In this document: in pieces, positions 1 to 64,000 of the stretch
Numbering within the stretch: position 1 is the first letter of the stretch
Layout of the letters: every line of letters begins with the position of its first letter
Origin: Halorussus aquaticus
GTDB taxonomy: Archaea; Halobacteriota; Halobacteria; Halobacteriales; Haladaptataceae
Reading direction: 5' to 3'
Assembly: GCF_024218795.1 (NCBI RefSeq)
Contig: NZ_CP100400.1
Location: 3,410,001-3,474,000 of the forward strand
DNA length: 64,000 nt
Notes under the pieces: generated by a model
Databases searched by the model: none
What the model was told of the DNA's origin: nothing
Seen by the model: the letters and a program-made list of their open reading frames with translations, nothing else
Made by a program: the position numbers and the translations under genes

Positions 1-1217
1 GCGACGACGGTCCCGCCGCCCCGTTCTGAGATGGCGAACCCGGCCGTGGGTCGGTGGTCGAGGCGGTTCGCGGCGGCCAGCGCGTGGTTCCTCGTCGCGG
101 TGGCGCTCGCGCGTCTCGCGGGCGCGGGGTCGTGACCCTCGCGCTGTTCGGCGTCGCGTTCCACATGGTGTTCGGCAAGGCGTACCTGCTGGTCCCTTCT
201 TACTTCGAGCGCGTCCTCGCCGCCAAGCGGACTCCCGGCGTCCACTTCGCGCTCTCGGTGACCGGCACCCTCGCCGTCGCCGCCGCAGACCCGAGCGACC
301 GGCCGACCCTCGCCGCGCTCGGCGGGGTCGCGTGGGTCTCCGGCGTCGCACTGTTTCTCGGGTCGCTGGCGTGGACGCTCCGGGACAACCCGACCGGGAG
401 CGCGACCGGCACGGGGTCGGCCCGCGCGACCGACCGCCTCGACCGCTTCGCGAACGCCTTCGTCCCGGTCTCGCTGGCCTACCTCGCGGTCGGGTCCGAC
501 GCGGTCCTCGCTCGCGTGACGACCCTGCCGACCCTCTTCGACGGCTATCCGCCGCGGGCCACCCACCTGCTGGCGGCGGGGTCGGCGGGTCTCCTACTGT
601 TCGCGCTCGGGTCGAGGCTCGTGCCGCGCTTCCTCGGCGGTGACGCCCCGCTCGCCTTCGCCGCGGCGCTCCCGACCGGAGCGGTCGGCCCGGCGCTAAT
701 TGCGCTCTCGCTCGGGTCGGGGTGGCCGTTTCGCCTCGGTGCTGCGCTCGAAGCCACCGCGCTGGTCGCGTTCGCAGTCGGGTACGTCCGCCTCTTCGGG
801 CGCTCCCGCCGGGTCAGAATCGAGGGCGAGTCGCCGTCCCGGCGGGTCGGCGAGTACGGCATCCTCGCGGGCGTCGTCAGCGGCGTGCTCGCGGCGTTCG
901 TCGGGGTGCGGTTCGCCGTCGTAGGCTACTCGCCCGCCCTGCTGGCGGTCCACCGCCGCCTCGCACTCGTCAGGTTCCTCGGCTTGAGCATCGTGGGCTT
1001 CGCCTACCAGTTCTACCCGCCGCGGATGGGCGACTTCCGAGGCGGGAGCGACCGGGGCGCGCTCGTCACCATCGGCCTGCTCGCGGGCGGTTTGGCGGTG
1101 GAGTGTGCGGGCCTGCTGGTCGGAGACGAGTCGGTCCGGTCCGCGGGCGTCTGGCTGTTCCTCGGGGGCGCGGTCGGCTACGCCTACGTCCTGACGCGCG
1201 TGCTGGTGGAGAAGTAG
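1..1217 (+). CDS. Polytopic membrane protein, heme-copper/NnrS-like, frame broken near its start
   Basis: A multi-helix membrane protein. The first hydrophobic segment is read in frame 1 (ATG at 31, or a start left of the window) and ends at TGA 133-135. The rest, with about ten more helices, is read in frame 3 from about 132 to 1217. The join falls on a run of four G at 126-129. A fifth G would give an uninterrupted A-G-V-V-T-L junction, so a one-base deletion or sequencing error is likely. Otherwise the GTGA overlap at 132-135 would start a second protein. Histidines such as FHMVFGKAYLLVP resemble those of the oxidase-like protein at 11868-13220, which suggests a paralogue. It converges with the nar operon. 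The family assignment is tentative. Confidence 0.6.
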
Positions 1218-1304
1218 GCGGGTCGGTTCGGCGCTCGGGCTTTAAGTGATTCTGGCGACAACGGATAGATACGAAGGACTTCTCGCGGTGTCGAGTGGGA
1301 GTAG

Positions 1305-1445
1305 TTGACGGTTACTTATTGGTCCGCCGGACTCGTCGGGAAACACCGCGCCGACGACGGCCGAATCTACGAACCGTCGCCGTTGGCCGAGCGGATGGTC
1401 GTGCCGCTGTTCGACGCGATTCGGGACCGAGCAGAGGCGGTCTGA
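1305..1445 (+). pseudogene. C-terminal gene remnant
   Basis: After an in-frame TAG at 1302-1304 there are about 46 codons ending at TGA 1443-1445. Their GC-rich third positions are typical of this genome's real genes. The peptide contains GLVGKHRADDGRIYEPSP and then a helical tail. No convincing start codon exists, so this looks like the surviving C-terminus of a deleted gene. I do not recognise the family. The remaining bases between the membrane protein and the mrp-like gene show only a TTTAAG box near 1241. Confidence 0.3.
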
Positions 1446-1485
1446 GCGGAATCAGCACGTCGGAGAGAAATCGAGACCGAATCGG

Positions 1486-2796
1486 TCAGGCCGCCCGCCG
1501 GACTTCCAGCACCCACTCGTCTGGCGCGCGGCGATGCACCTCGCAGGCGTCGAACGCCTCGTCGAGCGACTCCTCGGCGACCTCGCCCGCGAGCATCTGG
1601 GCCAGCGGCGAGGGGTCGTGGTCGTTCACGACGTAGAACTCCTCGCCGGGGTCCAGCGCCCGGAACTCCTCGCCGACCTGCTCGTGGCGGATGCGCGGGG
1701 GCAGGCCGCGGATGTCCAGCGCCGAGTCGGGGACCGACACCGGCCCTGCGTCGTCGCTAGCGAGGAACTCGGTCACCGCGCTGACGAGGTCGGCCACGGG
1801 CGCGGGCAGGTCCGTTTCGTCGGCGTCGGGGCGCTGTAACCCCCGGTCGAACGGGAGTTCGGCCAGCACCTCGACGCCCAACTCCTCCTCGGGGTCGGTG
1901 TCGCCGTAGAGGTCGTGGTCGTGGCCGCAGTTCTCGCAGGTGAATCCGCGCATGTTCACGGCCGCGCCGACGACCGGGACGCCGTTCTCCTCCAGTAGCG
2001 CGGCGCTCCGACCGGTGTCCGAGAGGCTGGTCGGGAACGGCGTGGTCACGAGGACCGACCCCGAGACCGGCACCTCCTGAAGCATCGTCAGCGCGATGTC
2101 GCCGGTCCCCGGCGGCAGGTCCACGACCAGCACGTCGCGGTCCGACCACGCGGTGTCCTCCAGCAGTTCGGTCAGCGCGTCGTGGGCCATCGCGCCCCGC
2201 CACGCCAGCGGCGCGTCGTTGGCGACGAGACCGACGCTCATGACCTCCATCCCGCCGACGTTTGCGGGTTCGGCCTGCCCGTCGTCGGTGGCCTCGACCG
2301 GTCCCTCGACGCCGACCATCTCGGGCACGTTCGGGCCGTGGATGTCGGCGTCGAACAGGCCGACGTCGTAGTCGTCGGCCAGCGCGCGGGCGAGGTGGGT
2401 CGCCACGGTGGTCTTGCCGACCCCGCCCTTCGCGCTCCCGACCGCGACGACGTGTTCGACCTCGGGGAGCGAGAGACCGCCCCCGTGGTCGTGGTCTCCT
2501 GCCGGGCCGCCGTGGCCGCCGCCTCCCGCGTCGGGCGTCTCGCCCTCCACGCGGACCTGCTCGACGCCCGCCACCTCGAAGGCGGCGCGTCGAATCGCCT
2601 CCGAGACCTCCTCGGCCTCCTCGGGGTCCGCGCCCGCGAGGTCCACCGTAATCGTGGCGACTCCGTCGGCCACCGACACGTCGGTCACGAGTCCGGCCTC
2701 GACGACGCTCGCGCCGAAGTCGGGGTCCTCGACGCTCGCTACCGCCTCCTCGACCTCCGTTTCTGCGGTCTCGTTCGGATTCTCTCGGTCCGTCAT
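1486..2796 (-). CDS. mrp: Mrp/ApbC-family P-loop ATPase fused to a DUF2249 domain
   Basis: A cytoplasmic ATPase of the Mrp/Nbp35 family, which as a family carries or inserts iron-sulfur clusters. Residues about 15-85 form an MIP18/DUF59 domain. A His/Gly linker follows (about 90-108). The deviant Walker A GSAKGGVGKTT is at about 120-130, DLPPGTGD at about 226-233, and the cluster-binding CxxC is Cys287/Cys290. Residues about 360-435 are an extra DUF2249 domain (DIRGLPPRIRHEQ, NDHDPSPL). Standard Mrp proteins end before this domain. It is the last gene of the nar operon, one base after the preceding gene. I infer a role in loading iron-sulfur clusters into NarG/NarH or in sensing for this pathway. 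Confidence 0.88.
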   Translation of the reverse strand: MTDRENPNETAETEVEEAVASVEDPDFGASVVEAGLVTDVSVADGVATITVDLAGADPEEAEEVSEAIRRAAFEVAGVEQVRVEGETPDAGGGGHGGPAGDHDHGGGLSLPEVEHVVAVGSAKGGVGKTTVATHLARALADDYDVGLFDADIHGPNVPEMVGVEGPVEATDDGQAEPANVGGMEVMSVGLVANDAPLAWRGAMAHDALTELLEDTAWSDRDVLVVDLPPGTGDIALTMLQEVPVSGSVLVTTPFPTSLSDTGRSAALLEENGVPVVGAAVNMRGFTCENCGHDHDLYGDTDPEEELGVEVLAELPFDRGLQRPDADETDLPAPVADLVSAVTEFLASDDAGPVSVPDSALDIRGLPPRIRHEQVGEEFRALDPGEEFYVVNDHDPSPLAQMLAGEVAEESLDEAFDACEVHRRAPDEWVLEVRRAA

Positions 2797-2797
2797 G

Positions 2798-3379
2798 TTA
2801 CCACGCCTCGAAGTCGTCCATGGGGTCGTCCTCGTCGTCTTCGCCGTCCTCGTCGTGCATCAGGGTCCCGCCGTAGGGACGGAACTCGAAGTCGTAGGCG
2901 TTGGCCACGCGTTCGAGTTCGTCCTCGCGCTGGGCGATGAGGTCGGTGTCGAAGTCGCCGTCCTCCACCGCGGCGACCAGTTCGTCGTCGTCGATTACGC
3001 CCTCGTCGTAGGCGGCGGCCACGCCATCTCGGAACTTGTCGGCGTTACCGCGACACCGCATCGCCTCGTCGAACTCCTCGCGTATCTCGGGCGTCGGTCG
3101 CCCGCGGTCGGTCGGGATTCCGGCGAGTCGGTCGGTCGCGCGTTCGTCGTAGTCGGTCGCGGTGGAGAGGACCGCCGCGACCTGTTCGCTCGGCGCGAGC
3201 GCCTCCCACTCGTCGCGGGCCTCCTCGGCCACGAGCGACGAGACTATCTGGTCCCACGTCGTCTTGCGCTCCACGTCCTCGAACACCTCCGCGACGAACG
3301 CGCCGACGTGTTCGTCGGGGATGGACACGCCGAGCGATTCGTTCGATGCCTGTCCGGTTTCGGGGTCGGTCTTTGCCAT
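2798..3379 (-). CDS. Acidic conserved protein of the nar operon, unknown function
   Basis: A soluble 193-residue protein with no signal peptide or membrane helix. It is mostly helical and very acidic, ending in a run of Asp/Glu (about 175-190). I do not recognise a named domain. It lies 27 bases after the HEAT-repeat gene and one base before the mrp-like gene, so it is very probably co-transcribed with narGHJ. The position suggests an accessory role in maturation or chaperoning of the nitrate reductase, but nothing in the sequence shows a catalytic site. Confidence 0.75.
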   Translation of the reverse strand: MAKTDPETGQASNESLGVSIPDEHVGAFVAEVFEDVERKTTWDQIVSSLVAEEARDEWEALAPSEQVAAVLSTATDYDERATDRLAGIPTDRGRPTPEIREEFDEAMRCRGNADKFRDGVAAAYDEGVIDDDELVAAVEDGDFDTDLIAQREDELERVANAYDFEFRPYGGTLMHDEDGEDDEDDPMDDFEAW

Positions 3380-3406
3380 AAGTCGTCCCTCCTATCGAGT
3401 CGTCGG

Positions 3407-4345
3407 TCAGTTCGGCGGCTCTCCGGGGGCCGGTGGCCCGTCGCCCTTCGGACCCCGTTTGCCGCCGCTCGGTCGCCGTCCCTCGGGCGCAGGTCCCGGT
3501 CCGTCGGCCGACGGGCCGGGTCCGTTCGGGGTCTCGGCCCGCGACTGGGGACCGCCGCCGGGCGGCCCGTCGTCTATCTCCACGTCCAACTGGTCGGGGT
3601 CCACGCCGCGGGCCGACGCCAACGCGCGCTTGGCGGTCCGCTTCACGTCGTCGCTCCGGTCGGTGATGCCGTGGGTTTCCAACGCCTGCTCGGCCCGGTC
3701 GGTGGCGAACTCGCCGAGCGACTCGGCGGCCTTCGCCCGGACGAACGCCTCGGGGTCGCGGGCCAGTACCGCCGCCAGCAGGCGGACCGCCCGCTCGGTG
3801 TCGTCGGCGCGTTCGCCGAGGTAGAGCGCGGCGTACTCCCGGACCGCGGGGTGCGGGTCGTTCTTGATGCGGTCTATCAGGTCCTCGGGCGTCGCTCGAC
3901 CGGTCTTGCCGAGCGCGATGACGGCGTTGCGCCGGACCCACCCGCTGTCGTCGCCGAGCGCGTCCGCCACCGCGTCGGCGTCGGGCGCGATGCGCGAGAG
4001 CGCGACCACGGCCTCGGCCCGGACCCACTCGTCGTCGTCCCCGTCGAGCGCGGCCCGGACGGCGGTCTCCACGTCCTCCGCCCCACCGCCTCCGGCCACC
4101 CCCAGCGCCTCGACCGCGAACTGACGCACGTCCTCGCTGTCGTCCTCTGCGAGGCGGTCGGCCAGCGCGCTCGCGGTCTCGGCGCCGAGTCCGTCCGACT
4201 CCGCCTCGTCAACTAGCGCGAGCGCGGCGTCCCGGCGCTCGTACTCCCGTGGCGAGTCCAGCAGACTCCGGAGGTCGGACTCGTCGCCGCCGTCGCGGCT
4301 CGGCGAGCGAGCGCGGGCGCTCCGGTTGGCGTACTTGTCGCTCAT
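3407..4345 (-). CDS. HEAT-repeat protein of the nar operon
   Basis: About 312 residues. Roughly 30-245 are tandem HEAT/PBS-type repeats: paired helices with recurring D-x-x-x-x-V-R-x-x-A-x-x-A-L motifs such as DDSGWVRRNAVIALG and DPHPAVREYAALYLG. The last 65 residues are a Gly/Pro-rich tail. The start chosen is the ATG at 4345, because it overlaps the stop of the gamma-subunit gene in an ATGA, a usual sign of coupled translation. HEAT scaffolds bind other proteins. In this operon an assembly or partner-binding role for the nitrate reductase is a reasonable inference. Confidence 0.85.
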   Translation of the reverse strand: MSDKYANRSARARSPSRDGGDESDLRSLLDSPREYERRDAALALVDEAESDGLGAETASALADRLAEDDSEDVRQFAVEALGVAGGGGAEDVETAVRAALDGDDDEWVRAEAVVALSRIAPDADAVADALGDDSGWVRRNAVIALGKTGRATPEDLIDRIKNDPHPAVREYAALYLGERADDTERAVRLLAAVLARDPEAFVRAKAAESLGEFATDRAEQALETHGITDRSDDVKRTAKRALASARGVDPDQLDVEIDDGPPGGGPQSRAETPNGPGPSADGPGPAPEGRRPSGGKRGPKGDGPPAPGEPPN

Positions 4346-5346
4346 TCTCTGGCCCTCCAGTAGACGACCGTCCATGTGAGCAGGGTTGTCACCACGAGTC
4401 CGATCACCCAGTTACTGACCGAGTGTGTCATCCACACGCCCTCGGACTGGCCGCCAGACCCGCCAGACTCGCCGGACTGTCCGGACCCGCTCGAACTGCT
4501 CGACCCGCTGCTGGCGTCGCTCATCGCCCACTTCCCGGTGTCGAGTTTGGTGAACTGGAGCGTGAGCGACTTCTGGCCGTTCACCTCGTCGGCGCTCCCG
4601 TTCCACACCGCGAACGCGAGGTAGACGTTCTTGCCCTTCGTGAGGTCGGCGTCGAACTTCCCCTCGGTGCCGTGTTCGCGGACGAAGACGACCGACCACC
4701 CGTCGTCGGTCCGCTCGGCGCTCGCCCGGACGTTCTGGCGGGGCGCGTGGGTCAGCGACCCGTACCCCTTGGCGTAGTAGTTCTGTGCGAGTCGCTCGGT
4801 CGGCGGCGTCGAGAGCGGGTTCCCCGCGGCCTGCCCCGGTTGGGTCTCCTCCTCGGGGTGCGGGTACGCGTACATGTCGCCGTTCGACGACGCGTCGGGC
4901 GACTGCCAACTCGCGCGCCAGTACCAGATGTCCACGGGCTTTCCGGCCGCGCCCATCGTGATGGGGGGCTTGTCGCCGGTCCGGAGCATCACCGCGGCGG
5001 CGTCGCTGTAGTTGTTCGGCGCGCCGATGTTGGCGTCCTTCGTCGGGTCGGCCCACGTCAAGCGGAACGCGGTGTGAGTGTCGTTGTGGACGGTCTGGAC
5101 CGTCAGTTCGTCGGTGCTGCCGCCGCCGAACGGCGGTGCCATCTGCTGTTTCGACAGCGAGACCGTGCGCTCGGGCGCGTCGCTCCACTGGGACGACGCG
5201 GGGTCGCTGGGCACCGACTCGACCGCCATCGCCGGTTGCGTGCCGCTCGTGACCGCGGCCGTGACCGCGGTCTGGGCGGCCACCAGCGCCGCGACGACGA
5301 CCACCGTGACGACGGTCGCGCGCCGGGCAGCGTCGCGGTCAGGCAC
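4342..5346 (-). CDS. Heme-b gamma-type subunit of a type II DMSO-reductase-family enzyme (nitrate reductase)
   Basis: About 334 residues with a hydrophobic N-terminus (about 9-32, signal or anchor). The extracellular domain resembles the ethylbenzene-dehydrogenase gamma/DdhC/ClrC/SerC heme-b fold. A Ser/Gly linker leads to a C-terminal membrane anchor (VSNWVIGLVVTTLLTWTVVYW). Translation probably starts at GTG 5346, overlapping the narJ stop. In chlorate, selenate and dimethylsulfide enzymes the gene order is alpha, beta, delta chaperone, gamma, exactly as here. It presumably passes electrons between a membrane or soluble donor and NarH. No Rieske protein or cytochrome b gene of the usual haloarchaeal nar set is visible in the window. 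Confidence 0.75.
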   Translation of the reverse strand: MPDRDAARRATVVTVVVVAALVAAQTAVTAAVTSGTQPAMAVESVPSDPASSQWSDAPERTVSLSKQQMAPPFGGGSTDELTVQTVHNDTHTAFRLTWADPTKDANIGAPNNYSDAAAVMLRTGDKPPITMGAAGKPVDIWYWRASWQSPDASSNGDMYAYPHPEEETQPGQAAGNPLSTPPTERLAQNYYAKGYGSLTHAPRQNVRASAERTDDGWSVVFVREHGTEGKFDADLTKGKNVYLAFAVWNGSADEVNGQKSLTLQFTKLDTGKWAMSDASSGSSSSSGSGQSGESGGSGGQSEGVWMTHSVSNWVIGLVVTTLLTWTVVYWRARE

Positions 5347-6175
5347 GGGACCGCACCTCCGTTGACGCCTCGAAATCGACCTCCGGTTCGGGGTGGTCGG
5401 CGAGGTCCCGGGTGACGACCGCCTCCGCGAGGTTCGCGGCCGCGCGGTAGACCGACGACGCCGCGGTCCGGTCGCCTTCGGCGTCGTCGCTCGGGTCGGG
5501 CGTGGTCTCCCGGACGTCGTGGGCGAACGCGGGCACGAAGCCCTCGACGTGTTCGTCCAGCACCATCGCCTCGGCGCGTTCGAGGTTGTCGGCGGTGTCG
5601 TCGTCGCCCTCATCGCGGGCGACCGCGCGGCGGGCCGCCAACACCTGTAGCAGTTCGAGTTCCACGACGACGTGGTCCTGTCGCTCGTCGAAGTCGTCCG
5701 AGGGTTCGACGCCGAACGCTTCGAGCAGGCCGACCACGGTGGCGATGCGGCGCTGTTGGCGGCCCACCTCGTCGCCGACGGTGTACTCGGCCTCGTAGGG
5801 CACCACGGGGTAGGTGCCGTCGTCCACGGGCAGGCCGAACAGGTCGTTGTACGCCGATTCGAGCGACTCGCGGTCGGTCGCGTCGAGCGCCTCGACCAGC
5901 GCCTCGGTCTCCGTCTCGAAGCCGAGTTTCCGCCCTGCCTCCCGGAGGCCCTCGGCGGTCGCCTCGTGGGTCAGTTGCGCGACGGTCTCCTCGTCGGGGT
6001 AGCAGAACGCGCCCGCCGCGGCGCTGTAGAGGGCGGCGCGGGCCGAGTGACGCTCTGCCGGGGGGAGTTCGTCGGTGGCGGTCGTTCCGTCGTCTCGCGG
6101 TGTCGTCTCGTCGTCCGTCGAGACCGTCTCGTCGTCGCTCCGGGTCGCGGGGTCGCGTTGGGGTGTCTCGTCCAT
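5339..6175 (-). CDS. narJ: TorD/DmsD/NarJ-family molybdoenzyme chaperone
   Basis: A cytoplasmic maturation chaperone that holds the molybdenum subunit until its cofactor is inserted and Tat export can begin. The first 40 residues are acidic and low in complexity. The all-helical TorD core spans about 42-275, with the family-type segments YPVVPYEAEYT and the later FDERQDHVVVELELLQVLAARR. It lies 9 bases after narH and overlaps the start of the gamma-subunit gene, matching the delta position in type II DMSO-reductase operons. The assignment to the family is firm. The exact client is inferred from context. Confidence 0.88.
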   Translation of the reverse strand: MDETPQRDPATRSDDETVSTDDETTPRDDGTTATDELPPAERHSARAALYSAAAGAFCYPDEETVAQLTHEATAEGLREAGRKLGFETETEALVEALDATDRESLESAYNDLFGLPVDDGTYPVVPYEAEYTVGDEVGRQQRRIATVVGLLEAFGVEPSDDFDERQDHVVVELELLQVLAARRAVARDEGDDDTADNLERAEAMVLDEHVEGFVPAFAHDVRETTPDPSDDAEGDRTAASSVYRAAANLAEAVVTRDLADHPEPEVDFEASTEVRSRA

Positions 6176-6184
6176 GCTCTCACC

Positions 6185-7366
6185 TCACGGTTGGTTGGTC
6201 CACTTCTCGCCCTCGCGGACTTCGAGGTCCTCCTCGATGGGCATGTCCACGACTTTCTTTCCTTTGCGGTCCCAGCCCTTCACGCGGTTCTCCTTGACGT
6301 TGTACGTCTCGATGAGTCGGGTCGTCGCGCCGAACAACTGGAGGACGCCGAGCAGGTGGTGGCTCGGGTCCCGGACGCGCTGCTGGATGATTTTCACCGA
6401 CTCCTCGTAGGTGCTACCGGGCCAGTCGTTGCGCTTCTGGTCGGTGTTCGGCGTGAACATCTGGGTCAGGAACTCCGGCGGCACGTGGTACGGCGGCATG
6501 TAGAACACCTGCGGCCGGGTGCCGAACTGCGGGTAGAGCGGGAGCGCGACCTTCTCGTCGGACTTGGCGAGGTAGTTGGTCGGACTCCGGCCCGGCGCGG
6601 CCGACTTCTTGCCGTTCGGTCGGCCCCGGTCCGGTCCCCGGTTGATGTTGCCGTGGAGCCGCGTCTTCCCGATGCAACTGCTCACGCACCGGGGAACGTT
6701 GCCCTCCTCGATGCGAGGGAAACAGCCGACCGGCTTCTCGGACACGCCGGTCTCGGGGTTGTACATCGGCTTGTGGTACGGACAGGCCTTCACGCACTTG
6801 CGGTAGCCCCGACAGCGCTCTTGGTCGAGCAGGACGATGCCGTCCTCCGAGCGCTTGTAGATGGCCTTCCGGGGGCACGCGGCGAGACACGCCGGGTTCT
6901 TGCAGTGGTTGCAGAGTCGCGGCAGGTAGAACTGCCAGATGTCGTGGTACTTGCCCTTCTCGGGGTCGGACTCGACCACCTCGTCCTCGGGGTACTCGCC
7001 GTGAACCGAGTCGTCGCCGAGCGCGGGGTACTCCCACTCCTCCTTCTGGGCGACGTACCCCTTCACTCGCTCGCCCTGCTCGGCGGCCTCGAAGATGGTC
7101 TCCTCGGCACCGAGGTCGTCGAGCAGGCGCATGTCCCACCCCATCGGGTAGCCGCCGTACGGTTCGGTTTCCACGTTCATCCACCACATGTACTCCTCGC
7201 CCTTCCCGCTGGTCCACGTGGACTTGCAGGCGAACGAGCAGGTGTTGCAGTTGATACATCGGTTCGTGTTGATGACCATCCCCCAGTGCCAGTCGCGCTC
7301 CTCCTCGCGGTGTTCGTAGGGGTAACTCTGCTCGCGGCCGAGTTGCGGATTGTACACTTCTGGCAT
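6185..7366 (-). CDS. narH: Respiratory nitrate reductase beta subunit, four Fe-S clusters
   Basis: The electron-transfer subunit, 393 residues, paired with NarG. Four ferredoxin-like cysteine groups are visible: Cys37/40/43/47; Cys152/155/160/164; Cys185/191/195, where Tyr188 sits in CRGYRKC at the place of a missing ligand, as expected for a [3Fe-4S] cluster; and Cys215/227/231. There is no signal peptide, so it is presumably exported with NarG by the Tat system. Its ATG overlaps the narG stop (TGATG). NarH is close to the DdhB/SerB/ClrB relatives, so nitrate as substrate rests mainly on the neighbouring nirK and norB. Confidence 0.93.
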   Translation of the reverse strand: MPEVYNPQLGREQSYPYEHREEERDWHWGMVINTNRCINCNTCSFACKSTWTSGKGEEYMWWMNVETEPYGGYPMGWDMRLLDDLGAEETIFEAAEQGERVKGYVAQKEEWEYPALGDDSVHGEYPEDEVVESDPEKGKYHDIWQFYLPRLCNHCKNPACLAACPRKAIYKRSEDGIVLLDQERCRGYRKCVKACPYHKPMYNPETGVSEKPVGCFPRIEEGNVPRCVSSCIGKTRLHGNINRGPDRGRPNGKKSAAPGRSPTNYLAKSDEKVALPLYPQFGTRPQVFYMPPYHVPPEFLTQMFTPNTDQKRNDWPGSTYEESVKIIQQRVRDPSHHLLGVLQLFGATTRLIETYNVKENRVKGWDRKGKKVVDMPIEEDLEVREGEKWTNQP

Positions 7367-10300
7367 CAGTCGTCACCTCTCGTTGTCGTCCCGCTGTTTC
7401 CGCTGGTCGTCCCGCTCGTACCGCCCTTCGACTGGAGCGACCCGCCGATGTAGTCGGAGACGAGGTCGTCCTTCCGGGCGTCGCCGGGCCACCAGTCGGC
7501 CTCTTCGTACTTCTCGACGGTCACGAGGTCGTCGCGGTTCACCCCGGTGGGCGCCCAGACGGTCTCCTCGTAGCCGTGTTCCAGTTCCGCGCCGTGCCAC
7601 GAGATGTCCTCGCTCACCTCGTCGGAGACGTTCGGGTCGCCGAACACCGACTTGTGGACGAGGTCGTCGGTCTCTTGGCCGGGGTCGAGCCAGATGTTGG
7701 TCGTCGTGTTGAACCCCTTCACTTCGTCGTCGCCCTTCTCCTCGTCGTCTGGGAAGTGCTGGGGCCACCAGCCGTGCCAGAGGGTCAACTGGCCCATGTC
7801 GCCGGCCTTGCCGGGGCGCTGGCGCTCGCTGAGCATGGCCCTGACCACCGTCCCGCCGCGCTTGCCGGAGATGCGCACGTAGTCGCCGTTCTCCACGCCG
7901 ATGTCCGCGGCGTCGCTCGGGTGCATCTCCACGAACGCCTCGCCGAGCGGCGGGGCCTCGCTGGTCTCGCCCTCGGCCTCGGGGAACGAGAAGTCGTCTA
8001 TCAGTCGCTCGGTGCCCTCGGGGTCGGCGCTGGTCGAACCGAAGTCCCGCGCCGACCAGATGAGGTTCCAGTCGGTCATCCCCCACGAGGAGTGAGTCCG
8101 GTACTTGCTGTGGGGCGTGTTGTAGTAGAACTGGTAGCCCTCGTCGTGGTAGAGGGGGTTCTCCTGTTCGCCCGCCTCGGGCCACTTCTGGTTGACGCCG
8201 TAGGGCGTCCCCTCGACGCTCTCGATGTGGTCGAGGTCCTCGCGCCCGAGGTCCACGAACCGGTCTTCCTCCTTGTGGAACTCCATCCGGCCGGTCTTGG
8301 TGTAGAACGGCCGGTCGTCGTGGACCTGCGAGTAGAACGGCACCCGCGGGTAGGTCTTGAGGTTCAGGCGCTCGGGACCGTCTTCGAGGTCCGCCACGTC
8401 GATGTCCTCGGTCGTGATGCCGTGGTCGAGCGTCTCCTGAATGTACTTGCGGACGTCGCCGTCCTCGTCGAGGAACTCCGAGAAGTACGACCGGTAGGAA
8501 TCGACGTTGCGCTCCTCGCGCGGAATCTTCTCGTCCAACTTCTCGGCGACCATCGCCAGCACCTCGCCGTCCTGCTTGGTGTCGTAGATGGGGTCCATAA
8601 TCCCGTGGTCCATCGTGATGAACGGGTTCTCCGGACCCACCGTGATGTCGGGGTAGTCGCACTCCAGCCACGAGGGGGCCGGAAGCACGATGTCCGCGTG
8701 CCGTGCGGAGTAGGTCATGTGGATGTCCGAGACGATGAACAACTCGTTGGACGTGTCCGGGTGCTTCGTGAAGTTGTTGACCACGTGCTCCTGATGCTTG
8801 GTCTGGTTCAGGAGGTTGCAGTTCATCGTCCACAGAATCGAGGGCTTGGACATCGTGTACGTCTCCGCGTTCTTCGGCATCACGGGTTCCTCGGCGTCGC
8901 CCTGCGGCACGAGGTCCATCTCGCGGTCGAAGTCGCCCCGAATCTCGTGGGGGTCCAACTGCTCGCCGCCGAAGAACGCGAAGGCGTAGCCGGGGTACAT
9001 CCCGTGGGCCGCGTGGCCGTCGGGGTTGACGTAGTGGGGGTAGCCGTCCAGCAGTTCTATCTTGTACTGGCCCGAGTAGTTGTAGTAGCCCGACCCCGGC
9101 TTGCCGACGTTGCCCAGCATCGACTGGACGAAGAAGATGGATCGCTGGAGTTCGGAGTTGCCGTGGAACCAGTGGTTGATGCCCTCGCCGGTGAACCACT
9201 GGCCGTTCTCGGCGTCGGCGAACTCCCGCGCGGTCTTCTCGATGGCGTCGGCCGGAACGGTCGTAATCTCCTCGACCTGCTCGGGCGAGTAGTTCTCCAG
9301 CACGTTGCGCTTCTGGCGCGAGAAGTCGGTCTCGACGGTGACCGTCGAACCGTCGGCCAGCGAGAGGTCGGTCTTCGCGTCGAGTTGCGGGGTGGTCGGC
9401 ATCTCGTCGCCGACCTCCTCGCGCGTGACCGCCTTCGGATTGCCGTTCTGGTCCAGTACCACGAAGTCGCCCCAGTCGTTCTCCTCGTGCTGTTCGTCGC
9501 CCTCCGGCGGTGCCTCGTGGTCGTCGAACACCTCGTGGGCGCGGAGGTACTTGTCGTCGTCCTCGCGCACCAGCAGGGGGAGGCTGGTGAACTTCCGCAC
9601 GAAGTCGGGGTCGTACAGTTCCTCGCTGATGATGACGTTGGCGAACGCGAGCGGAATCGCCGGGTCCGACCCCGGACGGATGGGGAGCCACCGGTCGCAC
9701 TTCTGGACGGTCGGCGAGTAGTCGGGGTAGATGCCGACCATCTCGCCGCCGCGCTCGCGCATCTCCTGGAACCAGTGGTTGTCCGCCAGCTTGTTGTGAA
9801 TCAGGTTCTTGCCCTGAATGATGGTGTAGTCGGACTTGCGCCAGTCGGCCGCGTCGGCGTCCGAGGTCTGGTAGCCCGTCGTGATGACGTGGCCCGGCGG
9901 CAGGTCGGCGTACCAGTCGTACTCGGTCCACTCGCACCCGCCGAAGATGGAGGCGAGTCGCCGCCCCGCGCCGTGGCGGGTGATGAGTCCGTCGGCCTTG
10001 ATGGCGTTGAAGATGTGGAACCGCTTGTTGTCCTCCAGACTCGCCATCTTCTCGGCGATGAGGTCCGCCGCCTCGTCCCACGAGACGCGCTCGAACTCGT
10101 CCTCGCCGCGTCCCTCGGGATTGGGGTCGTCTGGGTCCCAGCCCTTCCTGACCATCGGGTACTTGATGCGACTCGGCTCGAACGTCCGGCGGTGGAGCGT
10201 CAGCCCCTTCATGCACCCGCGGGGGTTCCAGTTCTGGCTCACTCCCGCGTCCTCGTACCCCGAGGGGCCGACGCTCGGTTCCTCGTTGTGGTAGACCTGC

Positions 10301-10569
10301 TCGGCCCGAATCGGCACCCCGTTCTTCATGTAGAAGTTGAGGGCACACGACTGGGTGCAGTTGGGGTGACAGACCGTCCAGTCCACCTCGTCGTAGGCGT
10401 AGATGTCGTGGTAGACCTGTTCCCAGTCCCGGTTCGGGTAGGACTTCAGGGGGTTGTCCACCTCGGTCACGGGTTCGACGCTCTGGGTCGCCCCCCAACT
10501 GCTGGAGAGGAGCGTCCCCACCGCGCCAGCCCCCGCTCCCCGGACGAAGTCGCGCCGAGAGAGACTCAC
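7366..10569 (-). CDS. narG: Respiratory nitrate reductase alpha (molybdenum) subunit, Tat-exported
   Basis: The catalytic bis-MGD molybdenum subunit, 1067 residues, reducing nitrate to nitrite. The N-terminus has a twin-arginine signal (SRRDFV at 4-9 and a following hydrophobic stretch), so the enzyme faces outside the membrane. FS0 cluster ligands are Cys67/71/75 and Cys119; the first ligand is Cys, where bacterial NarG has His. Asp218 in YDWYADLPPG is the expected molybdenum ligand of type II DMSO-reductase-family enzymes. The start is GTG at 10569 behind a strong Shine-Dalgarno. It heads the operon with narH, narJ and the gamma gene. Chlorate or selenate reductase is the main alternative. 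Confidence 0.92.
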   Translation of the reverse strand: MSLSRRDFVRGAGAGAVGTLLSSSWGATQSVEPVTEVDNPLKSYPNRDWEQVYHDIYAYDEVDWTVCHPNCTQSCALNFYMKNGVPIRAEQVYHNEEPSVGPSGYEDAGVSQNWNPRGCMKGLTLHRRTFEPSRIKYPMVRKGWDPDDPNPEGRGEDEFERVSWDEAADLIAEKMASLEDNKRFHIFNAIKADGLITRHGAGRRLASIFGGCEWTEYDWYADLPPGHVITTGYQTSDADAADWRKSDYTIIQGKNLIHNKLADNHWFQEMRERGGEMVGIYPDYSPTVQKCDRWLPIRPGSDPAIPLAFANVIISEELYDPDFVRKFTSLPLLVREDDDKYLRAHEVFDDHEAPPEGDEQHEENDWGDFVVLDQNGNPKAVTREEVGDEMPTTPQLDAKTDLSLADGSTVTVETDFSRQKRNVLENYSPEQVEEITTVPADAIEKTAREFADAENGQWFTGEGINHWFHGNSELQRSIFFVQSMLGNVGKPGSGYYNYSGQYKIELLDGYPHYVNPDGHAAHGMYPGYAFAFFGGEQLDPHEIRGDFDREMDLVPQGDAEEPVMPKNAETYTMSKPSILWTMNCNLLNQTKHQEHVVNNFTKHPDTSNELFIVSDIHMTYSARHADIVLPAPSWLECDYPDITVGPENPFITMDHGIMDPIYDTKQDGEVLAMVAEKLDEKIPREERNVDSYRSYFSEFLDEDGDVRKYIQETLDHGITTEDIDVADLEDGPERLNLKTYPRVPFYSQVHDDRPFYTKTGRMEFHKEEDRFVDLGREDLDHIESVEGTPYGVNQKWPEAGEQENPLYHDEGYQFYYNTPHSKYRTHSSWGMTDWNLIWSARDFGSTSADPEGTERLIDDFSFPEAEGETSEAPPLGEAFVEMHPSDAADIGVENGDYVRISGKRGGTVVRAMLSERQRPGKAGDMGQLTLWHGWWPQHFPDDEEKGDDEVKGFNTTTNIWLDPGQETDDLVHKSVFGDPNVSDEVSEDISWHGAELEHGYEETVWAPTGVNRDDLVTVEKYEEADWWPGDARKDDLVSDYIGGSLQSKGGTSGTTSGNSGTTTRGDD

Positions 10570-10575
10570 GTCACG

Positions 10576-10583
10576 TCACCTCC
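10576..10583 (-). promoter_or_regulatory. Shine-Dalgarno site of narG
   Basis: On the minus strand the sequence GGAGGTGA lies six bases before the GTG at 10569. This fixes the unusual start codon of narG and shows the transcript has a leader, unlike many haloarchaeal genes. Confidence 0.7.
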
Positions 10584-10686
10584 CGCGGTCGGTCGTCGCG
10601 CCGTCGTTACTTGCATCATACGTTCGACTTTGGTCACGTATCGTCCTTCAACTCGCGAGCCGATTCCCGAGCAGTAGGAAGCCCCG

Positions 10687-10698
10687 CGAACACGTTCG
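10687..10698. promoter_or_regulatory. Denitrification operator copy A, CGAACACGTTCG
   Basis: Inverted repeat CGAAC-AC-GTTCG between the divergent narG operon (start 10569, 118 bases away) and the binding-protein gene (start 10779, 81 bases away). Identical to four other copies upstream of denitrification genes in this window. The arms resemble the inverted repeat I recall for the haloarchaeal regulator NarO. A TTTTTGATAC box near 10750 is a possible promoter for the plus-strand gene. Confidence 0.65.
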
Positions 10699-10778
10699 TC
10701 CGACCACCTATCCGGAACGTTCCCGCCGACTGAGAACGCGCGTCCCGGTTTTTGATACTCCGGGGACTACCGCCGAAC

Positions 10779-11603
10779 ATGCGACGACGAACGCTGCTGC
10801 TCTCCGGCGGTGCGCTCGCGGGCGGCGCGCTCGGCGTCCGCGTCACGGGGACGACCGACTCGGCTCCGGCCCGCGCGCTCGTCGCTGGCAGTCTCCAGAC
10901 GGTCGCCGACGAGGTGGCGGGCGCGACGGTCGAGGCCCACGGGAGCCTCGCCGCGGTCGAACTCGTCCGCTCGGGGGCGCGCGACCCCGACGCCGTGGCG
11001 CTGGCTGACCCGAGTCTGGTCTCGGACCTCGCGGGGTGGCACGCGACGTTCGCCACCAACGCGCTGACGGTGGTCTACGACCCCGACTCCCGGCACGCCG
11101 ACGCGATTCGGGACGACTGGCGCTCGGCGCTCGCGCGCGAAGACGTTTCTGTCGGCCGGACAGACCCCGCCAGAGACCCGCTGGGCTACCGGACCCTGCT
11201 CGCGCTCGACCTCGCCGGTCGGGAGGGCGCGCCCGCCGACGCGATTCGGGAGAACGCCGACGTGTTCCCCGAGACCCAACTGCTCCGGACGCTCGAAGCG
11301 GGCGGACTCGACGCCGCGTTCACCTACCGGAACATGGCGGTGGCCCACGACCTGCCCCGGGTGGACCTCCCCGCCGAGTTCGACCTCTCGGACCCCGAAC
11401 TGGCCGACCGCTACCGGAGCGCCGCGGTGTCGGTGGACGGCGAGACGATTCGCGGCGAACCGATTCGGTACGGCGCGGCCCACCTGACCGACCGCGGAGA
11501 GGCGTTCTACCGGAATCTAGTGCGGAACGCCGAGCGCCTCCGGGAGTTCGGGTTCACCGTGCCGGACCGGTACCCCGTCGAACATGGTCGGGACAACCGA
11601 TAG
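10779..11603 (+). CDS. Extracellular molybdate/tungstate-type substrate-binding protein
   Basis: About 274 residues. The twin-arginine-like MRRRTLLLSGGALAGG leader suggests Tat export and anchoring outside the membrane. The body looks like the ModA/WtpA type: ARALVAGSLQTVADEV near the start, NALTVVYDP in the middle, and a late GLDAAFTYRNMAVAH, typical of tungstate/molybdate-binding proteins. It diverges from narG across the shared operator, and NarG needs a molybdenum cofactor, so a metal-oxyanion supply role fits. No ABC permease or ATPase gene lies next to it. The ligand is inferred. Confidence 0.75.
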   Translation: MRRRTLLLSGGALAGGALGVRVTGTTDSAPARALVAGSLQTVADEVAGATVEAHGSLAAVELVRSGARDPDAVALADPSLVSDLAGWHATFATNALTVVYDPDSRHADAIRDDWRSALAREDVSVGRTDPARDPLGYRTLLALDLAGREGAPADAIRENADVFPETQLLRTLEAGGLDAAFTYRNMAVAHDLPRVDLPAEFDLSDPELADRYRSAAVSVDGETIRGEPIRYGAAHLTDRGEAFYRNLVRNAERLREFGFTVPDRYPVEHGRDNR

Positions 11604-11628
11604 GCGACGAACGACCGCACCTACAGCT

Positions 11629-11871
11629 ATGACGAACGACGAGACCGCCCACGACGGAACCACGCGCGAACTCGACGCACGAGAGATAGACGGCGAACCG
11701 TTCGGGGCCATCACGTCGGCGCTGTCGGACCTCGGCGACGACGAGACGCTGGTCCTCGTCAACAGCTTCGAACCCGAACCGCTCTACGCGGTCCTCGACC
11801 GGCGCGGTTTCGACCACGAGACCGAGCAGGTCGCCCCCGACGAGTGGCGGGTGGAGATAGAACCGCGATGA
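11629..11871 (+). CDS. Small DUF2249 protein
   Basis: An 80-residue soluble protein consisting of one DUF2249 domain: LDAREIDGEPFGAI, then VLVNSFEPEPLYAVL, then APDEWRVEIEPR. The same domain is fused to the Mrp ATPase at 1486-2796 and stands alone at 15498-15725. Its stop overlaps the start of the oxidase-like membrane protein (ATGA at 11868-11871), so the two are translationally coupled. DUF2249 has no settled biochemical role. Its repeated link to nitrogen-oxide respiration here points to a role in that pathway. Confidence 0.82.
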   Translation: MTNDETAHDGTTRELDAREIDGEPFGAITSALSDLGDDETLVLVNSFEPEPLYAVLDRRGFDHETEQVAPDEWRVEIEPR

Positions 11872-13220
11872 GCGTCCCCGCGGGCATCGACGCCGACCGC
11901 GGCCCGCCGATGGCGATACCGCTCGCGCACTTCGTCGCGGGGTTCGGCTTCCTGCTGGCGGGCGCGACGCTCGGGGTCCTCGGCGTCGTCGGCGTCGCGC
12001 CGGGTCTCGCCGGGGCGGCCCACGTCCACCTCCTGCTGGTGGGGTGGGTCTGTCTCACGATTCTGGGCGCGATGACCCAGTTCGTCCCGGTCTGGTCGGG
12101 CGTGAGACTCCACTCGCGGCGACTCGCGGTGGCCCAACTCGCGCTGGTCGGCGGCGGCGCCGCGGGCTTCTCGGGCCTGCTGCTGGCCGGAAATCTCGAT
12201 TTGCTCCCGGTCGCCGGTGGCGCGATGCTCGTCGGGTTCTGGACGTTCGTCTACAACGTCGGCCGGACGCTCGCGGGGGCGAACGAGTTAGACGCGACCG
12301 AACGACACTTCGCGCTCGCGCTGGGCTACGTCCTGCTGGTGACGGCGCTCGGCCTGCTCCTCGCGGTGGACTTCACCCGGCCGATTCTGGCCGCGGCGGG
12401 CCTCGCGCGCTCGCAGGTCGTCGCGGCCCACGCCACGCTCGCGGTGTTCGGCGTCGTCCTCACGACCGTCGTGGGGGCGCTCTACCAGCTCGCCACGATG
12501 TTCACTCAGACCGAGATTCGCGGGACGGACGCGACCCTCCGGCGCGTCGAGGAGTGGACGTATCCGCCGGGCGTTCTCGCGCTCGCCGCCGGACGACTGG
12601 TCGGCCACGCGTGGCTGGCCCGCGTCGGCGCGGTCCTCTCGGTCGTCGGTCTGCTCGCGTTCGCGGCGGTCCTCGCGCGAAAGCTCTACGAGACGAAAGT
12701 CGAGCGGACGCCGATGCTGTCGCGGTACGCCGTGGTCGCGCTCGCGCTCCCGGCGTGGGCGCTCTCGGCCGCTCCGTCGTGGCTCGGAAGACCGGCCGAC
12801 CCCGCGACGACGTTCGGCCACCCCGCGGCGGGCCACCTCCTCGCGGCCGGTGTGGTCGGGTTCGTCCTGCTCGGGACGCTCTATCACGTCGTCCCGTTCA
12901 TCGTCTGGATTCGCCAGTACAGCGACCGCGTGGGACTGGAACCGGTCCCGATGATAGACGACCTCTACGACGACCGCCTCGCCGCGGTCGATTTCTGGCT
13001 CACGCTCGGCGGTCTCTCGCTGGTCGTCCTCGGCGAGAGTCCGGCGTTCGAGGCCGCGCGTCTGGTCGGCGGTGCGCTGGCGACCTTCGGGTTCGCCGTC
13101 TTCGCCGCGAACCTGACCGGCGTCGTGGTCCGCCACGGCCCGGAATCGCTCCGAATCGGTGCGTTCGGCGGCACGTCGCCCACGTCGAGCGACGGCGACC
13201 CCGACGAGCAGTTCCCGTGA
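11868..13220 (+). CDS. Heme-copper-oxidase subunit-I-like / NnrS-like membrane protein
   Basis: About 450 residues with roughly twelve membrane helices. Conserved-looking histidines lie in helices: AHVHLLLVGW, AAHATLAVFG, GHLLAAGVVGF and LYHVVPFIVW. These resemble the heme-copper oxidase I/NnrS superfamily, but the full set of oxidase ligands is not obvious, so it may bind heme without reducing oxygen. The ATG at 11868 overlaps the DUF2249 stop. NnrS-like proteins are associated with resistance to NO and nitrosative stress. That role fits this denitrification block but is inferred. Confidence 0.75.
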   Translation: MSVPAGIDADRGPPMAIPLAHFVAGFGFLLAGATLGVLGVVGVAPGLAGAAHVHLLLVGWVCLTILGAMTQFVPVWSGVRLHSRRLAVAQLALVGGGAAGFSGLLLAGNLDLLPVAGGAMLVGFWTFVYNVGRTLAGANELDATERHFALALGYVLLVTALGLLLAVDFTRPILAAAGLARSQVVAAHATLAVFGVVLTTVVGALYQLATMFTQTEIRGTDATLRRVEEWTYPPGVLALAAGRLVGHAWLARVGAVLSVVGLLAFAAVLARKLYETKVERTPMLSRYAVVALALPAWALSAAPSWLGRPADPATTFGHPAAGHLLAAGVVGFVLLGTLYHVVPFIVWIRQYSDRVGLEPVPMIDDLYDDRLAAVDFWLTLGGLSLVVLGESPAFEAARLVGGALATFGFAVFAANLTGVVVRHGPESLRIGAFGGTSPTSSDGDPDEQFP

Positions 13221-13333
13221 TTCGGCGCTGGTGCCATCGACTCCTCCAGCGAAGCGACGAGCGAGATGCCGTATTGCCACGCCCTCCCGAACCCTGAAAA
13301 AGCATTTTACGGTCCCCTCTGTAGCGCCGAGCG

Positions 13334-14113
13334 ATGCCGTTTCCGAACCACCCGGAGAAGTACGGTGCGGACCCTATCGTCACGCCCGACGAACACGCCG
13401 ATTACAGAGCGGCGCAGGCCGAGGGCGACGTACCGGAACCGCCGGAAGCGGTAGTCCTCTGTTACAGTCGCGGGCTGATGGAGTACTTCACCGAGACGTA
13501 CGACGGGGAGACGGTGGACCACTACTACGGCCGACTCTACTGCTTCGAGGACACCGACTACGAGGTCGGCGTCCTCGGCGACTTCGGCATCGGTGCGCCT
13601 ACGACCGCGATGCTGATGGACGAACTCGTCGCCGACGGCGTCGAGACGTTCCTCTCCATCGGGTTCGCGGGATGTCTCGACGACTCGGTCGAGATGGGCG
13701 ACTTCATCGTCTGCGAGAAGGCCATCCGCGACGAGGGGACCTCCCACCACTACGTCGAGTCCGAGACCTACGCCGTCCCCAGCGACTCGCTCGTCGCCGA
13801 CACGACGGACCTGCTGCGCGAGCGAGACGAACCGTTCCACGTCGGTCCCTCGTGGACGACCGACGCCATCTATCAGGAGACCGAGGCCGAGGTCGAACGC
13901 TACGCCGAGGAGGGCCTCCTCACGGTCGAAATGGAGGCGTCGGCGGTGTTCGCGGTGGCCGACTACCGCGGCGTCGAGGCGGGCGCGATGTTCGTCGTCA
14001 GCGACTACCTCGGTCAGTCGGACTGGGACCCCAAGTTCCACCTGACCGCCGAGGACATGCAGCGCCTCGGCGACACCGCCAAGGAGATTCTGGCATCGCG
14101 CTCCCGGACCTGA
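13334..14113 (+). CDS. Nucleoside phosphorylase (PNP/Udp family)
   Basis: 259 residues, cytoplasmic. Members split purine nucleosides or uridine with phosphate. The phosphate-binding GDFGIGAPTTA, the SIGFAGCL strand and the signature TVEMEASAVFAVA are all present. Uridine phosphorylase is slightly favoured by the VEMEAS motif, but the substrate cannot be fixed by eye. It has its own AT-rich promoter (AAAAAGCATTTTA near 13298-13311) and no copy of the denitrification operator, so it looks like an unrelated gene within the block. Confidence 0.88.
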   Translation: MPFPNHPEKYGADPIVTPDEHADYRAAQAEGDVPEPPEAVVLCYSRGLMEYFTETYDGETVDHYYGRLYCFEDTDYEVGVLGDFGIGAPTTAMLMDELVADGVETFLSIGFAGCLDDSVEMGDFIVCEKAIRDEGTSHHYVESETYAVPSDSLVADTTDLLRERDEPFHVGPSWTTDAIYQETEAEVERYAEEGLLTVEMEASAVFAVADYRGVEAGAMFVVSDYLGQSDWDPKFHLTAEDMQRLGDTAKEILASRSRT

Positions 14114-14128
14114 CCACCAACGACCGAC

Positions 14129-14140
14129 CGAACACGTTCG
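14129..14140. promoter_or_regulatory. Denitrification operator copy B, CGAACACGTTCG
   Basis: Identical 12-mer 37 bases before the ATG of the cupin at 14178. It lies close to where BRE/TATA would be if the mRNA is leaderless, and no clear TATA box is visible. Confidence 0.6.
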
Positions 14141-14177
14141 GCGAAGCCCCCACGACCGCGACGCTCCCACCTCCGAC

Positions 14178-14561
14178 ATGGTCGCGACCGACTTCGACGC
14201 CGAACGCGAGTACGACGACGAACAGTTCTCGGCCCAGTCCGTCTTCCGGAGCGACCGCATGAAGGTCGTCCTCGGCTACTTCGAACCGGGCCAGTTCATC
14301 CCGGTCCACGCCCCCGACAGCGACGTGGCGATTACGGTCCGAGAGGGCCGGGGCGTCGTCCGCGACGGCGACGACGAACGCGCCGTCGGCCCGGGCGACG
14401 TGGTGGTCGTGCCCGCGGGCGAGGACCGCGGCGTGAAAGCCGACGCCGACCGGCGTCTGGAGGCCACGCTCGTCACCGCACCCCCGCCGACCGACGCCGA
14501 ACACGACCCCGTGCGTGAGGGGTTGAAGCGCGGCGAGTTCGACCCGCGCGGTGGTGACTGA
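14178..14561 (+). CDS. Small cupin-domain protein (first)
   Basis: 127 residues forming a single cupin beta-barrel. Motif 1 is the region GYFEPGQFIPVHAPDSDVAITVREGRG and motif 2 is around AVGPGDVVVVPAGEDRG. The usual His-rich metal site of motif 1 is reduced to one His (HAPDSD), so metal binding is uncertain. Operator copy B lies directly upstream, linking it to the denitrification regulon. A role in binding or sensing a small nitrogen species or metal is possible but not shown. Confidence 0.8.
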   Translation: MVATDFDAEREYDDEQFSAQSVFRSDRMKVVLGYFEPGQFIPVHAPDSDVAITVREGRGVVRDGDDERAVGPGDVVVVPAGEDRGVKADADRRLEATLVTAPPPTDAEHDPVREGLKRGEFDPRGGD

Positions 14562-14580
14562 CTGTCGGTCAGTCGCCACC
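14550..14580 (+). other. Strong hairpin over the cupin stop codon
   Basis: Arms 14550-14562 and 14568-14580 pair over 13 positions with a single G-U wobble and a five-base loop. It includes the cupin's TGA at 14559-14561. No T-run follows, so this is not a classical archaeal terminator. It may mark the 3' end of the mRNA. Confidence 0.4.
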
Positions 14581-14733
14581 GCGCCCGCGGAGCGCGTCAG
14601 TGACACGAACCACCGTAGCGGAGATGGCGCGAACGGAGTGAGCGCGGAGCCACGCCCAAAGTGCGCCAGATTCTCGCCGATTCGGTTCAGGTTCGACACA
14701 AGACACTTGTAAAGAGGCGCGCAGAGACGGCGT

Positions 14734-15402
14734 ATGTCCCTCCGCGTCGGTTCGGTCTGTCTCGCCGTCCTGCTGGTTCTCGCCGGGTGTTCGGGGTCGT
14801 CTCCGCCGGGGGCCGAATCGGCGGCAACTGCGGACCCGACGACCCGGACCGCAGTGACCGCCGAATCCACCGCGACCCCTGACACACCGACCGCGACTCG
14901 CGACCTATCGGCCGCCTCGACCACGACGCTGCCGACCCGCGCGACCCTCTCGGCCGCAGACCTCTCGGCGTCCGAGCGCGACCTGCTCCGGCGGGCCGTC
15001 GAGAACGAGTCGGTGCGGGTGATGCGCTCGAACCTCACCGGGGAACTGACGCCCGACACCGACGGCTGGTACGCCCGCTATCGCGGGACGCTCTACGAAC
15101 TGTCGTGGGAGCGCGGCGGCTTCTACGGCGAGTATCATCTCGGGAACGCGACGGTCGTGAACGCCTCGTCGGTCGAATCCTCGGACGGCGTCGTCGCCTA
15201 CGAGAACCTCACCGCGGACGCCCGCGACCTGTTCGAGGCGGCCCGAGCGAAGGCGGAAATCGAGGGCTACGGTGTGAAGGCGTTTCCGGACCAACTCCGG
15301 AGCAACCGCTACGTGACGTACGAGGGCGACTACTACGAACTGAGACTCGCCGTCGCCGATTACATCTTCTATCGCCTCTCCGTCGAAGAAGTCGAGTCCT
15401 GA
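14734..15402 (+). CDS. Secreted lipoprotein, unknown function
   Basis: 222 residues with a lipoprotein signal ending in LVLAGC (lipobox), then a Thr/Ala/Ser-rich linker to about residue 75. The C-terminal alpha/beta domain has repeated tyrosine-rich strands (YARYRGTLYELSWE, YVTYEGDYYELRLAVADYIFYRL). This looks like two copies of a short beta motif with a helix between. The mature protein is expected to be lipid-anchored outside the membrane. It has a TATA-like CTTGTAAAG near 14704. I do not recognise a named family. Confidence 0.78.
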   Translation: MSLRVGSVCLAVLLVLAGCSGSSPPGAESAATADPTTRTAVTAESTATPDTPTATRDLSAASTTTLPTRATLSAADLSASERDLLRRAVENESVRVMRSNLTGELTPDTDGWYARYRGTLYELSWERGGFYGEYHLGNATVVNASSVESSDGVVAYENLTADARDLFEAARAKAEIEGYGVKAFPDQLRSNRYVTYEGDYYELRLAVADYIFYRLSVEEVES

Positions 15403-15444
15403 GTGTCCCTACCGCGGGTCCGACGCGACTCGGCCGCCCTCTCC

Positions 15445-15456
15445 CGAACACGTTCG
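15445..15456. promoter_or_regulatory. Denitrification operator copy C, CGAACACGTTCG
   Basis: Identical 12-mer 41 bases before the ATG of the DUF2249 gene at 15498. The spacing is nearly the same as for copy B (37 bases), which suggests a common mode of action at these two promoters. Confidence 0.6.
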
Positions 15457-15497
15457 GGATAACCGCGAAGGGACGACCGCGAGTATCTCCACTCGTC

Positions 15498-15725
15498 ATG
15501 CCGAGACTAGACGTCCGCGAGATTCCGCCGCCGGAACGCCACCCGAAGATACACGACGCGTTCGACGAACTCGACAGCGGCGAGGTCCTCGAAATCGTCA
15601 ACGACCACGAACCCAAGCCGCTGTTCTACGAGATGCAGGCCGAGGTGGAGTCGTTCGACGCCGACAGCTACGAGGTCGAACGCGAGGGTAGCCAGAAGTT
15701 CGTCGCGAAGTTCCCCAAGCAGTAG
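15498..15725 (+). CDS. Small DUF2249 protein
   Basis: A 75-residue single-domain protein: LDVREIPPPERHPKIHDAF, EIVNDHEPKPLFYEM, and a C-terminal strand rich in Glu/Val. It shares the N-D-H-D/E-P-x-P-L core with the C-terminal domain of the Mrp fusion at 1486-2796. It is 18 bases upstream of a cupin gene, so the pair forms a small operon behind operator copy C. A regulatory, sulfur-carrier-like or redox role in nitrogen respiration is possible. No biochemical activity can be read from the sequence. Confidence 0.85.
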   Translation: MPRLDVREIPPPERHPKIHDAFDELDSGEVLEIVNDHEPKPLFYEMQAEVESFDADSYEVEREGSQKFVAKFPKQ

Positions 15726-15743
15726 CGACCCGAGACAGTTGCC

Positions 15744-16052
15744 ATGACCGAGACAGTCGCACTCGACGACCTGACCGAGCGACCCCGAGAGGTGGCGTTT
15801 CCGGGGGCCGAACCGAAGACCGTCCGCCTCTCGCTCGACGCGGGCGAGGAAGTCCCGGCCCACCGTCATCCCGGGCGCGAAATCGTGGTCCACCTCGTGT
15901 CGGGGCGTCTCGACGTGCGCGTAGACGGCGAATCGAACGTCCTCGAACCGGGCGATCTCCTGCGATTCGACGGCAAACGCGAGGTGTCGCCGAAGGCCGA
16001 GGCGGACAGCACTGCGCTGTTGGTGCTGGCTCCCCGGTCGGAGGACGAGTAA
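15744..16052 (+). CDS. Small cupin-domain protein (second)
   Basis: 102 residues forming one cupin barrel. Unlike the cupin at 14178, it keeps a good metal-binding motif 1 (HRHPGREIVVHLVSG, with three His and one Glu), and motif 2 is VLEPGDLLRFDGKREVS. It is probably co-transcribed with the DUF2249 gene just upstream. The likely activity is metal-dependent sensing or a small oxygenase-type reaction, but the substrate is unknown. Confidence 0.82.
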   Translation: MTETVALDDLTERPREVAFPGAEPKTVRLSLDAGEEVPAHRHPGREIVVHLVSGRLDVRVDGESNVLEPGDLLRFDGKREVSPKAEADSTALLVLAPRSEDE

Positions 16053-16463
16053 CTGCACCGAGCGTCGGTGTGGCGCTCGAACGCCGGTGTGGCTCTCGAC
16101 TCGCGCAGACGCGAACCGGTTGACCGCTCGTCTTCCTTTTTGTCACAGAGTGCGAGAGTCGGTAAGCGCCGCGGGAACGTCCGTGACGGTCCGGGGAGGT
16201 CGGTGAAGGGACGGCGAAACTAGCTACTGCTTGTGCAGCGGAGTCTCGGCACTCCCACCGCACGGCACCGCGACCGCGCCCCGTTCCTCCCCGCTTGCCC
16301 GTGCGCTCGGCCGCGACCGCACCGCGTGCGGCCGAGCGCGAGAACGGCGCATCCCGCGGTTTGTGGAGCGGAGCGCACGCCGTTATTTGCAATGATTATG
16401 ATGATAGGAATTGTCAGCGGGCGACGAGTCTCCGTCACCCCGAGACGGGTGTCCCCGTCCGCC

Positions 16464-16475
16464 CGAACACGTTCG
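16464..16475. promoter_or_regulatory. Denitrification operator copy D, CGAACACGTTCG
   Basis: Identical 12-mer centred about 42 bases upstream of the norB TATA box and 67 bases before its ATG. This is a suitable place for an activator. Confidence 0.65.
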
Positions 16476-16507
16476 CCCGGCTTCCCGGAGTACAGGAATC
16501 GCGCTCC

Positions 16508-16516
16508 AATTAAAAG
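16508..16516 (+). promoter_or_regulatory. TATA box of norB
   Basis: AATTAAAAG centred about 31 bases before the ATG at 16543, so the transcript would be nearly leaderless. Confidence 0.55.
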
Positions 16517-16542
16517 CCCCACGAAGGCCAACCTCGACGTGT

Positions 16543-18840
16543 ATGAGAGTCAAACGTAGCACACTCGGCAAGATACTCGCGGTCGTCTTCGTCCTCAATC
16601 TGGCCGTGATGGGCGCTGGCGCGTGGTACTCCTACCAGCAGGCCCCGCCCATCCCGAAAGAGGTCGAAGGGCCGAACGGTCAGACTATCGTGACCGCCGA
16701 GCAGGTCCGAGAGGGAAAGACCATCTTCCAGTCGGACGGGATGATGAACCACGGGTCGATACTGGGTAACGGCGCGTACTACGGCGAGGACTACACCGCC
16801 GACACGCTCGACCTGAAGGTGAAGTTCATGCGCCAGTACTACGCCCGCGAACAGTACGACACGTCCACCTACGGGAGTCTCACGGATAGCGAACGGGCCA
16901 CGGTGGACGTGGCGGTGAAGTCGGACCTCACCGACGGCGACCCCGGACAGCGCATCCAGTACTCCGCCGCCGAGGCCTACGCCCACGAGCAGGTCCGGCA
17001 GGTGTACGTCGAGCGCTACCACGAGGGGAGCCACGAGCGGGGCGTCCCCGTCGGGATGATAGAGAGCGAGGAGGAGGCCCGGCGGTTCGCCGACTTCGCG
17101 CTCTGGACGGCGTGGATATCCCACACCGACCGGCCCGGGGCGGACCACAGTTACACCAACGAGTGGCCCTACCAACCCGCGGCCGGTAACGACGCCACCG
17201 GCGCGGCCATGACGTGGAGCGTCATCGCCATGATACTGCTCGTCGCCGGGGCCGGGTTCGGCGTCTGGCTCTACAAGTCCATCGAACTCCCCGAACCCGA
17301 GACCGAGGGCGTCTCGATTCCGCGGCCCGACGAGGTGAACCTGTTCCCCGGACAGGCCGCCGCGCTCCGGTTCGCCGTCGTCGGCGCGGGACTGTTCCTC
17401 GGACAGGTGTTGCTCGGCGGGTTGCTCGCCCACTACTACATCGAGCGGGCGGACTTCTTCGGGTTGGGCGAACTGCTCGGCGTCAACTTCCTCCAGCTAA
17501 TCCCGTTCTCCATCGCCAAGACGTGGCACCTCGACCTCGGCATCCTCTGGATAGCCACCCTCTGGCTCGGGGCGGGCCTGTTCCTCCCGCCGCTGCTGAC
17601 CGGACGCGAACCCCGAAAGCAGGGCGCGTGGATAAACCGCCTGCTCGGCGTCCTCGTCGTGGTCGTGGTCGGTGCCCTCGTCGGTATCTGGTTGGGCGCG
17701 AAGGGGTACCTCGACGGCGCGCTCTGGTGGATACTCGGCAACGAGGGGCTGGAGTACCTCGAAATCGGGCGGCTCTGGCAGGTCGGCATCCTCGTCGGCT
17801 TCCTCGCGTGGGCCGCCCTCGTGGCGCGCGGTCTCAAGCCGCTGCTCGACCGCGAACCCAAGTGGGGTCTCGCGCACATGATTCTGTACGCGGGCGGTTC
17901 CATCGCCCTGCTGTTCACGGCGGGCTTCCTCTACACGCCCCAGACTAACATCGTCGTCACGGAGTTCTGGCGCTGGTGGGTCGTCCACATGTGGGTCGAG
18001 GGGGCCTTCGAGTTCTTCATCGTCGCGCTGGTCGGCGTCACGCTGGTCAGCATGAACCTGCTGACCAAGCGGTCGGCCGAGAAGGCCGTGATGGTGCAGG
18101 CCCTGCTCGTGATGGGGACCGGCGTCATCGGCGTCTCCCACCACTACTGGTGGGTCGGCCAACCCGACGTGTGGGTGCCCATCGGGAGCGCGTTCTCGAC
18201 GCTCGAACTCATCCCGCTGGTGTTCATCCTCTACGAGGCGCTCGGCCAGTACCGCGCCATGTCCGGTAGCGGGCAGTCGTTCCCCTACACGCTGCCGTTC
18301 ATGTTCATCGTCGCCAGCGGCGTCTGGAACTTCGTCGGCGCGGGCGTCCTCGGGTTCTTCATCAACCTGCCGTTCATCAACTACTTCGAGCACGGCACCT
18401 ACCTCACGGTGGCCCACGCCCACGCCGCGATGTTCGGCGCGTTCGGCTTCCTCGCGCTCGGCATGGTGACGTACATGCTCCGCATCGCGGTGCCCGAAGC
18501 GAAGTGGTCCGGAACGAACCTCCGGCGGGCGTTCTGGGCGTGGAACGTCGGTCTCGCGCTGATGGTCGGCGTCAGTCTGCTCCCGGTCGGCTTCCTCCAG
18601 TTGGAAGTCGCGTTCACTCAGAGCTACGACGCCGCCCGGAGCCTGTCGTTCTATCAGGGCGACCTGGTCCAACTGCTGTTCTGGCTCCGGATGCCGGGCG
18701 ACACGCTGGTCATCCTCGGGACGGCCATCTTCGGCTACGACGTGGTGAAGAAGGTGCTGGCCCGCGGCGAGACCACGCCGTCTGACGCTCCCGGCGACGC
18801 GCCCGTCTCGGCCGAGTCGGTCGTCGAAGGCGACGACTGA
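16543..18840 (+). CDS. norB: Quinol-dependent nitric oxide reductase (qNOR)
   Basis: 765 residues. It reduces two NO to N2O with electrons from quinol. The N-terminal helix anchors a roughly 200-residue extracellular domain (qNOR extension, containing EGKTIFQSDGMMNHGS), followed by twelve helices of the heme-copper superfamily. Active-site residues visible: His482 and Glu486 in VVHMWVEGAFEFF, His533/His534 in GVSHHYWW for the non-heme iron, and His625/His627 in AHAHAAMFG for the hemes. No NorC gene is present, as expected for the single-subunit quinol enzyme. It is driven by operator copy D and followed by nirK. Confidence 0.95.
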   Translation: MRVKRSTLGKILAVVFVLNLAVMGAGAWYSYQQAPPIPKEVEGPNGQTIVTAEQVREGKTIFQSDGMMNHGSILGNGAYYGEDYTADTLDLKVKFMRQYYAREQYDTSTYGSLTDSERATVDVAVKSDLTDGDPGQRIQYSAAEAYAHEQVRQVYVERYHEGSHERGVPVGMIESEEEARRFADFALWTAWISHTDRPGADHSYTNEWPYQPAAGNDATGAAMTWSVIAMILLVAGAGFGVWLYKSIELPEPETEGVSIPRPDEVNLFPGQAAALRFAVVGAGLFLGQVLLGGLLAHYYIERADFFGLGELLGVNFLQLIPFSIAKTWHLDLGILWIATLWLGAGLFLPPLLTGREPRKQGAWINRLLGVLVVVVVGALVGIWLGAKGYLDGALWWILGNEGLEYLEIGRLWQVGILVGFLAWAALVARGLKPLLDREPKWGLAHMILYAGGSIALLFTAGFLYTPQTNIVVTEFWRWWVVHMWVEGAFEFFIVALVGVTLVSMNLLTKRSAEKAVMVQALLVMGTGVIGVSHHYWWVGQPDVWVPIGSAFSTLELIPLVFILYEALGQYRAMSGSGQSFPYTLPFMFIVASGVWNFVGAGVLGFFINLPFINYFEHGTYLTVAHAHAAMFGAFGFLALGMVTYMLRIAVPEAKWSGTNLRRAFWAWNVGLALMVGVSLLPVGFLQLEVAFTQSYDAARSLSFYQGDLVQLLFWLRMPGDTLVILGTAIFGYDVVKKVLARGETTPSDAPGDAPVSAESVVEGDD

Positions 18841-18927
18841 ACGCCGGTCTCTCTTTCTACTTTCTTCGAATATTTCGAGTAGTTTCCGTGGAATCGGCAC
18901 TCCGATTCTCAGAATCTGAGAACGGCT

Positions 18928-18939
18928 CGAACACGTTCG
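18928..18939. promoter_or_regulatory. Denitrification operator copy E, CGAACACGTTCG
   Basis: Identical 12-mer 80 bases before the ATG of nirK. It lies 88 bases after the norB stop, so nirK has its own regulated promoter. Confidence 0.65.
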
Positions 18940-19019
18940 ATGGCCTTCTCGTGGCCCGAGAATCGGTTTCCCGATTGAAGGGGTGTCGGCGACTATCTGT
19001 AACTGTAAGGTGACTCCCA

Positions 19020-20084
19020 ATGCCCACAACCAATCGTCGCACGGTCCTGCAAGGTATCGGCCTCGGTGGCGCGGCCACCCTCGCCGGGTGTTCGACCCGC
19101 TCCGCCCCGAAAACGACCCAGACCCAGAAGGCCATGAACAAACAGAAACAGAAGACCGTCCAGCGCGTCGCCGCGGACCCGACAGACGTCCCCGACCCGA
19201 TTAGCCGCAACCAACCGAAGACGGTGGACGTGACCCTCCGGCCCGAGGAGGTCACGGCCGAAATCGAGGACGGGGTCACGTTCAACTACATGACCTACAA
19301 CGGGCAGGTTCCGGGTCCGATGATTCGGGTCCGAAAGGGTGACACGGTCAATCTCACCTTCGAGAACCCGGCCGAGAACGACATGCCCCACAACGTGGAC
19401 TTCCACGCCGCGGCCGGACCGGGCGGCGGTGCCGAGGCCACGATGACCGCGCCGGGCGAGACCGCCCACCTGAAGTTCAAGGCGACCTACCCGGGGGCGT
19501 ACATCTACCACTGCGCGGTCCCGAACATGGACATGCACATCTCGGCGGGCATGTTCGGTCTCATCCTCGTCGAACCCGAGGAGGGACTCCCCGAGGTGGA
19601 CCACGAGTTCTACTTCGGACAGCACGAGATATACACCGACAAGCGGGCGGGCGAGACGGGCAAGCACAACTTCGACCACGAGGCGATGAAGCGCGAGGAG
19701 CCGAGCTACGTCGTGATGAACGGCGAGAAGTACGCCTGCACGCCCGACAAGTACGGGGCAGGGAAAGTCGAGACCGGGGACACCGCGCGGGTGTTCTTCG
19801 TCACCGGCGGCCCGAACCTCACCAGTAGCTTCCACCCCATCGGCAACGTCTGGGAGAAGCTCTGGCCCGAGGGGTCGCTGACCACGAGACCGCAGACCCA
19901 CATCCAGACCAAGCAGGTCGCGCCGGGCAGCACCACGATAGCGACGATGGACTTCCCGGTTCCCGGGAACTTCAAACTCGTGGACCACTCGCTCAGCCGG
20001 GTCGCCCGGAAGGGCTGCATGGCCATCGTGCAGGCCGACGGGAAAGAGCGACCGGACATCTTCGACCCCGAACCGAAGAAGTAG
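19020..20084 (+). CDS. nirK: Copper-containing nitrite reductase
   Basis: 354 residues. It reduces nitrite to NO outside the membrane. The N-terminus has a twin-arginine motif plus lipobox (RRTVLQGIGLGGAATLAGC), so it is probably a Tat-exported lipoprotein. Two cupredoxin domains follow. Type 1 copper ligands are His124, Cys165, His173 and Met178. Type 2 copper ligands are His129, His164 and about His272. Asp127 in HNVDFH is the catalytic acid of the family. It lies after norB with operator copy E upstream, so nitrite and NO reduction are probably induced together. Confidence 0.95.
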   Translation: MPTTNRRTVLQGIGLGGAATLAGCSTRSAPKTTQTQKAMNKQKQKTVQRVAADPTDVPDPISRNQPKTVDVTLRPEEVTAEIEDGVTFNYMTYNGQVPGPMIRVRKGDTVNLTFENPAENDMPHNVDFHAAAGPGGGAEATMTAPGETAHLKFKATYPGAYIYHCAVPNMDMHISAGMFGLILVEPEEGLPEVDHEFYFGQHEIYTDKRAGETGKHNFDHEAMKREEPSYVVMNGEKYACTPDKYGAGKVETGDTARVFFVTGGPNLTSSFHPIGNVWEKLWPEGSLTTRPQTHIQTKQVAPGSTTIATMDFPVPGNFKLVDHSLSRVARKGCMAIVQADGKERPDIFDPEPKK

Positions 20085-20125
20085 GACCAGCGTAGCGGTC
20101 GGCGACCGACCTAAGCGGTCGTCGT

Positions 20126-21430
20126 TTACTCGACTGTCGTCGTTTCCTCCGTTGTCGTCGTGGTCGTTCCCTCTGTCGTCGTGGTCGTTTCCTCTGTCGT
20201 CGTGGTCGTGGGTTCCGCTGTCGTGGTCGTCGTCTCCTCAGCCGTGGTGGTAGTCGTCGTTTCTCCTTCGGTCGTCGTGGTTGTCGTCTCCTCGGCCGTG
20301 GTGGTAGTGGTCGTCTCTCCTTCGGTCGTAGTCGTCGTCTCCTCAGTCGTGGTTGTCGTCTCCGCTTCGGTCGTGGTCGTCTCCTCCCCCTCCGTCGTCG
20401 TGACCTGCTCGAGGTCGAGTCGCATCAGGCTCGGGTTCGCCTCCCGGTCCTCGGCCTGAAACGCCGGGAGCGCGAAGTTACAGACGTACAGCGTCGATTG
20501 GTCGTCGCCGGGTCCGAAGTGGACGTCCGACGGGAACGAGAGTTCGCCGCCCGAGACCACCGTCGAGACGTCGCCGCCCGACGTGACCCGTGAGACCTTG
20601 TCCTGAGCGTTCACCGCGACGTAGACGGTCCGGTCGTCGGCGACGGTGAGACCGTCCGCGCCGACGAGTCGGTCGCTCTGGACGACGACCTCCGGACTGC
20701 CGGGACTCCCGTCCTGATTTATCGGAATCCGGACGACGGCACCGAAACTGAGGTTCGCCACGTAGATGTCCCCCTCGGGACCGACGGCGATGCCGTTCGC
20801 CCCGAGGGAGTTGCTCGCGTACGGGTTCGGGTCGAGCAGCGGGTCGTCGAACCAGACCGACGCACCGTCGTCGGTCGCCCGCCAGACGAGGCCCCGCGTC
20901 GAGTCGGTGACGAGGACGCCGTCGTCCACCGCGTCGTGGGTGACGCCGTTCGGGAACGTCCCCTCCGTCGGAATCGACGCCATCAGTTCGGGCGACCCGT
21001 CGGGCGGGACTCGCCAGACGCCGTTGGTCTCGGCCACTCCCGAGTTCAGCACGGCGTACGTGGTTCCGTCCTCCGTCCGCGAGATGCCGAGGAGCGACCC
21101 CTCTCCGTCCTCGGGACCGACCTGTGCGACCGACGAGGGGTCACCCTCCCGAGGGACCCGCCACAGTTGGCGGGGCGGTACCATGCTCACGTAGACGTTC
21201 CCCTCGCGGTCGGTCGCGATGTTCTCCGGCAGGTTCGGCGGGTCGAACGCGGCCACGGTTTCGAGACCGGCCTCTTGTCCCTCCGTCACGGTCGGCGCGA
21301 GCGCGACTCCCGTCGCGGCCGCCACGCCGGTCAGAAACTGCCGCCGGGAGGCCGTCGGTCGAGTCTCGCTCGCGTCCGCGTTCGACTTCGCGTCCGGGTC
21401 CGCGTCGGCGTTCGTGGTGTCACGAGTCAT
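20126..21430 (-). CDS. Tat-exported SMP-30/NHL-type beta-propeller with Thr/Glu tail
   Basis: 434 residues. A twin-arginine signal (SRRQFLTGVAAATG at about 28-41) directs export. Residues about 60-345 are beta-propeller repeats of the SMP-30/gluconolactonase or NHL kind, with repeated DREGNVYVS, EDGTTYAVL, PEGDIYVAN and DDRTVYVAV strands. The last roughly 90 residues are almost only Thr and Glu in imperfect repeats, like a glycosylated stalk or wall spacer. No enzyme site is evident. It is convergent with nirK and shows no denitrification operator. Confidence 0.85.
   Translation of the reverse strand: MTRDTTNADADPDAKSNADASETRPTASRRQFLTGVAAATGVALAPTVTEGQEAGLETVAAFDPPNLPENIATDREGNVYVSMVPPRQLWRVPREGDPSSVAQVGPEDGEGSLLGISRTEDGTTYAVLNSGVAETNGVWRVPPDGSPELMASIPTEGTFPNGVTHDAVDDGVLVTDSTRGLVWRATDDGASVWFDDPLLDPNPYASNSLGANGIAVGPEGDIYVANLSFGAVVRIPINQDGSPGSPEVVVQSDRLVGADGLTVADDRTVYVAVNAQDKVSRVTSGGDVSTVVSGGELSFPSDVHFGPGDDQSTLYVCNFALPAFQAEDREANPSLMRLDLEQVTTTEGEETTTTEAETTTTTEETTTTTEGETTTTTTAEETTTTTTEGETTTTTTAEETTTTTAEPTTTTTEETTTTTEGTTTTTTEETTTVE
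20129..20403 (-). repeat. Thr/Glu-coding low-complexity repeat
   Basis: The C-terminal tail is coded by runs of ACC/ACG and GAG/GAA. The unit EGETTTTTTAEETTTTT occurs twice, with several shorter variants around it. Such tracts may vary in length between strains through slipped replication. Confidence 0.8.
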
Positions 21431-21644
21431 TTCGAACCACTCTGTCGCGCGTATTCCGGGCAGGCAGTAAACTGCAGGCCACCGTTCTAGTTGGACATCT
21501 GTCGTAAGTCGCGTTACGTCCGCCGAAGGTCAGCGTAACCCCGGCTACGTGTCCGAAATCGAGAACGTCGATTGCTCGTCCGCGCTCGTCTGACATCCCG
21601 TCAGAGTCACGAAGAAACGCGTCGTTGGCGAGCAGTAACGACGT

Positions 21645-22111
21645 GGCGAAATCCAAGCTGAGCCTTCTCTCTCCGACATCGCCCGGCGGGCCGACGAGGC
21701 GGTCGACGCTCCGCTCTCGGGGGAGTCGTGTCTCGCCGACTCGTAGCAGGTGATTGAACTGCGGACCCAACGTGGCCTCGACGGGCACGTTGATACGTGG
21801 GGACAGCGAGGGGAATCCGGTCGCGGAGCAGTGCCGTTCATCGTCGAGGACGATACGGGGCGTGTCCTCGTCGAACCGGATAACGCGAAGTTCTGCCTCG
21901 CCGAGGAGTGGATTCAGGACCTCGACAGTATCCCGGACGACCCCGCACCCCGACGCTTCGTGACCTCGCAGACCAGATTCTCGGCACGGAGACGCACGGG
22001 AAACGGTACTACGAGTCCCGACTGAACGACGGCGATACCGTCACCGTACGGGGACGCGCCGATACTGACGCTCGAAGAACAGGACGGCGTCGTTGTGCCC
22101 GCCGAGTGTGA
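21645..22111 (+). pseudogene. Decayed GIDE-type (membrane E3-ligase-like) gene
   Basis: Frame 3 reads DAPLSGESCLADS, then an in-frame TAG at 21744-21746, then VIELRTQRGLDG and GRGAVPFIVEDDTGRVLVEP, which match the haloarchaeal GIDE-domain pattern (APFSGEECL-Y-EYEV, DDTGRVLVDP). Near 21960 the homology continues in frame 2 as HGKRYYESRLNDGDTVTVRG. A nonsense change and a frameshift therefore break the gene, and no start or membrane helices remain. The 5' limit is approximate. The family call comes from remembered motif similarity. Confidence 0.55.
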
Positions 22112-22415
22112 GTGCCCGGCAGACGTCCAACACGGGCCGGACTGCAAGCACAAGATCGCGCTCGCTACCGTGGGCGGCCTGGTCGTCTTCAAAGCGTCCG
22201 TGAACTTCCTGACGCCGAGTGGGAATCACGAGCGGTCGAACGCATTGACGCTTTCGGATAAACACCGGCCAGACGGCGGTACTGTTGCAGAGGATATTGT
22301 TGAGGATTCTCTCAGCCTTGATGTAGATGACTATAAGGAGTGTGACTGTGACGATCTATCCGACGATTTTCCTTGTGCCGACTGCTACATCGAAGGACGA
22401 AAAGATCTTCCGTAG
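22026..22415 (+). pseudogene. SWIM zinc-finger protein, C-terminal part
   Basis: The open frame contains a SWIM-like zinc motif, CECPADVQHGPDCKHKIA (C-x-C-xn-C-x-H). It ends with a second cysteine group, ECDCDDLSDDFPCADCYIEGRKDLP, which I recognise as the usual tail of haloarchaeal SWIM proteins. The N-terminal half is missing; the only start is a GTG at 22095 inside the domain. The base composition shifts from GC-rich to AT-rich within this gene, so it marks the island's left boundary. It could still be expressed as a short protein. Confidence 0.55.
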
Positions 22416-22432
22416 GTGGACGAATAGCCAAG

Positions 22433-22464
22433 TTTATCAGAGCAACAAGCCACGATTTTATCAG
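22433..22464 (+). promoter_or_regulatory. Direct repeat TTTATCAG before the restriction-modification operon
   Basis: TTTATCAG occurs at 22433-22440 and 22457-22464, 24 bases apart, just upstream of the first methyltransferase (ATG 22491). Either copy could be the TATA element. The pair could also be a binding site controlling the operon, as many restriction systems need. Confidence 0.35.
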
Positions 22465-22490
22465 CACGACCAAAGGCAAACACCATATAT

Positions 22491-23624
22491 ATGACACAAA
22501 AAGAATCTGAACTCCGTCAGTATGACTGGACGTTCCAAGGAGCAAATTCAAGAGAAGGCGTTCACTCTATCCATCCTTACCCTGCCAAGTTTATCCCGCA
22601 GATACCCCATCAGTTAATAGAAATATATGCTGACTCCAAATCAGATGTTGTCTTCGACCCGTTTTGTGGCTCAGGAACTGCTTTAGTGGAGGCTATGAAG
22701 AAGGGGCATTCCTCTATTGGAGTAGACGTACACCCACTCGCTTGCCTTATTAGTCGGGTCAAGACACGGCCACTGCCAGATGACTTTGGTAATCGTGCAC
22801 GTGAAATTATCACGAGTGTCCGGAACAGATACCCTGGCGACGTTGAGCCTCCAGACCTCCCAAATATCGACCATTGGTTCAAGAAACCGATTCAGCAGGC
22901 TCTAACGCTCATAATTGACGAACTAGAGCAGGTCGAAAATCAGCCTACCAAGGAGGCGCTTCAGGTTGCACTCTCTAGTATAATTGTTAGGGTATCGAAT
23001 CAAGACAGTAACACCCGATATGCCGCTGTAGAGAAGGACGTTACTGCAGAAGACGTTCTACAGAAGTTCTCACAAGCGTCCTCAAAGATCGAATCCGCAT
23101 TCAAGAAAAATTCAGAATGGCGACGAAATAGTGCCACTTGTGACGTTCTCAACGAGAATATATTAGAAGTAGAACCCTCAGATATTCCCCAGAAGGTCGA
23201 TTTGGTCATCACCTCACCGCCATATCCGAACGCATACGAATACTGGCTGTATCACAAATATCGGATGTATTGGCTTGGTCTGGCCGACCCTACCGAAGTG
23301 AAAGAAAACGAGATCGGTGCTCGGCCCCACTATCAAGGTAGCAACCCACGGGACGAAACTGACTTCGAGGAGCGGATGGTGTCTCTGTTCGACCTACTCA
23401 GAGATATTACCACGGAAGATGCTACAGCCAGTTTCGTTGTTGGACGTTCCGTGATTCAGGGGGAAGAAGTAGATAATGGTAAACTCCTAGAGCGCGCCGC
23501 TGATGCAGCCGGCTTCTATACGGCTGACTCCGCTTCCAGAAGTATCCCGTCTAACACTAAGAGTTTCAACCCGGGATACTCGAAAATAAAGGACGAGAAA
23601 ATACTCACCTTCAAGAAACTATAA
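22491..23624 (+). CDS. DNA methyltransferase M1 of a restriction-modification system
   Basis: 377 residues. A SAM-dependent N4-cytosine or N6-adenine DNA methyltransferase. The motif IHPYPAKFIP (about 27-36) precedes the SAM motif I, DPFCGSGT, at 56-63. The catalytic motif IV, TSPPY, is at 241-245, in the order I then IV. Codon use is AT-richer than the genome, a sign of transfer. The next gene starts two bases after its stop. With the second methyltransferase and the nuclease it forms a three-gene operon. It presumably modifies one strand of the recognition site. Confidence 0.88.
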   Translation: MTQKESELRQYDWTFQGANSREGVHSIHPYPAKFIPQIPHQLIEIYADSKSDVVFDPFCGSGTALVEAMKKGHSSIGVDVHPLACLISRVKTRPLPDDFGNRAREIITSVRNRYPGDVEPPDLPNIDHWFKKPIQQALTLIIDELEQVENQPTKEALQVALSSIIVRVSNQDSNTRYAAVEKDVTAEDVLQKFSQASSKIESAFKKNSEWRRNSATCDVLNENILEVEPSDIPQKVDLVITSPPYPNAYEYWLYHKYRMYWLGLADPTEVKENEIGARPHYQGSNPRDETDFEERMVSLFDLLRDITTEDATASFVVGRSVIQGEEVDNGKLLERAADAAGFYTADSASRSIPSNTKSFNPGYSKIKDEKILTFKKL

Positions 23625-23626
23625 AG

Positions 23627-25246
23627 ATGAAACTTCGATTCCACTGGTTTGACTACGATCATTTCCCCTACGAAGCAGAGTTCGCTAAAGCCGAATTAGA
23701 TACGCTGTTTAATGGCATCGAGGTTGTCGAAGACACTGAAGATGCACTAACAGTAGAGGTCTCTAATACGGAAAATTGGGCGAAGAAGGCTGTTGAGACC
23801 ACCTACTTCCAATACGTGGAGTCTGAAGATGAAGTTGTGGTTACGAACCAAGCAAAATTGGAGGTTGCAGAAGATTCTTCCTCCATTGAGTCTTCTGACC
23901 ATTCTCTGTCTAACTATCGGTTAGGCCGCCAACAGACGCGTTACTCTTCTCACGGAATACACGAGTATAGAGGGAAATTCAACCCACAAGTCGTTCGGTC
24001 GATCGGGAATAGATTCGGGCTGGAATGCGGAGATTGGTTACTCGACCCGTTCTCTGGAAGTGGGACGGCTCTCGTTGAAGCAAAGCACCGTGGTTGGAAC
24101 GCTGTTGGAATCGAGATTAACCCTCTAGCAGTTAAGATTGCTAACGCAAAGGTAGATTCCCTAGAGGTCCCAGAAGATAGACTTAATGAGGAAATGAAGT
24201 CGGTTATCGAAGATTTGCGCCGTCAATTTCAGGATTATACCCTGTATTCTCCTTTCCCAGAAGAAAATATTGAATCATTAGCCGGGAAGGGGTGGAAAGA
24301 GGATATTCAGGGCATCGATTATCTCGAAAGTTGGTTCGTTGACTCGGTACTCGTCCAAATTCACGCGATTCAGCGACGCTTGTTGTCGGTTAGTTCCGAT
24401 AAAACACAAGAGGTGCTGGAAATCCTCTTAAGCGATGAACTGCGCGATGCGTCGCTACAAGATTCTGGTGACCTTCGCACTCGGAAAATGGATGATAAAC
24501 CTGCTAACTATCCTTTAGTCACAAAATTCATCGAACGTATAGAGGAATTCCTCCAAACTGTCCTCCGTAGCCGTACCGCCATCACCGGTAACGGTGGGAA
24601 CCAATTCGCGCTAGAGTCGGATTCTAGAGACTTCGCAAATGAGGTGTTGAGCCACCCTAGCCTCCCAAAAGATACGAAATTCGATGGCGCACTCACTAGC
24701 CCACCATATGCTTCTGCTCTACCGTATGTAGATACGTACAGATTGAGTATGTATCTCTTCGGCTTAATTAAGACTGGAGAGATGCGTGAGAAATCGAGAT
24801 CGCTAATCGGCTCGCGTAATATTAAGGAAACCACGAGACGGGAGATTTACGATTCGATTGAAACAAATGAACACCATCTACCAAAAGGGTGTATCTCTAC
24901 CTGCCGAAATCTGAAGGAAGCCGTAGATTCCGAGTCCGACGGGTTCCGCCGTCAGAATAGGCCTGCTCTCGTTTATCAATATCTGGTAGATATGAAGCAA
25001 TCCTTCAAAGAAACATATGGCGTATTAAAGGATAAGGCTCCATATGGGCTGATTGTTGGTCGTAATACTACTGAATTGGGTGGAGAAGAGTATGTAATCG
25101 ATAACCCGGAACTTCTTGCAGAACTTGGCGAACAAGTTGGCTACAAAGTTGATGAGCGGGTTGAGATGGATACCCATCGTAGATATAGCATGCACAATAG
25201 TAATAACTCAATTGACACAGAACAGTTATTGGTGTTAGTGAAATAG
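23627..25246 (+). CDS. DNA methyltransferase M2 of a restriction-modification system
   Basis: 539 residues, a distant relative of M1 with the same layout. An N-terminal extension of about 105 residues is unassigned. IHEYRGKFNPQ follows, then motif I DPFSGSGT at 140-147 and motif IV TSPPY at 357-361. The region between them, about 200 residues, probably contains the target-recognition part. Like M1 it could methylate N4-cytosine or N6-adenine. Two methyltransferases beside one nuclease suggest an asymmetric target in which each strand needs its own enzyme. Composition is AT-rich like the rest of the island. Confidence 0.88.
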   Translation: MKLRFHWFDYDHFPYEAEFAKAELDTLFNGIEVVEDTEDALTVEVSNTENWAKKAVETTYFQYVESEDEVVVTNQAKLEVAEDSSSIESSDHSLSNYRLGRQQTRYSSHGIHEYRGKFNPQVVRSIGNRFGLECGDWLLDPFSGSGTALVEAKHRGWNAVGIEINPLAVKIANAKVDSLEVPEDRLNEEMKSVIEDLRRQFQDYTLYSPFPEENIESLAGKGWKEDIQGIDYLESWFVDSVLVQIHAIQRRLLSVSSDKTQEVLEILLSDELRDASLQDSGDLRTRKMDDKPANYPLVTKFIERIEEFLQTVLRSRTAITGNGGNQFALESDSRDFANEVLSHPSLPKDTKFDGALTSPPYASALPYVDTYRLSMYLFGLIKTGEMREKSRSLIGSRNIKETTRREIYDSIETNEHHLPKGCISTCRNLKEAVDSESDGFRRQNRPALVYQYLVDMKQSFKETYGVLKDKAPYGLIVGRNTTELGGEEYVIDNPELLAELGEQVGYKVDERVEMDTHRRYSMHNSNNSIDTEQLLVLVK

Positions 25247-25254
25247 CCTATTAC

Positions 25255-26415
25255 ATGGATGTCTCACCGATTCGTCAGGTCGTTACCGAAGATATCGAAG
25301 GCGATCGATTTGGCGATGTACTGAAAGAGCGTCTGGAAGATGATCGATATTCACAATTCTATTTCGCAATCGCGTTTTTGAGAAGGTCTGGGTTTGACTA
25401 CTTGGGAGAATCGCTATCTGAATTTCTCAATCAGGGCGGGGAGTTATTCGGGGTCGCAGGTGTCGACAATAAGGTGACTACAAGAGAAGCCCTCGAACAA
25501 CTGAGTGCGATGGCCACGCAATCGACTATTTATAATACTAGTTCGGATTTCATCTTCCACCCAAAATTCTATATGTTGGAGGGTGATGACGAAGCGGCTC
25601 TAATAATTGGAAGCGGTAATCTGACTAGAGATGGTCTGTTCCGCAACGTAGAATTTGGAACGATAATAGAATTCAACCTCTCTGACGAAAATGAAGTCGA
25701 GAAATTTGCGGAGTACAAGTCATTCCTTGAGACTCTGCTTGATGATGCTCACCCAAACGTTCAGCCCATCAGCGAGAATCTCCTGGACTTACTGGAGGAA
25801 AGCGGAACTCTGGTAACCGAAGACGAAGCCGTCGGAGGAGAGGCTTCAACACGTGGTTCAGGAGACCCTTCTGAGAATGGTGTGTCGGAAGAAGTGCGTG
25901 AATTATTCCCAACTCAAGAGACACCTAGCCTCCCGACTACATCACGAGTTTCTGCGGATGAGCGCGAAACTAGTGGCACGACAACCAGTACTTCCCCGGA
26001 AGAGTGGGACACTTTCGTTCTTCAATTGTCTCCATTTGATTCCAGCCACCAGCCAGGCACTCCTGGGACACCGGAAGTCCTGATTCCGATGGACGCCGTC
26101 GACTTTTTCCCAGAGATCACTGAAGGGCCTCACAAACATCCTGACGTGTATTTTGATGGTGAACTGGAAACTGCTGGAGGGAGTGAAAATGTGAATTATC
26201 GGTTCTGGTATTACGATGACAGACGTGAATGGAGATTGAATGTCAGGGAAGCAACGATGGAACAAGTGAGTCCAAGGGGAGGTTCGATTCTCGTCATCTC
26301 AAAAACGGATTCTTCATTCCGAGTTAGAGTAGTGAATCAGGGGGATGGAGACTTCCAACGGTTCCGCGATGCATGTACAGAAGAGGTTGGGGAGAAAGTA
26401 TGGGGGTTTATTTAA
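25255..26415 (+). CDS. Phospholipase-D-fold restriction endonuclease, BfiI/NgoFVII-like
   Basis: 386 residues. The N-terminal PLD-type nuclease domain (about 1-180) has one active-site set: His102, Lys104, Asn122 and Glu133 (FHPKFYMLEG, GSGNLTRDGLFRNVEFG). The intervals 2, 18 and 11 equal those I remember for BfiI (His105, Lys107, Asn125, Glu136), a metal-independent nuclease. A Ser/Thr/Glu linker (about 190-255) leads to a C-terminal domain with GTPEVLIPMDAVDFFPEI, like the DNA-binding domain of NgoFVII-type enzymes. It begins 8 bases after M2. Cleavage probably needs a dimer, since each chain has a single motif. Confidence 0.85.
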   Translation: MDVSPIRQVVTEDIEGDRFGDVLKERLEDDRYSQFYFAIAFLRRSGFDYLGESLSEFLNQGGELFGVAGVDNKVTTREALEQLSAMATQSTIYNTSSDFIFHPKFYMLEGDDEAALIIGSGNLTRDGLFRNVEFGTIIEFNLSDENEVEKFAEYKSFLETLLDDAHPNVQPISENLLDLLEESGTLVTEDEAVGGEASTRGSGDPSENGVSEEVRELFPTQETPSLPTTSRVSADERETSGTTTSTSPEEWDTFVLQLSPFDSSHQPGTPGTPEVLIPMDAVDFFPEITEGPHKHPDVYFDGELETAGGSENVNYRFWYYDDRREWRLNVREATMEQVSPRGGSILVISKTDSSFRVRVVNQGDGDFQRFRDACTEEVGEKVWGFI

Positions 26416-27052
26416 CAAGTTAATTCCTTGTTCAACTGGGGTGGACTAGTTCATCAAGGCGCTGGAAGGTGACCGGCAGACGTTGGATACTAAAGACGGA
26501 ATTTCAGAGCGCAAGAAATCCACGTTGGTGTCCCCTGTGGACACCAGCGGGCGGGGCTTACGTAAATCGACATGTCGAAGTGATAGATTGGCGTAAGGAG
26601 TGGAATACGACGAGAACGCGCCCGCAATCTCACGGCGCGGTGCTGTTCTCCACGTCTGGAATCAGGAATATCCGATATACCCGTCAAATCTACAAAATTT
26701 TTGAAGCGGACTAACGATTCTCAATGGCCCGCGCGTTCGTCTCATGTCGCAACCTCCTACCTTCCACAGCGCGGGCGTTCTCGCGGGTTGACGCGTCATG
26801 TACGGAGTAGATAGCCGTTCCAATGCCAAGGGAGAGGTAATGGTGCGCCGGATACTTGGCGTTCCTGCGAACGCATGTCATATTTTGAAACCGCATGGCT
26901 GCGTGGGGTGGCTTCCGCGACGGGTGTAATTCATAGCGCGGAAGTACCGGCAAAACAGGCTGTTTGACGGGTAGGATACTCGGTCGAAAACGCCGCAAAA
27001 GTTATGATAGAGCGACGCTGTACCGCCATTTAGGTCAACTGCTCCGCAGGAA
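26416..27052. other. Unassigned spacer between the restriction island and tRNA-Thr
   Basis: 637 bases with no firm gene. Plus strand 26450 onward reads FIKALEGDRQTLDTKDGI directly after an in-frame TAG (26447-26449), as if a gene end had been cut by a nonsense change. A hairpin (arms 26526-26533 and 26539-26546) follows. On the minus strand 26711-26998 encodes a possible 95-residue protein (containing YPAHHYLSLGIGTAIYSVHDAS) that I cannot place. Composition drifts back from AT-rich to GC-rich here, consistent with a decayed integration boundary. Confidence 0.4.
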
Positions 27053-27123
27053 GCCTAGGCCGGGATTTGAACCCGGGCTCTCGTCCTTACCAAGGACGCG
27101 CTTTACCTCTAAGCTACCCAGGC
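27053..27123 (-). tRNA. tRNA-Thr (anticodon GGT)
   Basis: 71-base cloverleaf on the minus strand. The acceptor GCCTGGG pairs with CCTAGGC (one G-U). D stem GCTT/AAGC; anticodon stem CGTCC/GGACG with loop TTGGTAA, so the anticodon is GGT for ACC codons; T stem CCGGG/CCCGG with TTCAAAT. CCA is not encoded. Its 3' end faces the restriction island, a common place for integration, but I see no second copy of that end. Confidence 0.95.
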
Positions 27124-27203
27124 GCACTCCGCTACTTCGGTGCATTTCATGGTATGCCCGGAAACCTCTTTAGGCGTTTCGATTCGCATCAGGGAGACGG
27201 CGG

Positions 27204-27941
27204 TCAGGGGTCGGTGGCAGAGGGCCGGGGGTCCTCGGCGGGGCCGAACTGTCGGGGGTCCGGCGCGTCGGCCACGGCCTCCTCGACGGCGTCGGCGACC
27301 GAGTCCGGCGACTCCGGATGGTCGCCGTCGAGCGACTCGGCCAGTTCCGCGGCGTAGGCGAGCAGCGCGTCGGAGGGTTCGGACCCGAACGCGGTCGTGC
27401 CCGCGACCACCGCGAGTTCGAACACGTCGGTCTCCAGCGCGTGCGGTGCGGTCGGGCGACCCTGCTGGCCCTCGGTCTCGTCGCGCCCGAACGACTGGAC
27501 GGTCTCGACGGCCTTGTCGGCGGCCTCGGTCCGCGCGAGCAGCGAGAATCCACGGGCGACCATCACGTCCGCGGCGAGGATGTCGATGTTGCTGTCGGTG
27601 TGCGGCGGGTCGCGGTCCCACGGCGACTCGTCGGCGAGCGCGCGGGTGAGGCGCAGTCCCTCGTAGATGAGTTGGACGCCAGCGGCGCGCTCCTCGACGC
27701 CCACGGGACCGCTCCCGGTTGCACGTCCGTCGGTACTGCTCGGTAGCTCCCCCGTTCCGCTCGGTTTCCGGCCTCCGGTCGCACTCGCCCCCTCGACGGC
27801 CCCCGCGGAGGTGAGCGCCAGCACGCCCGGCACCATCGCGGACTCGTCGAGGAGCGAGTGGATGCGTTCGCGGAGTCGGTCCGGCGCAACGTCTCGAACC
27901 GCCTGTCGTCCTGCTTCTCGTGCCCGGACGGCCGCTTCCAT
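27204..27941 (-). CDS. Haloarchaeal conserved helical protein, unknown function
   Basis: 245 residues, soluble and mainly helical. Conserved-looking parts are LIYEGLRLTRALADESPWD, NIDILAADVMVARGFSLLARTEAADKAV and TDVFELAVVAGTTAFG. A low-complexity Gly/Ser/Thr patch lies at about 52-80. The helical layout with an early Asp-rich segment faintly recalls isoprenoid-synthase folds, but the Asp-rich catalytic motifs are not present, so no activity is claimed. It is transcribed divergently from the enoyl-CoA hydratase gene, 50 bases away. Confidence 0.75.
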   Translation of the reverse strand: MEAAVRAREAGRQAVRDVAPDRLRERIHSLLDESAMVPGVLALTSAGAVEGASATGGRKPSGTGELPSSTDGRATGSGPVGVEERAAGVQLIYEGLRLTRALADESPWDRDPPHTDSNIDILAADVMVARGFSLLARTEAADKAVETVQSFGRDETEGQQGRPTAPHALETDVFELAVVAGTTAFGSEPSDALLAYAAELAESLDGDHPESPDSVADAVEEAVADAPDPRQFGPAEDPRPSATDP

Positions 27942-27991
27942 TGAGCGACCCTTACGACGGAATCGCCAAAGACCTTTGGAAACCGACTCCG

Positions 27992-28711
27992 ATGTGCGAA
28001 CGTGACGGGACCGTGATTCGGACTCAGGACTGCGACCGCGTGCGGGTCGTGACGCTCGACAGACCCGACCGACGCAACGCGCTCACGCCCGACGGACTCG
28101 ACGCGCTCGAAGCGGCGGTGACCGATACCGACCGACCGGTCGTCTACCTCCGCGGCGAGGGACCGGCGTTCTGCGCGGGCGCGGACCTCGACGTGGTGGC
28201 CGGACTCGACCGCGAGGCCGCCGAGGCGTTCGCCGAGCGCGGCCAACACGTCGCCGACGCCGTCGAGGACGCCGACAGCGCGGTCGTCGCGGGCATCGAC
28301 GGCCCGGCCCGCGGCGGCGGGGTCGAACTCGCGCTGGCCTGCGACCTCCGGGTCGCCACCCCGGACGCCACCTTCGCGGAACCGGGCGTGAAACTGGGCC
28401 TGTTCGGCGCGTGGGGCGGGACCGCGCGCCTCCCCGGAATCGTCGGCGAGGGCGAGGCGCTGGACCTCGCGCTCTCGGGTCGGACCGTGGACGCCGAGGC
28501 GGCCCACAGGATGGGACTCGTGACGCGAGTGACCGACGACCCGCGGGCGGTCGCCGACGAACTCGCCGCCAACGACCCCGAGACCCTCCGCCTCGTCAAG
28601 GAACGCATGCGCGACGACTCGCCGCCGGAGGTCCAGCAACGCCGCGAGACCGAGGTCTTCGGCCGCCTCGTCGAGCGCCACGCCGACGCCATCGCCGACC
28701 GGCGCGAGTAG
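27992..28711 (+). CDS. Enoyl-CoA hydratase/isomerase family protein
   Basis: 239 residues, crotonase fold. It probably hydrates or isomerises enoyl-CoA esters in the cytoplasm. Oxyanion-hole segments are visible as GPAFCAGADLDVV (about 53-65) and DGPARGGGVELALACDLRVA (about 104-123). The catalytic glutamate region is around TFAEPGVKLGLFGAWGG, and the C-terminal helical part is complete. A typical crotonase is 250-260 residues, so this is a compact member. The start was taken as the ATG at 27992. Substrate unknown. Confidence 0.88.
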   Translation: MCERDGTVIRTQDCDRVRVVTLDRPDRRNALTPDGLDALEAAVTDTDRPVVYLRGEGPAFCAGADLDVVAGLDREAAEAFAERGQHVADAVEDADSAVVAGIDGPARGGGVELALACDLRVATPDATFAEPGVKLGLFGAWGGTARLPGIVGEGEALDLALSGRTVDAEAAHRMGLVTRVTDDPRAVADELAANDPETLRLVKERMRDDSPPEVQQRRETEVFGRLVERHADAIADRRE

Positions 28712-28745
28712 TGAGCTACCGCCGACCGTCCTGCCGGCGCGCGCT

Positions 28746-28810
28746 GGCACGACGCCCTCGCGCGTCGTGCCCGTCTGCGCGAGGGAGTCGGCCGCCAGAA
28801 GGCGGCCGAC
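28746..28810. other. Pair of GC hairpins downstream of the enoyl-CoA hydratase gene
   Basis: Perfect inverted repeats 28746-28755/28762-28771 (six-base loop) and 28787-28796/28801-28810 (AGAA loop). They fill the space between two convergent genes (stops at 28711 and 28953) and may help end both mRNAs. The T-rich tract expected of an archaeal terminator is absent. Confidence 0.4.
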
Positions 28811-28952
28811 GAGGCCGGGGAGGCGCGAGGCTCGCGGTTGCGGTGCGGGGCAGTTGCGGTACTCCTCGGCTCAAGCAGTAGCTACCCCTCCTCGACTTCC
28901 GACTCTCATCGACGGCCCGATTCAACTGTCTCCCTTTGGCCTGCTTCCGAAC

Positions 28953-29909
28953 TCAAATCACCAATCCGGACTGCAACACCGCGATGAGTCCCGTCAGCGT
29001 CACCACGCTCGCGACCGTACTCGCGAAAATCGCGGTACTCACGTACTCCGGTCCCGACAACCCCTCCCCGTCGCCCGAATCGTACTCGATGGACAGAATC
29101 AGCGGCGTGACCGCGGCGGGCATCCCGCACTCCAGCACGAACACCCGCGCTACCGCGGGACTCGCCCCGAGACCGAGAACCAGCGCCACCCCCACGCCGA
29201 CCAGCGGTGCCACGACCAGTTTCAGGCCGTTCGAGACGCCGACCCGCGAGATGGCCGCGCCGTGCTGGGTGTTGGCGAGTTGGATGCCGAGCATCAGCAA
29301 CATCACGGGGATGGAGGCGTCGCCGACGAGTTGCAGCGTCTCCATCGCGGCGGTGTCGGCGGCCGGGACCACACCGGCCCACCGCGCGACCCACGCCGCG
29401 ACCACGGCGTAGACCAGCGGGAGGCGAAACACCTCCGCGGCGGCCGACCGGAGGTCGGTCGTCTCGCCGCGCGAGGCCAGATAGACGCCGACGGTGTACA
29501 TCAGCACCGACTGGCCCGCGATGTAGAGGACCGCCGTCGAGCGCCCGACCGCGCCGAACGCGAACGCCGACAGCGGAATGCCGTAGTTGCCCGCGTTCGG
29601 GAACGACGACGAGAGGACCAGCGCGCCCAGCACGGGTTCGGACTCGCCGAGCAGTCGGCCGACGAGTTCCGCCAGCGCGACCATCGCCAGCGTGAACAGT
29701 CCCACGCCCGCCAACAACTTCGCGGCCAGTCCGCCCGAAATCTCGGAGGTGGCGAGACTGTGGAAGATGAGCGCGGGCGTCAGGACGTAGATGGTGACGG
29801 TCCCCAGCGCGTCCACGTCCACCTCGCGGACTTTCCCGAGCAGGAAGCCGACCGCCGCGACGGACAGGACCGGGAGGATGGCCGTCCCGAGCGCGGAGAC
29901 GAGTGACAC
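28953..29909 (-). CDS. AEC-family (auxin efflux carrier type) transporter
   Basis: 318 residues with about ten membrane helices in two halves. The characteristic broken-helix segments LTPALIFHSLATSE, SFPNAGNYGIPLSAFAFG and VLECGMPAAVTPLILS are present, and these define the AEC/BART family. Family members export small acids or related compounds. The substrate is not visible. The start is GTG at 29909. It is convergent with the enoyl-CoA hydratase gene and has no operon partner. Confidence 0.9.
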   Translation of the reverse strand: MSLVSALGTAILPVLSVAAVGFLLGKVREVDVDALGTVTIYVLTPALIFHSLATSEISGGLAAKLLAGVGLFTLAMVALAELVGRLLGESEPVLGALVLSSSFPNAGNYGIPLSAFAFGAVGRSTAVLYIAGQSVLMYTVGVYLASRGETTDLRSAAAEVFRLPLVYAVVAAWVARWAGVVPAADTAAMETLQLVGDASIPVMLLMLGIQLANTQHGAAISRVGVSNGLKLVVAPLVGVGVALVLGLGASPAVARVFVLECGMPAAVTPLILSIEYDSGDGEGLSGPEYVSTAIFASTVASVVTLTGLIAVLQSGLVI

Positions 29910-30136
29910 GTCTCGGACGGTGACGGTTCGTCGTTACAAAGGTGTCGGAGGCGGCTAAGTGCAGTGGTTTTCTCCGGGTGTTCGACTCGCCACCAGAGGC
30001 GTTCGATTCTCCCTCACCACCGAAACGGGAGGCGGTAGTCACTCGCGCTCGAAAGGACCGACGAGAGATACCGCTGTCGCGTCTCGGAGACGTGGCCACA
30101 GAACAGACTTGCGCGACTCGCCGACGGACGGCCCTC

Positions 30137-31042
30137 TCACTCCTCGTTCGGCGGGTTCAGGTCGCGCTGGAACTCGTCGTAGACCTCTAGGTCCTCGGGG
30201 AGGTCGTACTCGATGCGCCGGGATTCCTTGTCGGTCTCGACGTCGGCGTCGAGGGGTTCGGCCGCGCTCTCCCACCCGGGCTTTATCTTCACGCTCTTCG
30301 CGGGTTGGCCCACCGCGACGTGATGGGCGGGCACGTCGCTCTGGACGACCGACTTCGCGCCGACGATGGCGTTCTCGCCGACCCGGACGCCAGCGCGGAC
30401 CATCGAGTCGTAGGTGACGCGAACGTCGTCCTCGATGACGGTGCGGTAGTTGCGCACCTCGGTCTGGTCCACCACGTCGTGGTCGTGGGTGTAGACGTGC
30501 GCGGAGTCGGAGACGGAGACCCGGTCGCCGAGCGTCAACTCCCCGCGGTCGTCCAGATGCACGTCGTCGTGGACGACCACGTTGTCGCCGACGGTGATGT
30601 TGTGACCGTAGGTGAACGTGATTCCCTTGAAGAAGCGGCAGTCGTCGCCGCACTCGGCGAAGAGGTGGTCGGCGAGCATCCGGCGGAATCGGAGCGCGAA
30701 CTCCACGTTGTCGGCCATCGGCGTGGCGTCGAACTGCCGCCAGAGCCACTGGAGGTGCTTGGACTGCTGGAACTTCTCCTCGTCCTTCTCGGCGTAGTAC
30801 TCGCTCTCGAGGGTCGCGTTACACGGGTCGTAGCTCTGGAGGCGAATCTCCTCGGCGGGCGAGACGCGCTCGCCGTTCTGCCACCGCTCGTAGGCCTCCC
30901 GGTCTCCGTGGAGGTCCACCAGCACCTGCTCGACCACCTCGCAGGTGTCCTCGTCGCTCGCCAGTCGGGCGTCTACCTCGGCTATGAACTCTTCGAGTGA
31001 GGCCTCCATCTCGTCGGAGAGGGATACGTGTCGTTTGGTCAT
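30137..31042 (-). CDS. Hexapeptide-repeat acyltransferase with N-terminal helical domain
   Basis: 301 residues. The N-terminal 115 residues are charged helices. Residues about 145-235 form a left-handed beta-helix (hexapeptide repeats such as GHNITVGDNVVVHDDVHLDDRGELTLGDRVSV, ending GAKSVVQSDVPAHHVAVGQPAK), close to maltose/galactoside O-acetyltransferases. The probable catalytic His lies in YTHDHDVV. It likely transfers acetyl from acetyl-CoA to a sugar or related acceptor as a trimer. A GGAGG lies before the ATG at 31042, and an AT-rich TATATTT box is at 31059-31067. Acceptor unknown. Confidence 0.85.
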   Translation of the reverse strand: MTKRHVSLSDEMEASLEEFIAEVDARLASDEDTCEVVEQVLVDLHGDREAYERWQNGERVSPAEEIRLQSYDPCNATLESEYYAEKDEEKFQQSKHLQWLWRQFDATPMADNVEFALRFRRMLADHLFAECGDDCRFFKGITFTYGHNITVGDNVVVHDDVHLDDRGELTLGDRVSVSDSAHVYTHDHDVVDQTEVRNYRTVIEDDVRVTYDSMVRAGVRVGENAIVGAKSVVQSDVPAHHVAVGQPAKSVKIKPGWESAAEPLDADVETDKESRRIEYDLPEDLEVYDEFQRDLNPPNEE

Positions 31043-31184
31043 ACAGGGTCCTCCGTCGCTTATATTTCGAACACTACTCGTCCTGACTTGATGGGGGTTT
31101 TGGTTGTGGTGGGAACCGCCGCGACCGACCGGCGCGCTCGCGGCGGAAACCGGCCGACGACTCCGCGGGACAGTCTCGGGCGGT

Positions 31185-32735
31185 TCAGGCCAAGAAGACG
31201 TGTCGCGGTCGGTCGGCCAGCACGTCGCGGCCCCAATCGACGGTGTCGGCGAAGTCGTCGCTCCGGAAGAACGCCATGGCGTCGTCCTTGGACTCCCACT
31301 GACTGGCGATGAACATGTCGTTCTCGTCCTCGCGGTTGGCCAGCAGGTCGGTCTCGAGGTGGCCGTCCATCTCTTCGAGCAGGCCGCCGACCGTCTCGAA
31401 CTTCTCCACGAAGTCCTCGCGGTGTTCGGGCTTGACGGTGTAGAACATCCCCATCGTGCCGAACCCGCTCTCCTCTCCTGCGTGGCCACTGCCACGTTCA
31501 CCAGCGCGGGCCACGATGCCCGGCAGGTCCGAGAGGAACCCGCCCGCGGTGTCGGCCGCGCTCTGGGTCTCCCAGATGCTCACGACCGCCGAGCGGTCCC
31601 GGTCGTTCGCTCGGTAAACGGCGGTCTTGACGTGCGTGTCGTAGTGGTCGAAGTTCTTCCGGAGACCGTCCACTTCCTCGAACAGTTCGTCGGGGTCGGC
31701 CTCGGAGTAGAGGACCATCGCGTACACGTCCTCGCCGTGGGGTTGGCCCGCGTAGATGTCGAGGTCTTCGAGTTCGCCCCGGATGCTGCCGGAGTCGTCC
31801 TCGGCGGTCGATTCGTCGCCGCCGTGGTGGTGGTCGCTGTCTCCACCGTGGTGATTCCCCTCGCCGTCCCCGTGGCCGTGATGACTCTCGGACTCGCCGT
31901 GGCCGTGTCCGCCCTCGCCGTGGGGATGGCCGGATTCGTCCGCCTCTTCCTCGGCGGGGACCGCCTCACCGGCCATGAACTGGGGGAGGTCCTCCGGCGG
32001 GAACTGGCGGCCGAAGTAGAACGGGCCGAACTCGGCGTACTTGGAACTGCTCTCGTCGAACCGGAGTTCGTACAGCAGGTCCTTGATGTTGGTCGCGTCG
32101 TTGCTGAACAGGTCCACGCCCCACTCGAAGTCGTCGAAGCCGATGGAACCGGTGATGACCTGCGAGACCTGTCCGGCGTAGGTCTTGCCGATTTCGCCGT
32201 GGGTGTCCATCATCTCGGCGCGCTCGTCGAACGGCAGGTCGTACCAGTTCTCCCCCGGTTCGCGGCGCTTGTCCATCGGGTAGAAGCAGACGAACTCGCT
32301 GTCGGGAATCTGTGGGTAGAGTTTGCTCTCGGCGTAGCGCGCGAGACCGGTGTCCTCGATTTCTTCGGGTTCCTTCGTCATCTCCTCGTTGGTGTAGCCG
32401 CCGACCTCGGTCACCGAGACGTAGGAGTTGCTCTGCTCGGTGTACTCGGCGAACGCGGTGTCCTCGAACGCGCGCTCGGCGGTGTCGAGGTCGGCCATCG
32501 TCGGCCGGAAGTGGAGGACCAGCAGGTCGGCCTTGTGTCCGAGCATCGAGAAGACGGCCGAGGAACCGTCCTCGGCGTCGGTCACGTCCACGCGCTCGCG
32601 CAGGAACGAGATGCCGTCTTCGAGCGCGGACTCGCGCTCTCGTTCGGGGGCGGCGCGCCACGCGTCCCAGTCCACGGTCCGGAAATCGTGTAGCGCGTAC
32701 CAGCCTTCGTTGGTCGCAGGGGGTTCTCTCGTCAT
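31185..32735 (-). CDS. pitA: PitA-type protein: chlorite-dismutase/HemQ-like domain fused to ABM domains
   Basis: 516 residues. The N-terminal half (about 10-255) is a Cld/HemQ-family heme domain (WYALHDFRTVDW, KLYPQIPDSEFVCFYPMDKRR, GSIGFDDFEWGVDLF). A His/Gly/Glu-rich linker follows (about 263-320). The C-terminal part has antibiotic-monooxygenase-like modules, including GMFYTVKPEHREDFVEKF and FIASQWESKDDAMAFF. This fusion is known in haloarchaea as PitA. The HemQ part suggests coproheme decarboxylation in heme synthesis, and the ABM part a heme or small-molecule role. The linker could bind metal. Confidence 0.85.
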   Translation of the reverse strand: MTREPPATNEGWYALHDFRTVDWDAWRAAPERERESALEDGISFLRERVDVTDAEDGSSAVFSMLGHKADLLVLHFRPTMADLDTAERAFEDTAFAEYTEQSNSYVSVTEVGGYTNEEMTKEPEEIEDTGLARYAESKLYPQIPDSEFVCFYPMDKRREPGENWYDLPFDERAEMMDTHGEIGKTYAGQVSQVITGSIGFDDFEWGVDLFSNDATNIKDLLYELRFDESSSKYAEFGPFYFGRQFPPEDLPQFMAGEAVPAEEEADESGHPHGEGGHGHGESESHHGHGDGEGNHHGGDSDHHHGGDESTAEDDSGSIRGELEDLDIYAGQPHGEDVYAMVLYSEADPDELFEEVDGLRKNFDHYDTHVKTAVYRANDRDRSAVVSIWETQSAADTAGGFLSDLPGIVARAGERGSGHAGEESGFGTMGMFYTVKPEHREDFVEKFETVGGLLEEMDGHLETDLLANREDENDMFIASQWESKDDAMAFFRSDDFADTVDWGRDVLADRPRHVFLA

Positions 32736-32863
32736 GCGTCCATCTCGGTCCCCTGACGGTAATAGCGTTTTGAGTCGCAGTAGGTCTCGGCCGTCCAGAC
32801 CGTCGAACGCGCTCGTTACCCCGACCGAAAGCCTTTCAAAAATACGGTCGGAATCTCCTGTCA

Positions 32864-33388
32864 ATGCGGAAAAGCGGCCCGCCGAAAGGCCTCATCGCGT
32901 ATCTCGTGTTGGAACTTCTGGACGAAAAACCGCGGTACGGGTACGAGATACTCAAGGAGATACGGTCTATCAGCGGCGGCCACTGGGAACCATCGTACGG
33001 GTCGGTCTACCCCATCCTCTACAAGTTCGAGGAGAAAGGCTGGGCCGAGCGCATCGAGCGCGCGGACGAACCCGACCGCAAGTACTTCGAGATCACCGAC
33101 GCGGGCCGCGAGGAACTCGCCGAGAAGCGCGAGGAGACCGGCGGCAAGGCCCGCGACTTCGCGGACGTGATTCTGGGGTTCTACCACGTCTTCGCGGCGT
33201 TCGCCACCGACGACCGCTTCGAGGTCGAGGACCGAGCGGACGAGTGGCGCTTCGACGAGGACTTCAACGCGTGGATAGTCGAGCAACTGATTCGCCACTA
33301 CGAGCGCGACTTCGGTGACTTCGAGCGCATCCCGGACACTCCCGAGGAGTTCGCCGAGCGCATGGGACTGGACGACGACGAGGAGTAA
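32864..33388 (+). CDS. PadR-family transcription regulator
   Basis: 174 residues. The N-terminal winged helix-turn-helix (about 8-85) has the PadR hallmarks LIAYLVLELLDEKPRYGYEILKEI and PSYGSVYPILYKFEEKGW. The C-terminal part is helical and acidic, probably for dimer formation. Members usually repress a nearby gene in response to a small ligand. It diverges from pitA across about 130 bases, so pitA or the regulator itself is a plausible target. A possible promoter (TTCAAAAATAC) lies near 32836-32846. Confidence 0.88.
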   Translation: MRKSGPPKGLIAYLVLELLDEKPRYGYEILKEIRSISGGHWEPSYGSVYPILYKFEEKGWAERIERADEPDRKYFEITDAGREELAEKREETGGKARDFADVILGFYHVFAAFATDDRFEVEDRADEWRFDEDFNAWIVEQLIRHYERDFGDFERIPDTPEEFAERMGLDDDEE

Positions 33389-33421
33389 GGAGTCGAAGCG
33401 CGACGGTTCGACGCCGTTCTC

Positions 33422-35212
33422 TTATCCCGACAGCAGTTGCGGTCCGAACACCATCAACAGCAGACTCACCAGCATCACCAGTCCGATGGTCGTCGTGACC
33501 ATCGTCGTCAACTGGCGACCCTGATTCGTCGGAAGGCGCGAGACGACCGCCTCCGTACTCGCCCGGAGGATGTGGCCCCCGTCGAGCGGGAACGCCGGGA
33601 TACAGTTGAAGAACCCGAGGTTGAGGTTCACCCACCCGGTCCAGAACAGCACGTTCGCCAGTACGAACAGGCCCCAGTCGCCGAGGAACGAGAGCGGCCC
33701 GCCCGCGGCGGTGTAGAAGCCGCCGTTCCACGCGACGAACCCCGCGAAGTTGTACGTGTACGGGAGCGAGACGCTGGCGAACGGCAGCAGCAGGATGCCG
33801 AAGACGCCCGAGAGGAACGAGATTATCGGGCCGCCGAGACCGCCGACGACGCTACCCAAATCGCCACCGAGCAGGCTGAGGAACTGTTGGGCGGGGTAGA
33901 GTTGGACGCCGAACCCGTTGACCGAGATGCCGCTGGTGCCCTGCATGACGTAGATGCCGAGCATGGCGTCCCCGCCGTCGGACCCGCCGAGGGTCACGTC
34001 GTAGCGCTCGACGCTCCCGTTGACCCACGCCTCGACGGTCGTGTTCTGGTCGGGGTCGTACCGGTCCAGCGTCGCGCTGAGTTCCGAGGCGTTCCGGACG
34101 CGCTCGCCGCCGACGGAGGTGATGACGACATTCCCTTCGGTCGGTAGACCGGCGTTATCGGCCGCCCTGTCCGGTCGAACCGTCGCCAGCGCGCCGATGG
34201 GTCCGGTGGCGGTCGTTCCGTTCGCGGTTTCGATAGTCGCCACCGTCCGGTTGGCGACCGCCCGGTGGAACTCGCCCTCCGTGTGGACGGTCGTTCCGTT
34301 GACCGCGGTGATAGTCGCGCCTTTCCCCACGCCCGTTGTGAACGGCGAGTCCGGGTAGATGCCGGTCACGAGCAGCGACCGCTCGATGGTCGTCGTCTCG
34401 CCGCTGGCCAGCGTCACCTCGACCGAACGGTCGTCGATACGCGAGAGCGTGGCGTCGAGGGCGTCGTTGCTCTCCACCGGAGTTCCGCCGACCGAGACGA
34501 TGCGGTCGCCCGCGGACAGTCCGGCGTCGTCGGCGGCCGACCCCGGTAACACCCCGCCGATGGCCGCGCCGGGCGCGACGGCGATGGACCCGACGACCGG
34601 CCCGAACAGCAGGAGGAAGGCGGCGACCGTGACCGCGAAGTTGTTGGTGACGCCCGCCGCGAACATCCGACTCTGGCTCCCGCGGTTCGCGTCGGCCCGA
34701 CTCTCCTCGTCGGGTTCCACGAACGCGCCGACCGGCAGGAGCGCGAGCGCCGCCACGCCCATCGACTGGATTTCGATGTCCTCTACTCGACACATGAGAC
34801 CGTGGCCGCCCTCGTGGACGACGAGGCCGACGAGCAGGCCGAACAGGATTTCGGGCGCGACCGACAGCGGGAGGAACTGGTTGACGCCCGGAATCACGAG
34901 GACGTTCTGCGGTTCGGTCGCCGCGGTCGGGGCGGGCGGGTTCCGGACGACCGCGACGGCCTGCACTATCAACAGCAGGAACGTGCCGACCATGACGACC
35001 AGCGCGATGCCGAGTCCGAAGTTCCCCCACGCCCGCCACAGGCGTTTCGGCTGGGCGAGCCAGTCGAGGAACTTCTTGCCGCGCTGAGTGTGAACGGTCA
35101 GAATCGGTCCTTGAGTACCGATATACGACGGCAGTAACCCCTGCGAGTCGAGGAGTAACACCCCGAGCCAGTAGACCGCAATTCCGACGAGGACCCACAC
35201 GAACGTGTTCAT
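33422..35212 (-). CDS. Site-2 protease (M50) with PDZ domains
   Basis: 596 residues. A membrane metalloprotease that cuts substrates within the bilayer. The zinc site HEGGH is at 133-137, and the second conserved motif NCIPAFPLDGGH lies near residue 550. Between them are two or three extracellular PDZ-like modules (AADDAGLSAGDRIVSVGG, AADNAGLPTEGNVVITSVGG). Several helices flank the active site. The unusually long insert between the two zinc motifs marks the S2P type used in regulated proteolysis. The substrate is unknown, and no anti-sigma-like gene is next to it. Confidence 0.9.
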   Translation of the reverse strand: MNTFVWVLVGIAVYWLGVLLLDSQGLLPSYIGTQGPILTVHTQRGKKFLDWLAQPKRLWRAWGNFGLGIALVVMVGTFLLLIVQAVAVVRNPPAPTAATEPQNVLVIPGVNQFLPLSVAPEILFGLLVGLVVHEGGHGLMCRVEDIEIQSMGVAALALLPVGAFVEPDEESRADANRGSQSRMFAAGVTNNFAVTVAAFLLLFGPVVGSIAVAPGAAIGGVLPGSAADDAGLSAGDRIVSVGGTPVESNDALDATLSRIDDRSVEVTLASGETTTIERSLLVTGIYPDSPFTTGVGKGATITAVNGTTVHTEGEFHRAVANRTVATIETANGTTATGPIGALATVRPDRAADNAGLPTEGNVVITSVGGERVRNASELSATLDRYDPDQNTTVEAWVNGSVERYDVTLGGSDGGDAMLGIYVMQGTSGISVNGFGVQLYPAQQFLSLLGGDLGSVVGGLGGPIISFLSGVFGILLLPFASVSLPYTYNFAGFVAWNGGFYTAAGGPLSFLGDWGLFVLANVLFWTGWVNLNLGFFNCIPAFPLDGGHILRASTEAVVSRLPTNQGRQLTTMVTTTIGLVMLVSLLLMVFGPQLLSG

Positions 35213-35266
35213 CGGACGAAAGAAGGGACGCGCGAGTCAAAGGCGTTTGGGAACGCCCCGAAACCG

Positions 35267-35689
35267 CTACTTCGACCCGGACGAACCGGACGAGCTAGCG
35301 GAACCGGACCCCGACGAGGTTTCCGCTGTCTGCCAGTCCTCTTCTAACTTCTGCTGGGAATCGGACTTCTTCTGCTTGCGGCGCTGGCGCAGTTTCCGGG
35401 CGGCGGCCGCTCCGGCCGCGGTACCGCCGAGGATGACCATCCGTCGGCCGTACTTGCGGATGCGACTCTTCCCACCGCTACCGCCGGACTGCTGGTCCGA
35501 CTGACCGGACTGCTGGCCCTGTTGGCTCGACTTGCTTCCCTGCTGGCCCGACTGGCCGTCCTGCTGACTGGATGCGCTCTCGTGCTCCGTCTTCTGTTTG
35601 CTCGATTCCGCGGGCTTGACTTTCGCTTCCTCGACCGATTCGACGCGCTTGAACGCGGGTTTCTCGAGGTTTAGTTCTATTATTGACAT
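35267..35689 (-). CDS. Small Ser/Gln-rich protein with a basic membrane-like segment
   Basis: 140 residues. The N-terminal 35 residues are mixed and charged (ELNLEKPAFKRVESVEEAKV). A Ser/Gln/Gly-rich linker follows (about 40-78). A basic hydrophobic segment (RRMVILGGTAAGAAAARKLRQRRKQKK) could be a short membrane anchor or helix. The tail is Ser/Gly-rich. The start at ATG 35689 excludes an upstream extension that overlaps lysS in another frame. No named domain is recognised. Confidence 0.72.
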   Translation of the reverse strand: MSIIELNLEKPAFKRVESVEEAKVKPAESSKQKTEHESASSQQDGQSGQQGSKSSQQGQQSGQSDQQSGGSGGKSRIRKYGRRMVILGGTAAGAAAARKLRQRRKQKKSDSQQKLEEDWQTAETSSGSGSASSSGSSGSK

Positions 35690-35795
35690 AGTAAGTCTCC
35701 TCGGGTCGGTCGGTACCGCGCCGCCCGACTCTCGATTCGAACAACGCTTGGAAGATACTTTGTTATGCTGGCTCTGATACGGGCGTAGGGGACGG

Positions 35796-37622
35796 TTACT
35801 CCTCGCGCCGGAGGCGAGTGAGCACGAACTCGCGGTCGAGTTTCGCGAGGAACGGCCCGAGTTTCGGACCCTCCTCGTCGTCGAAGAACAGGCGGTAGCC
35901 GACCGAGAAGAACTCACCGACGGGGATGTCGTGGCGCTTGGCCGTCTCGTAGATTTCGCCCTGAATCTCCTCGGGGTCGTCGTGAGTCTCCACGAACGCC
36001 GCGAGTTCGTCCAGCGCGGTCTCGGTGTCCGGGTCGAGGTCCACGTCCGGCATCTCGCTTCGCTTGAGTTCGTAGTCGAACTCGTTGCCCGTGCGGCGCG
36101 CCCACTCGCGGGCGTTCTCGACGCGTGAGAGGGCGAACTCCGTGACCCACTCGGGCGCGTCGTCCGGAACGTGACCCTCACGGCGGGCGATTTCTTCCCG
36201 GAGGTCGGGGTCGTCTGTCATGCCGAGGACGGCCGCGAAGGTGTAGGGCAGTCGGACGCGTTCGCCGAACGGACCGTCGACGAGGTCGTTCGCCTGCGCG
36301 CGCCGGGTGGAATCGACCACGGCGACGCTCCCGCGCTCGGGGGTCGAGACGGGGTCGCCGTCCTCGTCGAAGCGGGCGGCCACGGTCGGCCGAATCGTCG
36401 GCGGGTAGGCGGCGTCCGCGATTTCCTCGGCCTTCTCGTCGGCGTCGGTCCGCTCCTCGCCCTCGGTCTCGCCGTAGTAGTTGCGCTCGAACTCGTCGAA
36501 CTCGTCCACGAGGTGGTCCAGATGTTCGACGGTGAAGTCCCGGGCCTTGCTCGGGTCCTTGGTGAAGAAGTACCGGAGGACTTCGGGTTCGAGCATCTCC
36601 AGGGTGTCCTGCACCATGATGACGTGGCCGGACGACGACGAGAAGGGTTCGCCGTTGAGCGTGAACCACTCGTAGGCCATCGGTACCGGCGGTTCGTTCT
36701 CGAAGACGTTCCGGGCCACGTCCGACCCGCTGGGCCACGACCCCTCGGCGTGGTCCTTGCCGAACGGTTCGTGGTCCACGCCGAGGACCTGCCACTGGCC
36801 GGGCCACTCGAAGCGCCACGGGAGTTTGCCCTCGCGGAAGGTAGCGGTGCCTTCGTGACCGCACCCCTCGATGGTCTGGTCGCCCGCCTCCATGTCGGTG
36901 CAGACGTACTCGACGGTGCCCGAGTCGAGGTCGATGTCGGTGACGGTCTCGGTAATCTTGCCGCAGTCCTCGCAGATGGGGTTGAACGGGACGTACTCCT
37001 CGTCCACCTTGTCCTGATAGTGCGAGAGAACCTCGCGGGCCTGCTCGCGGTGTTCGAGGACGTGGCGAGTCACGTCCTCGAACTCACCGGACTCGTAGAG
37101 TTCGGTGTTCGAGACCATCTCGACCGGGATGCCCAGCAGTTCGGCGCTCCGCTCGATGAGGTTCGAGAAGTGTTCGCCGTAGGAGTCACAGCAGCCGAAG
37201 GGGTCGGGAATGTCGGTGTAAGGCTTGCCCAGATTCCGGCCCAAGGCTCCGGCGTTCACGTCGCCCAACTCCACGACGTTCCCGTCGAGGTCCGCGAGCT
37301 TTCTGGGGAGTTTACGCAGGGGGTCGCGGTCGTCGGCGGTGAACACCTGTCGGACCTCGTAATCCCGTTCCCGCAGGGCCTCGGCGACGAAGTAGCCCCG
37401 CACGATTTCGTTCATGTTGCCGAGGTGCGGGACGCCCGACGGCGAGATGCCGCCCTTGATTACGATGGGGTCGTCGGGGTCGCGGGCCAGAATCTGGTCG
37501 GCGACCGCCTCGGCCCAGAACGGGTGGGACTGGGGCCCCTGAAGCACGTACGGGTCGTCGTCGGGGTGCATCTCCCGGGCGGTCGGGTCGCCGGAGTCGT
37601 CGCTGGCTGGTCCGTCGCTCAT
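35796..37622 (-). CDS. lysS: Lysyl-tRNA synthetase, class I
   Basis: 608 residues. It charges tRNA-Lys. Class I LysRS is found mainly in archaea. The Rossmann core carries the HIGH-like PSGVPHLGN (61-69) and a KMSKS-equivalent FSSSSGH. Cysteine groups CEDCGK and CGHEG suggest a zinc-binding insert. The C-terminal helical cage domain is complete. It overlaps the pyrH stop by four bases (ATGA at 37619-37622), forming a two-gene operon, an arrangement consistent with chromosomal housekeeping DNA. Confidence 0.96.
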   Translation of the reverse strand: MSDGPASDDSGDPTAREMHPDDDPYVLQGPQSHPFWAEAVADQILARDPDDPIVIKGGISPSGVPHLGNMNEIVRGYFVAEALRERDYEVRQVFTADDRDPLRKLPRKLADLDGNVVELGDVNAGALGRNLGKPYTDIPDPFGCCDSYGEHFSNLIERSAELLGIPVEMVSNTELYESGEFEDVTRHVLEHREQAREVLSHYQDKVDEEYVPFNPICEDCGKITETVTDIDLDSGTVEYVCTDMEAGDQTIEGCGHEGTATFREGKLPWRFEWPGQWQVLGVDHEPFGKDHAEGSWPSGSDVARNVFENEPPVPMAYEWFTLNGEPFSSSSGHVIMVQDTLEMLEPEVLRYFFTKDPSKARDFTVEHLDHLVDEFDEFERNYYGETEGEERTDADEKAEEIADAAYPPTIRPTVAARFDEDGDPVSTPERGSVAVVDSTRRAQANDLVDGPFGERVRLPYTFAAVLGMTDDPDLREEIARREGHVPDDAPEWVTEFALSRVENAREWARRTGNEFDYELKRSEMPDVDLDPDTETALDELAAFVETHDDPEEIQGEIYETAKRHDIPVGEFFSVGYRLFFDDEEGPKLGPFLAKLDREFVLTRLRREE

Positions 37623-38344
37623 CGCTCGTCTCGCGCCCAGTAGGTCATCTGGTCGTCCGCTCCCTCCGGCACGATGTCGGTGCCCTCGTGTTCACCGTAC
37701 CGGACCGCGTCGGCGATGCGCTCGGGTTCCGTGCCGTCGAGGACGATGGTGCGCACGCCCGACCGCTCGATGAGTTTCGCCGCCAGCAGGTCCACCGGCG
37801 CAGAACTCCCGGCGTTCATCTCCAGTCCCGCGATGACGTCCACGAGTTCCCCGGCGTTGAGTTCGTCGTACTTCTTGGCGTCCGGATCCTCGTTGGGGTC
37901 GTCGCTGAATACGCCGGGGACGCTGGTCGCGTAGACCAGCAGGTCGGCGTTGGTGTACTCCGCGAGCGCCGCGCTCACCGCGTCGGTGGTCTGACCGGGC
38001 GTCACGCCGCCCATCACCGCGATGTCGCCGCGGTGCATCGCCGCGCCCGCCGACTCGTAGTCCTCGGGCGGACTCGGCGCGGCCTGCTCGGACAGCGCCG
38101 CGATGAGCAGGCGCGCGTTGAGCCGCGTCACGTCGATGCCGATGTCGTCGAGTTCTATCTCGTTCGCACCTAGATCACGCGCACTGGCGATGTACTCGCG
38201 AGCGACGCCGCCGCCACCGACGACGGTTCCGACTGTGCAGCCTTCGGCGGCGAGGTCCTCGATCACGTCGGCGTGGTCGCGGACGCGCTCGGAACCGAGG
38301 TCGGGCGCGAGTACGCTCCCGCCGATGGAGACGACTACTTTCAT
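37619..38344 (-). CDS. pyrH: Uridylate kinase, archaeal type
   Basis: 241 residues. It phosphorylates UMP to UDP in pyrimidine synthesis. Amino-acid-kinase fold: VVVSIGGSVLAP at the N-terminus for phosphate binding, VGTVVGGGGVAREYI, and late DLLVYATSVPGVFSDDP and AGSSAPVDLLAAKLI, as in archaeal PyrH. Its stop overlaps the lysS start, so the two are co-transcribed with pyrH first. Length is normal for archaea. Confidence 0.95.
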   Translation of the reverse strand: MKVVVSIGGSVLAPDLGSERVRDHADVIEDLAAEGCTVGTVVGGGGVAREYIASARDLGANEIELDDIGIDVTRLNARLLIAALSEQAAPSPPEDYESAGAAMHRGDIAVMGGVTPGQTTDAVSAALAEYTNADLLVYATSVPGVFSDDPNEDPDAKKYDELNAGELVDVIAGLEMNAGSSAPVDLLAAKLIERSGVRTIVLDGTEPERIADAVRYGEHEGTDIVPEGADDQMTYWARDER

Positions 38345-38549
38345 TCTGTGGCCGAGTAGCCCGGTCGCGGCCTTAAGGATTACCAACTGCGGAAGGCAAC
38401 GAACCGATTTTCGTCGCCGACCTTCGCGTCACGGCTGTCCTCTCCGTGACCCGTGCAGACGCCACGGTCCCCGAGCGGCGTCCCTCGAAACTGCTCGCGG
38501 ATTCGGGGTCACCGAAGGCTACAAGCGCACCCCGGTCCAAAACCGCCCC

Positions 38550-39359
38550 ATGCACGTACTGAGCCTCGTCGGTCCCGACGCGGCGGCGCGGGCGGTCGCC
38601 GACCGACTGGCGAGTCGCCTCGGCGAGGACGGCCGCGTCGCGGAGGTCCGCCGGACCGAAACCGACGTCGAACAGCACGACGGACCCTCGGCGGCGAAGT
38701 TCGAGTTCACGGACGGAAACTGGTCGGCGACGGGCCGCGACCGGTCGCTGTCGGACCTGCTCGCCGACCTCGCGCCCGACTACGAGTACGCGCTGCTGGT
38801 CGGGTTCCCGGAGGCCGACGTACCGCAGGTCCGTATCGGCGACGCCGCGGATTCGGACTCCGAGGCCCCGGCAGCGGTCCTGCTCGACGCCGCCGATGCT
38901 GCCGACGTGGACCCCGACGAGGTCCGGACCGCGCTCGCCGGGACCGAACCGTACGAGACCCTCGAATCGCTGGTGGCCGAGGCCAAGCGGTCCGAGGACG
39001 CCCCCTACTCGGGTGCCATCGCGACCTTCACCGGTCGGGTCCGCGCGAAGGAGGACGCCGCCGATACGCCCACCGAGTTCCTCGAATTCGAGAAGTACGA
39101 AGGCGTCGCCGAGGACCGCATGGACGCTATCAGCGCGGAACTGGAGGAACGCGACGGCGTCTACGAGGTGTTGATGCACCACCGAACGGGCGTCATCGAG
39201 TACGGCGAGGACATCGTGTTCGTCGTGGTGCTGGCGGGCCACCGCGAGGAGGCGTTCCGCACCGTCGAGGACGGTATCGACCGACTCAAAGACGAGGTTC
39301 CCATCTTCAAGAAGGAGTCCACGACCGACGAACAGTTCTGGGTTCACGAGCGCCAGTAA
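38550..39359 (+). CDS. moaE: Molybdopterin synthase catalytic subunit MoaE with N-terminal MobB-like part
   Basis: 269 residues. The C-terminal about 140 residues are MoaE (YSGAIATFTGRVRAKED, EFLEFEKYEGVAEDRM, VYEVLMHHRTGVIEYGEDIVFVVVLAGHREEAF, KDEVPIFKKES). They insert sulfur into precursor Z to make molybdopterin. The first 115 residues start HVLSLVGPDA and resemble a degenerate MobB domain; a full Walker A is not seen, so this part may only bind or scaffold. The product would supply the cofactor used by NarG, although no denitrification operator lies upstream. Confidence 0.88.
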   Translation: MHVLSLVGPDAAARAVADRLASRLGEDGRVAEVRRTETDVEQHDGPSAAKFEFTDGNWSATGRDRSLSDLLADLAPDYEYALLVGFPEADVPQVRIGDAADSDSEAPAAVLLDAADAADVDPDEVRTALAGTEPYETLESLVAEAKRSEDAPYSGAIATFTGRVRAKEDAADTPTEFLEFEKYEGVAEDRMDAISAELEERDGVYEVLMHHRTGVIEYGEDIVFVVVLAGHREEAFRTVEDGIDRLKDEVPIFKKESTTDEQFWVHERQ

Positions 39360-39672
39360 CGTTTTTCACGGTTCCTCCGTCCGCTGCGACGCGCTCTGGG
39401 AGTGTGAACTACTGGTTCGACGACACCGATAGCAGTCCGTCTCGGCGTCTCCCCCGACCGTGTCAGTCAGTTACATAGGGTTCGGGGTTTCGGGACCGAA
39501 AGGTGAAACAAAATCTTAGATGGCGCTTTAAACGATGAAGCGGCCCGAGAAAACGTCGTAAAAAGTCGGTTTCACCCCATTTTCCCGCTTCGTGTCGTCT
39601 CCGTTATTCAAATCCGCGGAAAACGACCCTAACCGTCTCCCCTTTATATCATCCCTTGCCGCTTACGTGGAA
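39360..39672. other. Intergenic region with a TATA box for the small DUF7123-like gene
   Basis: 313 bases with no gene seen. TTTATATC at 39643-39650 lies about 27 bases before the ATG at 39673, which gives a leaderless mRNA. A second AT-rich element, CTTTAAACG, is near 39525. Nothing else stands out. Confidence 0.5.
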
Positions 39673-39930
39673 ATGACGATGAGCGCAACAACGAAGCCCT
39701 CCGACGCTCCCGAACCGCAGTCCAAGGAACAACGCCTCAAGCAGTTCCTCCGGAGCAAAGCAGACGACGGGGAGATGTACTTCAAGAGCAAGTTCATCGC
39801 GGACGAGGTCGACCTCTCGGCCAAGGAGATCGGTGCGCTGATGGTGAAACTCAAGGACTCCGCCACCGACCTCGAAATCGAGAAGTGGTCGTACACGTCC
39901 GCGACGACGTGGCGCGTCTGCCCCGCATAA
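39673..39930 (+). CDS. Small winged-helix-like protein, DUF7123 type
   Basis: 85 residues. After a 16-residue lead the chain reads QRLKQFLRSKADDGEMYFKSKFIADEVDLSAKEIGALMVKLKD. This is a helix-turn-helix arrangement seen in abundant small haloarchaeal proteins. The end is WSYTSATTWRV. It probably binds DNA or RNA. The strong leaderless promoter suggests high expression. The start may also be the ATG two codons downstream (39679). The family name is from memory and tentative. Confidence 0.78.
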   Translation: MTMSATTKPSDAPEPQSKEQRLKQFLRSKADDGEMYFKSKFIADEVDLSAKEIGALMVKLKDSATDLEIEKWSYTSATTWRVCPA

Positions 39931-40118
39931 GTACTGAATCGTTGCGTGCACCGTCCGTCTGGTCCCCTTCGGACGGTTCGCCTCCCCCATTTTCCCCTGT
40001 TTCCACGTCACTCGCTACCGACGGGTACGCCCTGCGTTCGCACGGTTTTCACCCGCGTGAACCGCCGCTCGCCGGTAGAACCACGCTCTTTTTCTCCCGT
40101 GGTCACGTTGCCTGACGT

Positions 40119-41234
40119 ATGCAGCGGCGCGTCTACCTGCGGTCGTTGACAGCGACGATGGGAGCGGTCGGAGCCACTGGCTGTCTACGGACCGCCGGGG
40201 ACGAACCGACTACGACGACCGAACAACCTCGGTTCCGCACGGAAACGGTGACGATGGAACTGGAGGTGCCGTGGGGTGCGGCCTTCGCCCCGGACGGCGA
40301 CCTCTACCTCACCGAACGTCCCGGTCGCGTCCAGCGAGTCGCCCACGAGAACGGCCGCAAGGAGCAGATCGCCGACCTCACCGACGTGGTCGCGGCGCGC
40401 GGTGAGGGCGGACTGCTCGGTCTCGCAATCCACCCCGAGAACTCCGATGTCGCGTACACCTACCAGACCTACGAGAGTGAGAACGGACTCGCCAACCGAG
40501 TCGTGCGTCACCGAATCTCGGACGACTTCGTCCGCGAGTCGGTCGTCCTCGACGGCATTCCGGCGGCGTCCATCCACGACGGCGGCCGCATCGCCTTCGG
40601 GCCGGGCGGTTCCTCGGACGCGTCCGACGGCGCGCTTTACGTGACTACCGGCGACGCGGGCGAGAGCGGTCTCGCACAGGACCGCGACTCCCTCGCCGGG
40701 AAGGTCCTCAGACTGACTCCCGACGGCGAACCCCACCCCGACAACCCCTTCGGCAACGCCGTGTTCACCTACGGCCACCGAAACCCGCAGGGACTCGCGT
40801 GGCGCGAGGGCACGCTCTTCGGCACCGAACACGGTCCCTCGTCCGACGACGAAATCAACGTCCTCCGCGCAGGGAACAACTACGGATGGCCCGAAGCGAT
40901 GGGGCCGACCGACGGCCGACGGTTCACCGACCCCATCGAGTCGTACACGCCCACCATCGCGCCCGGGAGCGCGACTTTCTACCACGGCCCGGTCGAGGAC
41001 TGGCGGGGCGACTTCTTCTTCGGGACGCTCGCCGGGACGCATCTCCACCGAGTACGTATCGACGATACCGGGAACGTCGTCGGACAACAGCGCCTGCTCG
41101 ACGGGAAGTACGGCCGCCTCCGAACCGTCTTCACCGGGCCGGAGGACCACCTCTACGTCACGACCAGCAACCGCGACGGAAGGGGGACGCCCGCACCGCA
41201 GGACGACCGCGTACTCCGAATTCAGCCCGCCTGA
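40119..41234 (+). CDS. Secreted PQQ-dependent sugar dehydrogenase-like beta-propeller
   Basis: 371 residues. The N-terminus ends in a lipobox-like GATGC after about 22 residues. The rest is a six-bladed propeller of the soluble glucose/aldose dehydrogenase family: VPWGAAFAPDGDLYLTERPGRV, GLLGLAIHPE, YVTTGDAGESGLAQ, YGHRNPQGLAW, EHGPSSDDEINVL and NNYGWPEAMG. These include residues that bind PQQ and calcium in the family. It would oxidise sugars outside the cell. Haloarchaeal PQQ synthesis genes are not seen here, so the cofactor is uncertain. Confidence 0.88.
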   Translation: MQRRVYLRSLTATMGAVGATGCLRTAGDEPTTTTEQPRFRTETVTMELEVPWGAAFAPDGDLYLTERPGRVQRVAHENGRKEQIADLTDVVAARGEGGLLGLAIHPENSDVAYTYQTYESENGLANRVVRHRISDDFVRESVVLDGIPAASIHDGGRIAFGPGGSSDASDGALYVTTGDAGESGLAQDRDSLAGKVLRLTPDGEPHPDNPFGNAVFTYGHRNPQGLAWREGTLFGTEHGPSSDDEINVLRAGNNYGWPEAMGPTDGRRFTDPIESYTPTIAPGSATFYHGPVEDWRGDFFFGTLAGTHLHRVRIDDTGNVVGQQRLLDGKYGRLRTVFTGPEDHLYVTTSNRDGRGTPAPQDDRVLRIQPA

Positions 41235-41333
41235 GGCTTGTCGCGTCTCTTCTGTTCTACTCCCGAGTGCGGGTCACCGGTCCGGAGCGCAGGTCACTCG
41301 TTCCGAGTACCGGTCACCCCGCACGAGCGCCGG

Positions 41334-42602
41334 TCACCCGTCCCGAGCAACCGCGACGCTGCCCTCCAGGAGGAGCAAGAGCGTCCCGAGAACTATCCCC
41401 GCGAGCGTCAGGAGTTCGGGGAGGTTCATCCACGAGGGGAACACGAACGCGGCGTAGGCTTCGGCCTGCTTCAGCGTACTCTGAACCGAGTCGGTACCGA
41501 CGTGGCGACTCCGGAGTTCGGAACCAGGGACCGTCTCGTGGTCCTCCTCGGGGACGGAGAGTCGGTCGGCGGTGTATGGCATCTGGACGCCCTCGTACGC
41601 CCAGACCACCTCCCCGCGCTCGTTGACCTCCACGACGCGGTCGTTGAACGTGTCCACGATGAGGGTGTTGCCGTTCGGGAGTCGGTCGGCGTCCCGCGGC
41701 CAGTGGAGCAGGCCCCGGCCACCGTACTGCCAGACGACTTCGTCGGTCGTCGCGTTGAGTTCGACCACGCGGTCGTTCCCGCTGTCGGCGACCAACACCG
41801 TCCCGTTTCGGAGTTCGTAGGGGTTGTGCTGATGGTCGAGAATCTCGGTGTTGCCCGGTTCGCCGACGACGTTCACGATGTCCTTGGTCTCGGGATTCAC
41901 TTCGACGACCACGTCGAAGTTCCGCACCGAGAGCTGGAAGTTGCCGTTCTCCAGTTTGTCGATGTCGTTCATGTGGGTCCAGTCCTTCTCGCCGCCCGGG
42001 TCGGCCGGACCGCCGTACGTCTCGTGGAACTGGGTGCCCTCCGCGAGGTGGTTCTCTGCCTGCCACTCCCACGTAATCGCGCCCGACTCGTTCACGACGA
42101 ACGCCCGGTCGTTGCCCATGTCCACGATGGCTGTGTTGCCGTTTTCGAGGCGGTCCACGTCGTGGACTTCGTGGTGGGTTATCTTCTCGTCGTACCACGA
42201 GTACTCCCAGACGACCTCCTTGGTCTCGTAGTCGAGTTCCACGACACTGGCCTCGATACACTGTTCCGAGGCGACTTCTAACTGCTCGTCGGGACACTTC
42301 GCGGGCGGAAGTTTCGTCGTGACCGCCACGAGGAAGTTACCGTTGTCTAACTGCTCGGCGTCGAAGACCCGCGAGTTCGGCGGGTCGAACTTCCAGACGA
42401 CCTCGCTCTTCTCGTTCAGTTCGAGTAGTTTTCCGTCCAACCCGTAGCTCTGCACGCTGACGAGCGTGTGGCCCTCGTAGGGTCCCTCGGCGGCGGAGGT
42501 GGCCGAGACGCCCTGATTCGCGGTCAGGCCCTGCGCGCCGAGAATCAGCACCAGCAGGAACACGAACCACGCGAGATACCGCATCCGCCGTCGTCGCTTC
42601 AT
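41334..42602 (-). CDS. Membrane-anchored arylsulfotransferase-like beta-propeller
   Basis: 422 residues with a signal/anchor helix at 7-28 and a C-terminal helix (about 393-415). The exported domain is built from repeats with the pattern N-G-N-x-L-V/I-x-D followed by W-x-Y/F (DRLENGNTAIVDMGNDRAFVV, DRLPNGNTLIVDTFNDRVVEV), as in arylsulfotransferase (ASST) family proteins. Candidate catalytic histidines lie in THHEVHDVDRL and WTHMNDIDKL. Sulfate transfer is uncertain, because many archaeal members have no shown activity. Confidence 0.82.
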   Translation of the reverse strand: MKRRRRMRYLAWFVFLLVLILGAQGLTANQGVSATSAAEGPYEGHTLVSVQSYGLDGKLLELNEKSEVVWKFDPPNSRVFDAEQLDNGNFLVAVTTKLPPAKCPDEQLEVASEQCIEASVVELDYETKEVVWEYSWYDEKITHHEVHDVDRLENGNTAIVDMGNDRAFVVNESGAITWEWQAENHLAEGTQFHETYGGPADPGGEKDWTHMNDIDKLENGNFQLSVRNFDVVVEVNPETKDIVNVVGEPGNTEILDHQHNPYELRNGTVLVADSGNDRVVELNATTDEVVWQYGGRGLLHWPRDADRLPNGNTLIVDTFNDRVVEVNERGEVVWAYEGVQMPYTADRLSVPEEDHETVPGSELRSRHVGTDSVQSTLKQAEAYAAFVFPSWMNLPELLTLAGIVLGTLLLLLEGSVAVARDG

Positions 42603-42718
42603 ACGTTGTCCAGTCGTCGATCCGTTTAAGAGCTGACGGTATCCGGCGAGACCGCCCGACGCGTACCGAAACCGAGTGCGTCAGAAGAGCAAAGTACCAT
42701 GACACCATATACCACGAT

Positions 42719-42991
42719 ATGGGCGTCTGGGGATGGATCGTCCTCTACGTACTCCTCTTCTCGCTCGTCCAGTTGCTAATCTATCGGTATCTCCGGAGTG
42801 ACGAGGACGCGCCGCTGTTCCGCTCGACGCCGCCGAACCGGGAGACGGCCCCTCTCGAAGAGGTCCGGGAACTCGACGACCGGCACCGCAACGACGACCC
42901 GTTGGTCGTGGTCTGTCCGCGGTGCGGGACGGAGAACGACACCGGGTACACCTACTGTCGGAACTGCGTCAGTCCGATGTCGGCGCGGTGA
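42719..42991 (+). CDS. Small membrane protein with C-terminal zinc ribbon
   Basis: 90 residues. One membrane helix at the N-terminus (WGWIVLYVLLFSLVQLLIY) is followed by a polar linker. A single zinc ribbon, CPRCGTENDTGYTYCRNC, completes it (two CxxC pairs). The zinc ribbon would face the cytoplasm if the N-terminus is outside. It has its own short upstream region and no operon partner on the plus strand until the gene at 43044, 52 bases on. Function unknown. Confidence 0.8.
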   Translation: MGVWGWIVLYVLLFSLVQLLIYRYLRSDEDAPLFRSTPPNRETAPLEEVRELDDRHRNDDPLVVVCPRCGTENDTGYTYCRNCVSPMSAR

Positions 42992-43043
42992 GGCCTCGCG
43001 TCCGAGAGGTGGGCTTTTCCCGACGTAACACGGAGCGTGTCGT

Positions 43044-43751
43044 ATGCCACGCGCCGTCGCCATCAACGTCGGAGCCAACACGAACGCGCCCGGCGTCCGC
43101 GGACCCATCTACCCGGACGGTCGGTTCGAGTTCGTCCCCATCCCCGAGGAGGCCCCGACCGGCGAGTCCGTGCCGACCTACGCCGACCTCTCGCTCGACA
43201 CCGACCTGCCCGCCGGGAGCGCGGACGCGCCGGTCCACCTCGACCCGGAGTTCGCCGAGTACCCCGAGTGCGAGCGCTACACCTACGGCGACCCTCACGG
43301 CGTGAAGGCCCGGCCCCTGCTGGACCTGCGCGAAGGCGACTACGTCCTCTTCTACGCCACCCTGACCGCTCGCGGCGACCCCGAGCGAGAGTGGATTTCG
43401 CCCGATTGGGGCGCGTACCTCGTCGGCCAGTTCCGCCTCGCGCGCGACCCGGTTCCCGGCGACGCGTACGCCGACCTGCCCGCGGACGAGCGCGAGACCT
43501 TCCGGAACAACGCCCACGTCAAGCGCGAGGAGTTCGACGCCGCGGTCCTGCTCGCGGGCGACGAACGGGAGTCGGGGCTGTACGAGACCGCGGTTCCGCT
43601 CAGTTCCGCCGAGCAGGGGTCGGAGGCCAACCGGGTGGTGACGGACCTGTCGAGCGACTCCGGGAAGGGACCGTGGTGGCGACGCCCGATGACGTTCGAC
43701 GCGGACGCGACCGCCGAACTGCTGGAACTGGTCGAGAACGGTTTCGAATGA
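43044..43751 (+). CDS. Conserved protein, possibly Nmad3-like (nucleotide-modification-associated)
   Basis: 235 residues, soluble. The opening AVAINVGANTNAPGVRGPIYPDGRFEFVPIPE resembles the start of Nmad3-type proteins that are associated with modified nucleotides, and LREGDYVLFYATLT fits a beta-barrel or nuclease-like core. I cannot confirm the full domain by eye. The gene is complete, GC-rich like the chromosome, and 52 bases downstream of the zinc-ribbon gene. Restriction or phage-defence context is absent nearby, so the role stays open. Confidence 0.6.
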   Translation: MPRAVAINVGANTNAPGVRGPIYPDGRFEFVPIPEEAPTGESVPTYADLSLDTDLPAGSADAPVHLDPEFAEYPECERYTYGDPHGVKARPLLDLREGDYVLFYATLTARGDPEREWISPDWGAYLVGQFRLARDPVPGDAYADLPADERETFRNNAHVKREEFDAAVLLAGDERESGLYETAVPLSSAEQGSEANRVVTDLSSDSGKGPWWRRPMTFDADATAELLELVENGFE

Positions 43752-43874
43752 ACCCTTACACGGCGTTCCCACCGGTGTGGCGTGAGACCGACGAGGACGG
43801 GGATCGAGAAGAAATGACGGTCGAGAACGAGACGACGGTAAAAAATGAAACGACGGTAGCGCGGGGAGTCGCGC

Positions 43875-45365
43875 TTAGAACGGGTAGTCGCGCGCGTCGC
43901 GCTGAATCGAGACCCACTTCGTCTCGGTTATCTCGTGCAGGAAGGCGTCGCTGTTGTAGGTGCCCATCCCGGAATCACCGATACCGCTGAAGGGAACGTG
44001 CGCCTCGTCGTTGATCGGTTGGTCGTTGATGTGGACGTTCCCGGTCTCCATGCGGTCGGCGATGTCCTTCGCGACTTCGAGGTCACCGGAGTGGACGGCC
44101 CCGGAGAGACCGTACGGGGTGTCGTTGGCGATTTCGACAGCCTCGTCGATATCCGAGAACTGGATGACGGGCGCGATCGGGCCGAAGTGTTCGTTACACG
44201 CGGCCGCCATGTCGTTGGTCACGTCCGAGAGGACCGTCGGCGCGACGACCAGCGAGTCGTCGGTCTCGTCGATATCGACGGTTTCACCGCCCGTTTCGAG
44301 GGTAGCACCCGCATCGACGGTGTCCGCCACGTATCCGAGCATCTCGTCGCGCTGGGACTCGTCGATGATCGGGCCGACCACCGTGTCCTCGTCGTGGGCG
44401 CTCCCGGCCGGGAGCGCCTCCGCACGCTCGACGAGGCGGGCGACGTACTCGTCGTAGACGTCCTCGTGAACGATGTGGCGGTTGATGGAGATGCAGACCT
44501 GTCCCTGATGGACGAACGACCCGAACGTCGCGCCGTCGATAGCCCGGTCGAGGTCGGCGTCGGCGGTGACGACGAACGCGTTGTTCCCGCCGAGTTCCAT
44601 CGCGGGGACGGCGAGGTTCTCGCCCGCGAGTCCGGCGACGCGTTGGCCGACTTCCGTCGAACCGGTGAACGAGACGACGTCGCTCTCGGGGTGGCTCGCG
44701 ACGCGGTCACCGATGTCGGAGCCTCGCCCGGTGACGACGTTCAGCACACCCTCGGGGAGGTCCGTCTCTTCGAAGAGTTTCGCGAAGACCAAGCCGCCCG
44801 TAATCGGAGAGTTGGTCGAGGGCTTCAGGACGACGCTGTTCCCGGCGGCGATGGCCGGGGCGACGGCGCGCATCGAGAGGTTGAGCGGGAAGTTCCACGG
44901 CGAGATGACCGTGACGACGCCCTTCGCTTCGCGTTGGACGAGGTTCTCCTTGCCGGGGATGTTGGAGTCTACGTGTTCTCCCTTCATCCGGCGCGGTAGC
45001 GTCGCCGCCTCGCTGGCGTGGTCGGAGGCGATCTGGATGGAGGTTTCACCCATGATGCGCGACCCGCCGACTTCGTGTGCCAGCAGGTCGATTATCTCCT
45101 CGCTGTGGTCCTGAACCGCTTGGAGGAACTGTTGGACGACTGCCTGTCGCCGCGCCGGTGGCTGCTCACTCCACTCGGCCTGTGCGGCCGCGGCGGCCTC
45201 GTAGGCGGCGTCCACGTCCGCCTCGGTCGCGGCGGAAACCTCCGCGATTGCCTCGCGAGTCGAGGGGTCCTCGACGGTCAGGGTCTCGCCGCTTCCGCTC
45301 GGGGTCCACTCCCCGTCGATGTAGAGCGCGTTCCAATCGGCGTCGATCGAGAGGTTGCTCGTCAT
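43875..45365 (-). CDS. Aldehyde dehydrogenase, NAD(P)-dependent
   Basis: 496 residues. It oxidises an aldehyde to its acid. The catalytic Cys291 is in QGQVCISINR and the general base Glu257 in MELGGNN. VISPWNFPLNLSMRAVAPAIAAGN and FTGSTEVGQ form the NAD(P) site. The sequence is closest in style to benzaldehyde or succinic semialdehyde types, but the substrate is not determined. The start at ATG 45365 lies 6 bases after an operator of the TTTACC-N4-GGTARA kind, so it is probably controlled by the TetR protein at 47266-47886. Confidence 0.92.
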   Translation of the reverse strand: MTSNLSIDADWNALYIDGEWTPSGSGETLTVEDPSTREAIAEVSAATEADVDAAYEAAAAAQAEWSEQPPARRQAVVQQFLQAVQDHSEEIIDLLAHEVGGSRIMGETSIQIASDHASEAATLPRRMKGEHVDSNIPGKENLVQREAKGVVTVISPWNFPLNLSMRAVAPAIAAGNSVVLKPSTNSPITGGLVFAKLFEETDLPEGVLNVVTGRGSDIGDRVASHPESDVVSFTGSTEVGQRVAGLAGENLAVPAMELGGNNAFVVTADADLDRAIDGATFGSFVHQGQVCISINRHIVHEDVYDEYVARLVERAEALPAGSAHDEDTVVGPIIDESQRDEMLGYVADTVDAGATLETGGETVDIDETDDSLVVAPTVLSDVTNDMAAACNEHFGPIAPVIQFSDIDEAVEIANDTPYGLSGAVHSGDLEVAKDIADRMETGNVHINDQPINDEAHVPFSGIGDSGMGTYNSDAFLHEITETKWVSIQRDARDYPF

Positions 45366-45371
45366 TTGCGT

Positions 45372-45387
45372 TTTACCAAATGGTAGA
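45372..45387. promoter_or_regulatory. TTTACC-N4-GGTARA operator copy 1 (aldehyde dehydrogenase)
   Basis: TTTACC-AAAT-GGTAGA immediately upstream of the aldehyde dehydrogenase start (45365, minus strand). A bound protein would cover the transcription start of a leaderless mRNA and so repress it. The space to the next gene (45388-45643) shows nothing else. Confidence 0.65.
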
Positions 45388-45643
45388 AAACAGTAAAAGG
45401 GGCGCGAACGAGGAGAGGGTTTCCTGTTCACAAGTCGTGAACATTCGACCCTCGGAAACGTAGCCGTCTACGGAGTTCGCCCGCGAAAACGAGTAGAGAG
45501 ACGCACACTCGATATGCGACGTCGTCGGTGGAGTCCTCCGCGACCGAGATTCGAACGTGGATAACGGTGATTCCCGTCCGTAGAGGGTTGTTCCTCAAGT
45601 CTGTACTCTATCCATTGCAGGAGAAGCATCTATTCCGACGGAT

Positions 45644-45659
45644 TTTACCGTATGGTAAA
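45644..45659. promoter_or_regulatory. TTTACC-N4-GGTAAA operator copy 2 (pirin)
   Basis: TTTACC-GTAT-GGTAAA, a perfect six-base-arm inverted repeat, 12 bases before the pirin ATG at 45672. Confidence 0.65.
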
Positions 45660-45671
45660 CGAAACGGTGGT

Positions 45672-46424
45672 ATGAACCAGTCCGACCGAGGAGGAGCGAA
45701 CCCCTCTGGTCCTCTCCCCGGCGGGGAAGTCCGACACGGGACGGGAGTGCGTTCGAATCGCGCCTTTCCGACGGACGACTATCCGTCCAACCTCGACCCG
45801 TTCGTCCTCTTCGAACGATTTTACATCAGTTCCGGGGAGGGGTTCCCGATGCACCCCCACCGAGGGTTCGAGATAGTCTCGTACATGCTCGACGGCGGAA
45901 TGGAACACGAGGACTCGCTCGGCGTCTCCAACACCGCCGACGAGGGCGACGTGATGCGCATCACGACCGGAAGCGGTATCCAACACTCGGAGTTCCCTGC
46001 TCGCGGAAGCGATTGCAACGGACTACAGCTCTGGGTGAATCTGCCGCGGGAAGCGAAGGACGCCGACCCGGACTACGTGGATGCGGACGCCGCCGACCTT
46101 CCGACGGAGGGACGGGACGGCGCGACTGTCACGACAGTCGTCGGTGACGGCTCGCCGATAGAACTGCACACGCCGATGGAGTATCTGGACGTCTCCGTGT
46201 CCGACAGTTGGTCTTGGTCGATTCCGGACGAGTGGACGGGGTTCCTCTACGGCGTCTCCGGTGACGGGACGGTAGACGGGGACGCGTTCACTACCGGGGA
46301 TGTCCTCCCGGTTACCGACGGCCGGGACGTCGAACTTCGGAGCGAGGACGCCCTGCGTGTCGTCGCGATTTCCGGTCGGCCCCACGACGAGCCAATCCGT
46401 CAACGCGGTCCGTTCGTGCTGTAG
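45672..46424 (+). CDS. Pirin-family protein
   Basis: 250 residues with two cupin domains. The N-terminal cupin has the pirin metal motif in GEGFPMHPHRGFEIVSYMLDGGMEHEDS and the following GDVMRITTGSGIQHSEF (His, His, His, Glu ligands expected). Pirins bind iron, and some act as quercetinase or as redox sensors. The start was set at ATG 45672, directly after operator copy 2. It belongs with the aldehyde dehydrogenase and the FAD protein in a presumed stress regulon. Confidence 0.92.
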   Translation: MNQSDRGGANPSGPLPGGEVRHGTGVRSNRAFPTDDYPSNLDPFVLFERFYISSGEGFPMHPHRGFEIVSYMLDGGMEHEDSLGVSNTADEGDVMRITTGSGIQHSEFPARGSDCNGLQLWVNLPREAKDADPDYVDADAADLPTEGRDGATVTTVVGDGSPIELHTPMEYLDVSVSDSWSWSIPDEWTGFLYGVSGDGTVDGDAFTTGDVLPVTDGRDVELRSEDALRVVAISGRPHDEPIRQRGPFVL

Positions 46425-46512
46425 CTCTCGCCGTACCGCCGTTTACTGTCGAGCGTGTCGAACGTTCGGAAGGGCGACTACTCGGTGAGCGACCTGTGGA
46501 CCACCGCCGTGT

Positions 46513-46528
46513 TTTACCAGATGGTAAG
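46513..46528. promoter_or_regulatory. TTTACC-N4-GGTARR operator copy 3 (FAD oxidoreductase)
   Basis: TTTACC-AGAT-GGTAAG, 31 bases before the ATG at 46560. The spacing differs from copies 1 and 2, placing this copy near the TATA/BRE position. Confidence 0.6.
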
Positions 46529-46559
46529 ATACTTTTGTCCGGAAGCAGTCGTGTCCACT

Positions 46560-47120
46560 ATGGTAGACGTAGCTGTCGTCGGCGGCGGTCCCGCCGGACT
46601 GAGTGCTGCACTGTACGCCGCGAAGAACGACCTCGAAACGGTCGTCTTCGACACCGACGAGTCGTGGATGCACAAGGCCCACCTCTTCAACTATCCCGCG
46701 GTCCGAAGCATCAGCGGCGACGAGTTCCTCGAGGTCACCCGCGGTCAGGTCCGCGACCGCGGCGCGACGCTTCGCGACGCGGAAGTGACCGCCGTCGAGC
46801 AGACGGACGACGGATTCGCCGTCGCGACGGCGGACGACGAGTACACCGCGACCTACGTCGTCCTCGCGACAGGTGGCGACCGGAGTCTCGCCGAAGCACT
46901 CGGTTGCGAGTTCACCGACGAAGACGTCGTCGAGGTGAACGTGGACATGGAGACGTCAGTCGAAGACGTGTACGCGACGGGTGCCATGGGACGAGCGGAG
47001 AAGTGGCAGGCGGTCATCGCGGCCGGTGACGGCGCGGCCGCCGTCCTCGACATCCTCTCGAAGGAGAAAGGCGAGTACTACCACGACTTCGATATGCCGT
47101 CCGACGTCCCGGAACTGTAA
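46560..47120 (+). CDS. Short thioredoxin-reductase-like FAD/NAD(P) oxidoreductase
   Basis: 186 residues. The N-terminal FAD-binding GGGPAGLSAALYAAKN is followed by HLFNYPAV and the later STRAND-helix VYATGAMGRAEKWQAVIAAGDGAAAVLDIL that closes the FAD site in the thioredoxin reductase family. The central NAD(P) domain and the CxxC redox pair are missing, so this is a short FAD-only form common in haloarchaea. Its electron partners are unknown. Operator copy 3 is upstream. The TetR gene follows 145 bases later. Confidence 0.87.
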   Translation: MVDVAVVGGGPAGLSAALYAAKNDLETVVFDTDESWMHKAHLFNYPAVRSISGDEFLEVTRGQVRDRGATLRDAEVTAVEQTDDGFAVATADDEYTATYVVLATGGDRSLAEALGCEFTDEDVVEVNVDMETSVEDVYATGAMGRAEKWQAVIAAGDGAAAVLDILSKEKGEYYHDFDMPSDVPEL

Positions 47121-47265
47121 CGGCTCCGAACTGTCCTCCCGTTCGGTAGCGCCTTCGTTCGAACGACGTTTTGCGCGATACTCGCTCAGAGCCTCCTCGA
47201 ATCACACCCTCGTGGATTCGGTGCGGAGAAACCGCTATGAGTCCCCACCCCGAAAGACCCACAAC

Positions 47266-47886
47266 ATGAGCGAATCGGAGGTGGAGGTCGACTCCAAAGA
47301 CACCCGCGAGGTAATCATGGAGGCGACCTTTCGCGCGCTGAGCGAGCACGGGTACAAGGACTTGCGAGTGCGTGACATCGGCGACGAGATGGAGATGTCT
47401 CGTCAGGTGATCCACTATCACTTCGACGGGAAGTACGACCTGCTCTCCTCGTTCCTCGAATACATCATCGACCAGTACGAGGGGAGCGTCGAGGTGGAGG
47501 GAGAGACGAATCCGCGCTCGGAACTCGACGCGCGAATCGACCAGTGTCTCTTCGGTCCCGAGTTCGACGAGTTCTCACACTGGGACCGAATGAAGGTGTA
47601 CCACGAACTGTACGCCCACGCCCAGAACGACGAGCAACATCGGGAACTCTTCGACGACCACTACGCCCGTATTCAGGGCAGCATCGTCGAAGTCATCGAA
47701 GCGGGAATCGCGGACGGCGAGTTCCGCGAGGTGAACGCCGAACGGATGGGACAACTCGTCACCGACGTGATTCACGCGGCCCGGGAACGACGGATTTCGC
47801 TCGACCACGAGGACGCCCCGGCGGAGGCCCGGAAAGCCATCGACGAGTTCATCCTCGACTCGTTGTACCCACCGTCCCGAACGTGA
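47266..47886 (+). CDS. TetR-family transcription regulator
   Basis: 206 residues. The N-terminal helix-turn-helix (about 15-60) reads ATFRALSEHGYKDLRVRDIGDEMEMSRQVIHYHFDGKYDLL, a clear TetR pattern. The helical ligand-binding domain follows. It probably represses genes carrying the TTTACC-N4-GGTARA sites just upstream (aldehyde dehydrogenase, pirin, FAD protein). I see no copy of that site before its own ATG, so it may not autoregulate. The ligand is unknown; aldehydes, quinones or oxidants are possible. Confidence 0.9.
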   Translation: MSESEVEVDSKDTREVIMEATFRALSEHGYKDLRVRDIGDEMEMSRQVIHYHFDGKYDLLSSFLEYIIDQYEGSVEVEGETNPRSELDARIDQCLFGPEFDEFSHWDRMKVYHELYAHAQNDEQHRELFDDHYARIQGSIVEVIEAGIADGEFREVNAERMGQLVTDVIHAARERRISLDHEDAPAEARKAIDEFILDSLYPPSRT

Positions 47887-47992
47887 GTAGCACCGCCGTT
47901 CTGTGACTTCTCCGAGTTCAGCGGTGGCTTCCGACGGGGGATTCGGTACATTCCAACCGAGCATTCATCGGCGTACGACTCGTACGCTCCGT

Positions 47993-48769
47993 ATGCGCGA
48001 GTTCGATTTTACGGTCGTCTACAGCGAGGGGGCGGACCACTTGATGGACGTGTTCATCGAGTTCCCGCAACTGTACTCGCGGACAGTCTCGTGCCACGTA
48101 ACCCGCGATACGATGTGGCGAGTAGACGAAGTCACCGGGCCGAAGGAGGCCCTGTCGGCGTACGACGACCAGCTGACCAATCTCCAACGCTGTTCCAGTC
48201 TCCGCGGGATGGGAGGCTGTCAGGTCGATTGGACGTACGAGACCCTGACGACGGAACCGACGCGGCGACTCATCTACTCCAAGCAGTCCGAGGGCGAGGG
48301 CTGTCGGTCGATTCCGTATCTCGCCGCGGCCCGCCTCGGCGACGGAGTGCTGTGCCGGGCGGAACAACACGGCGACGAGTACAGGTGGCAGATTCTCACG
48401 GACGACGACGCGGCGATGAGCACTATCTACGAGGAACTCAGCGAGAACCTCCGCGACGGACTCGAACTCAGGTTCGGACGACTCGAACAGTCCCCCGAGT
48501 GGGACGACACGCACGGAACCGGCGACGACCTGCCGTACGAGCAGCGAGAGGCGCTCGAACTGGCCGTCGAGTACGGCTACTACGAGACGCCGCGAGAGAT
48601 GTCGCTACAGGAGATTGCCGACGCCGAGGACGTTCCGACATCGACGTTACAGTACCGCATCACTCGCGCGGAGTCGTGGCTCGCGACGACCTTCCTCTCG
48701 AACCGGATGGCCGACGCATCCGACGGCGCTGCGGTGAACCGGTTACCCGGCGTGACGAGTGACGACTGA
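47993..48769 (+). CDS. HTH_10 (bacterio-opsin-activator type) regulator with a cysteine set
   Basis: 258 residues. The C-terminus has the HTH_10 domain (QREALELAVEYGYYETPREMSLQEIADAEDVPTSTLQYRI). The N-terminal domain carries five cysteines: Cys34, Cys67, Cys76, Cys104 and Cys121. Haloarchaeal NarO and DmsR, as I recall, combine this HTH with an N-terminal Cys-rich motif that senses oxygen or redox state. The arrangement here is similar but not identical. It could act on the stress genes nearby, or be the regulator of the denitrification operators; the sequence alone does not decide. Confidence 0.87.
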   Translation: MREFDFTVVYSEGADHLMDVFIEFPQLYSRTVSCHVTRDTMWRVDEVTGPKEALSAYDDQLTNLQRCSSLRGMGGCQVDWTYETLTTEPTRRLIYSKQSEGEGCRSIPYLAAARLGDGVLCRAEQHGDEYRWQILTDDDAAMSTIYEELSENLRDGLELRFGRLEQSPEWDDTHGTGDDLPYEQREALELAVEYGYYETPREMSLQEIADAEDVPTSTLQYRITRAESWLATTFLSNRMADASDGAAVNRLPGVTSDD

Positions 48770-48928
48770 TACGACTCGTTTTCCGTCGTAGAAGACGACC
48801 AGTTCTCCGTGGTAGCGTCCCCGGCCAGCGGCGTTCGTCGATATCGAATCGCAGGACGGGACGGCTTTGGTATGTTCCGAACGAGGGTCTATCCAATCTT
48901 GCGACGAACCACGAACTGCAGAGATTCC

Positions 48929-50425
48929 ATGACGGACCAGCAAGACGGGAACGGACCCGACGTATCGAGACGGAACTACCTCAAGGCTGGCGGTCTGACG
49001 GTGTCGTCGCTGTCGTTCGCGTCGCTCGGTAGTGCTGCCGAGACGCGAGCGGAGTCGCCGCGGAACGACACGACCGAGCGACCCGGTCAGTCGCCCGACC
49101 GCGTCCTGATAAAGAACGGGACTATCGTTCCCGTGGACCCGGACGTCGGTGTTCGCCGGAACGCCGACCTGCTCGTCGAGGACGGACAGATAGAGGAGAT
49201 AGACCGGCACGTCGAAGCGCCGACCGCCGAGGTCATCGACGCCAGCGATTCCATCGTCCTCCCCGGTTTCGTGAACGCGCACCTCCACACGTGGGAGGCG
49301 GGGGTTCGCGGTATCGCGGGGAACTGGTCGTTCCTCGAGTATCTGGAGAAGATGCTCGGCGAAATCAGTAGCCACTACCGACCCCGAGACGCCTACCTCG
49401 GCAACCTCTTCGGTGCAGTCGAGCAGCTAAATGCCGGTGCCACGACGGTTCTGGACTGGTTCCACATAGCGAACTCTCCGGGCCACACCAACCGCGCGAT
49501 AGACGGTCTGGAGGACGCCGGTATCCGTGCGGTGTTCACGCACGGGCCGCCCGGTGACAACAGTGCGAAGTGGTGGGACGACAGCACGGAAACCCATCCG
49601 GACGACGTTCGACGACTGAACCGCGAGCGGTTCCCCGCGAACGACGGCCTCCTCACGCTCGCGATGGGTATCCGCGGCCCGGACTACTCGACGGACGACG
49701 TGGTTACCCACGACATCGAACTCGCTCGCGAACTCGGGATTCCCGCGTCGATGCACGTCGGTTCGCTCGGTCCCGGAGGGGTATCGACTCTCGACGAACT
49801 CGGACTTCTCGGCGACGACCTCAACTACATCCACGCCAATCGACTCACCGAGGAGGAGTTCGAACTCATCGGTGAGTCCGGCGGGTCGGTATCGACTACC
49901 CCCGAAGTCGAGATGCAGATGGGGATGGGAATGCCTGCTCTCCGGAAGACGCTGGACGCGGGTGCGATTCCGTCCGTCGGCGTGGACATCGTCTCGAACG
50001 TCAGCGGCGACATGTTCACTCAGACTCGGATGGCACTGCAGGTCCAGCGGGCGCTCGACAACCAACCGACCGTCGAGCGCAACGAGCAGATAGACACCGT
50101 CTCGCTGACCGCGCGACGCGCGCTCGAACTCGCGACCATCGACGGTGCCCGTGCGCTCGGACTGGCCGACGATATCGGGTCGTTGACGCCGGGGAAGCGC
50201 GCCGACATCACGCTCATCGAGACGGACGACATCAACACGTCGCCGGTCCACGACCCCGTCGAAACGGTCGTCTTCCAAGCGGGCCTCGCGAACGTCGACA
50301 CGGTACTCGTCGACGGCAACATCGTCAAGCGCAATGGGCTGTTGTACAACGAGACCGCACAGAAACACCAAGACCGACTCGTCCGGTCGGGTCGTCGGAT
50401 TCTCCGAGAGGCCGACGTGTCGTAA
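48929..50425 (+). CDS. Tat-exported amidohydrolase-family enzyme
   Basis: 498 residues. A twin-arginine signal (SRRNYLKAGG at 12-21 of the protein) is unusual for this normally cytoplasmic family. The metal site is visible as His118 and His120 (NAHLHTWEAG), with later His in SMHVGSLG and YIHANRL and the Asp in SVGVDIVSN. The layout fits the cytosine-deaminase/chlorohydrolase (SAH/MTA deaminase) branch. It would deaminate or dechlorinate a small compound outside the cell. The start at 48929 excludes a basic 40-residue extension. Confidence 0.85.
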   Translation: MTDQQDGNGPDVSRRNYLKAGGLTVSSLSFASLGSAAETRAESPRNDTTERPGQSPDRVLIKNGTIVPVDPDVGVRRNADLLVEDGQIEEIDRHVEAPTAEVIDASDSIVLPGFVNAHLHTWEAGVRGIAGNWSFLEYLEKMLGEISSHYRPRDAYLGNLFGAVEQLNAGATTVLDWFHIANSPGHTNRAIDGLEDAGIRAVFTHGPPGDNSAKWWDDSTETHPDDVRRLNRERFPANDGLLTLAMGIRGPDYSTDDVVTHDIELARELGIPASMHVGSLGPGGVSTLDELGLLGDDLNYIHANRLTEEEFELIGESGGSVSTTPEVEMQMGMGMPALRKTLDAGAIPSVGVDIVSNVSGDMFTQTRMALQVQRALDNQPTVERNEQIDTVSLTARRALELATIDGARALGLADDIGSLTPGKRADITLIETDDINTSPVHDPVETVVFQAGLANVDTVLVDGNIVKRNGLLYNETAQKHQDRLVRSGRRILREADVS

Positions 50426-50481
50426 CGTCCTCTAACGGGCGGAGAGGCGACCAGACTCGCAGCGAAGTTCGCCGCAAAAAT

Positions 50482-50551
50482 GCGCCGACCGGGAATTGAA
50501 CCCGGGCTATGAGCTTGGGAAGCTCATGTCCTACCACTAGACCACCGGCGC
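50482..50551 (-). tRNA. tRNA-Gly (anticodon CCC)
   Basis: 70-base cloverleaf on the minus strand. Acceptor GCGCCGG pairs with TCGGCGC (last pair G-U); anticodon stem TGAGC/GCTCA with loop TTCCCAA, so the anticodon is CCC for GGG codons; T stem CCGGG/CCCGG with loop TTCAATT. CCA is not encoded. Confidence 0.95.
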
Positions 50552-50669
50552 GCTCGTCGTTACGCTCCTCGCGCGCCGAGGTTCGCAAATCTTCCGGATT
50601 TGCTCACCACCGGCGCTCACTGCGTTCGCGCCGAGCATCGACGGACTTCGTCCGTCTCACCACCGGCGC
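50541..50669. repeat. Three copies of the tRNA-Gly 5' end
   Basis: The 11-mer ACCACCGGCGC (reverse complement of tRNA-Gly bases 1-11) occurs at 50541-50551 in the gene, then again at 50606-50616 and 50659-50669. The two extra copies are each followed by TC and preceded by CTC. Small hairpins lie between them (GCAAATC/GATTTGC near 50584-50602; GACGGAC/GTCCGTC near 50640-50656). The rest of the space up to nadE shows a TATA-like GTATTTAG near 50779. Confidence 0.7.
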
Positions 50670-50811
50670 TCGGTTGCGTTTCTCGTTTCTCTCGCACGCC
50701 ACTTCAACGTAGCGTTTCAGCCCAACCTTTCGACGGGCGTAGACCTGCCCATTCGTCCAGAAATCTCTGCCTTCCGGGAGTATTTAGACACCGCCTCGCT
50801 TACACACGTCC

Positions 50812-51609
50812 ATGATAGACCTGCGGTTCTCCGAGTCGGAACTCGAAGCGCGCCGAGAGCACATCGTCGAGTTCATCCGCGATACCGCTGCGGACGCGGG
50901 CACCGATCGGGCGGTCCTCGGACTCTCCGGGGGTATCGACAGCACGCTCACGGCCCACCTCGCCGTGGAAGCGCTCGGCGAGGAGAACCTCCACGGACTG
51001 GTCATGCCCGGCGCGGTCAGCGACGAGGAGAACATGAGCGACGCCGAGTGGGTGGCTCAGGAGTTGGCCATCCCCTACGACGTGTTCGAGATAAACCCCA
51101 TCGTGGACGCCTTCCTCGACACCTACCCCGAGGCGGAGGGCGACCAACTCGCGGTCGGTAACGCCCGCGCCCGGTCTCGGGCGGTCCTGAACTACCTCGT
51201 CGCCAACCACGAGGGTGCGCTCGTACTCGGCACCGGCAACCGGAGCGAGGCGCTGGTCGGCTACTTCACGAAGTACGGCGACGGCGCGGTCGATTGCCAT
51301 CCCATCGGCAACCTCTACAAGCAGCAGGTCCGCCAGTTGGCCGCTCACGTCGGCGTACCGGACGAACTGGTCGAGAAGCCGCCGACCGCCGGACTCTGGG
51401 CGGACCAGACCGACGAGGAGGAACTGGGAATCGGATACGACAGCCTCGACGCCATCCTCGCACTCCACATCGACGGTCCGCTGTCGGTCACGGCGACCGC
51501 ACGCGAGGTGGAAGAACTGACCGAGGAAGCGGTCCGGCGCGTCCGCGGGATGTACGAGCGAAGCCGACACAAGCGCCGAGTCCCGCCGTCGCCGGAACCG
51601 CTGGAGTAG
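50812..51609 (+). CDS. nadE: NAD synthetase, NH3-dependent type
   Basis: 265 residues. It amidates deamido-NAD with ATP and ammonia. The PP-loop SGGIDS is at about 39-44, with LVMPGAVSDEENMSDAE, ALVLGTGNRSEALVGYFTKYGDGAVD and KPPTAGLWADQTDEEELG, all typical. No glutaminase domain is present, so ammonia is the nitrogen donor or comes from a partner. TATA-like GTATTTAG lies about 30 bases before the ATG. Confidence 0.96.
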   Translation: MIDLRFSESELEARREHIVEFIRDTAADAGTDRAVLGLSGGIDSTLTAHLAVEALGEENLHGLVMPGAVSDEENMSDAEWVAQELAIPYDVFEINPIVDAFLDTYPEAEGDQLAVGNARARSRAVLNYLVANHEGALVLGTGNRSEALVGYFTKYGDGAVDCHPIGNLYKQQVRQLAAHVGVPDELVEKPPTAGLWADQTDEEELGIGYDSLDAILALHIDGPLSVTATAREVEELTEEAVRRVRGMYERSRHKRRVPPSPEPLE

Positions 51610-51610
51610 G

Positions 51611-52234
51611 CTAACTCCCGGACGCGTTCGCGACGATTCGCACGTGGTCGCCCTTCTGAAGGACGTACTCGGCGGAGGTCACCCGCTCGCCGTTCACCCG
51701 CACCTCGACCGTCTCGTTCGGGTCGTCGCCGTAGGTCGTCCCGTCGTAGGTGACTGTCTCGTTAGTAACCTCGATGCCGAGCGTCTGCATCGCGTAGGCG
51801 AGCGTCACGTCCTTCGCGTGGACGTGCCACTGTTGTCCGTCGCCGTTCTCGAAGTGGAAGGCGTCGGCCTGCAACTGGAACCGCTGTCGACTGAAGTCCA
51901 GTTGCTCGCCACCGATGCTGACGTCGATGGTCCCGTGATAGTGGACCGACCCTACCGCGGACGGACCGTTCGTTCCCGTCCCGCCCGTCTCCGCTCCGCT
52001 CGACCCCGGCGCGCCGCTGGAGAAGAACACCAGATACACCAGCAGACCGCCGAGCAGTATCGCACCGACTCCGGCCCCGTACAGCACGGCGTTCGACCCG
52101 CTCTCCTCGGCGTCTAACTCGGCGACGCGACGCCGTTCTATCCGACCGAGTTCGTCCCCGTGTTCGTCCCGAAGGTGTCGCAGGTACGCCGCTTCGTCGT
52201 CGAACGACGCTCCGCAGTGTTCACAGTCCTCCAT
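51611..52234 (-). CDS. Membrane-anchored protein with N-terminal C2H2 zinc finger
   Basis: 207 residues. The N-terminal C2H2 finger (CEHCGASFDDEAAYLRHLRDEH) is cytoplasmic, followed by one membrane helix (about 48-72) and a Gly/Ser/Thr linker. The external domain has His-rich strands (SVHYHGTIDVSIG, HFENGDGQQWHVHAKDVTLAYAMQ) that might bind metal. Such zinc-finger plus membrane proteins occur across haloarchaea without known role. It ends two bases after the nadE stop on the opposite strand. Confidence 0.78.
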   Translation of the reverse strand: MEDCEHCGASFDDEAAYLRHLRDEHGDELGRIERRRVAELDAEESGSNAVLYGAGVGAILLGGLLVYLVFFSSGAPGSSGAETGGTGTNGPSAVGSVHYHGTIDVSIGGEQLDFSRQRFQLQADAFHFENGDGQQWHVHAKDVTLAYAMQTLGIEVTNETVTYDGTTYGDDPNETVEVRVNGERVTSAEYVLQKGDHVRIVANASGS

Positions 52235-52470
52235 ACGGACACTCCCCTGTCTTCATCGGATTCGAGTACGACCCGGAGCCTTTCAGTCTTTGCGCCGAGG
52301 GCGAACGGGACGCTCTACGACTTGGACTCCCAGCACTCGCACGAGCGCGAACACGTGAATTGGAGTCCGAACGGCGTCCCGAGTAGCGCCGTCGGTCGAA
52401 CCCCACTTCGGACAGATTTCCACCGCTCCGTCCGGGGGTTTATCAATAGTCGCGCCGTAGCGCAATCTGA

Positions 52471-53589
52471 ATGGGTTCGACCGACCCGCCCGCCGACGGT
52501 CCATCGCTGGAGCGTTTGAATGCCGTGTTCCGCGTGTACGACGCCCGCCGCGACGGCGACCGGCTAGTGTACTACGGCGAACCGCTAGTCGCCCGCGAGC
52601 AACTGCTCGACGCCGTCTGGCCGCTGTTCCGCGAACACGGCTACGAGGTAACGTTGACCACCGAGACCGGCGAGTACGTTCTCGTGGCCGAACCGGCCGA
52701 CAACAGCATCGACGGGATTCCGTGGACGAACATCGGACTGTTCGTCTTGACGGTCGTCTCGACGCTCTACGCCGGAAGTCGGTGGTACCACATCAAGCCC
52801 TTCGAGAACCCGGCGAGGATAGTGGAGGCGTGGCCGTTCACCGCCGCGGTCCTCGGCGTGTTGCTCACGCACGAGTTGGGCCACTACGTGATGACTCGGT
52901 ACCACGGCGTAGACGCCACGCTGCCGTACTTCATCCCGATGCCCTCGCTCATCGGGACCATGGGAGCGGTCATCCGGATGAAGGGACAGATGCCCGACCG
53001 CGAGGCGCTGTTCGACATCGGCGTCGCGGGGCCGCTCGCTGGCCTCGTAGCGACGATTATCGTGACCGCAATCGGCGTCAGCTTACCGGCCGAACCAGTG
53101 CCGATGCAGTACGTCAACAGCGCCAACACCATCGAGGTCCAGTTCGGCTATCCGCCGCTCCTGAAGTTCATCGCGTGGGCGCTCGGCGAACAACTCACCT
53201 ACGCCGACCCCACGAAGATGGTCAGTCCGGTCGTCATCGGCGGGTGGGTCGGGATGTTCGTCACGTTCCTGAACCTCATCCCGGTCGGCATGCTCGACGG
53301 CGGTCACATCGTCCGGGCGATTCTCGGGGAGGAACAGGAGCGCATCGCCGCGCTGGTCCCGGTGGCGCTGTTCGGACTCGCGGCCTACGTCTTCTACGTC
53401 GAACACGTGAGCAACGCCTCGGTCCTGTGGGTGTTCTGGGGCTTACTGGCGACGTACGTCGCCTACGTCGGCCCGGCCCACCCCATCGACGACGAGGGGT
53501 TGGACTCGACGCGGAAGGTCATCGGGGTTCTGACGTTCGTGCTGGGAATCCTGTGTTTCACCCCGGTCCCCATCGAGATAATCACGTGA
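52471..53589 (+). CDS. Site-2 protease (M50), no PDZ domain
   Basis: 372 residues. A membrane zinc protease. HELGH is at 134-138 and the second motif NLIPVGMLDGGH at about 270-281. About 80 soluble residues precede the first helix (possible CBS-free regulatory head). It has no PDZ inserts, unlike the M50 protein at 33422-35212. The sequence YFIPMPSLIGTMGAVIRMK is typical of the archaeal/chloroplast EGY1-like branch. Substrate unknown. Confidence 0.92.
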   Translation: MGSTDPPADGPSLERLNAVFRVYDARRDGDRLVYYGEPLVAREQLLDAVWPLFREHGYEVTLTTETGEYVLVAEPADNSIDGIPWTNIGLFVLTVVSTLYAGSRWYHIKPFENPARIVEAWPFTAAVLGVLLTHELGHYVMTRYHGVDATLPYFIPMPSLIGTMGAVIRMKGQMPDREALFDIGVAGPLAGLVATIIVTAIGVSLPAEPVPMQYVNSANTIEVQFGYPPLLKFIAWALGEQLTYADPTKMVSPVVIGGWVGMFVTFLNLIPVGMLDGGHIVRAILGEEQERIAALVPVALFGLAAYVFYVEHVSNASVLWVFWGLLATYVAYVGPAHPIDDEGLDSTRKVIGVLTFVLGILCFTPVPIEIIT

Positions 53590-53751
53590 CGGCGGTCGCG
53601 GCTCAGTGTCGGCGCGGTACGACGACAGTCGCGGTACGGCGCTGACGCGGTACGGCGGCGGTCGCAGCTCCGTGTTGACATAGCACGGCGGCGGTCGCTA
53701 CGATGGAAACGTCACCTTCGAGACGAACGCGGTGTTCCGACGTAGCGACCT

Positions 53752-54645
53752 CTATCCTCCGCCGTGCGTGTACCCTCTGTCTGGCAACGTCTCGCCGTCC
53801 ATCTCGACCCCGGACGCCGTGACCTCGCCGACGACCGAAATCGGGGTCGGTGACGCTTCTCGTACGGTTTCGAGGGCGCGCTCGGGGACCGTGAAGACGA
53901 GTTCGAAGTCCTCGCCGAAGAACACCGAGCGCTCTCGGACCTCCGCCTCGCTGTCGGCCACCTCGCGGACCGCCTCGTCCACCGGGAGCGCGTCCCACCG
54001 GACCGAGAACCCGCAGTCGCTGGCCGCCGCGAGCTGGTGGAGCGACCGCGCGAGACCGTCGCTGGAGTCCATCATCGCGGTGGCGTACGGGGCGACTATC
54101 CGGCCCGCCTCGACTCTCGGTTCGAACCGGAACAGGTCGTTCGCGCGCTCCGTGTCGTTCCGTTCGGAGTCGCCGCGCTCGAACAGTTCGAGCGCCGCGC
54201 CCGTGCGCCCCAGAGTTCCCGTGACGCAGACGCGCTCGCCCGGACTCGCTCCCGAGCGCAGCACTGGGTCGTCGGTTCGTCCGAGCGCGGTCGTCGCCGC
54301 CGTGAACTCCCGGCTTTCGTCCAAATCGCCGCCGACGTACTCCGCGCCGACCGCCTCGCACACGTCGCTCGCGCCCGCGACGAAGTCCCCGAGGTCGGCA
54401 TCGTCGAATTCGGGCGCGGCGTACACCGCGACTGCGGCGGTGGCTTCGGCACCCATCGCCGCCACGTCCGACAGCGACGCCCCGACCGACCGCCACCCCG
54501 CGGTGTATCGGGTCGTCCCCGCCGGGAAGTCGGTCGTCTCGTGGAGCATGTCGGTCGTCAACACCTGTCCGTCCACGACCGCCGCGTCGTCGCCCGCGTG
54601 CGAGAGTCGGTCGGTGAGAAACGACAGTGCGGCCCGCTCGTCCAT
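53752..54645 (-). CDS. thiL: Thiamine-monophosphate kinase
   Basis: 297 residues. It converts thiamine phosphate to thiamine pyrophosphate with ATP. Motifs of the AIR-synthase-like fold are visible: GDDAAVVDGQVLTTDMLHETTDFP, GWRSVGASLSDVAAMGAEA, VGGDLDE and AMMDSSDGLARSLHQLA. The length is usual for the family. The 162 bases between the site-2 protease and this convergent gene contain short GCGGTACG/GGCGGTCG repeats only. Confidence 0.93.
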   Translation of the reverse strand: MDERAALSFLTDRLSHAGDDAAVVDGQVLTTDMLHETTDFPAGTTRYTAGWRSVGASLSDVAAMGAEATAAVAVYAAPEFDDADLGDFVAGASDVCEAVGAEYVGGDLDESREFTAATTALGRTDDPVLRSGASPGERVCVTGTLGRTGAALELFERGDSERNDTERANDLFRFEPRVEAGRIVAPYATAMMDSSDGLARSLHQLAAASDCGFSVRWDALPVDEAVREVADSEAEVRERSVFFGEDFELVFTVPERALETVREASPTPISVVGEVTASGVEMDGETLPDRGYTHGGG

Positions 54646-54881
54646 GCCCCGTGGTTGTCCGTCCGCGGTGAAAGGTCTGCGGTCTCGGACGCGTGAGACC
54701 GTACCTCGGCACGGCGAACGTCGGTGATTCGACTCGCTGGAGGAGCGGACGCGTCCTGTCCGGTCGAACTCGCGCGAAGCCGAGCGGTCGACTGCGGCCG
54801 GTTCGGTTCACGCCGACTCTTCGTCTCTGTTAAACCACGTCTCCGGTGGCTTCAAGCCCCGACCGACCGTCTGTGGACGCG

Positions 54882-55925
54882 ATGGACGTAGACCTCGGAG
54901 ACGCGCGTTCGATACTCGTCGGGTTCGGCGCTGGCGCTGTCGTCTTGGTCGCGCTCTACTCGCTGGTCGGACTGGAGGACGTGGCGTCTGCGCTCTCACG
55001 GGCCGACCCGTGGCTGGTCGCGTCGGTCTGCGTCGTGGCGATCGGATGGCTGTTCGCGTGGGCCATGGCGCTCCGGACCGTCCTCTCGGTCATCGCGGTC
55101 GAGGTGTCGGTCTGGCAGGCGTTCCTGCTGTTCGCCGGGGCGACGTTCGCGAACAACGTCACCCCGTTCGGGCAGGCGGGCGGCGAACCCTTCAGCGCGC
55201 TGCTGGTCTCGCGGACGACCGGGACCGAGTACGAGAACGGACTGGCGGCGGTCGCCAGCGTGGATACGCTCAACTTCGTGCCGTCCATCACGTTCGCGCT
55301 CGTCGGCGTGGGCTACTACGCGACCCAGTTCACTGCGGGCGACAGGGTGGAACTCGCCGCGCTGGCGCTCGTCGCGCTGGCGCTCGGGGTTCCGACACTC
55401 GCGTACCTCGGGTGGCGGAACCGACGCCGCGTCTCCGAGTTCGTCGTCTCGGCCGCGGTCCCGGTGGGACGGACGCTCGGTCGCGCCGTCCCCGGAGTCG
55501 CACCTCCGGACGAGGCGGAGATTCGCGGCCAAATCGAGGGCTTCTTCGCCGCGCTGGAGCGCGTCGGGGGCGACCACCACAAACTGGCGGTCGCGCTGTC
55601 GTTCTCGGCGCTCGGGTGGCTACTGCTGTCGCTGTCGCTGTGGCTCTCGTTGCTCGCGCTCGGCCACGCCGTCCCGTTCGCGGCCGCGCTGTTCATCGTC
55701 CCCCTCGGGAGCGTCGCGAGTATCACACCGTTGCCCGGCGGTCTCGGCGGCGTGGAACCCGCGTTGATTCTACTCATCGTCCCTATCACGGGCGTCGATG
55801 CCGGGACCGCCGCGGCCGCCGCGGTCCTCCACCGCGGAGCGACCTACCTGCTCCCGGTCCTGCTCGGCGGAAGCGCTACCGCCATGCTAGAGGCCAACAA
55901 CGTCCACGAATCCGCGAGCGACTGA
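54882..55925 (+). CDS. Flippase-like membrane protein (LPG_synthase_TM / YbhN family)
   Basis: 347 residues from ATG 54882, or 12 more if GTG 54846 is used. About eight membrane helices carry the family landmarks: RADPWLVASVCVVAIGW, NNVTPFGQAGGEPFSALLV, and the late ITPLPGGLGGVEPALILLI. In haloarchaea such proteins include AglD-like and lipid-carrier related factors. A role in glycolipid or polyprenol handling is possible. No glycosyltransferase is adjacent. Confidence 0.86.
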   Translation: MDVDLGDARSILVGFGAGAVVLVALYSLVGLEDVASALSRADPWLVASVCVVAIGWLFAWAMALRTVLSVIAVEVSVWQAFLLFAGATFANNVTPFGQAGGEPFSALLVSRTTGTEYENGLAAVASVDTLNFVPSITFALVGVGYYATQFTAGDRVELAALALVALALGVPTLAYLGWRNRRRVSEFVVSAAVPVGRTLGRAVPGVAPPDEAEIRGQIEGFFAALERVGGDHHKLAVALSFSALGWLLLSLSLWLSLLALGHAVPFAAALFIVPLGSVASITPLPGGLGGVEPALILLIVPITGVDAGTAAAAAVLHRGATYLLPVLLGGSATAMLEANNVHESASD

Positions 55926-56006
55926 CCGCCATCGTGCGGCGTTCTCTCACACTCAGCCACGGTCCGGAACGATGCCTTTAAACGCCGCGGAACGGAATTC
56001 GTGGGT

Positions 56007-56462
56007 ATGACGACGCTCTACGACGTTCCCGCGGACGACCTCATCGACGCGGTCGCCGCGAACCTGGAGGACCGAATCGACGAACCCGACTGGGCCAAGT
56101 ACACCAAGACCGGCGAGGGCCGCGAACTCCCGCCCGAACAGGAGAACTTCTGGCACCGACGCGCCGCCAGTCTGCTCCGGAAGGTCGCCACCGACGGTCC
56201 CGTCGGCGTCGAGCGACTCTCGACCGAGTACGGCGACAAGAAGGACGGCTCGAACCGCTATCAGGTCGCTCCGGAACACCGCACGGACGGAAGCAAGAAG
56301 GTCATCCGGACGATGCTCCAGCAACTCGAAGACGAGGATCTCGTGGACACGGAGGGCAGCGCGGGCCGCATCGTGACCGGAGAAGGCCGCAGTCTTCTCG
56401 ACGACGTCGCGGGCGAGGTCATGGAAGACCTCGACCGGCCGGAACTCGAACGCTACGCGTAG
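56007..56462 (+). CDS. rps19e: Ribosomal protein S19e
   Basis: 151 residues, archaeal/eukaryotic-type small-subunit protein. It begins [21 protein letters not shown] and keeps [23 protein letters not shown] and [12 protein letters not shown], all standard S19e segments in a winged-helix fold. A TATA-like CTTTAAACG (55976-55984) lies about 25 bases before the ATG. The order S19e then PDCD5 protein then a PP-loop protein is typical of archaeal chromosomes. Confidence 0.96.
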
Positions 56463-56593
56463 ACGACGCCGAGGTATTTTTCGCCGCGCCGACCAGTCGG
56501 TCGCTGCTCGGCACTGCGGTAACCGACACCCCTCACCCAGCGTCGCCTCTCCGTAATCATTTTTGGCCGTGGGCGTTTACTACGACACAACAC

Positions 56594-56935
56594 ATGAGCG
56601 AACAGCCCGACGACGAGCGACTCGAAGAACTCCGCAAGCAGAAGATGGAAGAGATGCAGGAACAGGCCGACCAAGGCGAGGCCCAGGAACAGGCCCAACA
56701 GCAGGCCGACGCACAGAAGCAGGCGATGCTCCGCAAGCACCTCACCGACGGCGCGCGCAAGCGACTCAACTCCGTCCGGATGAGCAAGCCCGACTTCGCC
56801 GACCAAGTCGAGCGCCAGATTCTCGCGCTGGCCCAGAGCGGCCGCGTGAACGGTAAAATCGACGAGGACAAGATGAAGGAACTGCTCCGCGAACTCAAGC
56901 CCGACTCCAAGAGCTTCAACATCCGTCGTCGGTGA
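56594..56935 (+). CDS. PDCD5-family DNA-binding protein
   Basis: 113 residues. A highly charged Gln/Glu helix (about 5-45) is followed by a compact three-helix core, with the family block [35 protein letters not shown] and the end KSFNIRRR. Archaeal members bind DNA or nascent-chain machinery; the precise role is open. Its stop overlaps a possible GTG start of the next gene, so the two are co-transcribed. Confidence 0.95.
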
Positions 56936-56937
56936 GG

Positions 56938-57528
56938 ATGGACCTCGGGCTACTCTACAGCGGCGGGAAGGACTCGACGCTCGCCGCCCTCCTGCTCGAC
57001 GATTTCTACGACGTGACGCTCGTCACCGCCACGTTCGGCGTCGCGGACGCGTGGGACCACGCCCGCCGGACCGCCGAGGAACTCGGCTTCGACTTCGAGA
57101 CGGTCGAACTGGACGGCGACGTGGCCGGAGAAGCCGTCGAACAGATGGTCGAAGACGGCTACCCGCGCAACGGCATCCAGCAGGTCCACCTCCACGCGCT
57201 GGAGACGGTCGCCGAGATGGGGTTCGACGCGGTGGCCGACGGGACGCGCCGCGACGACCGAGTCCCGTCCGTCTCGCGCGCGCAGGCCCAGAGCCTCGAA
57301 GACCGCCACGGCGTCGAGTACATCGTCCCGCTGGCGGGGTTCGGAAGGGGCGCGGTCGATGCGCTGGTCGCGGAGACGCTCGACGTGACCGTCGGACCCA
57401 GCGAGGAGATTCCGAAGGCCGACTACGAAGACGAACTTCGCGCACTCTTGGCCCGGGAACACGGCGACGACGCCGTGGCAGAGGTGTTCCCCGACCACAC
57501 CCAGACCTACGTCACGGGTTTCTCGTAA
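56938..57528 (+). CDS. PP-loop ATP-binding protein (Dph6-related)
   Basis: 196 residues from ATG 56938 (GTG 56932 is an alternative). The PP-loop YSGGKDSTLAALLL near the N-terminus forms an adenylate intermediate with ATP. The later segment VADGTRRDDRVPSVSRAQAQSLEDRHGVEYIVPLAGFGRGAVD resembles the diphthamide amidase/asparagine-synthetase-like PP-loop branch. The reaction could be amide ligation, as in diphthamide synthesis, or thiolation. Its operon with PDCD5 and S19e suggests a translation role. Confidence 0.82.
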   Translation: MDLGLLYSGGKDSTLAALLLDDFYDVTLVTATFGVADAWDHARRTAEELGFDFETVELDGDVAGEAVEQMVEDGYPRNGIQQVHLHALETVAEMGFDAVADGTRRDDRVPSVSRAQAQSLEDRHGVEYIVPLAGFGRGAVDALVAETLDVTVGPSEEIPKADYEDELRALLAREHGDDAVAEVFPDHTQTYVTGFS

Positions 57529-57593
57529 CTGCGGAGTTCGCCCGTCGAACGGTATTTTACGGCACAGATGTGTACTGTGGTATTAGAAAATAG

Positions 57594-57606
57594 TTTATAT
57601 ATTTTA
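57594..57606 (+). promoter_or_regulatory. AT-rich promoter of the small secreted peptide
   Basis: TTTATATATTTTA about 27 bases before the ATG at 57627. Upstream, CACAG and CTGTG form an inverted repeat at 57563-57579. The strong TATA implies a leaderless, regulated transcript. Confidence 0.6.
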
Positions 57607-57626
57607 TCTGTTGTATATGATGCACT

Positions 57627-57878
57627 ATGAGAGCGATACAGAGTGCCATGGTCGTAGCGGTCCTCCTCGTAGCGACTGTCGGAATCGGGGCTGGCGCTCC
57701 GATAACGCAGTCGGTCACCGCCGACTCGGTCGTGACGTCGAACGACGTCGGTACGGACATGTGCCTCGCGCCCGCCAGCGGCGACGTGAGTACCCAGTGT
57801 GGCGGTGACAACGACTACGATAACGACGGTGACGGCGACTGCACGATGATTCTGGTCTGCGGCGAACCGCTCGGCTAG
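57627..57878 (+). CDS. Small secreted peptide with four cysteines
   Basis: 83 residues. The signal peptide spans about 1-24 (MRAIQSAMVVAVLLVATVGI then GAGA), and cleavage would leave about 59 residues. The mature part has Cys46, Cys58, Cys72 and Cys78, enough for two disulfides, and an Asp-rich loop (DNDYDNDGDGD) that could bind calcium. It resembles no named family I know. A halocin-like or cell-surface peptide is possible. No immunity or transporter gene is adjacent. Confidence 0.75.
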   Translation: MRAIQSAMVVAVLLVATVGIGAGAPITQSVTADSVVTSNDVGTDMCLAPASGDVSTQCGGDNDYDNDGDGDCTMILVCGEPLG

Positions 57879-57998
57879 TGCCGAGTTCCCCCGCTGTTTT
57901 CGCGTCGGAACGGAACGCCGGTAACGCTCTGGAACCGGTGACGCGGTCTGCCGACGAGAAGTAAAAGCTTCAAGCGCGCGCTCGCCCAACGCACTCCC

Positions 57999-59306
57999 AT
58001 GTACGACCGAATCAAGGGCTTCCGCGACTTCTACCCCGGCGAGATGGGCGCGCGTCGCGAGATGTTCGACATGCTCGAAGCGACCGCGCGCCAGTACGGC
58101 TTCCGGGAGATCGGGACGCCCGCGCTGGAGCGCACCCAGATGTACGTGGACAAGAGCGGCGAGGAGATCGTCGAGGAACTGTACAGCTTCGAGGACCAAG
58201 GCGGCCGCGACGTGGCGTTGACTCCCGAACTCACGCCGACGGTCGCTCGGATGGTCGTGGCGAAACAACAGGAACTCTCCAAGCCCATCAAGTGGTTCTC
58301 GACTCGTCCGTTCTGGCGCTACGAGGAACCCCAGCAGGGCCGCTTCCGGGAGTTTTACCAGACCAACGTCGACATCTTCGGCTCCTCGGACCCGGCGGCC
58401 GACGCCGAGGTCCTGTCGTACGCGGCCGACGCGCTGACCGGTCTCGGTCTCACGGGCGACGACTTCGAGTTCCGGGTGAGCCACCGTGACATCCTCGGCG
58501 GCCTGCTCGAAGCCTTCGACGCCGACGTGGACACCGCGGCGGCCATCCGCGCGGTAGACAAGAGCGCGAAGGTCGAGGACGAGGAGTACTACGGCCTGCT
58601 CTCGGACGCGGGCCTTTCCTATTCGCAGGCCGAGGAGTTCGACGACCTACTCGACACACCAGAGGAGGACCTGGACGAACTCGTCGCGTTCGCCGGGACC
58701 GAGCGCGTCGAAGAAGCGGTGACGAACCTCCAGAACGTCCTCGAAGCCACGGCCGACTTCGGCGCGCGCGAGTACTGCGACCTCTCGCTCCGGACCGCCC
58801 GGGGTCTCGACTACTACACTGGCGTCGTCTTCGAGTGCTTCGACGCGACCGGCGAGGTCAAGCGCTCGGTGTTCGGCGGCGGCCGGTACGACGACCTCAT
58901 CGAGAGCTTCGGCGGCCAACCCACGCCCGCGGTCGGCGTCGCGCCCGGGGCCGCCCCGCTGTCGCTGCTCTGCCAGCGCGCTGGCGTCTGGCCGGACGAG
59001 GAACTCGCGACCGACTACTACGTCCTGCAGGTGGGCGACACTCGCGACGTGGCCGCCGAGGTCTCACGCGAACTTCGGGCCGAGGGCCACGTCGTGGAGA
59101 CCGACGTGTCGGGCCGAAGCTTCGGTGCGCAACTCGACTACGCGGACTCCATCGGCGCGGAGACGGTGGTCATCGTCGGCGAACAGGACCTCGCCGACGG
59201 GAACGTGACCGTCAAGGACATGGACTCGGGCGAGCAGACGCAGGTCCCCGTGGACGACTTCCCGCCCGAAGACGTTGCCCGGCCGACCTACGAGGACTTC
59301 GAGTAG
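57999..59306 (+). CDS. hisS: Histidyl-tRNA synthetase
   Basis: 435 residues, class II synthetase. It begins IKGFRDFYPGEM, with motif 1 around GFREIGTPALE, motif 2 RYEEPQQGRFREFYQTNVDIFG, the histidine motif ARGLDYYTGVVFECF, and motif 3 around GGGRYDDLIESFGG and AVGVAPG. The C-terminal anticodon-binding domain (about 335-430) is complete. The signature HisA/HisB segments are intact. It stands alone on the plus strand. Confidence 0.97.
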   Translation: MYDRIKGFRDFYPGEMGARREMFDMLEATARQYGFREIGTPALERTQMYVDKSGEEIVEELYSFEDQGGRDVALTPELTPTVARMVVAKQQELSKPIKWFSTRPFWRYEEPQQGRFREFYQTNVDIFGSSDPAADAEVLSYAADALTGLGLTGDDFEFRVSHRDILGGLLEAFDADVDTAAAIRAVDKSAKVEDEEYYGLLSDAGLSYSQAEEFDDLLDTPEEDLDELVAFAGTERVEEAVTNLQNVLEATADFGAREYCDLSLRTARGLDYYTGVVFECFDATGEVKRSVFGGGRYDDLIESFGGQPTPAVGVAPGAAPLSLLCQRAGVWPDEELATDYYVLQVGDTRDVAAEVSRELRAEGHVVETDVSGRSFGAQLDYADSIGAETVVIVGEQDLADGNVTVKDMDSGEQTQVPVDDFPPEDVARPTYEDFE

Positions 59307-59352
59307 TTTCGCTTGTCCAAGGTTTTTGGGAGCCACCGTCATAGCTCCGGAC

Positions 59353-59727
59353 ATGGCCAACAGTTCTGTCACGTTCGAGAAGAAGCGACTGATCGCCGTG
59401 CTGTCGGTGCTGACGTTCGGTCTCACGGCCTTGTTCGCCGTCGTGGGATTGGAGTTCCTCGTCCCGACTATCTTCGTCCTCGGGTTCTTCATCGTCGTGC
59501 CGTTAGTCGCCCTGCTGGGCGACTCTCTCCCGATGGTCGAGACCGACGCAGAGGGCGTCGAAGTCGAACGGGAGACGACTCCCGACGACCCGGTAGAGCA
59601 ACTGCGAGCGCGCTACGCGCGCGGCGAACTGACCGACGCGGAGTTCGAGCGGCGTCTCGAACGACTGTTAGAGACCGAGGACGTCGAGGCGGCGGGGTCG
59701 AGAGAGCGCGTGTTCGACCGGGAGTGA
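59353..59727 (+). CDS. Small membrane protein with SHOCT domain
   Basis: 124 residues with two membrane helices (about 12-52) and a C-terminal SHOCT motif (DDPVEQLRARYARGELTDAEFERRLERLLE). This pattern is common in haloarchaea and bacteria, where SHOCT probably mediates oligomer formation. The start is ATG 59353, 47 bases after the hisS stop. Function unknown. The 200 bases after it show no gene until the truA promoter. Confidence 0.85.
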   Translation: MANSSVTFEKKRLIAVLSVLTFGLTALFAVVGLEFLVPTIFVLGFFIVVPLVALLGDSLPMVETDAEGVEVERETTPDDPVEQLRARYARGELTDAEFERRLERLLETEDVEAAGSRERVFDRE

Positions 59728-59919
59728 GCAGTTCCGAGAGCGACGGCTGGCGGAGTGGCGAACAGACGACACCGACGACCCGCGGAGAGACGTGCCGTAC
59801 TATCGCAGACCGCTCCGCGGCGGCTCTCAGGTCACGTGACGGATTGGTCCCGTTCTGGTACGTAAACTCTCGCGGGGACGGCGACAGCGGTTCGCAGTCA
59901 CCGCCGTCGCTCCTGTCGG

Positions 59920-59929
59920 TTTAAATACC
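59920..59929 (+). promoter_or_regulatory. TATA box of truA
   Basis: TTTAAATACC centred about 24 bases before the ATG at 59948. This supports that ATG over the GTG at 59933, which would lie upstream of the expected transcript start. Confidence 0.6.
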
Positions 59930-59947
59930 TCGGTGACGGAACACGGG

Positions 59948-60742
59948 ATGATGCGAGCGTTCCGGGTGGCGTACGACGGCCGTCCGTTCCACGGGTTCCA
60001 GCGCCAGCCGGACGTGCCGACGGTCGAGGACGCGATTTTCGACGCCGCGAACGCCCTCGACGTGGCCGAGGGCAAACCTGCGGGGTACGCGGCGGCCGGA
60101 CGCACCGACGCCGGGGTGTCGGCGGTGGCTCAGACCGTCGCCTTCGAGTGCCCCGACTGGCTGACACCGGCCGCGCTGAACAGCGAACTCCCGGGGAGCG
60201 TCCGGGCGTGGGCGAGCGCCGACGCGCCCGCCGACTTCCACGCGACGCACCACGCCGAGTTCCGCGAGTACGTCTATCACTGCTACGCGCCCGACGCAGA
60301 CCTCTCTCGGGCCGAGCGCGCGCTCTCGCGTCTCTCGGGCGAGAACGACTTCCACAACCTCACGCCCGACGACGAGAACACGGTACGGGAGTTACGGGGT
60401 GACGTGCGTCGGGACGCGGAGTATCTGGTCTTCACCCTGCGCGCTGGCGGGTTCGTCCGCGAGATGGTCCGTCGCGTGGTCTCGCTGGTTCGAGCGGTGG
60501 CGACCGGGGACGCGGAGTTGGCGAAAGTCGAGCGCGTGCTAGGACCCGAGCGAATCGACGGTCCGGCGGGCGTCGCGCCCGCCCCGGCGTACCCCCTCGT
60601 GCTGGCCGACGTGGGGTATCCGTCGTTGGAGTTCTCGACCGACGAGACGGCCGCCGCGAGCGCCCGCGAGGTGTTCGAGTCGCTGCGCGAAGAACGAGCG
60701 ACCGGGGCGCGAGTTGCGAGCGAGATAACGCGACGACTGTAG
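59948..60742 (+). CDS. truA: tRNA pseudouridine synthase TruA
   Basis: 264 residues. It makes pseudouridine at positions 38-40 of tRNA. The catalytic Asp54 is in AGRTDAGVSA. RVAYDGRPFHGFQRQ near the N-terminus, TPAALNSELP and AGGFVREMVRRVVSLVR match the family. Its length is normal for an archaeal member. The ATG at 59948 was chosen for its position after the TATA box. Confidence 0.95.
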   Translation: MMRAFRVAYDGRPFHGFQRQPDVPTVEDAIFDAANALDVAEGKPAGYAAAGRTDAGVSAVAQTVAFECPDWLTPAALNSELPGSVRAWASADAPADFHATHHAEFREYVYHCYAPDADLSRAERALSRLSGENDFHNLTPDDENTVRELRGDVRRDAEYLVFTLRAGGFVREMVRRVVSLVRAVATGDAELAKVERVLGPERIDGPAGVAPAPAYPLVLADVGYPSLEFSTDETAAASAREVFESLREERATGARVASEITRRL

Positions 60743-60838
60743 CCCTCGGGGGCGGGATGCGAACCGTCGAATCGGCGGTCGGCGTCGGCGAACTCGTTCG
60801 ACGCCAAACCTATTGCCGTGCGCGTCGAACCGGCGACG

Positions 60839-61015
60839 ATGGTCGAGTGCGAGATGGACTTGGAGTGCGACCGACTCGCCACGCGCAGACTCCGCATCGA
60901 GTACCCCTGCGGGGAGACCTGCGAGGAGTACTACTGCGACGACCACACCACAACCGTCGCGGAGGACTTCGACTTGAACGAGGTCGAAATCGTCGAGACC
61001 GAATCGCTGCTGTGA
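60839..61015 (+). CDS. Small cysteine-rich protein, probably zinc-binding
   Basis: 58 residues from ATG 60839 (GTG 60818 would add 7). It has five Cys and a His: MVECEMDLECDRLATRRLR, then YPCGETCEEYYCDDH. This looks like a miniature zinc finger of the treble-clef or knuckle kind. The end is acidic. Its codon use is typical of this genome, and it lies between truA and the M28 peptidase gene, 97 bases after truA. No known family recognised. Confidence 0.7.
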   Translation: MVECEMDLECDRLATRRLRIEYPCGETCEEYYCDDHTTTVAEDFDLNEVEIVETESLL

Positions 61016-61024
61016 GGTCCTCCC

Positions 61025-62365
61025 CTACTGCCAGTCCTCCGGCCAGATTCCGGCGGCCTTCATCCCCTCCTCGTAGTCGCCCGACCGCAGGTTCCCCGCG
61101 ACCGACTCCGCGCTCGGTCGGGGCACCTCGTCGGTCGCCGCGAGTTCCCGGACTAGCAGAGCGGTCAGCACGGCGTGTTCCCGAAGATTCCGGTCGTCCA
61201 CCTTGTCGCGGGTGTCGGCGTGAGTGTGACCCCACCCTCGTCCGCGCTCGCGCGCCGCGGCGGTTTCGGCCGCGCGCTCGCTGTGGAGTTGGAGCGCGGG
61301 CACGCCCCGCTTGAGGAACGGCCAGTGGTCGCTGAAGGGATGGACCTGCTCGCGCACCGCGACGGGTTGGTTCGCCGCCTCCGACACCGACTCCACGACC
61401 GCTTCCATCGTCTCGGAACCGTGGGTGTGCGCGCGGAGGTTTCGGAACCGGCCCGCGCCGTCCACGTTCACGACCGCCCGGACCGAATCGAGGTCGAGTC
61501 GCTCCGCGAGGGCGTCCGCGCCGAGCAGGCCGACCTCCTCGCAACCGACGCCCGCGACCCGGACCCGCAGGTCGAGGTCCATCTCGGCGAGCAGGTGGGC
61601 CGCCGCGACGACCACGGTGATGCCGCACCCGTTGTCGAGCGCGCCCTCGGCGATGTCGTGGGCGTCGTGGTGGCCGACGACGAGGATTTCGTCGTCCGTG
61701 TCGGGACCCAACTGCCCGTGGGTGTTGTGGCTGGTTCCGGGCGTCGTCTCGGCGTCCACGCGGAGCGCGGCGCGAGCGTCTCGCTCGGCGTAGTCGGTCA
61801 GCCAATCGCCGGTCTCCAAACTCACGCCGACGCCGGGAATCGCGGCCTCCCTGTCGAACCGGAGCGACCCGGTCGGGGGCAGTTGGCCGGGCTTGTGATT
61901 CCGGAAGACGAACGCCGCCGCGCCCGCCGCCGCGGCGTGACCGAACTTCTCCATCCGGTGGATGAACCGCGACCCTTTGGGCGTGGTCGTGGACGCGACC
62001 ACGACGTTCCCCTCCACGTCCACCTCGTCGAGTTCCGCTGGCGTGCCGTGGCCCGCGTCCACGAGTTTCCCCCGGACCTCGCCCGGCGGCGAGTAGGGGA
62101 GCGCGATGGTCTCGAACGACCGCTCGACCGGGTCCGTCACCGCGAGTTCGGCGTCGCCCCGCGACCATCGGTTCATCTCGAACGACTCGACGGTGACCTC
62201 GCGTGCGCCCGCTCGCTCGAACCCCTCGCCGACGAGTTCGGCCGCCCTGCGCTCGCCCGGCGAACCGCCCATCCGGTCGCCGATTTCGGTCAACCTCGTG
62301 ACGAACTCCCACGGGTAGTCGTCGGTCCACGCCTCGCCCACCGCGGCCGCGGTTTCGGCGTCCAT
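61025..62365 (-). CDS. M28-family zinc aminopeptidase
   Basis: 446 residues. An exopeptidase with two zinc ions. Candidate ligands: His/Asp in GHHDAHDIAEGALDNGCG, Glu-Glu in GCEEVGLLG, Asp in VNVDGAG, and the late His in GHTHADTRDKVD. A PA-type insert (VDAGHGTPAELDEVDVEGNVVVAS) sits in the middle. No signal peptide is evident after ATG 62365, so it is probably cytoplasmic. An upstream basic extension exists but lacks support. Confidence 0.9.
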   Translation of the reverse strand: MDAETAAAVGEAWTDDYPWEFVTRLTEIGDRMGGSPGERRAAELVGEGFERAGAREVTVESFEMNRWSRGDAELAVTDPVERSFETIALPYSPPGEVRGKLVDAGHGTPAELDEVDVEGNVVVASTTTPKGSRFIHRMEKFGHAAAAGAAAFVFRNHKPGQLPPTGSLRFDREAAIPGVGVSLETGDWLTDYAERDARAALRVDAETTPGTSHNTHGQLGPDTDDEILVVGHHDAHDIAEGALDNGCGITVVVAAAHLLAEMDLDLRVRVAGVGCEEVGLLGADALAERLDLDSVRAVVNVDGAGRFRNLRAHTHGSETMEAVVESVSEAANQPVAVREQVHPFSDHWPFLKRGVPALQLHSERAAETAAARERGRGWGHTHADTRDKVDDRNLREHAVLTALLVRELAATDEVPRPSAESVAGNLRSGDYEEGMKAAGIWPEDWQ

Positions 62366-62499
62366 GGCCGACGTTGCATCGCGGACCGCCAAAAGTCCAC
62401 GCCCCGAAACGAACGCGCGGGGTCGGCGTCGTCGCCGTTTTCCGGAAGCCAACTTCCGAATGACAAAGGCTTACAGTCGGTCTTTCCTAACCAGACGAT

Positions 62500-64000
62500 A
62501 TGAGTTCAGTTCCCGAACGGTCGGAGATAGACACCGAGTACAAGTGGGACTTGGAGAGCATCTACGCGACCGACGAGGAGTGGGAGCGGGCCTACGAGGA
62601 AGTCGAGGAGCGCCTCGACGAACTCTCGGCCTACGAGGGACGCGCCACCGAGGACGGCGAGACGCTGCTGGAGGTCCTCGAACTCCGCGACGAGATTCTG
62701 CGGCAGGCCAACACGGTCGTCGTCTACGCCCGGATGCGGAAGGACGAGAACACCGCCGACCAGCAGTATCAGGCGCTGTCGTCTCGCGCGATGTCGCTGG
62801 CCTCGCAGGCCGACAGCGCGAGTAGCTTCGTCGAACCCGAGATTCAGGACCTCGACGAGGACGAACTCGACCGGATGATAGCGGGGACCGACGGACTCGA
62901 AACCTACGACCACTACCTCCGCGACGTTCTCCGGGTCGCCGACCACACCCGCTCGGCCGAAGTCGAGAACGTGCTAGCGGAACTGGGCGAAGTCACGGGC
63001 GCGTCGGGCGACATCTACAACATGCTGATGAACTCCGACATGGAGTTCCCCACCGTCGAGAAGCCCGACGGCGACGCGGTCGAAATCACCCAGAGCAACT
63101 TCACGAAACTCCTGAAGAATCAGGACCGGGAGTTCCGCCGGACCGTCTACGAGGGCTTCTTCGACGAACTCGGCGAGTTCCACAACACCATCGGTACGGC
63201 GTACAAGCAGTCTGTGAAGGCCGACGTCCGCCTCGCGCAGATTCACGACTACGACACCGCCCGCGAGGCCGCACTCGACGGACCCAACGTCCCGGTCGAG
63301 GTGTACGACAACCTCGTGGACACGGTCCGGGACAACCTCGACAAACTCCACCGTCACGCCGAACTCAAGCGCGAGAGTCTGGGCGTGGACGAACTCCGGA
63401 TGTGGGACCTCTACATGCCCATGACCGAGACCGAGACGCCGGACTTGGAGTACGAACAGGCCCGCGAGTACGTCGTGGAGGCGCTCGGTGCGCTCGGCGA
63501 GGACTATCAGAACCGGGTCGCCGAGGGGTTCGACTCGCGATGGGTGGACGTGTACGAGACCGAGAACAAGCGGTCCGGCGCGTACAGTAGCGGGACCTAC
63601 GACACCCAGCCGTTCATCCTGATGAACTGGCAGGACGACATCTCCTCGATGTTCACGCTGGCCCACGAACTCGGCCACTCGCTCCACAGCCAACTCTCCA
63701 GCGAGACCCAACCGTACGTCTACAGCGACTACGAGATTTTCGTGGCCGAAGTCGCCAGCACGGTCAACGAGAGCCTGCTGACCCGCCACCTGCTCGACAC
63801 CGTCGAGGACCCCGAGTTCCGCCGACACGTCCTCAACGAGTATCTCGAGCGGTTCCGCTCGACGCTCTTCCGCCAGACGCTGTTCGCGGACTTCGAGCAT
63901 CAGGCCCACCGTCTGGTCGAGGAGGGCGAGGCGCTCACCCCGGACGCGGCCGACGAAATCTACGGCGACCTCAAGGCGGAGTTCTACGAACCGGCGGTCG
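62500..64000 (+). CDS. pepF: Oligoendopeptidase F (M3 family), cut by the window end
   Basis: At least 500 residues; the 3' end lies beyond the window. The start is ATG 62500 (MSSVPERSEIDTEYKWDLES). The zinc motif HELGHS begins at His389. Family segments include YKWDLESIY at the N-terminus, EFRRTVYEGFFDELGEF and YSSGTYDTQPFILMNW. It degrades short peptides in the cytoplasm. It is divergent from the M28 peptidase gene across about 130 bases. Confidence 0.95.
   Translation, partial: MSSVPERSEIDTEYKWDLESIYATDEEWERAYEEVEERLDELSAYEGRATEDGETLLEVLELRDEILRQANTVVVYARMRKDENTADQQYQALSSRAMSLASQADSASSFVEPEIQDLDEDELDRMIAGTDGLETYDHYLRDVLRVADHTRSAEVENVLAELGEVTGASGDIYNMLMNSDMEFPTVEKPDGDAVEITQSNFTKLLKNQDREFRRTVYEGFFDELGEFHNTIGTAYKQSVKADVRLAQIHDYDTAREAALDGPNVPVEVYDNLVDTVRDNLDKLHRHAELKRESLGVDELRMWDLYMPMTETETPDLEYEQAREYVVEALGALGEDYQNRVAEGFDSRWVDVYETENKRSGAYSSGTYDTQPFILMNWQDDISSMFTLAHELGHSLHSQLSSETQPYVYSDYEIFVAEVASTVNESLLTRHLLDTVEDPEFRRHVLNEYLERFRSTLFRQTLFADFEHQAHRLVEEGEALTPDAADEIYGDLKAEFYEPAV

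Follow-up and report, generated by a model that had tools for sequence, protein, structure and literature searches.

A probable restriction-modification system of the BfiI kind on an inserted island of the haloarchaeon Halorussus aquaticus

A stretch of 64,000 nucleotides of Halorussus aquaticus DNA (termed here the window) contains three open reading frames in tandem, in the order M1-M2-R. Two of them encode DNA methyltransferases and the third a nuclease of the PLD superfamily. The locus raises the question of whether these genes constitute a complete restriction-modification system, and if so, of which kind. All three frames are intact, as seen in the ORF list and translations. M1 and M2 are separated by 2 bases and M2 and R by 8 bases; the ORF coordinates thus bear out the tight three-gene operon proposed in an initial, sequence-only reading. 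Chance is excluded as the origin of this arrangement because full-length homologues of all three proteins recur in the same gene set elsewhere. With high probability, the operon is a type II restriction-modification system that is complete and of the BfiI kind. The features of the locus are listed in Table 1.

Table 1. Position of the M1-M2-R genes, their motifs and domains, and the surrounding island in the window.
Feature	Coordinates	Strand	Basis
M1, DNA methyltransferase, 377 aa, predicted N4-cytosine	22491..23624	+	Pfam, PADLOC, alignment
M1 motif I DPFCGSGT, residues 56-63	22656..22679	+	Translation, alignment
M1 motif IV TSPPY, residues 241-245	23211..23225	+	Translation, alignment
M2, DNA methyltransferase, 539 aa, predicted N4-cytosine	23627..25246	+	PADLOC, alignment, predicted fold
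M2 motif I DPFSGSGT, residues 140-147	24044..24067	+	Translation, alignment
M2 motif IV TSPPY, residues 357-361	24695..24709	+	Translation, alignment
R, PLD-superfamily restriction endonuclease, 386 aa	25255..26415	+	BfiI 2c1l sequence and model match
R catalytic PLD domain, about residues 16-182	25300..25800	+	Alignments
R H102 (BfiI H105)	25558-25560	+	Alignments
R K104 (BfiI K107)	25564-25566	+	Alignments
R N122 (BfiI N125)	25618-25620	+	Alignments
R E133 (BfiI E136)	25651-25653	+	Alignments
R predicted B3-like DNA-recognition domain, about residues 252-386	26008..26412	+	Foldseek
Inserted island with operon	21659..27050	.	blastn against congener G013; low GC
tRNA-Thr(GGT), 3' end at island boundary	27052..27123	-	ARAGORN

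BfiI has two methylases that act on opposite strands (PMC4267653) and a PLD nuclease with a B3 domain (PMC4267653, PMC4081073). The window operon resembles BfiI/BmrI in having two methyltransferases together with an R protein that joins a PLD catalytic domain to a predicted B3-like recognition domain. All three genes are homologous to those of BfiI-type loci. The tandem M1-M2-R order is shared with BfiI-type operons found on plasmids of Methylobacterium indicum and Roseibium aggregatum. Of their nucleases, that of Methylobacterium is a genuine orthologue of BfiI (match to 2c1l, E 3.5e-145), and that of Roseibium can be aligned to the Methylobacterium protein over its full length. Compared with these plasmid operons, M1 is 43-44% and M2 38-40% identical, both over their full lengths.

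At the level of the methyltransferases, M1 matches Pfam N6_N4_Mtase with 61.7 bits and, over its full length, the PADLOC MTase_II profile PDLC03364 (E 3.9e-113). M2 matches the MTase_II profile PDLC03377 over residues 1-539 (E 1.7e-100), and its predicted model (pLDDT 88.5) displays the fold of a class I methyltransferase and has motif I first. The earlier claim that both enzymes carry DPFxGSGT followed by TSPPY is correct, since both motifs are located in M1 and in M2. Motif IV of the form TSPPY suggests methylation at N4 of cytosine, which would be the reaction carried out by M1 and M2. Assignment to the beta-class amino-methyltransferases, which have motif IV before motif I, is rejected as the order in M1 and M2 is the opposite. 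The sequence-only reading had pointed out this departure from the beta class, and that part stands; it had also taken the order as a sign of novelty, and that part does not. Motif I before motif IV is normal for this family, because all aligned BfiI-type relatives have the same order and the M2 model is also motif I first.

The nuclease displays the PLD-superfamily active site (HxK, N, E). His102, Lys104, Asn122 and Glu133, singled out at the outset from the translation, are near-invariant in an alignment of 27 homologues, and they correspond to the BfiI residues given in Table 1. A K107A change inactivates BfiI (PMC10388346). Among solved structures, the best sequence match of R is BfiI (2c1l, E 1.5e-7, R residues 36-143 on BfiI 39-146) and the second is SauUSI. 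The active-site residues of R are spaced at intervals of 2/18/11. These intervals had been read as those of BfiI; they are indeed present in R, but are not specific for BfiI. They are also found in SauUSI, in an ungapped alignment with R, and in 15 of 17 Rhizobium-type enzymes. The spacing is therefore rejected as proof of BfiI kinship and, on the sequences compared, marks the PLD group and not BfiI. BfiI is singled out instead by the match of the C-terminal B3 domain and by the homology of the methyltransferase pair, and on these two grounds the proposed relation to BfiI is supported.

Evidence on the fold of R comes from a model predicted from the alignment of 27 homologues, which include BfiI-type sequences; no templates were used and the pLDDT is 86.1. 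BfiI 2c1l is the best PDB fold match (Foldseek, E 5.7e-19) and the match extends over both domains. Both domains of R are thus predicted to fold like those of BfiI. A restriction-type counterpart was also found for the C-terminal domain: the BfiI recognition domain with DNA, 3zi5, is its best match (Foldseek, E 3e-8, TM 0.65 on target) and the UbaLAI B3 domain, 5o63, is next (E 9.5e-6). R.NgoAVII (4rct) and Nuc are also among the fold matches of the model. Over the whole chain the R model and 2c1l superpose poorly (global TM 0.32-0.34, rmsd 20), which most likely reflects a different orientation of the two domains in the model. By sequence, the C-terminal domain shows non-significant similarity to BfiI in a search with the window-lineage profile (domain i-Evalue 17). 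Sequence proof of B3 homology is therefore rejected, and the claim that the C-terminal part of R folds like the BfiI B3-type recognition domain is a prediction that rests on structure. The match of R to the Pfam RE_NgoFVII profile (E 0.017) is weak and, like that to PLDc_2, under the cut-off, and it was not used for classification. R was also considered as DrmC of DISARM and rejected, with 21.3 bits against a curated NCBIfam cut-off of 133; the insert has no DISARM genes.

R is not a BfiI orthologue. It belongs to a separate clade of the R tree (97.6/97), with 22-27% identity to BfiI types. It differs further from these in its recognition loops, as well as in the C-terminus, which is longer in BfiI-type R, and the present host, unlike that of BfiI, is a haloarchaeon. 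The nearest relatives of R are from two metagenome-assembled bacterial genomes, of a Thermoflexia (L047) and of bacterium DBS1-2 (L052). They are 38.5% and 35% identical to R, form one clade with it, and are encoded in the same tandem three-gene order. These two systems are uncharacterised, and their methyltransferases form no clade with those of the window. The window system appears to belong to the BfiI kind as a divergent member whose architecture and homology are well supported.

Two other known types of PLD nuclease offer different readings of R. The PLD-B3 R proteins of CglI and NgoAVII need a DEAD-family N protein, and R might likewise work with an NTP-driven partner, given the same PLD-B3 architecture, the fold match with R.NgoAVII and the weak RE_NgoFVII match. 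This is very improbable, as the ORF list of the 5.4-kb insert includes neither a helicase nor an ATPase gene and the DEAD-family ATPase partner of CglI and NgoAVII is thus absent. CglI and NgoAVII also have one methyltransferase, not two (PMC4267653), and BfiI is a far stronger fold match than NgoAVII. It is just as hard to credit that R is a modification-dependent (type IV) nuclease that happens to adjoin an unrelated methyltransferase pair. The PLD domain of R does match that of SauUSI by sequence and fold, and L002, which scores highest among the haloarchaeal PLD relatives of R, differs in its C-terminus and is not accompanied by a methyltransferase within the 3.7 kb read. SauUSI is a helicase fusion that is modification-dependent and has no methyltransferases. 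Against this reading, the C-terminal domain of R is predicted to resemble the BfiI B3 domain, and the two nearest R homologues, those of L047 and L052, stand in tandem behind the same M1-M2 pair. The L002 nuclease (L002:1195-2250), whose first part is similar to that of R (30%, E 6.8e-21), is perhaps itself modification-dependent.

A third reading is compatible with gene identity of the BfiI kind. The imported system may now be silent as restriction, or the methyltransferases alone may work. The insert is without an integrase, and gene remnants at its left end suggest decay around the operon. Yet the three frames are intact, and the catalytic residues and tight spacing are kept, which leaves this reading with a small though not negligible probability.

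How the operon came to its present location can be read from related genomes. The operon DNA has 46-51% GC compared with 59-74% in the rest of the window. In the congener G013, the flanks at 21658 and 27051 abut (blastn), and positions 21659-27050 are therefore an insert of 5.4 kb. Low GC and absence from the congener together support the suggestion of AT-rich imported DNA. The DNA that flanks the insert has 83% identity with a plasmid from Halorussus. The insert ends at the 3' end of the tRNA-Thr gene. No recognised integrase is found in the island, and no att repeats of at least 14 bases mark its ends. At the left end (21750-22415) are apparent gene remnants, namely a piece of a GIDE domain that scores below threshold and a short SWIM zinc finger ORF. 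The sister species G014 has a different island of about 16 kb at the same tRNA-Thr; it encodes a tyrosine recombinase and includes a 34-bp repeat of the tRNA end. From this second island, the tRNA-Thr site is an integration hotspot. The genes of the G014 island (L145:1316-17602) look like those for sugar uptake and glycosidase.

The gene set is widely distributed. When genomes, one for each species, were scanned with the M2 alignment, 80 loci were found, both bacterial and archaeal. M1 is present in 77 of these and a PLD nuclease in 68; M1, M2 and the PLD nuclease all appear as separate calls in 65. The same three gene kinds are thus found together in most loci, contrary to the suggestion that the exact assembly may be new. 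In some other M2-found loci (L098, L101, L102, L105, L119 and L125), a single frame of 911-986 aa encodes M1 and M2 as a fusion; in L101, L102 and L125 it is followed by a PLD nuclease in convergent orientation. An archaeal BfiI-type gene set is not unique to this host, because Methanoregula (L079, L080) and Methanomicrobiales (L089) examples exist. The C-terminal domain of the window lineage, among 392 Halobacteria genomes, is found in the host only. The main texts of two archaeal restriction surveys make no mention of BfiI or PLD enzymes. More distant two-methyltransferase pairs, with no recognised PLD nuclease, occur in haloarchaea L037, L038 and L039; in L038 and L039 another conserved ORF adjoins the pair. 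A scan of viral contigs with R gave no match. On one viral-collection contig (L151:3823-7861), M1-M2 is accompanied by a convergent gene for a BfiI-type R. BfiI-type gene sets may travel on viruses or proviruses.

Phylogenetic trees of the nucleases and methyltransferases differ. The R tree has at least five lineages: BfiI, Rhizobium-type, two further groups, and the small lineage of the window, L047 and L052, within which identity is 35-41%. The methyltransferase tree does not track these lineages, except for the Rhizobium type, whose methyltransferases are one clade. Placement of the window's own M1 and M2 is poorly resolved. Mesorhizobium L071 and Methylobacterium are 61% identical in M1 and 58% in M2, but 22% in R. 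Likewise, L053 and L092 share 60% and 59% in the methyltransferases and 25% in R, and the values for L047 (window type) against L048 (BfiI type) are 61% in M1, 47% in M2 and 23% in R. L053/L092 and L056/L074 are sisters in the methyltransferase tree (99.9/100 and 100/100, respectively). Gene orientation is tandem in most BfiI types and in the window type, and convergent in Rhizobium and other types. Closely related methyltransferase pairs carry R proteins of at least five lineages, which is most simply explained if the nucleases beside such pairs have been swapped for one another. A more speculative proposal, which is possible but rather doubtful, is that one conserved methyltransferase pair with a conserved asymmetric target has been repeatedly joined with PLD-B3 nucleases of different lineages; R of the window would then read the BfiI target or a close variant via a differently built B3 surface.

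The BfiI-kind reading suggests how the system might work. M1 and M2 would share the protection of a short asymmetric target, with one strand for each enzyme. R, a PLD-superfamily nuclease domain fused to a B3-like recognition domain, would dimerise by analogy with BfiI, such that the HxK motifs of two subunits form one metal-independent active site. The B3 domains would bind unmethylated copies of the target, and the single active site would cut first one strand and then the other, a few bases downstream. Type IIS cutting near an unmethylated asymmetric site is thus the most likely activity, and its role would presumably be defence.

The target of BfiI and BmrI is ACTGGG. This sequence is offered as a first guess for the present system, because its methyltransferases are kin to those of BfiI, although R has recognition loops unlike those of BfiI types. 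In 400 kb of host DNA, ACTGGG is seen 167 times with 168 expected (0.99), a count that is uninformative for a recent import, as lack of avoidance is then expected whatever the target. A separate observation concerns GAGCCC/GGGCTC, which is strongly under-represented in 400-kb samples from the host G000 (16 seen, 86 expected; L155-L174) and from the sister G014 (7 seen, 85 expected; L175-L194). This avoidance is shared by both species.

Neither the three-gene assembly nor the motif order is new. Less ordinary are an R from a small, barely sampled lineage and the apparent nuclease exchange. Few metal-independent restriction enzymes have been characterised, and the present system would extend that set to a haloarchaeal and probably salt-tolerant enzyme. 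The BfiI gene set is widespread in bacteria and present in metagenome-assembled genomes of methanogens, with nuclease lineages that apparently have been exchanged. Two questions can now be tested: how a restriction enzyme is replaced without a fatal mismatch to its methyltransferases, and whether one site can be read by B3 loops that differ in build.
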